A DNA stretch of 22,295 nt from a virus. Below, piece by piece: positions 1-22,295 of this stretch. A model generated the notes under the pieces. It was not told where the DNA came from. It worked only from the letters and a program-made list of their open reading frames with translations, and did not search any database. Location of the stretch: positions 1 to 22,295 of the IMG/VR virus record IMGVR_UViG_3300044712_000140. The stretch is one strand, 5' to 3'. How positions within the stretch are numbered: position 1 is the first letter of the stretch; every line of letters starts with the position of its first letter. The position numbers and the translations under genes were made by a program.

Positions 1-2160
1 TGAAGAACCAATGTTTGATGGGTCAATGATTATGGCATCAGTTGTAGATGCAGCCCTTACAACGATACCAGCAGCATTCTGGAAGACATTAGCACCGGTT
101 AATATGTTACTGGCAGCCAGTGTAGGCACAGCAAGAAGTGATACAACCTGAGCAGTTGACAGTGCAATAGGTACAGCCGAAGAGCCATTATTATTACCGA
201 TTATGCTGTTGGCCGCTAGATTAGCCATCTTTGCTAATGTAATGGCACCATCACTAACAGTATTCACTACAACACTGCCGAGGCTAGTAACTTCGATTTC
301 TTTCACACCGAGCGGTATTGCAGACGTGAAAGTAATCACAGCACCTGCAAGACTGAACTGAGACCTGTGCTGACTTATGCCATCATATGTAACAATGCAG
401 GCATTTAGACTTGGAGGAGTCTGTGACAGCGTAAGTGTTGTTGTGACACCTGGTGTGAAATTAGTGCCAGTAACAAACCTATCAACTGCGAGATTAGGTG
501 CAGCAGGATTTGCCCATGTACCATCAGCGCGCAAGAAGTTAGTTGTGCCACCACCAGACGCTGGAACAACACCAGCTGTTGAGGTTGTGAAGACTGGAAG
601 TGTGGCAACTGGCACGGTGCCAGTAAGATTAGCAGCATTTGTACCAGTAGCAAAAACACCTAATCCGGAAACATCAGTTGATGCTATAGCTAAAAGCGTT
701 TTAACTTGAGTAGCAGTTAGTGCAATTGGTGTTGCAGCCGATCCAGTGTTATTGCCAATTATGCTATTAGCCGCAAGATTAGCCATCTTAGCCAGTGTAA
801 CAGCGCTATTAGCAATAGTCAGTGCCACAGATCCAGATGTACTAGTTACGTCTCCAGTATGTGCTGGCATTTGAGCAGCTGCCAATACACCAGTCATGGC
901 AGCAGTAGAGACAGATGCAGCCGGCAGTGTAATCGTACCAGCACTTACTGTCAGACCGGAAGAAAACGTCTGGAGCGCTGAGTAAGTCTGAGCTATGTTG
1001 ATGCCAGCAACAGTGTAAGTTGCATCTTGAAATGTTACGGCACGAGCAGCCGTTAGCGTAGCCGTCAGTGTAAGTGTATTGCCAGTGACAGAGCTAGCAA
1101 CATTAGGCAATGATGTAGCCGGTGCCCATGTACCATCAGCACGTAGGAAGTTACTGGTACCACCGCCAGAAGCAGGTACAATACCAGCAGCTGCCGTTCC
1201 AAATGTCGGCAGATTAGCAGCTGCAATTGTGCCAGTGATACTTATTGTAGGATTACCGGCAACACCGTCACCATTCGTAACACTAATATTTGTGCCAGCA
1301 GTAATCGTGCGACCAACAACAGTGCCAGCACCAGTGCGAGTGATCAGGCCATTGGTGGCCAGATTGTGCAGCGCAAGAGCTTGGCCACCAAGTGCCACTT
1401 GATTACCCGTAACAACGATACCTACACCAGCTGTTACCGCACCAGCACTTGAAAACTGCACAAACGTAATCGCTGTTGTACCAAGCGTGCCACCTGTGTT
1501 GCTTGTACAGACATATCCGATGTCTGCCTGTGTCGTGCCTTCACGAACAAATACAGCTGCACCAGGAACCTCAGCCCATACATTCATATCGCTACGACGT
1601 GACCAGCCACTAGCAGAGACGACGTAGATACCGTTTTCCTGCGGAAGGGTCTGGTTTCTTACTAAGCAATCATCATTAACACCAAGAGCCACACCGTCAA
1701 CAGTTTGTGTACCAGATAGGGTAATATTGGCAGTTGTTGCAGCGCGTACTGTACCCTTCCAGTTGACACCGGCTATAGCATTATCCACATACTGTTTTGT
1801 AGCTGCTCCGAGTGCTGTAATCGGGTCAGCGGACAAAACAACTGCGCCAGTGAACGTGGCCCCTGAAAGTTGTGCGTATCTTGAATCGCCTGTCGAACGA
1901 TCAATGATGTCTGAGCTAGCGGCAGCACCAATGTTCAACAGCCCAGCAGTTGTAGAACTTGTGTAGTAGGGTATCTTATTAGCCGCTGGAGTCAATGTAC
2001 TGATTGATGTAATGGCTACAGTCAATCCAATAGCTAATCGCAAATTAGCTAGAGTAATCTTGCTCGTGCCGGCTATGCCAGCTGAAACATCTACAACAGG
2101 AAATATGTCAGCAACATCAAGAGATGAAATCTCAGGAAGCTGCGAAATCTTTAAGCTCAT
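1..2160 (-). CDS. Tail fibre / receptor-binding protein, N-terminal part (runs off left edge)
   Basis: An open frame of 720 codons starts at ATG 2158-2160 and has no stop before position 1, so the C-terminus is missing. The N-terminus (MSLKISQLPEISSLDVADIFPV) resembles virion-attachment ends of phage fibres. Residues 86-112 hold a fibre-type motif (RSTGDSRYAQLSGATFTGAV), and 125-205 a domain common in phage fibres (YVDNAIAGVNWKG, then ATTANITLSGTQTVDGVA and VRNQTLPQENGIYV). Further on are two copies of G-[IV]-VPASGGGT-x-NFLRADGTWA (about 326-346 and 530-550) and two of LAKMANLAANSIIGNN (about 457-472 and 642-657). This low-complexity, Ala/Thr/Ser-rich repetitive make-up is typical of trimeric fibre shafts; the receptor-binding tip would lie off the left edge. 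The start overlaps the upstream stop as ATGA. Tail fibre is a family-level inference; the host receptor is unknown. Confidence 0.85.
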   Translation of the reverse strand, partial: MSLKISQLPEISSLDVADIFPVVDVSAGIAGTSKITLANLRLAIGLTVAITSISTLTPAANKIPYYTSSTTAGLLNIGAAASSDIIDRSTGDSRYAQLSGATFTGAVVLSADPITALGAATKQYVDNAIAGVNWKGTVRAATTANITLSGTQTVDGVALGVNDDCLVRNQTLPQENGIYVVSASGWSRRSDMNVWAEVPGAAVFVREGTTQADIGYVCTSNTGGTLGTTAITFVQFSSAGAVTAGVGIVVTGNQVALGGQALALHNLATNGLITRTGAGTVVGRTITAGTNISVTNGDGVAGNPTISITGTIAAANLPTFGTAAAGIVPASGGGTSNFLRADGTWAPATSLPNVASSVTGNTLTLTATLTAARAVTFQDATYTVAGINIAQTYSALQTFSSGLTVSAGTITLPAASVSTAAMTGVLAAAQMPAHTGDVTSTSGSVALTIANSAVTLAKMANLAANSIIGNNTGSAATPIALTATQVKTLLAIASTDVSGLGVFATGTNAANLTGTVPVATLPVFTTSTAGVVPASGGGTTNFLRADGTWANPAAPNLAVDRFVTGTNFTPGVTTTLTLSQTPPSLNACIVTYDGISQHRSQFSLAGAVITFTSAIPLGVKEIEVTSLGSVVVNTVSDGAITLAKMANLAANSIIGNNNGSSAVPIALSTAQVVSLLAVPTLAASNILTGANVFQNAAGIVVRAASTTDAIIIDPSNIGSS

Positions 2161-2522
2161 TGTGGTGTTCCTTTGAGTTCAAGAGTTGCTGCCCATTGGC
2201 AGTTCCTGAGTCTGGTGAATTGAATCGGGTCTGTTACTAATCTTACTTTCCAAACATCTCCAATATAATCAGTGTACTTCAAGTCTTGGTTCGGCAGCAC
2301 ACTAAAGAAGTTTCTAATAGCTGTGATGTGTGCATCACGCAGATTATTAAATTGGAGTATAAGCTTTTCATTGACTAGCGGTCGACTATAAATATATGGC
2401 TTACCAGTCATTGTATAGTTAGTCTTAACTTTTATTTCCATCTGATCAGCATCACCTTGCCTAGGATTAGGCAAGGTAAGTGTTGTAGTTGGGCTTGCAA
2501 ATGGATGCTCTAAAGTAATCAT
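2157..2522 (-). CDS. Small tail protein, unknown role
   Basis: A 121-residue protein between the tape measure cluster and the fibre. It overlaps both neighbours by ATGA (2519-2522 upstream, 2157-2160 downstream), so it is probably translationally coupled. It has no membrane segment or signal peptide. The C-terminal part (GDVWKVRLVTDPIQFTRL, then CQWAATLELKG) alternates like beta-strands, as in small baseplate, distal-tail or hub proteins encoded after the tape measure. Its tail-tip role is inferred only from position and this beta character; I do not recognise the family. The 147-residue neighbour has a similar layout (a short beta-rich protein ending in a strand that describes itself as a polypeptide-binding edge), so the two may act together at the tail tip. 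Confidence 0.65.
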   Translation of the reverse strand: MITLEHPFASPTTTLTLPNPRQGDADQMEIKVKTNYTMTGKPYIYSRPLVNEKLILQFNNLRDAHITAIRNFFSVLPNQDLKYTDYIGDVWKVRLVTDPIQFTRLRNCQWAATLELKGTPQ

Positions 2523-2962
2523 ATTGCAACCTCAAGAAGCAGTTCCTGATCATCCTCGGTAAGCAAGATTTGTAGGTCTTCTGCAAGAATGTAGTCAAGC
2601 TGATCAGGAAGACATAGAATATCAAATTCCATGTCGTAGCTGCAATTATCGTTAACACAGACTATCTCAATGTTATCACTGAACAGCGTACCACGATAGA
2701 TTCTTGAATCATCGTCCGTAATTGTAGCAAGCTGACCTAGATTATTACGTATAAGTGCCTTAAAGGCTGACACTTGTGTTTTACGCAACGACCGAAGTGT
2801 GTAGTGTCTTATTTCATTACGCGGCGCAATAATCGCTTGACTAATCTTACCGCCGCGTGACTCAGCAACATTTGTGCTGAATAACACAGTGTCAGTATTA
2901 CCCATCTGAACGCGGGGCAGAGTAATACTCTGCCCCGATCCGTAGTCAATTATTAGACTCAT
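2519..2962 (-). CDS. Small tail protein directly after the tape measure, unknown role
   Basis: A 147-residue protein starting at ATG 2960-2962, overlapping the tape measure stop by ATGA (2959-2962) and overlapping the next gene by ATGA (2519-2522). The first half is polar and beta-prone (IDYGSGQSITLPRVQMGNTD, then LRSLRKTQVSAFKALIRNN). The middle (RIYRGTLFSDNIEIVC, then CSYDMEFDILCLP) resembles the strand pattern of small distal-tail proteins. The tail is acidic and leucine-rich (DLQILLTEDDQELLLEVAI). There are no transmembrane segments or catalytic motifs. In siphoviruses the slot after the tape measure usually holds distal-tail or tail-tip proteins, which is the basis of the call. Specific function unknown. 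Confidence 0.65.
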   Translation of the reverse strand: MSLIIDYGSGQSITLPRVQMGNTDTVLFSTNVAESRGGKISQAIIAPRNEIRHYTLRSLRKTQVSAFKALIRNNLGQLATITDDDSRIYRGTLFSDNIEIVCVNDNCSYDMEFDILCLPDQLDYILAEDLQILLTEDDQELLLEVAI

Positions 2963-5900
2963 TTAAGTCTCACAGTGCCACGTTTGATTTCTTTACGTAA
3001 GGCCTGACCCAAAGCACGTACATCAGTACCAGAAGCTGCATTGATGTGGATATCTCCAACAGTGGTGTTGCTAGTGCTACCACCAGTATTGAATTTAATC
3101 ATTCCAGTGTTCATGCTGTTCAGCTGACTGGCAAATGAACGGCTAGCACGTGCATTCATCACATACTCACCCCTTGCCAGAAGCGCAGGAATTGTATCCG
3201 ATCCATGAATCATGCCGCCAGCTGCCTTAGTCAATGGATTAGGAGCAACTGCTTGGCCTTGTGTAGCATTGAACAACATGTTAGCCTGCGCAGCAGTAGC
3301 ACTAATCTGATTCTGCAATTGCGCTATCTTGTTGATTAGTGAATCTATTGCAGCAGAACCACTTGTTTCGGCAGCATTCATTGCACCAGCAAGAGATTGA
3401 CTCGTGTTGAGATTACTAATCTGGTCTGCAACAGCTATAAGTGAATTTTGCAATCCGGTTATTGTGTCACCGATCGGTGTACCTTTATCTGCACTTATTC
3501 CAAGATTACTGGCATTGTCAAACATACGTGACATTGCGATTTGCAAATCACTCTTAAGTTTTGTCAAAGCTGTAATGTCATTCGGCACATTAGCAAGACG
3601 AGCCTTAAGATCTTGTAAGTTAACACCTTCATCTGCTCCGGCACCACCAAAACGTGTACCTATTGTAGCACCAAACCCAGCTATGCGACTACGACCTTCA
3701 ACGATAGCTTGACCAGATTTCTGCTGCTTAGCTTTCAGTTCATCAATGTTCTTACCGACATTGTTAGCCTGCTCGCTAATATCTTTGGCAAGCTGATCAG
3801 CAGCAGCTTTCTGTGCAAAAGCTGTAACCTCCAGAGCCAGTGTAGTACGTCGATTGATTAGGTCACGGTTCAATGTGAGCAGATACTCGTTGCTGACACC
3901 AGCAGCCTGTGCAGCAGCATCTCTAGCTGCTCCAATACGGTCGTATTCTTTGAGAACATCTTCCGGATTGACGCCTCTATCACCAAAGAGCTTGCTACCC
4001 TTGTCAAAGATAGGATTACCAGCTTGCACGCGGTTAATGTCTGCAAGTTGCTTGTCCAGTTCCTTGACCTGCAAGAATGCAGCTTTCTTCTTGGCAAGTT
4101 CTTCTTCTTCAGCGGCTTTACGCTGTGTTGTCAGATCTATGATCTGCTGTTCAAGACTGATTTGCTTAAGCTGCTCAGCATTGGTCAACTTCAAAATATC
4201 AAGATGCGGATTATCAGATTGTAACTTGTTGAGTTCAGCTTGCTTACTGATTAGCGCATCATATGCATCGGCACTTGTAGCCTCTGCATCGGCATACACC
4301 ATCGCACCACCGGTTCGAGTGGTAGCCTTCTTGGAACGCAGAGCAACCTGCTCACGGAATTTGGCGAGAGCACCTTTACGATCAAGTGCATCAATCTTAC
4401 CTTCGATGTTCTCGGCTTTCAATTCCTTGATTCGCTTGTCCATCTCCTTTTGCAGCTTGATGGCTTCTTTCATCAGGTCTACGGACTCTTTAATCTGTGA
4501 CCGTGCAAGCTCCGTATCACCGACTGCGGCGGCTCCGCTGGCAAGATTAGCAACACGGTTGGATTCACCAATCAGTGCTTTAATCTTCTGACCGTCGGTC
4601 TTACCCTCAAGACCACTATTAAATTTATCGGTATTGAAGCTACGCTGCAAGTTCAGTATGTTTTTCTGAGCTTTTTGAATCTCAGTATTATAGCCTTCAA
4701 TCGTTGACTTACTCTTCGTAATACCTTCACTGATGCTTGATTCAAGTGCCTGATTAGCTAGTGACAGCTTATCGGCAAAGTCAGTATACAGCGACTGCAT
4801 TTGCTTGAGCGTTTCGCCACTTGTAGCAGTAAGGTTTGCGGCATTACCTTCAAGTGCTTTATATATTGTATTCTGCTTATCCTTAATCTTTTCTGCATAA
4901 GCAGTGACAGCTTGATTGAACTTGTTGAGATTGTCAGCTTGAGCATTTTGCATATCCTCAAAAGCTGAATGATAGATCTGCGCAGCAGTCTTAGTATTGT
5001 ATGCCATGTCAATGAAGGCTGCACCAACTGCTGCTGCACCGGCTGCAAGCAGTATATATGGATTAGCCAACATTACAGCATTAAGACCCAACATCACAGT
5101 ACGAAGATTGGCAGCTATTTGAATCAGCTTAGTGAATCCATAGATAACACCACCAATAGCTGCGCCACCTGCAAGTGATGCCATCAATTCAACAAGACTT
5201 TTTATTACATTAGCAAGACCATTATTATTATCACCAAACAAAGACAGCATTTTAACTGCAACTTCGTTAGCAGATTGTCCAATCTCAAGAAACACGTTCT
5301 TTGCACGGTTCAGTTCAATGGAGAGCTTCTGGCCAGTGACTTGTATTGAAGACTGAATAGCTGCATCGTACTGTGCCTGAGCAGCAGGAATCTTCTCTAA
5401 GTCTGCTGTGTAGTCCTTAGTTGAGTCACCTAACAAGCCAATCGCGCCACGGAAACCACGAATGTCGTTGATTTCTTTGCCAAGCTGTTTGAGTCCACCT
5501 GTTCGCAACTCTTCATCAAGCAGTGCCATTGCACCTTTGAATCCGAGAGCAGAGATTGCAGCTTGTCCAGTAGCAAAGCCGTTCTTTTCAAGTAACTTTT
5601 GTAATTCCTCAGTCGGCTTAATGAATTTATTGAATAGGTTAAGAAGCTGTGTCTGAGCATCGGAGGCGGTGTTACCATTACGTGTCAGGACTGTTAATCC
5701 AGCCGCCAACTCATCAAACGACACACCAAGAACCTTAGCAGGTACGGCAGTGCGACCAAAGGTATCAGCTAAGTCTGACGCTCTGATACGACCAAGGTCG
5801 ATCACCTTGAAGAACTTGGCAGCTAGTGTGCTTGCGTCACCTGCTGATAATTTGAAACTGTTGATGGCAGACGAGAACAGATTGTTAGCTTGTTCAGCAG

Positions 5901-6894
5901 TACTACCAGTAACAAGCGCAAACTGCTGTGTTACACGAGTATAAGACTCAATATCACCTACAGTTGTGCCAATCTGATTAGACAATGCACTGTAATAGGC
6001 TTCAGCTGTGTCTTTGGCATCAGTGCCAAACTGATTACTAAGATTTTTAACACTGTCAGACCATTCCTTGAAGCCTTGGCCAGATCCTTGAGCTAGTGTC
6101 AGAATACGTCCAACAACCTTCTCATATTCAATGGCGTCAGCTTGACCTTGTTTGAAGGCGTTGTTGATATCAGAGATTACGTTGGATAGTATGCGAGCTT
6201 CAAAGAATCGTATGATTGATTTCCACGACAGCAGGTAGCCCTGTGCAGCATTTGTACCGTTAACAACCTGTTGATTCAGTGCAGCTTGTGCCTGCGCGGC
6301 CTGTTGTGCGGCCGCAGCTGCCGCTGCGTTAGCCTGCGCAGTAGCTTGAGCACCCAATCCACCCTGTGCCTTGTTAACAGATACTAGCTTACCTTGCAGA
6401 CCTTGCAAGACAGGATTCTTATACGCTCCAGGATTTCCGCTGTCAAGGTTACGCTTAACAAGTGCAATCTTATCAGCCGCAATTTCATTCGCACGAACGT
6501 ACTCGTTGAGAGATGCAATAGCATTTTTGTAGTTCAACTTCTCTTGCAGATTTGCAGTATTATATAGTGCCTTATTGACACCCTTCTCAATACTATCTGT
6601 AAGATTATTTGCAATAGTGGCAAACTGCTTAGCCTTTTCAACGCTATTTGACATCGAAGCATTGGTAAGACGGAATCCATTAGCAACAGCCTTGAGACTG
6701 ACACTAAGATCCTCTCCATTCTTAGCAATACCTTTGAAGGTCTGACCGACAAGGACACCCTTCTTATTGTAACTCTGTGTAGTAGCTTCTACTTCACTAA
6801 AGATTTTATTGATGCCACCTAGGGCATTAGTGACTTTTTCAGCGGGTTGCAAAAATGCACCTGCATCCATCATCAACTTGTATACTTCATTCAT
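2959..6894 (-). CDS. Tail tape measure protein (TP901-like)
   Basis: A 1311-residue protein that sets tail length and occupies the tail lumen. The start at ATG 6892-6894 (MNEVYKLMMDAG) is preferred over an in-frame ATG 27 bases upstream because it has a strong ribosome site (GGAAGGTGG, about 9 bases upstream) and forms an ATGA overlap with the preceding gene. Layout: charged N-terminal region; Ala/Gln-rich linker (about 175-210); a tape-measure core (about 235-570) with LSNQFGTDAKDTAEAYYSAL, SAINSFKLSAGDAS and FGRTAVPAKVLGVSFDELAA; a hydrophobic stretch (about 570-640, with LAGGAAIGGVIYGF and LLAAGAAAVGAAF); a long helical, coiled-coil-like middle; and a C-terminus with AAGGMIHGSDTIPALLARGE, a motif common at tape-measure ends. 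With the tube gene about 2.6 kb long and no sheath gene, a non-contractile tail is likely. Confidence 0.93.
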   Translation of the reverse strand: MNEVYKLMMDAGAFLQPAEKVTNALGGINKIFSEVEATTQSYNKKGVLVGQTFKGIAKNGEDLSVSLKAVANGFRLTNASMSNSVEKAKQFATIANNLTDSIEKGVNKALYNTANLQEKLNYKNAIASLNEYVRANEIAADKIALVKRNLDSGNPGAYKNPVLQGLQGKLVSVNKAQGGLGAQATAQANAAAAAAAQQAAQAQAALNQQVVNGTNAAQGYLLSWKSIIRFFEARILSNVISDINNAFKQGQADAIEYEKVVGRILTLAQGSGQGFKEWSDSVKNLSNQFGTDAKDTAEAYYSALSNQIGTTVGDIESYTRVTQQFALVTGSTAEQANNLFSSAINSFKLSAGDASTLAAKFFKVIDLGRIRASDLADTFGRTAVPAKVLGVSFDELAAGLTVLTRNGNTASDAQTQLLNLFNKFIKPTEELQKLLEKNGFATGQAAISALGFKGAMALLDEELRTGGLKQLGKEINDIRGFRGAIGLLGDSTKDYTADLEKIPAAQAQYDAAIQSSIQVTGQKLSIELNRAKNVFLEIGQSANEVAVKMLSLFGDNNNGLANVIKSLVELMASLAGGAAIGGVIYGFTKLIQIAANLRTVMLGLNAVMLANPYILLAAGAAAVGAAFIDMAYNTKTAAQIYHSAFEDMQNAQADNLNKFNQAVTAYAEKIKDKQNTIYKALEGNAANLTATSGETLKQMQSLYTDFADKLSLANQALESSISEGITKSKSTIEGYNTEIQKAQKNILNLQRSFNTDKFNSGLEGKTDGQKIKALIGESNRVANLASGAAAVGDTELARSQIKESVDLMKEAIKLQKEMDKRIKELKAENIEGKIDALDRKGALAKFREQVALRSKKATTRTGGAMVYADAEATSADAYDALISKQAELNKLQSDNPHLDILKLTNAEQLKQISLEQQIIDLTTQRKAAEEEELAKKKAAFLQVKELDKQLADINRVQAGNPIFDKGSKLFGDRGVNPEDVLKEYDRIGAARDAAAQAAGVSNEYLLTLNRDLINRRTTLALEVTAFAQKAAADQLAKDISEQANNVGKNIDELKAKQQKSGQAIVEGRSRIAGFGATIGTRFGGAGADEGVNLQDLKARLANVPNDITALTKLKSDLQIAMSRMFDNASNLGISADKGTPIGDTITGLQNSLIAVADQISNLNTSQSLAGAMNAAETSGSAAIDSLINKIAQLQNQISATAAQANMLFNATQGQAVAPNPLTKAAGGMIHGSDTIPALLARGEYVMNARASRSFASQLNSMNTGMIKFNTGGSTSNTTVGDIHINAASGTDVRALGQALRKEIKRGTVRLK

Positions 6895-7448
6895 CTTATG
6901 CCACCTTCCGGCAGTATCCACTCAGCGAGCTTAGGCACGTAGAGTGAAGCATTGTTGCGTATGTAATCGTCAAACGCGGCTGTAGCCTTTTCAAGAGATT
7001 CCCAGCCAGCAGAATTAGTGCCATTGCTGAATGATTCATTGTACCAGTATTGATATACTTTGATGTTGAACTCAAAGTAAAACACTGGACGTTGCTGGCT
7101 ACCATAATTTAACTTGTAAGCTCGTTCTCCTAATTTTATACCATGTTCAACATCACGCACACCGTTTGGATCCCATGTGCCATTTATATCAAAAGCACCT
7201 TTTTTAGAAGCATGCTTAGGGTGTATTGAAGCACGTACAACTGTCAACATCCTGACAGCTCTAGCAAGTGGAATCAATGATGCTCTTGACATCCCAGTGT
7301 CCACTTTTACCAGATCATTTTTGACTATCTCATCTAGGAATGCTTTTGTCGCATCATTCCAGAGTCTAGTCATATTCTCATGTAGACGTTTGGAGAAAAC
7401 GTCTACACGAGGTTTGAGACCTTTTACTTTCCTAAAAGTTACATTCAT
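6891..7448 (-). CDS. HK97-gp10-like head-tail or tail-completion protein
   Basis: A 185-residue soluble protein between the chaperone pair and the tape measure. The N-terminus (VDVFSKRLHENMTRLWNDAT) followed by KVDTGMSRASL resembles the amphipathic helix plus TG-x-x-R-x-S motif of HK97-gp10-type tail-completion proteins, though such genes normally lie nearer the head-tail cluster. Later segments are rich in aromatics (YGSQQRPVFYFEFNIKVYQY). The start ATG 7446-7448 has GGAG about 9 bases upstream, and overlaps by ATGA the stop of the frameshifted chaperone extension (TGA 7445-7447); its own stop overlaps the tape measure start by ATGA. The family assignment rests on a short motif and could be wrong. 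Confidence 0.6.
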   Translation of the reverse strand: MNVTFRKVKGLKPRVDVFSKRLHENMTRLWNDATKAFLDEIVKNDLVKVDTGMSRASLIPLARAVRMLTVVRASIHPKHASKKGAFDINGTWDPNGVRDVEHGIKLGERAYKLNYGSQQRPVFYFEFNIKVYQYWYNESFSNGTNSAGWESLEKATAAFDDYIRNNASLYVPKLAEWILPEGGIR

Positions 7449-8121
7449 ATCTTCGCTCCGAGAACACGGTAGAGGTTCATTTGTTGTTGAGCTTCTTCAT
7501 ACTCTCGAAGCTGACTGTATGCTAACAATTCAGCTTTTGTATACACATCATTGTCATCCCAATTTAGCTCAACATCTGGCGGTCTTAGATGTAGTCTCTC
7601 ACACGCTCGCCATATTGCATAATATGGCGAGCGGTAGTCTGGGATTATTGCTTGCTTTGACGAGCCGCCTGACCAGCTAAAAAAGATTCAGTAGCCTTGT
7701 CAATTTTAGCCTGATCCAAGCCATTAGCTGTAATGCAGATGTTGATAATTCGATTGATTTCAATCTGCGAAAGATTAGTCTCTTCAAGCTCCTTACCGTA
7801 GTTGCCCCACGTGGACGGGTCATTCATCTTAACTGTTTCCCACTCGAGACCTTCAGTAGCCTCAAGTGCTTTGAGAATCATCCAGTTAGAACGATTCATC
7901 GCCCAAGTCTCAATAGCTTTCTTGAACTCAGGATCTTCAACATCCTGTGACTGTGTGCCATCCGGCCGCATAATGGTGGCTGGGATGGGGCGCGGGCAAA
8001 GGGCGTCAAAGTCGGCATATGACCTGACAGCCTTAGCCTGGAAAACGATATCCCTGTCAACACGTGGAATAACGATAGTCTCGACTACGGGTGCGTCGAG
8101 CTTTTTGCCTTTGATCTTCAT
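7445..8121 (-). CDS. Tail assembly chaperone, -1 frameshift product (gpGT-like)
   Basis: Predicted 225-residue product: 148 codons of the upstream chaperone frame, a -1 slip at TTTTTTA (7678-7684), then 77 codons in the -1 frame (SWSGGSSKQAIIPDYRSP, ending YRVLGAKI) to TGA at 7445-7447. The extension fills the otherwise empty 196-bp gap and ends with an ATGA overlap onto the next gene, as expected for a translated frame. Programmed frameshifting between two ORFs just before the tape measure is conserved in long-tailed phages (lambda G/GT is the best-studied case); the short and long products act as chaperones for the tape measure and tube. The extension has features expected of gpT, such as aromatic and charged residues. 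Not shown here: that slippage occurs, or at what rate. Confidence 0.78.
7604..7633 (-). other. Perfect 13-bp hairpin inside the frameshift extension
   Basis: Arms CGCTCGCCATATT (7604-7616) and AATATGGCGAGCG (7621-7633) are perfect complements with a 4-base loop (7617-7620). The hairpin begins about 44 bases after the slippery site and 11 bases after the 0-frame stop. That is farther than the usual 5-9 base spacing for a frameshift stimulator. No U-tract follows, so it is not an intrinsic terminator. Confidence 0.7.
7645..8121 (-). CDS. Tail assembly chaperone, short form (gpG-like)
   Basis: A 158-residue, acidic-to-neutral soluble protein between the tail tube cluster and the tape measure, in the position of lambda gpG. 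It carries RSNWMILKALEATEGLEWET and NNLSQIEINRI-like helical segments, with no membrane segment. The 0-frame stop is TAA at 7645-7647, only 10 codons after the TTTTTTA site, so ribosomes that do not slip make this shorter form. The start ATG 8119-8121 has a weak ribosome site (GAAAG); a 14-bp perfect hairpin (8139-8170) lies just upstream. Chaperone identity is inferred from position, length and the frameshift architecture. Short and long forms are expected to act in a fixed ratio on the tape measure protein. Confidence 0.8.
   Translation of the reverse strand: MKIKGKKLDAPVVETIVIPRVDRDIVFQAKAVRSYADFDALCPRPIPATIMRPDGTQSQDVEDPEFKKAIETWAMNRSNWMILKALEATEGLEWETVKMNDPSTWGNYGKELEETNLSQIEINRIINICITANGLDQAKIDKATESFLAGQAARQSKQ
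7678..7684 (-). promoter_or_regulatory. Slippery heptamer TTTTTTA for -1 programmed frameshifting
   Basis: On the minus strand the chaperone codons TCT-TTT-TTA form T TTT TTA, matching the canonical X XXY YYZ pattern (the same heptamer as in HIV-1 gag-pol). The reading frame is correct: TTT is at 7681-7683 and TTA at 7678-7680. A slip here enters a 77-codon -1 frame. Confidence 0.75.
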
Positions 8122-8138
8122 GATATACTTTCGGAATG

Positions 8139-8170
8139 AAACTGGCCACTACCTACGTAGTGGCCAGTTT
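8139..8170 (-). other. Intergenic hairpin, 14-bp perfect stem
   Basis: Arms 8139-8152 and 8157-8170 (core ACTGGCCACTAC with GTAGTGGCCAGT) flank a 4-base loop. It sits between the 134-residue gene, which ends TAATCAACC, and the chaperone gene. There is no U-tract on the transcript, so a processing, stability or translation-separating role is more likely than termination. Confidence 0.7.
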
Positions 8171-8177
8171 GGGTTGA

Positions 8178-8582
8178 TTAGTCGTTACGCAGCTGTCCGG
8201 TCGAACGACCGTAAGTGATGATGTCAGCATCTGTATAGTTAGCGGGCAGATCACTAACCTTGATTACAAGATCAGTATCTTTTGTCTGAGCCGCATAGTT
8301 CCACTGAGCAACCTGAGTAGCCCAGTAAGAGCGTTCGGCATTGGGATCATCGTTAACGAACGTCTTAATGACTTCCTGACCAGCACGTTGACCGGGACAC
8401 GGATAGATCCGATTGATTTCGAGATAGTGAGCAATCACTTCCTCGTCACTCGGAGCCTCATCCTGGTACCAACGCTCGCCACCAGTGCTGGCATTATCAC
8501 ACGTGACTTGCCACTCTTCGTGAACTGTGACGCGAACGTCTTCTGTAACTTCAGTCTGTGTAATTGTAGCTGTCGTGCTCAT
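8178..8582 (-). CDS. Conserved-looking phage protein of unknown function (134 aa)
   Basis: A 134-residue acidic protein starting at ATG 8580-8582, 2 bases after the stop of the 871-residue gene; AAGGAA lies about 8 bases upstream of the start. The N-terminus is Thr-rich (MSTTATITQTEVTEDVRVTV), followed by EEWQVTCDNASTGGERWYQD and DEEVIAHYLEINRIYPCPG. It has no membrane segment or recognisable motif. Lying after a large structural gene and before the chaperones, it may be a small virion or tail-assembly accessory protein. It ends with TAATCAAC followed by a strong hairpin. I do not recognise the family. Confidence 0.72.
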   Translation of the reverse strand: MSTTATITQTEVTEDVRVTVHEEWQVTCDNASTGGERWYQDEAPSDEEVIAHYLEINRIYPCPGQRAGQEVIKTFVNDDPNAERSYWATQVAQWNYAAQTKDTDLVIKVSDLPANYTDADIITYGRSTGQLRND

Positions 8583-8584
8583 GG

Positions 8585-11200
8585 TTAGAATTCCTTGTAA
8601 CCGTAGATGGCGTAATCAATGGACATACCGGCAACAGAAGCCTTAATATTCATAATCGTGTTGGCAGTGCCACGAATATTACCCTTGATCTGGTATTCAA
8701 CCATCTGTGTCATAGACGCAGGCAGCCAGATACGGTCAAGTTCAGCAGCAGCATCATCAATAATCAAAGCACCAGCAACAGCAGTAGTGTTGCGGATACG
8801 GATGATATCAATAGCACTGCGTACACCAACGCCCTGAGCAGCCTGAATCTGTGTATCAGTCGTAGTAGCGAAAGCACTGCCCTTAGCTTGCCAACGACTA
8901 AGAGCGTCTGCAGCCGCATCAGCAATAATCAAGCGACCATTAGCATCCATGCGGAAGTTAGCAACATCGCCATCTGCGTAGTCAGTCTGAACACCAGTCC
9001 TAACACGCCCGCCGCCAAGTACAGGATTACCAACAGCAGCAGCAGAGTCAGCAGCATTGCCCTGCACAGCATTACCCGTACCAGACAATGTTGTGCTAGA
9101 CAGTGTTACAGCAATCGTTGAAGAACCTGTAATGTTGACAGGCATCGGTTCAGCAGCAACACCACCGCTATTCTGATCTACTTCAAGACGTACGCGATCA
9201 TACATGCGGAAGTAGTGAATACGAACGTCAGTATTACGAATCGTTGTGCCACCACATGCCGTAGGAGTACCGGGGACAGCACTCAGGTCTTGACCATCAA
9301 GCGGTTCAAGCTCAAGAGTAGTTGTGCTCTGGTAGGCAACACGATAACGACCAACAAGGGATGTCAACTCAACAGCACTAGCAGTCACAAGACCATATGG
9401 AGTAACAGTGTTACCGATTACTTCCGCCCAGTTGCTTGTGGCAACAAGCGAGAGGCGCAGACCATCAGCAGTCTTGGTGTAAGTCTGAATAGCACGATTT
9501 TCAATGGCAGGAATTGAACCACCGTTAACAAGCACTACAAATCCACCATAGCTACTAGCGGTTGTTGTAGCACCGAATGTGACCTGCACATTGTTAGCAT
9601 CAACAACAGCTGTAACCTGAGTGGCAGTTGTCAGATTAGCAAAGTTTGTCTGATCAACGATGCCATAGACAGTAACAAAGCTGCCAGCAGTTAAGCCGTG
9701 ATTGAGAATCGTGAGCGTGGCAACATTTGTACCAGTCTTTACGGCCGCAGTAATCTGACCGACAGGACGCGAGTATGTTGGCAGATTCATTGCACGTACA
9801 CGAATCTTATAACTATAATCAGCAATAGGAATTGGCTCACGACGCAGTGAGGTGCTGCGATCTGTAAGCAGCGTGTCAATATCGCGAGCACGGTAAAGCA
9901 ATCGCTTGCTCGTATGTTCCATGTGCCAGCTTCCCTTTGTACGGAAAGGCTGTACATAGTTCAACGAAGCATAGTTAACACCGCCTTCGTTAGGAATGAT
10001 TGCTGTATCCTGAGTATTACCAGGGTTCAATGCAACCAATCGTGTACGAGGGTCATCGTTACGTGACCAAACATCACAGTTACCAGCACTAGCACCATAC
10101 CAGCGATAGCCAGCACCAAAGCGCGCATCTCCAGAAAGTCTGATTTGCGTTACAGTAGCAGTTGTAACAGGATCATATGTACCGTTAGCAAGTGTAGAGC
10201 TGATATTATAGCTAGTAGGACTCAGGATGCTTGTAACAATAGCTTGGCTAATGTTGAGACGAGAATCACTTGACCCACTAATGTATACATAATCACCAGG
10301 ACGCTTATTATGCGTCGTAGTAGTGTTGATTGTCCACACGTTAGATGTAACACTGATTGTGCCACTGATTGTGTCTGTCGTTGCAGGGCTATCAGTAAGA
10401 ACAGCATCTGCACCATCGACACCAACAAGTTCAACTGAGATGTTTTGGCTGGCAAGACGCTGTGAAAGTGTCAGACCGAATTCAACCTCGTAAGGAACTT
10501 TGTAGCTACCTACTGATTGTGCAATCCATTCATTACCGGGATTACCAACAGCGGGCAAGCTAATCACAAGATAGCTGGCACCAGCGACATTACCGTCAAT
10601 GCGGCTACGTGTCAGTATACCACCAGATTCAGTTGGATATACCCACTTAGTAGCATCTTTAGATGTATACCCATCGCGAAACTTATCACGAGTATTGCCA
10701 ACAGTCTGCTTACTGTTTGTAGCATCTGTTGTAACACTCAGTGCATCACGAAGAGCTTTGAGAATCGCAATTACACTACCATTGCCAGTGGGAGCAGCAG
10801 CATCGGTTGTAGCACCCTCTGCAACGTCAGCACCATCAGCAATAGTGGCTGCACCGCCACCACCTCCACCGCCACCAGCACCAGCCGGAGACGAAGGAAG
10901 ACCCATTGGAAGTCCGTCAACAACTTTCAAAGCCTGAATGCGAAGTGTACCATTTGTACTAGACCGAGTTACAAATTGTTCGTTGTCAGAGAAGCGTCCA
11001 AGATTATATGGCTGGCCAGCCCCAACGGGGATATATTGACCAGACAAAATATCACGGAACTCCCAATCAACAGATCCAACAATTTGGAAATAGTCAATAC
11101 CGGCGTCTTTAGTGTTAACAAGCGTAACAAGATCAGCAGTAGCCGTTGTCGACGCATTTTCGATTTCGCCAAACGCAGCGAACGTAATTGATTGTGGCAT
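8585..11200 (-). CDS. Large accessory virion structural protein (871 aa)
   Basis: An 871-residue protein between the tail tube gene and the chaperone genes, a place where many siphoviruses have no large gene. It begins with a compact domain (1-100), then a Gly linker with eight consecutive glycines, then VAEGATTDAAAPTGNGSVIA and ILKALRDAL, a stretch often seen in virion-associated proteins. Two segments (around 280-350, with THNKRPGDYVYISGSSDSRL; and around 490-560, with LNHGLTAGSFVTVYGIVDQT) look like repeated beta domains of the FCCH-like type (H-x-L-x-x-G-x-x-V-x-V-x-G). The rest is beta-rich and Thr/Ser-rich; the last 110 residues form a second compact domain. Probably a tail-tube or capsid decoration or adsorption accessory. 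ATG 11198-11200 has AAAGGG 5 bases upstream. Confidence 0.8.
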   Translation of the reverse strand: MPQSITFAAFGEIENASTTATADLVTLVNTKDAGIDYFQIVGSVDWEFRDILSGQYIPVGAGQPYNLGRFSDNEQFVTRSSTNGTLRIQALKVVDGLPMGLPSSPAGAGGGGGGGGAATIADGADVAEGATTDAAAPTGNGSVIAILKALRDALSVTTDATNSKQTVGNTRDKFRDGYTSKDATKWVYPTESGGILTRSRIDGNVAGASYLVISLPAVGNPGNEWIAQSVGSYKVPYEVEFGLTLSQRLASQNISVELVGVDGADAVLTDSPATTDTISGTISVTSNVWTINTTTTHNKRPGDYVYISGSSDSRLNISQAIVTSILSPTSYNISSTLANGTYDPVTTATVTQIRLSGDARFGAGYRWYGASAGNCDVWSRNDDPRTRLVALNPGNTQDTAIIPNEGGVNYASLNYVQPFRTKGSWHMEHTSKRLLYRARDIDTLLTDRSTSLRREPIPIADYSYKIRVRAMNLPTYSRPVGQITAAVKTGTNVATLTILNHGLTAGSFVTVYGIVDQTNFANLTTATQVTAVVDANNVQVTFGATTTASSYGGFVVLVNGGSIPAIENRAIQTYTKTADGLRLSLVATSNWAEVIGNTVTPYGLVTASAVELTSLVGRYRVAYQSTTTLELEPLDGQDLSAVPGTPTACGGTTIRNTDVRIHYFRMYDRVRLEVDQNSGGVAAEPMPVNITGSSTIAVTLSSTTLSGTGNAVQGNAADSAAAVGNPVLGGGRVRTGVQTDYADGDVANFRMDANGRLIIADAAADALSRWQAKGSAFATTTDTQIQAAQGVGVRSAIDIIRIRNTTAVAGALIIDDAAAELDRIWLPASMTQMVEYQIKGNIRGTANTIMNIKASVAGMSIDYAIYGYKEF

Positions 11201-11221
11201 GTGTGCCCTTTCAAAGGCTGC

Positions 11222-11245
11222 TACCCGGTACTTGCGTACCGGGTA
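11222..11245 (-). other. Intergenic hairpin, 10-bp perfect stem
   Basis: TACCCGGTAC (11222-11231) and GTACCGGGTA (11236-11245) form a stem with a 4-base loop. It lies 9 bases after the tube stop (context TAATCAACC) and just upstream of the 871-residue gene's ribosome site. No U-tract follows on the transcript. Confidence 0.65.
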
Positions 11246-11254
11246 TTAGGTTGA

Positions 11255-12001
11255 TTAGTTCACACCAACCGCAGTCACAGTCGTGCTACGTGTGATTGTA
11301 GCCTGAGTCTGGTTGCACTTGCCAGAGACGCTGATCTGACCATTGCGCAGATCCGGGCTGAACTCTTCCCAGCGGAAGTCTTCCAGTGCAATCTTTTCCT
11401 TGTCAGTGCCGGAGCAGTTCGGGCTGTAGAAGATCTGAATATTGACCGCATAGGGACGGCAAGTATCAGGATCGGAGCTACGCCACGTGGAGGCCGCACC
11501 CTGCTGCTTGAGTGCATCACGGACCGACGGAAGAACGCCGGTTCCCTTGATATAATCCCAGACGAACTGCATGCTGACATCCATGGGAACCTGATCGCCT
11601 TCGCGAACGTCATCAAGACGACCGCGATCAAGGATGTACTCCATGTTGCGCTTCTCGGAGAAGGTCAGATTACCTTCACCGACCTTGACAGTCAGGCTGT
11701 TGATCTTGCCTGTGAAGCTGATCGCCTGATTATCGGTGACAGCCACAATCAAGCCAGGAGCAGCGATAGTAACGCTGGTTGTATTGCCGGTTGTTTCGAT
11801 GTGTGACAGGATTGTATACTTGTTCGCACCGATAACAAGCTGACCGCCAGTGTCAACAGCACCGACGATGTTGTCAACAAGCAGAGTGGTTGCATTGATA
11901 GCGTAGCCAGCAACGTTATTAATCAAGCCAGTGAGTGTGTAGTTATCGCCACCGTCTGTGATGGTGATATCAGCGTACTTGAGATCAATCTTTGTGCTCA
12001 T
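11255..12001 (-). CDS. Major tail tube protein
   Basis: A 248-residue protein that should polymerise into the non-contractile tail tube. The N-terminal half is beta-rich and Gly/Thr-rich (possible Ig-like or insert domain, about 15-95). The C-terminal half carries VKVGEGNLTFSEKRNMEYIL, RGRLDDVREGDQVPMDVSMQ and FVWDYI, a pattern I associate with siphophage tail tube proteins. Three cysteines occur late in the protein. ATG 11999-12001 has GAAAGG about 8 bases upstream, inside a small hairpin (TGCCT-GAA-AGGCA on the transcript). The gene ends TAATCAAC, followed by a hairpin. Position, after the head-tail completion genes and before the chaperones, supports the call. Confidence 0.88.
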   Translation of the reverse strand: MSTKIDLKYADITITDGGDNYTLTGLINNVAGYAINATTLLVDNIVGAVDTGGQLVIGANKYTILSHIETTGNTTSVTIAAPGLIVAVTDNQAISFTGKINSLTVKVGEGNLTFSEKRNMEYILDRGRLDDVREGDQVPMDVSMQFVWDYIKGTGVLPSVRDALKQQGAASTWRSSDPDTCRPYAVNIQIFYSPNCSGTDKEKIALEDFRWEEFSPDLRNGQISVSGKCNQTQATITRSTTVTAVGVN

Positions 12002-12006
12002 TTGAG

Positions 12007-12019
12007 TGCCTTTCAGGCA
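12007..12019 (-). promoter_or_regulatory. Ribosome site of tail tube gene embedded in a small hairpin
   Basis: On the transcript TGCCT-GAA-AGGCA is a 5-bp stem with a GAA loop; the ribosome-binding AAAGG is half in the loop and half in the stem, 8 bases before ATG. The major capsid gene has the same arrangement. Confidence 0.5.
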
Positions 12020-12492
12020 GTAAGTTGGATTCTGTAATGGCCTTCGACTGATGCTTGCACGATGCCAGTATCAGTTTTTATCTGTCCGTAATGATTAATC
12101 TGCACTCGTTCTCTCTTACCAATATCTTGTATAAGGTCAAGACAGCCGATCTGCGTAGTGGGCGCATCACCAGGACCGTCACCATACATAAAAACTGGTA
12201 TTGTAACAAATGTAGAAGCAATCTTACCACAGAGTCTCTGGATGCGGTGGTAATCACCATCAGTTTTTGAGCAAGAAATCAGTATTGAGACTTCACTGTA
12301 AAGCTCCCAGTAATCTTTACTGACCTCTGTGCCATATGGACCATCAATGCGAAGTTCTACAACAGATTCAGCAGACATGTTTCTGCGTTGCTGACCTTCA
12401 ATGAAAAACTCAGCGCCTGTTGGTTTGTTTGTATCGAAATGCTTCGATATTGAAGCAAAGATCCAACGTGGCCAATTCTCGTTCATAGCCAT
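12013..12492 (-). CDS. Tail terminator / tail-completion-like protein
   Basis: A 159-residue soluble protein just before the tail tube gene, the usual slot for a tail terminator. The sequence (PRWIFASISKHFD, then VVELRIDGPYGTEVSKDYW, SEVSILISCSK and HYRIQLTA) has the alternating beta/alpha pattern of terminators, which cap the tube and join it to the neck. ATG 12490-12492 has GGAG 7 bases upstream and starts 1 base after the previous stop; an in-frame ATG two codons later is possible. The assignment is by position and layout rather than by a diagnostic motif. Confidence 0.7.
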   Translation of the reverse strand: MAMNENWPRWIFASISKHFDTNKPTGAEFFIEGQQRRNMSAESVVELRIDGPYGTEVSKDYWELYSEVSILISCSKTDGDYHRIQRLCGKIASTFVTIPVFMYGDGPGDAPTTQIGCLDLIQDIGKRERVQINHYGQIKTDTGIVQASVEGHYRIQLTA

Positions 12493-12493
12493 G

Positions 12494-12931
12494 TTAGTCT
12501 CCGTTCACATCTAATATTGGAGTTGAGGGTTCAACCATCTTTGCAGCAACCATATAGTTGCCTTCAAAGTCAGTTGTTTTAACAATTTCGTAACGTCGTG
12601 TATCGATTACTAGATGATCAACGCTGGTTGGTGGCGCCTTCACATCACGATAATCAAAGAGCACAACAGTTGTATTTTCTTCGAACAATCCGCCATATCC
12701 AAAGTTTTTATTTGATGCAATGTATGCCAAATCATACACTGATGTGCGTGCTTTTTCAGGAGGCATTACAATTGCACGCCTAACAGCTGTCACGTCAAAC
12801 GATCTAAGAATTTTGCCAGTTGTAACATCGTTAGTGTCTGCTACGGGATGCCTGACGTACACCAGACGACCGTAACGATATTTTAGTTGGTACAGCGTGT
12901 CTTTGGTGTTGCGTCGGTTATTCCCGAACAT
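12494..12931 (-). CDS. Head-tail joining / head closure-like protein
   Basis: A 145-residue protein. Features are RYGRLVYVRHPVADTNDVTT, AIVMPPEKARTS and NFGYGGLFEENTTVVLFDYR followed by VIDTRRYEIVKTTDFEGNYM. The DTRRYEIV-and-acidic pattern resembles head-closure or adaptor proteins, which seal the neck after packaging. ATG 12929-12931 follows the previous stop by 2 bases (context TAATCATG). No membrane segment. Together with the next gene it bridges the capsid and tube modules. The family-level call is moderate; the exact position in the connector stack cannot be read from sequence. Confidence 0.68.
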   Translation of the reverse strand: MFGNNRRNTKDTLYQLKYRYGRLVYVRHPVADTNDVTTGKILRSFDVTAVRRAIVMPPEKARTSVYDLAYIASNKNFGYGGLFEENTTVVLFDYRDVKAPPTSVDHLVIDTRRYEIVKTTDFEGNYMVAAKMVEPSTPILDVNGD

Positions 12932-12933
12932 GA

Positions 12934-13320
12934 TTACCTGCTCTTCTTTATTTCTCGTGTCGAGTCATCATCTTGTTGAACCATATGATCATGCATCTCA
13001 ACAGATGTTGGTTCATACGTTTCAATAAGAATCTTGTGAGTCTCACGAGCTTTGACAATGATTTCTTGATTATCCTTAAGTTCTTTACGGTAATCAGTGA
13101 TTATACCTTTTACAAGGTCATCAAGCTTTTTATTGAGCGCAACCTTCTCTTTTTGGTCTGCTTGATACCGCAGATAATCTCTGACGATGAAGTAGACAAG
13201 TATTGCACCAACAACGCCAAACGTTTTGGCTAAGTCCACCCACTCATTAAGATTATCCATTGGCAGAGCAGCACTTGCAGCAACGACTAGACTAGCCGCT
13301 ATGTCAGGAATCACTCGCAT
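12934..13320 (-). CDS. Small membrane-anchored protein with charged C-terminal helix (holin-like candidate)
   Basis: A 128-residue protein starting at ATG 13318-13320, with GGAG 7 bases upstream. An in-frame ATG at 13434 would add 38 residues but would overlap the capsid gene and a 17-bp hairpin, so I reject it. Residues 5-19 are mildly hydrophobic (IAASLVVAASAALP); residues 34-46 form a clear membrane segment (FGVVGAILVYFIV), followed by a long charged helix (DYLRYQADQKEKVALNKKLD, KGIITDYRKELKDNQEI). A short N-terminal membrane segment plus a charged, coiled-coil-like tail is the layout of BhlA/UviB-type holins and of some phage membrane proteins. Position between the capsid and connector genes is unusual for a holin. 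Function is not established. Confidence 0.65.
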   Translation of the reverse strand: MRVIPDIAASLVVAASAALPMDNLNEWVDLAKTFGVVGAILVYFIVRDYLRYQADQKEKVALNKKLDDLVKGIITDYRKELKDNQEIIVKARETHKILIETYEPTSVEMHDHMVQQDDDSTREIKKSR

Positions 13321-13339
13321 TTGTGTTCTCCAGGCAAGG

Positions 13340-13378
13340 AGCATGTGCAGTAAGATTACACATCTTACTGCACATGCT
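13340..13378 (-). other. Intergenic hairpin after the major capsid gene, 17-bp perfect stem
   Basis: Arms 13340-13356 and 13362-13378 are perfectly complementary (core GCATGTGCAGTAAGAT with ATCTTACTGCACATGC), with a 5-base loop (13357-13361). It lies 6 bases after the capsid gene stop TAA (13385-13387, context TAATCAACT). The transcript has no U-tract after it, so it is not an intrinsic terminator; a stabilising or processing role for an abundant mRNA is plausible. Confidence 0.75.
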
Positions 13379-13384
13379 AGTTGA

Positions 13385-14764
13385 TTACCCGAGGACAGGA
13401 ACGCCGAGGTTCTGGTCAAGAACCTTGATGCCACCGAGGATATCGACAGTCACAAGGTGACCCTGCTTCTCACCATTGTAGGTGATGGTGATACGCAGCG
13501 ACAAGCCGTTGAAGTTGGCAACGAACGAACGAGCGCCAGTGCCAGGCTTCGGAGTGGCCAGAGGACGAGTCACGAGAGCGATGGCATTGCGATGGAACGC
13601 GAAGCCATACTCACCAGCCGGAGCCACGCCAACGATGGCGTTGTCAGCAGCGGCTGCATCCAGAGGACGATCCAGAGCGATACCAGTCAGCGACGGAACG
13701 CCGACTGCACCGTAGATTGTGCCACCTACGCTGATACCCTGAGCAGCCTTGGGAGCAACTGTGAAACCGTCGATCACAAGGTCTTCATCGAAGCCAGCAG
13801 CATAGCCAGCACCGAGGTTGATCGCACCAGCAACGTAGTGCACCACGGGAGTTGCATTGGCAACAGCCTTGGTCAAACCGCCAGCGATAGTGATCTGAGT
13901 AGGAGTAGCACCGCCGACAGTGGCAGTCACGAGGTACGGACGACCGCCAATCTGAACCCACGCACCGTTGGCAATCGCGGCAGCGAAGCCGTTGACTGTC
14001 AGAGCGGTAGCACCGATCGGGTAGCCGCCGGCCGCGTTGATTGCGCCGGTTGTGGTTGTATTACCAGCAGCGATTGACGGGGCAATCTGGGACATGATGA
14101 TGTCGAAGCCCAGCTTGCGGATGAGCTGACCGTTCTTGACAGCCGAATCTGTCATGTTCTTTTCGGCGTTCAGGAAGTTGATGTCGTTGAGCAGAGCACC
14201 TTCCATGTTCGGAGTGATGATCAGATTACGCTCGCCGGGCATATCCGGGCAGTAGAGCGCATTCAGCTTCTCACGGGCCGCGACGAGGGTCGTGCGGTCA
14301 ATATCAGTAGCCAGTGTGCCGACAGCGTTGGGCAGGAACTGGTAGAACTGGGCCGCGATGGTTTCGTCAATGCGACGAGCCAGCGACAGCACCGCCGGGT
14401 ACAGGTATTCCTGGACCAGCGACTTCATGGACTTCGATTCCTCACCATCACGGATCAGGAACGAGGTGTGGATCTGCTGATCAAGCTTGATCGGAACGTT
14501 GGTGGCAGTCGCATCCTGAATAGTGACGCTGCTGTTGACATTCTTGCGCTTGGCAGTGAACTTGGCCGGACGGCGTGTATTCACCACGTCGCCAAACTGC
14601 TGAATTTCGTTCTCGAAGTCACGATGAACGAGGTTGCCGAGCACAAGATTGGCTTCAAGAATCATCAGCGATTCCTGCGCCCAGACTTCGGGAATGAAAG
14701 CATCAACATCGTTGGCATAAGCCATGGCAATGATTGTACGAGCGAGAACGTTGAGACGAGTCAT
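13385..14764 (-). CDS. Major capsid protein (P22 gp5 / HK97 fold)
   Basis: A 459-residue coat protein. After a 16-19 residue leader (MTRLNVLARTIIAMAYAN) comes DVDAFIPEVWAQESLMILEA, then NLVHRDFENEIQQFGDVVNT, a pattern typical of P22-like coat proteins. Residues 160-200 contain ERNLIITPNMEGALLND. Between about 235 and 330 lies a Gly/Ala/Thr-rich insert (IGATALTVNGF, VQIGGRPYLV) resembling a surface-exposed Ig-like domain. The C-terminus has FAFHRNAIALVTRPLATPKP. ATG 14762-14764 has AAAGGG about 8 bases upstream, inside a small hairpin. It follows the scaffold gene by 30 bp, as expected for a scaffold-coat pair, and ends TAATCAAC followed by a strong hairpin. Confidence 0.92.
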   Translation of the reverse strand: MTRLNVLARTIIAMAYANDVDAFIPEVWAQESLMILEANLVLGNLVHRDFENEIQQFGDVVNTRRPAKFTAKRKNVNSSVTIQDATATNVPIKLDQQIHTSFLIRDGEESKSMKSLVQEYLYPAVLSLARRIDETIAAQFYQFLPNAVGTLATDIDRTTLVAAREKLNALYCPDMPGERNLIITPNMEGALLNDINFLNAEKNMTDSAVKNGQLIRKLGFDIIMSQIAPSIAAGNTTTTGAINAAGGYPIGATALTVNGFAAAIANGAWVQIGGRPYLVTATVGGATPTQITIAGGLTKAVANATPVVHYVAGAINLGAGYAAGFDEDLVIDGFTVAPKAAQGISVGGTIYGAVGVPSLTGIALDRPLDAAAADNAIVGVAPAGEYGFAFHRNAIALVTRPLATPKPGTGARSFVANFNGLSLRITITYNGEKQGHLVTVDILGGIKVLDQNLGVPVLG

Positions 14765-14770
14765 GTGATT

Positions 14771-14783
14771 ACCCTTTCAGGGT
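14771..14783 (-). promoter_or_regulatory. Ribosome site of major capsid gene embedded in a small hairpin
   Basis: On the transcript ACCCT-GAA-AGGGT is a 5-bp stem with a GAA loop; the ribosome-binding AAAGGG overlaps the loop and the 3' arm, 7 bases before ATG 14762-14764. The tail tube gene carries the same arrangement. Confidence 0.5.
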
Positions 14784-14794
14784 GTCTGAGTTGA

Positions 14795-15586
14795 TTAGAG
14801 GGACATCTTCTTACGGGCTTCGCGATAAGCGACAGGATCATGAGCAACCGATGCCAGTGTTGTACCACCGCCAGAGCCGCCACCACGGTTCTGACCGCCA
14901 ATACCACCAGTACCAGTACCCTTGAAAAGATTCATGTAGTTTGAATCTTCCTTCATCTTCTTGATTGCATCACCAACCGGGAGATCAAGTTTGACAGGCT
15001 TGCCCTTATCATCCTTTGTCTGGTAAGTCACGACAGTTTCATACTCACCTGTCGGCTTACCGTCTTCGAGAACCTCGACGAGTCGAGTATTAGGCCGCAA
15101 AATCGCGACCAGTTGCTGAGGATTAATGGCTTCGTTAGTAGCCGCCTCAGAGATAATGGATCCGTTAATCGTCTTTTCTGTAAAGCGAGTTTTCCAGGTA
15201 TTGGCTTCACTGGTAAGCTGATCACGTTCCTGAGCAGCTCTCTTGGCAGCCTTGTCCTGTTCCTGCTTCATCAACTCTTCTTTGGTCATAAGAGTCTTGG
15301 ACAGTTCTGTGACACGGTTTTCAAGATCCAGCTTCTCTTGTTCAGTCAACGTAGACCGTCCACGAAGTGCATCAATTTCACCAACCAGCTTTTTCTGCGT
15401 TTCGGTAGCCTTGCGACGTTCCTCAGCAGCGACACGATTCAAGTCTTCCTGTGTGAAAGTCTTGGGAGTGCCTTCACCACCGCCGGTGCCAGTGTTGGCA
15501 CCAGTGTTGGCACCTGTGCCTTCGCCTTCGTTTGCATAGGCCATGATAAGGAGTGTGGCCACAAGTTTGATATTGAGAGCGTTCAT
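14795..15586 (-). CDS. Capsid scaffolding protein
   Basis: A 263-residue protein directly upstream of the major capsid gene. It has a Gly/Thr linker (GANTGANTGTGGGEGTPK), then a long, highly charged helix (TFTQEDLNRVAAEERRKATE to AAQERDQL, about 42-127) of the kind seen in scaffolds, and a basic, Gly-rich C-terminus ending RKKMSL; P22 scaffold uses a basic C-terminal end to bind coat, so a similar role is likely. It assembles inside the procapsid and is lost on packaging. ATG 15584-15586 has AGGAAG about 5 bases upstream. Its first 20 residues (MNALNIKLVATLLIMAYANE) resemble the leader of the capsid protein (see findings). No protease motif. Confidence 0.82.
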   Translation of the reverse strand: MNALNIKLVATLLIMAYANEGEGTGANTGANTGTGGGEGTPKTFTQEDLNRVAAEERRKATETQKKLVGEIDALRGRSTLTEQEKLDLENRVTELSKTLMTKEELMKQEQDKAAKRAAQERDQLTSEANTWKTRFTEKTINGSIISEAATNEAINPQQLVAILRPNTRLVEVLEDGKPTGEYETVVTYQTKDDKGKPVKLDLPVGDAIKKMKEDSNYMNLFKGTGTGGIGGQNRGGGSGGGTTLASVAHDPVAYREARKKMSL

Positions 15587-15605
15587 TTTGTTCTTCCTAG
15601 CTGTG

Positions 15606-16049
15606 CTAGTTGGCCCTTACGAGAGTAACAGAGCGATTATCACGTAGCCAAGGCAACACAAGTCGCCATGCTGCGATACTCGGCACACCGGCCAGGATGT
15701 GCTCAGTCATCTGCGATCTATCGAAGGTGTTTTTTACTTGGCCGAATTCCTCTTTGGTGTTTGACAGATTCTTGATTTCAAGATCAGGGTCAATACCGTC
15801 AAGCAGCGATAAAGCTAACTCACAACAAGCCTGCTGTATAGCATCTGGAATCACAGTGGCCTTAAAACGTGGCCATTCATCTTCTTGTGTTGGACTTGTC
15901 TTGTCGTCGACATAGTTCAACCGATTAAGCAGCATACTAGCATGAGACAGAGCTTTTGTCTTTGTAGGTGTATCGGCTGTATCCCATGCTTCTGTATGCA
16001 ATCGCTTACAAAAGTAAGCTGCGGCGTAGGTAACGTCAGTGTAGCTCAT
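15606..16049 (-). CDS. Head-tail adaptor (gp6-like / DnaT-like connector)
   Basis: A 147-residue protein between the portal and scaffold genes. The opening (MSYTDVTYAAAYFCKRLHTE, AWDTADTPTKTKALSHASML, LNRLNYVDDK) matches the common adaptor pattern of a YFxxRLHTEAW helix followed by a KxxALxxAxxxL helix; such proteins are often annotated as DnaT-like or gp6-like. It should bind under the portal and recruit the stopper. The start overlaps the portal stop by ATGA (16046-16049). Position between portal and scaffold, rather than after the capsid gene, is slightly unusual. The stop TAG (15606-15608) lies inside a small inverted repeat just before the scaffold ribosome site. Confidence 0.82.
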   Translation of the reverse strand: MSYTDVTYAAAYFCKRLHTEAWDTADTPTKTKALSHASMLLNRLNYVDDKTSPTQEDEWPRFKATVIPDAIQQACCELALSLLDGIDPDLEIKNLSNTKEEFGQVKNTFDRSQMTEHILAGVPSIAAWRLVLPWLRDNRSVTLVRAN

Positions 16050-17815
16050 CCCCGTACCGCCTTTCCACCTGAATCTTGCATTGCAGCGGCTTGCGACGTT
16101 GCTTTTTCTTGCTTTGCACTTGACTGGTCAGGAGCAAGATCCTTGACACCGCGAGCAGCCGCGTCAATTTTCCCGGCAGACTGAGCAGCCGCAATTCTTG
16201 TCGCACGTTCCGCATGATCTTTAGCTGCCTTTTCAGTTTCACCGGCCGGGTAGAGTCGAGCACGAGAAGCTGTATCATTGGATACAAGTTGATTTTCGAT
16301 GTCCTTAGCAATCACATCAGGATCAATGTTGATTACTTCAGCATCATCAATCTCTTTGTAAATAACATCAAGCATGTCGTCATCGACCTTGTTGTATAGC
16401 AGCAAGAAGGATACACGCTTGGCAAGTTCCTTTTGGTAGGTCAGGCTCGGCACTTTTGGCAGCTGCTCAAGCAATTCCTTGGCTTCGGCGCGACGATCTT
16501 CGTCAGTACGAGAGCTATACTTGTCAGGGTATAGTATTGTTGCAGCTTCTGTTGCATCCTCATATTCGGCCCAAATCTCAGCGATCTGACGCTCAAGATG
16601 CTCAAGTTCCATGCCAATATAGCTCAGACCAGATTCAAGGCCCTGATTATCCTTCTCCTTTGAGTCAGCACTTGCACGCTGAGGTCGGATATTGGTCAGT
16701 GCAAGTGACACGAGCTGTCTGATTTCGGTCTTGAGCTGTTCCTGCTTGTCCATTGATGCCTTGAGAGGCTCGCTGGACGGATGGATGAAGCTAGGTGCCT
16801 CAGTTCCAAGAGGATAGCGACGACCAGCCGACGTACCTGTCGCAACAACTGTCGGACCAGCAGATTCAGTACCAAGGCCACCAGCAGAATCACCAGTAGT
16901 GTCTATGGATTTTGCAATCCGATTGGCCAAGTCACTCTGAGGTGAGTATTGCTCAACATAGAACGGGAAGTTGGATCGCAAACCGTAGTTAACGTCCGAG
17001 CTAGCAAGATTGAGCAGCGCGACTTGATAATCTGCAACGTCAGTCAACAAGCTATCACTCAGTTCAGCAATGAAGAAAGGTATACGCTTGAGATTAAGTA
17101 CCTTATCAGTCTTATTACCCTCTTCATCACAAATCTGCACGTGAACACCATCATCTTCAAGGCTGAGATAACGTGTTTGACGCTTAACACCAGTAATCAA
17201 ACCAGTGATGGCATCAGTTGTCTCAACATTGTCGACCAACAGCACCTTAGTCAGCTCATTACGCTGATTATAGGTCCATGTGAGGATGTCCTCAGCCTGA
17301 TAAGTATAGACGTACGGCCTGATTGCTGACGCATCCAACATCGTAGCGTTGGGAGCCAGAGGCTCTTTGTCCACGAAGACACCAACCTTGCCAATGACGA
17401 GAAGGTCGGGGATTACACGATCAGCAAGGAACTTATCCATGCTTGAACCGCTGTAATCGACACCACCGTCACTGCCACAGATAGCCTCATTGTAAGAGGC
17501 TGGTCCACCTTGGCGCAAAACATCAACAAGACGCTCAGAGATTGAGTTTTTAATCTCGTTGATTGCAGCTTTTGCATGAGCCGGGCAGTAGGACACATCT
17601 TTACGTGACTTGAACTCTTCGTCCGTCTCACGATTAGAAAATTTCTTCAGGTACTTGTCTACAAAAGCTCGACCACCCTTATAGGTGTACCGAAACTTTT
17701 CCCAATCAGCAAACCAAGTATTATACAGTGGATGCCTAATCTCAGACAGCAGATTGAGTCCCTTGTTCTGAGCCAATCTCATTGCAGCCTGTTGACCTTG
17801 ATCGATTTGATCCAT
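16046..17815 (-). CDS. Portal protein
   Basis: A 589-residue protein that forms the dodecameric DNA gate at the capsid vertex. Features are FRYTYKGGRAFVDKYLKKFS, NRETDEEFKSRKDVSYCPAH and AINEIKNSISERL in the N-terminal third, and RYPLGTEAPSFIHPSSEPLK, KQEQLKTEIRQL and ESGLSYIGMELEHLERQIAE, IWAEYE in the C-terminal half, typical portal stem and wing motifs. The start ATG 17813-17815 overlaps the terminase stop by one base (TAATG), and its stop overlaps the adaptor start by ATGA. The C-terminal ~60 residues are Ala/Lys/Gln-rich, likely a flexible or crown helix (KDHAERATRIAAAQSAGKID). Confidence 0.93.
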   Translation of the reverse strand: MDQIDQGQQAAMRLAQNKGLNLLSEIRHPLYNTWFADWEKFRYTYKGGRAFVDKYLKKFSNRETDEEFKSRKDVSYCPAHAKAAINEIKNSISERLVDVLRQGGPASYNEAICGSDGGVDYSGSSMDKFLADRVIPDLLVIGKVGVFVDKEPLAPNATMLDASAIRPYVYTYQAEDILTWTYNQRNELTKVLLVDNVETTDAITGLITGVKRQTRYLSLEDDGVHVQICDEEGNKTDKVLNLKRIPFFIAELSDSLLTDVADYQVALLNLASSDVNYGLRSNFPFYVEQYSPQSDLANRIAKSIDTTGDSAGGLGTESAGPTVVATGTSAGRRYPLGTEAPSFIHPSSEPLKASMDKQEQLKTEIRQLVSLALTNIRPQRASADSKEKDNQGLESGLSYIGMELEHLERQIAEIWAEYEDATEAATILYPDKYSSRTDEDRRAEAKELLEQLPKVPSLTYQKELAKRVSFLLLYNKVDDDMLDVIYKEIDDAEVINIDPDVIAKDIENQLVSNDTASRARLYPAGETEKAAKDHAERATRIAAAQSAGKIDAAARGVKDLAPDQSSAKQEKATSQAAAMQDSGGKAVRG

Positions 17816-19488
17816 TATTGTTGACCTTGTATGTCTGTTGTTGTACCTATGCCGAGGGCAATAGGTAGTGCTATCTCGGCATAGTTCTGAGCGTGTGCAA
17901 AGTGATCTTCTTCATTTCCGCACACGTAACGACCTACAGGATTACCGTCAGAATCTTTCTCATAGATTCTAACTAAAGCCTTCATGTGAGTCTTATACTC
18001 GATACTTGCATCAATCGGAAGCGTTATTGTGTTACTTTTGAACCTGCTGAGTGTCATGTCCAGCCAGCTTGTACGATCTACAGCGATTGTGTAATCTTGA
18101 GAGTGGATCGTGACCAGTCTACCATTTGCGTTTCTACTGTAGAAGCACAATTTGACAAGATCCGGGTACCTTTGAGCCAGTTCAGTAGCCTTGCGACGCT
18201 CTGGATTAGCGTCAATAACCAAGCTATTCGGTTGGAAGTGCCTGATTATTGCATCAAGCTCTTCAAAATGGACAACTTTTAACTCAGACAGGAGTCTAGC
18301 AGTTGCACAATTGTTAATGTCAGGTGTTGGAGTAACTATGAATCGATATTCCATCACTGTAACGTGCAAAAACTTACCAACGTCTATGCCAATCGTGATT
18401 ATTGAGTCACCACGACGCCTAAAAGGCTCCGATAATGTGATTTTCTTGTGTTGGCCAGTGGCTTTGATGATTTTGTCATCAGTTAGCCTAGCCCCCTCCA
18501 CTGCGTGAGTCAGTCCGAGCTTACTATTGTACAGTTCTTGCTCGTCAGCCGGGTTAATTCGAGCTTTTAGAGCAGAAATTGCAATGTCAAACGGTCGTAC
18601 TGTACACGAATAGAGCTGATTAATATGATAACCTGCGATAATCCGGTCACTATATGTAGGAATCCAGATACCATTCTTGAGGAAAACTGGTTTGTCAGCG
18701 TGTTCTAACTTGTGTTTGCACATCGGGCAGATTATGTATGACTCACGGACACGTGGATCATTGTGATCTTCACCGACGATTACCAAACATTCTGGATATG
18801 TTAGCTCAATATTACGACTGCAATGTGGACATGGGAAGTAGTAGTGCTTCTGTGACGACTGACGGTACCATTGGTTGATGCCGTAGTTGTCAATTGTAGC
18901 CGTACTTAGCATGAACACGTTCTTTTCGACTTGTCCTGATGTACGCTCGAAAGCCAGGACCACGTTAGCTTGCACCATTTCATCAAGCTCATCTAAGATG
19001 ATTCTTGATACTGGCAACGATTTGAGCTGTGACCGTGAACGGCTTCCTCTGACGAACAGATTAGCAGATCCAGCACGCTTGTGACCGATGTTTTTGACAT
19101 CGCTGAACAGCGTACTTAGGTGCTTAGACAGTTCTAGTGCCGGGTCGAAACGGCTTGTAGAGAAGTCTGTCGCGTCAGGAGTTGTGGCTGGCAGTATGTA
19201 GAGCACTGATTCGCCAAGCACGTCAATGGCAAAGAACGCTCTGTTGAGCGCTGTTTCTGTGTAAGCCATCTGAGCAGCTTTCTGACCCACGATCATTTCG
19301 CTAGGGTCATCATGCATGTCTCTTGTCCATGGATGGTGCTCAAAGCTCCAGGGTCCAGGATAAGGCTTACCCATTACACGATACTTGACTGCCCATTGTG
19401 AGCACTTAGTAATCGCCCTACGTTGTAGGCCACTAGCTATCCGGTCTTTCACCAGGTCTATGCTGACCCTAGCCTTCGTCTGGGTCAT
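17815..19488 (-). CDS. terL: Terminase large subunit (GpA family)
   Basis: A 557-residue packaging ATPase-nuclease. The ATPase P-loop region is GQKAAQMAYTE (68-78), matching the variant GpA Walker A (lambda KSARVGYS) with Ala where Gly is usual. Walker B is IILDELDE (163-170). A zinc-binding pair is CPHC (220-223) and CPMC (254-257). The nuclease shows IGIDVG (366-371), LVIDANPE (about 435) and the late acidic/His motif DHFAHAQNYAEIAL. It pumps DNA into procapsids and cuts the concatemer. ATG 19486-19488 overlaps the upstream gene by 20 bp and has only a weak ribosome site, suggesting coupling. The next gene is the portal. Confidence 0.94.
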   Translation of the reverse strand: MTQTKARVSIDLVKDRIASGLQRRAITKCSQWAVKYRVMGKPYPGPWSFEHHPWTRDMHDDPSEMIVGQKAAQMAYTETALNRAFFAIDVLGESVLYILPATTPDATDFSTSRFDPALELSKHLSTLFSDVKNIGHKRAGSANLFVRGSRSRSQLKSLPVSRIILDELDEMVQANVVLAFERTSGQVEKNVFMLSTATIDNYGINQWYRQSSQKHYYFPCPHCSRNIELTYPECLVIVGEDHNDPRVRESYIICPMCKHKLEHADKPVFLKNGIWIPTYSDRIIAGYHINQLYSCTVRPFDIAISALKARINPADEQELYNSKLGLTHAVEGARLTDDKIIKATGQHKKITLSEPFRRRGDSIITIGIDVGKFLHVTVMEYRFIVTPTPDINNCATARLLSELKVVHFEELDAIIRHFQPNSLVIDANPERRKATELAQRYPDLVKLCFYSRNANGRLVTIHSQDYTIAVDRTSWLDMTLSRFKSNTITLPIDASIEYKTHMKALVRIYEKDSDGNPVGRYVCGNEEDHFAHAQNYAEIALPIALGIGTTTDIQGQQ

Positions 19489-20074
19489 CTTGAAGCAGCT
19501 CAGTTACTGCTGCACTCGGTGTATTGACTGTATAATCAGCCTCAACAGCCTTGCCTTCAAGAGCGTTCACGATGCTGTTTGACACCTTCTCAATGATTAG
19601 TGCATCAGTGATGTTCTCGGCGATGATGCTAACAACACGATCAGCAAACTGCACAAGTGTACTCTTGTCGAGCAACTGGCCCATTGAATCTTCGATACGA
19701 TGGCAGGAAGACACTAGCTTCTCAACTTTGATCACCAAATCACCAATCTGTCCAGATGCCATCATCAAGTCAGCCGGGGTGTGGCACATGTTGAGACGCT
19801 GTTCGATCAGTAATCGCAGAATCGCAATCTCATCACGCAGTGACTTAATGCTGACTGAACCAGATTTTTCCTGTAGCGTAGCTTTGAACTGTGTCAACTT
19901 GTAGTTACTAAGTGATTCTTTAGCTGCTTTGTTGGCTACTTGCTTACCTCCATGCATTGCACACAAGTGTGTACCTGGCAGTGCAACTTGCTGACATTGC
20001 CCGAGTGAGGTTACACCGTTGCAGCGATCAGGATCGTCCGGACCTTTGATTCTCTTAACGTCATCTAGCAGCAT
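19469..20074 (-). CDS. Putative terminase small subunit with N-terminal zinc motif
   Basis: A 201-residue protein overlapping terL by 20 bp. Near the N-terminus C18-x8-C27-x10-C38-x2-H41 (CNGVTSLGQC, then CAMHGG) forms a likely zinc-binding knuckle, with the pattern seen in many phage proteins encoded next to terminase. The rest is helical (LRDEIAILRLLIEQRLNMCH, LVIKVEKLVSSCHRIED), consistent with an oligomerising core. The C-terminus is acidic (QDDPDEG), as expected of a terL-binding tail. ATG 20072-20074 has AAAGGG 6 bases upstream. The small-terminase role (recognising the packaging site and recruiting TerL) is inferred mainly from gene order; a separate DNA-binding role is possible. Confidence 0.6.
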   Translation of the reverse strand: MLLDDVKRIKGPDDPDRCNGVTSLGQCQQVALPGTHLCAMHGGKQVANKAAKESLSNYKLTQFKATLQEKSGSVSIKSLRDEIAILRLLIEQRLNMCHTPADLMMASGQIGDLVIKVEKLVSSCHRIEDSMGQLLDKSTLVQFADRVVSIIAENITDALIIEKVSNSIVNALEGKAVEADYTVNTPSAAVTELLQDDPDEG

Positions 20075-20098
20075 TTAGCGCCCTTTCTAGTGTTAAGC

Positions 20099-20120
20099 TG
20101 ATTAGTGTACGCTAATCACA
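20099..20120. promoter_or_regulatory. Operator-like palindromic site, copy 1
   Basis: GATTAG-TGTACG-CTAATC is a near-perfect palindrome centred on GTAC, with TAATCAC at its right. It matches copy 2 (20187-20208) at 19 of 22 positions. Overlapping it, TGTACGCTAAT (20106-20116) pairs with ATTAGCATACA (20120-20130) with one mismatch. It lies in the 5' leader of the late transcript, about 40-60 bases after the inferred start point. Confidence 0.5.
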
Positions 20121-20163
20121 TTAGCATACATGCTCTCACACTATGAACGGCAAAAATATTTTA

Positions 20164-20192
20164 ATTATAACCACTATTTTGTATTGTGATTA
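20164..20192 (-). promoter_or_regulatory. Candidate leftward late promoter
   Basis: A perfect TATAAT on the minus strand (plus positions 20164-20169) lies in AT-rich DNA about 90 bp upstream of the first late gene. The -35 region (about 20187-20192) has no good TTGACA but coincides with operator-like copy 2, suggesting factor-dependent activation or repression. Confidence 0.45.
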
Positions 20193-20212
20193 GCGTACAA
20201 TAATCACAATAC
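20181..20212. promoter_or_regulatory. Operator-like palindromic site, copy 2
   Basis: GTATTGTGATTA (20181-20192) and TAATCACAATAC (20201-20212) are perfect 12-base arms around an 8-base centre (GCGTACAA). The inner 22 bases (20187-20208) match copy 1 at 19 positions; the two copies are 88 bp apart. It overlaps the -35 region of the candidate late promoter. Confidence 0.55.
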
Positions 20213-20633
20213 ATGATTATAACCCACCCAGGTGATGTACCTACTCTACTTGATTATTGTGTCACGCTACATGGTCCTAGATACAGGGTCCTAGATCCCT
20301 GATCCCAATAATCACCTTTTGAAAATTTTATATATTTGTCACGATGGGAGGCTCGGGTATTGTATCCTGTCACGTCCATTTGCAAACGAAAACTAACCCA
20401 CCCACCCCGCACGGTGTGACACACGGGCCTAGCACCTCGCATCTAGAAGTCAAGCGATAGTTTCTTCTGTGTGATACAGACTCATGATGCAGGGTGATAG
20501 CCTAGGAAAGAGGTGCTTGCACCTTGTTCCCGGTTCACATACTAAGACACATGGAAGCGAGAGGACAGGATGCAAGCCATCCGCTCAAGGTTCCGAAAGG
20601 ATGAGTCAACCCAGGTTGACAAAGGATCATATC
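20213..20633. other. Gene-free divergent leader with short repeats
   Basis: No convincing gene is seen. It holds AACCCACCCA twice (20221-20230, 20395-20404), GGTCCTAGAT twice (20273-20282, 20287-20296), TGTCACG three times (20260-20266, 20337-20343, 20368-20374), an AT-rich tract (20316-20337), and a C-rich stretch around 20395-20410. Small inverted repeats occur at 20510-20523 (AGGTGC/GCACCT) and 20605-20620. A weak rightward promoter candidate is TTGTCA (20336-20341) with TATTGT 16 bases later. A packaging site (cos/pac) is possible because the small terminase candidate is adjacent, but no such site can be recognised directly. Confidence 0.45.
20605..20620 (+). promoter_or_regulatory. Inverted repeat just upstream of a ribosome site
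   Basis: GTCAACC-CA-GGTTGAC: perfect 7-base arms with a 2-base centre, ending one base before AAAGGA (20621-20625), the ribosome site of the 279-residue gene. It could be an operator or an RNA hairpin affecting translation. Confidence 0.45.
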
Positions 20634-21473
20634 ATGTTCACTGCCTACACCCCTGCCATCAACGCTGGACGTTTCGACCCCGCCAGCGTCTACACCCTTC
20701 CGCACCTTCTCAAGGTCCGCGCCTCCCTCGCATCAGGTATCGTTGAGGGTTTCCGTATCCTCACCGTCCCCGATACCTATGTCCTCTTGGATGATGGTAT
20801 TGACTTCCTTGTCTCCCTCATCCGTGCCAACGCCACGGAACAGGGCGCGGCAAAGAGTGTGGAGAAGGTAACGGCTGATACCATCATCAACCGGCTTGAG
20901 GGGTTGCGCGGACAGGAAGGCAAGGCCGTTGCTGATGGCAACACCCGTTCGCTGGCCATCCTCTTGCACTACGGCATGACGGGCGAGACGATCGACTACC
21001 CAACGGAAGACACGAAGGGCGACCCGCGCAATGCTTCCTTCGCTGGCAATGTCGCATCCAGCCTCGCCTTCCGCATGGAATGGAAGGCCCGCACTGCCTA
21101 TGTCATGGACCTCATCAGCCGCAAGCCGAACATTTCCGAGTCGGAAATTATGCGGGAAACCAAGCTCGGGCGCGGTGTGGCGCAACATGCCACGGCATCA
21201 GCCGTTGCGGTTGCCAAGCATAAGCTGGACCTCGGGAAATGCGTTTCCCTGACTGCATCGGAATGGCGGACCGTCCGCGATGCGGAAACGCAGGCGGACG
21301 CGGAAGCCATCGCCTACGGTCAGGGCGCACGCAAGAAAGCGTTTTCCCCTAAGCAGGAAGCGGAGAAGTTCATCAGCCGCAACGGCTTAGTGGGGCCGTA
21401 TGTCAAACTCTTGCAAGCCATCGTGAACGATGATGCGGAGGCATTCGTTGCTGAATTGCACAATACCAAGTGA
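20634..21473 (+). CDS. Unrecognised protein with possible helix-turn-helix (279 aa)
   Basis: First plus-strand gene. The start at ATG 20634-20636 (MFTAYTPAINAGRFDPASVY) is chosen because AAAGGA lies about 8 bases upstream; an in-frame ATG at 20484 would add 50 residues but has no ribosome site. The sequence is soluble. Residues 65-120 are acidic/Ala-rich helices; around 198-225 the segment PNISESEIMRETKLGRGVAQ followed by HATASAVAVAKHKL has the look of a helix-turn-helix or winged-helix DNA-binding element, and the C-terminus is helical. Codon choice is visibly richer in G and C than in the late genes. No homologue comes to mind; an early regulatory or takeover role is only a guess from position and the possible HTH. 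Confidence 0.75.
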   Translation: MFTAYTPAINAGRFDPASVYTLPHLLKVRASLASGIVEGFRILTVPDTYVLLDDGIDFLVSLIRANATEQGAAKSVEKVTADTIINRLEGLRGQEGKAVADGNTRSLAILLHYGMTGETIDYPTEDTKGDPRNASFAGNVASSLAFRMEWKARTAYVMDLISRKPNISESEIMRETKLGRGVAQHATASAVAVAKHKLDLGKCVSLTASEWRTVRDAETQADAEAIAYGQGARKKAFSPKQEAEKFISRNGLVGPYVKLLQAIVNDDAEAFVAELHNTK

Positions 21474-21498
21474 CTAGAGGCTAGGCACTTATGACGAG

Positions 21499-21524
21499 AG
21501 GGACGGATTTTAGAATCCGTCCCT
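21499..21524 (+). terminator. Hairpin after the 279-aa gene, possible weak terminator
   Basis: AGGGACGGATT (21499-21509) and AATCCGTCCCT (21514-21524) form a perfect 11-bp stem with loop TTAG. Only a very short T-run follows, so termination would be weak or factor-dependent. The 3' arm abuts the TTGACT of the next promoter candidate. Confidence 0.5.
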
Positions 21525-21550
21525 TGACTCATTGCCCGGACCAATATAAT
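21524..21550 (+). promoter_or_regulatory. Candidate sigma70-type promoter for the small-gene cluster
   Basis: TTGACT (21524-21529) and a perfect TATAAT (21545-21550) are separated by 15 bases, shorter than the usual 16-18. Transcription would begin near 21557, giving a leader of about 14 bases that starts almost at the AAGGAAA ribosome site. Confidence 0.55.
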
Positions 21551-21570
21551 ACACTCAAGGAAACGATACC

Positions 21571-21792
21571 ATGCAAACGATATTCACTGTCCTCACCGTT
21601 GCACAATTCCAACGGCTCAAGGGTGAGGGGTTGACCTTCACAGTCCACACTGACGAGGACAAAGAGCCGGAAGAGGTCGGAGACTGGGAAACTTGCAACA
21701 ACTACATACAAGGCATGTACCCTCCAACTTGTCAGACGTGGCAGGTTTGCGCCAACCTTAACATGGCACAAGTTGCAAAGGTGCTAGCATGA
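21571..21792 (+). CDS. Small early-type protein, unknown (73 aa)
   Basis: A 73-residue acidic protein starting at ATG 21571-21573, with AAGGAAA about 8 bases upstream and a strong promoter candidate just before. It begins with a Thr/Val-rich strand region (MQTIFTVLTVAQFQRL), then VHTDEDKEPEEVGDWETCNN, a highly acidic middle, and cysteines at C49 and C60. It has no membrane segment. Its stop overlaps the next start as ATGA (21789-21792). The amount of acidic residue could suit a mimic of DNA or an inhibitor of a host enzyme, but this is only a hypothesis. Confidence 0.72.
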   Translation: MQTIFTVLTVAQFQRLKGEGLTFTVHTDEDKEPEEVGDWETCNNYIQGMYPPTCQTWQVCANLNMAQVAKVLA

Positions 21793-21947
21793 CACCCGCA
21801 CTCATTGCCAAGATACACAAGGCAGTTGCCTTGCGTGTGTTCCATGACTGGCACCATGCTGCCAAGTTCATAATTCATTATAATGGAGCACAAGATGAGG
21901 CAACACTTGACCTAGCCATTTCATGCATGGAAAAGCGCAAGCCATGA
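21789..21947 (+). CDS. Tiny ORF in overlapping cascade (52 aa)
   Basis: A 52-codon ORF starting by ATGA overlap (21789-21792) with the 73-residue gene and ending by ATGA overlap with the next. Product: MTPALIAKIHKAVALRVFHD, followed by a helical segment ending MEKRKP; basic overall, with His-rich HDWHHAAKF. No recognised family. The case for a real gene rests on the overlap pattern on both sides and position in an apparent operon; ORF this short can arise by chance. Confidence 0.55.
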   Translation: MTPALIAKIHKAVALRVFHDWHHAAKFIIHYNGAQDEATLDLAISCMEKRKP

Positions 21948-22036
21948 CACCAATTCAAGCATACGTCCATTTCCTTTCCATCGGAGACATTGCTTCCGCT
22001 ATGTCTTTCGCCCACATGATAGCTAATGGAGGTTAG
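21944..22036 (+). CDS. Tiny ORF in overlapping cascade (30 aa)
   Basis: A 30-codon ORF beginning by ATGA overlap at 21944-21947 and ending TAG at 22034-22036. The peptide (MTPIQAYVHFLSIGDIASAM and SFAHMIANGG) begins like the preceding gene (MTP), with a moderately hydrophobic helix. No further evidence. It may be a coding peptide or a translational-coupling relay to the next start. Confidence 0.4.
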   Translation: MTPIQAYVHFLSIGDIASAMSFAHMIANGG

Positions 22037-22037
22037 A

Positions 22038-22127
22038 GTGAGACGTTTTCAATATTTCCTTATTGGCCTACGGGCCAAGGATCGCACAACCCGCCGCCAT
22101 TGGTGGCACCTTGCTACGAGGTACTAG
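22038..22127 (+). CDS. Tiny basic ORF with GTG start and strong ribosome site (29 aa)
   Basis: GTG at 22038-22040 has GGAGG 7 bases upstream (context TGGAGGTTAGAGTG), one of the best ribosome sites in this region. The 29-residue product is very basic and aromatic (RRFQYFLIGLRAKDRTTRRH then WWHLATRY). It ends TAG at 22125-22127. The peptide might bind nucleic acid or membranes; no family known. Confidence 0.45.
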   Translation: MRRFQYFLIGLRAKDRTTRRHWWHLATRY

Positions 22128-22131
22128 CTCC

Positions 22132-22295
22132 ATGAATCCATCTACCTGTATCCTCGTCCAACAGGATCGCAAGCGTCCCATGCGTATCGTTGCCATCGGC
22201 GACATGTCGGCCATGGTGGCACTTGTTCCCGACTTCATCTGGCAACCTGCATCCTGTCCCATCATCACACAGGATGCGCTAGGTACCTCTAGGGG
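22132..22295 (+). CDS. Partial ORF running off the right edge
   Basis: ATG 22132-22134, 5 bases after the previous stop, with GAGG about 11 bases upstream. The frame stays open to the end (54 codons): MNPSTCILVQQDRKRPMRIV, then AIGDMSAMVALVPDFIWQP. No motif recognised; it likely continues the small-gene operon. Confidence 0.55.
   Translation, partial: MNPSTCILVQQDRKRPMRIVAIGDMSAMVALVPDFIWQPASCPIITQDALGTSR

Follow-up and report, generated by a model that had tools for sequence, protein, structure and literature searches.

The question raised by this locus is whether the interval between a small gene in the tail region of a phage genome and the gene that follows it is an intergenic gap, or whether it is translated as a -1 frame extension of the small gene. 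The window analysed (22,295 bases) is the IMG/VR virus record IMGVR_UViG_3300044712_000140. On the minus strand, the gene order begins with terminase large subunit (GpA type) and a 589-aa gene at the usual position of the portal gene, followed by the genes for the head-tail adaptor (phrog_477), the scaffold (phrog_206), and the major head protein (phrog_283). Several small genes then lead to a candidate tube protein, and genes of 871 aa and 134 aa lie between it and the gene in question (G); G is followed by a 185-aa gene and the tape measure gene (Table 1). From the in-phase slip site, the conserved -1 extension (T), the selection on it, the scarcity of start codons, and the gene order, we infer that G and T encode a chaperone pair of the lambda gpG/gpGT type through programmed -1 ribosomal frameshifting (probability, about 95%); the slippage, its rate, and the chaperone roles are deduced from these features.

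Table 1. Features of the tail gene region in the window (positions are those of the whole window).
Feature	Coordinates	Strand	Basis
Gene G, candidate tail assembly chaperone, zero-frame product, 158 aa	7645..8121	-	ORF; 99 non-redundant homologous loci; AlphaFold2 pLDDT 91; YqbN (3klu) fold match
Slippery heptamer T_TTT_TTA (U_UUU_UUA)	7678..7684	-	In phase with G; kept in relatives
T extension, 77 codons in -1 frame plus TGA	7445..7677	-	Translation; alignment of 61 extensions; purifying selection; no internal start before core
ATGA, T-extension stop overlapping the start of the next gene	7445..7448	-	Sequence
AAGG, Shine-Dalgarno (SD)-like, ending 10 nt 5' of heptamer, possible stimulator	7695..7698	-	SD-like enrichment in relatives
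185-aa gene between T and tape measure gene	6891..7448	-	Homologues in related loci
Tape measure protein	2959..6894	-	PF10145 PhageMin_Tail, E 7.4e-24; homologues downstream of T in 67 related loci
Candidate major tail tube protein, 248 aa	11255..12001	-	Motif shared with L164 gene; position

In the preliminary description, T TTT TTA was placed in the phase of G at ten codons before its stop, and a -1 slip on it was said to enter a 77-codon frame that fills the gap before the next gene and ends in an ATGA overlap with that gene, so that a standard gene finder would leave 196 bp empty. All of these figures held when the sequence was read again. The ORF of G (8121-7645) reads ...GAA TCT TTT TTA GCT GGT ... 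AAG CAA TAA, in which the heptamer (7684-7678) is followed by the codons from GCT to CAA and then by TAA (7647-7645). The frame after the -1 slip translates as SWSGGSSKQAIIPDYRSPYYAIWRACERLHLRPPDVELNWDDNDVYTKAELLAYSQLREYEEAQQQMNLYRVLGAKI, which runs from SWSGG to GAKI after the heptamer; its TGA (7447-7445) overlies the ATG of the gene starting at 7448, and the gap (7449-7644) measures 196 bp. The predicted GT fusion is thus 225 aa in length (148 + 77). The -1 frame opens just one codon 5' of the heptamer. TTTTTTA occurs three times in the window (3.06 expected), and the probability of a chance open run of about 65 codons, given the base composition, is about 0.018. Taken alone, the heptamer in the window is at the chance level, and its significance comes from the relatives.

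The relatives were collected by two routes. The search with the zero-frame protein gave seven loci, the alignment of which gave 86 matching stretches (80 loci kept). The alignment of the T extension alone gave 178 matching stretches (80 loci kept); as a single-sequence query of viral contigs, the T extension gave no match. Removal of near-copies left 99 non-redundant loci, including the window; these loci came from assembled metagenomes and share ancestry, and the counts given below are not of independent events. Both routes recovered G and T in the same -1 relation, and this relation, with the extension open, was found in all of the 99 loci. The preliminary description had named stops or indels at neutral rates in the -1 frame of related phages as an outcome that would speak against it; the open extensions evolve instead as a coding frame. 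Past the zero-frame stop, the mismatches at the three codon positions of the -1 frame were 0.39/0.27/0.59 (406 pairs), and pN/pS was about 0.27 in the -1 frame and more than 1 in the other two frames (7 closer pairs). As judged from these sequence comparisons, the T extension is under purifying selection in the -1 frame. The motif Y.IWRACER..I.PP...W is conserved in the relatives. In the alignment of 61 extensions, R18, C28, and P35 are invariant, and F1, P15, Y22, W25, R26, E29, R30, W42, A51, and R60 are nearly invariant; the conservation starts at the heptamer itself (FFSWSG). At the other end, a T terminus of the ATGA or GTGA type is frequent among the relatives.

The slip site itself is also conserved. 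T_TTY is present in 98 of the 99 loci, and TTTTTTA in 72 of them; other canonical sites (TTTTTTG, TTTTTTT, and TTTTTTC) account for five more loci. The slip codon corresponds to an invariant Phe column of the zero-frame alignment, to which a separate check on 62 rows gave zero exceptions. The base that precedes this codon is T in 98 loci, as against 35 expected from codon usage. Because the residue before the slip codon varies (R, S, V, A, L, D, N, H, or G), the retention of this T points to selection at the nucleotide level, and other explanations are hard to find. A naive calculation for the T excess (log10 P of -44.7) takes no account of shared ancestry and was not used as a probability. 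The distance from the heptamer to the zero-frame stop is mostly 5-41 codons (1 codon in locus L083), with no conserved length.

Three other explanations were weighed against these data. The T extension might be an independent small gene, which ribosomes would reach without any frameshift, by re-initiation or coupling past the G stop; indeed, the corresponding -1 ORF of Bacillus phage Staley (see below) is annotated as a gene of its own with a ribosome binding site. However, the T frame contains no ATG, GTG, or TTG before the conserved core in 77 of the 99 loci, among them the window, and no ATG in 91 of the 99, and an independent T gene is therefore very unlikely. The conservation from the heptamer onward and the T kept 5' of the slip codon argue against it as well.

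A shifted message could also be produced by transcriptional slippage on the T run, and six or seven T in a row are indeed found in most loci. Runs as short as three to five T seldom cause slippage of the polymerase, yet the relatives with T_TTT_ATA, T_TTT_CTA, and T_TTC_TTA, which hold only such runs, keep the extension, and the phase of these variants is that of codon slippage; we leave transcriptional slippage a slim chance. Finally, the window taken by itself, with its heptamer count at expectation and the p value given above, would accommodate a random heptamer followed by a fortuitous open frame, but the conservation of the arrangement in 99 diverged loci makes the probability of such a coincidence negligible.

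Programmed -1 ribosomal frameshifting is the reading followed below, and the relatives present several forms of its putative site. The canonical heptamer is missing in 22 of the 99 loci, 21 of which keep T_TTY in the P site. The sites are T_TTT_CTA (11 loci), T_TTT_ATA (5), T_TTC_TTA (2), T_TTC_TTG (2), T_TTT_CCA (1), and G_TTT_TTA (1). In all of them except G_TTT_TTA, the P-site Phe tRNA is able to re-pair one base back and the A-site tRNA is unable to do so. CTA and ATA, at 6.1 and 7.5 per thousand, respectively, belong to the less used codons in these genes. When the canonical state was mapped on the tree of the G protein (few columns, 45 open forks), at least seven changes were required by parsimony, of which strongly supported branches force only two. 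The 21 variant sites suggest, at the sequence level, a drift from tandem to single-tRNA slippage. It is possible, at a little less than even odds, that the slip site has moved more than once between the tandem type (X_XXY_YYZ) and a type at which only the P-site Phe tRNA re-pairs, with a slow A-site codon replacing the second re-pairing; the part given to the slow codon is our own suggestion. A -1 site can be as short as Z_ZZN, and a slow codon in the A site can have an effect, which weighs more in +1 than in -1 shifting (PMC5009743). According to the PRFect study, most of the phage frameshift overlaps that are annotated lack XXXYYY (PMC10885494). Non-canonical sites as such are therefore nothing new; what is useful here is their occurrence within a single alignable family whose Phe codon does not change. 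If the drift is real, the variant sites would show, as a series made by nature, how -1 slippage is maintained without the canonical heptamer. The variants across the relatives form a ready set for asking how much of the canonical heptamer a bacterial -1 frameshift needs.

As for stimulators, an SD-like match of at least 4 nt at 8-18 nt upstream of the heptamer was found in 66 of the 99 loci, as compared with 17% at other positions. GAG is favoured over GAA at the SD-like position (45 to 19; background, 45% GAG). The arrangement, with the SD-like element upstream of the slip site, recalls that of dnaX. The enrichment is suggestive of a stimulator and is graded no higher, because the match falls on conserved D-E-A residues, which partly drive it. 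On the downstream side, no conserved stimulatory structure was detected with RNAalifold on 35 aligned loci, and single-locus folding was barely more stable than that of shuffled sequences (mean z, about -0.9). A perfect 13-bp inverted repeat with a 4-nt loop (CGCTCGCCATATT ATGC AATATGGCGAGCG; predicted energy, near -21 kcal/mol) is present at 7604-7633 within the T-extension codons. As a stimulator this hairpin was rejected: it starts some 45 nt downstream of the heptamer, and the relatives do not conserve it.

The preliminary description had called the product a gpGT-like tail chaperone. This part of the description is upheld by gene order, a moderate fold match, and a weak but concordant match to Staley gp49/gp50, and found no counterpart among the families of named chaperones. 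In the fold comparison (VIA-align), G matched Bacillus subtilis YqbN (3klu) with Z of 6.6 (rmsd, 3.6; 100 aligned residues; 11% identity; next entry, 3.2), a match graded as moderate in that a fold Z below 8 can reflect a common arrangement. Foldseek against PDB with G gave no significant match, YqbN being absent among the matches listed, and the sequence search of PDB gave no match. We take YqbN to be an XkdN-like prophage protein of the family PF08890 (Phage_TAC_5). Although YqbN is the best fold match of G, the PF08890 model gave no match in the window (the B. subtilis control was matched), and G was accordingly not filed as a member. In Pfam and PHROG, G and T gave chance-level matches apart from phrog_16455, and no named chaperone family was matched. 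The PHROG touched by most members of the G alignment is phrog_16455 (4 of 62; best E, 0.0024), and one member of the 62 weakly matches the XkdN-like PHROG 389 (E, 0.076). The T extension was modelled as two helices (AlphaFold2 pLDDT, 85). The family is absent from PHROGs and Pfam; the mechanism has long been established.

The best fold match of G in BFVD was a 152-aa protein of Bacillus phage Staley. Staley gp49, a member of phrog_16455, is also 152 aa in length. In hhalign, gp49 matched the G profile with E of 0.00068 over 46 columns, and the Staley -1 frame matched the T extension with E of 0.00027; the hhalign probabilities of these comparisons were only 27% and 42%. The gp49 locus (L165, 28120-28769) carries an in-phase A_AAA_AAC two codons before the stop, and its -1 frame reads ...YEDYIWLDICERYGLNP..., with the motif Y..IW..CER.G..P that matches the T extension. 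These profile matches are each weak alone but concordant in position and frame. Staley differs from the window in its heptamer, and in the annotated ribosome binding site of its -1 ORF. In the Staley annotation, gp49 and gp50 are two hypothetical proteins; Slash-like phages thus probably hold an unannotated frameshifted chaperone, a relative of which is present in Microcystis phage MaeS.

The identity of G/T as a chaperone is supported by gene order (G-T-small gene-tape measure), the moderate fold match, and the weak Staley match. As in lambda gpG/gpGT, a short chaperone gene precedes the tape measure gene and a -1 slip near the end of G would give a short G and a long GT product. Unlike in lambda, an additional gene of roughly 155-200 aa stands between T and the tape measure gene, and a match to the known chaperone families is lacking. 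The G/T heptamer of lambda, GGGAAAG, also differs from that of the window. The slip site of HIV-1 gag-pol is the same U_UUU_UUA heptamer; HIV uses a downstream stem-loop, whereas the relatives of the window have no conserved one. The lambda G-T frameshift is kept across long-tailed phages, in which G binds the tape measure protein and T recruits the tube protein (Atkins et al. 2016, PMC5009743). In HIV, and with E. coli ribosomes in constructs too, U_UUU_UUA is known to slip by -1; in the E. coli constructs, UUUUUUA shifts less than AAAAAAG (PMC5009743).

By the proposed mechanism, most ribosomes would end at the TAA of G and yield the 158-aa protein. A minority would shift into the -1 frame on U_UUU_UUA, where tRNA-Phe would re-pair from UUU to UUU and tRNA-Leu from UUA to UUU; these ribosomes would read 77 further codons to give a GT protein of about 225 aa. 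If the analogy with lambda holds, G would coat the tape measure protein, and the T part would bring in the tail tube subunit. A well-supported function can in this way be given to a chaperone family that is widespread in uncultured phages; its T extension is expected to be missed by gene callers that rely on start codons.

G is placed between the candidate tail tube gene and the tape measure gene, with one small gene separating T from the latter. Pfam had no match for this 185-aa gene (6891-7448), and its match in PHROG was at the chance level. Among the 98 related loci, a homologue was detected in 46, in most cases no more than about 130 nt from the T stop, and the size of the intervening gene across the relatives is roughly 155-200 aa. 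For the tape measure protein, we used the ATG at 6894; the listed ORF starts at GTG (6921). The gene at 11255-12001 is a candidate for the major tail tube protein on the basis of position.

When 50,697 phage records were searched by tblastn with G, T, the consensus T, and divergent members, no match was significant. In the genome collection, one query set gave no match, and a further one gave a single MAG contig (DYKV01000002.1, 63.5 kb, labelled Anaerolinea sp.), in which a member of the family with GTT TTT CTA is present (L164, 2570-3264). This closely related chaperone may be a hint to the host, or the contig may be a phage contig misplaced by binning. The tube candidate of the window has the motif KVGEGNLT...LDRG.LD.VREG in common with a 242-aa gene of this contig, the immediate upstream neighbour of the chaperone there (compared by eye). 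The 871-aa and 134-aa genes (8178-11200), which gave no significant PHROG match, separate the tube candidate from the chaperone in the window; in the Anaerolinea-labelled contig, the chaperone comes directly after the tube gene.
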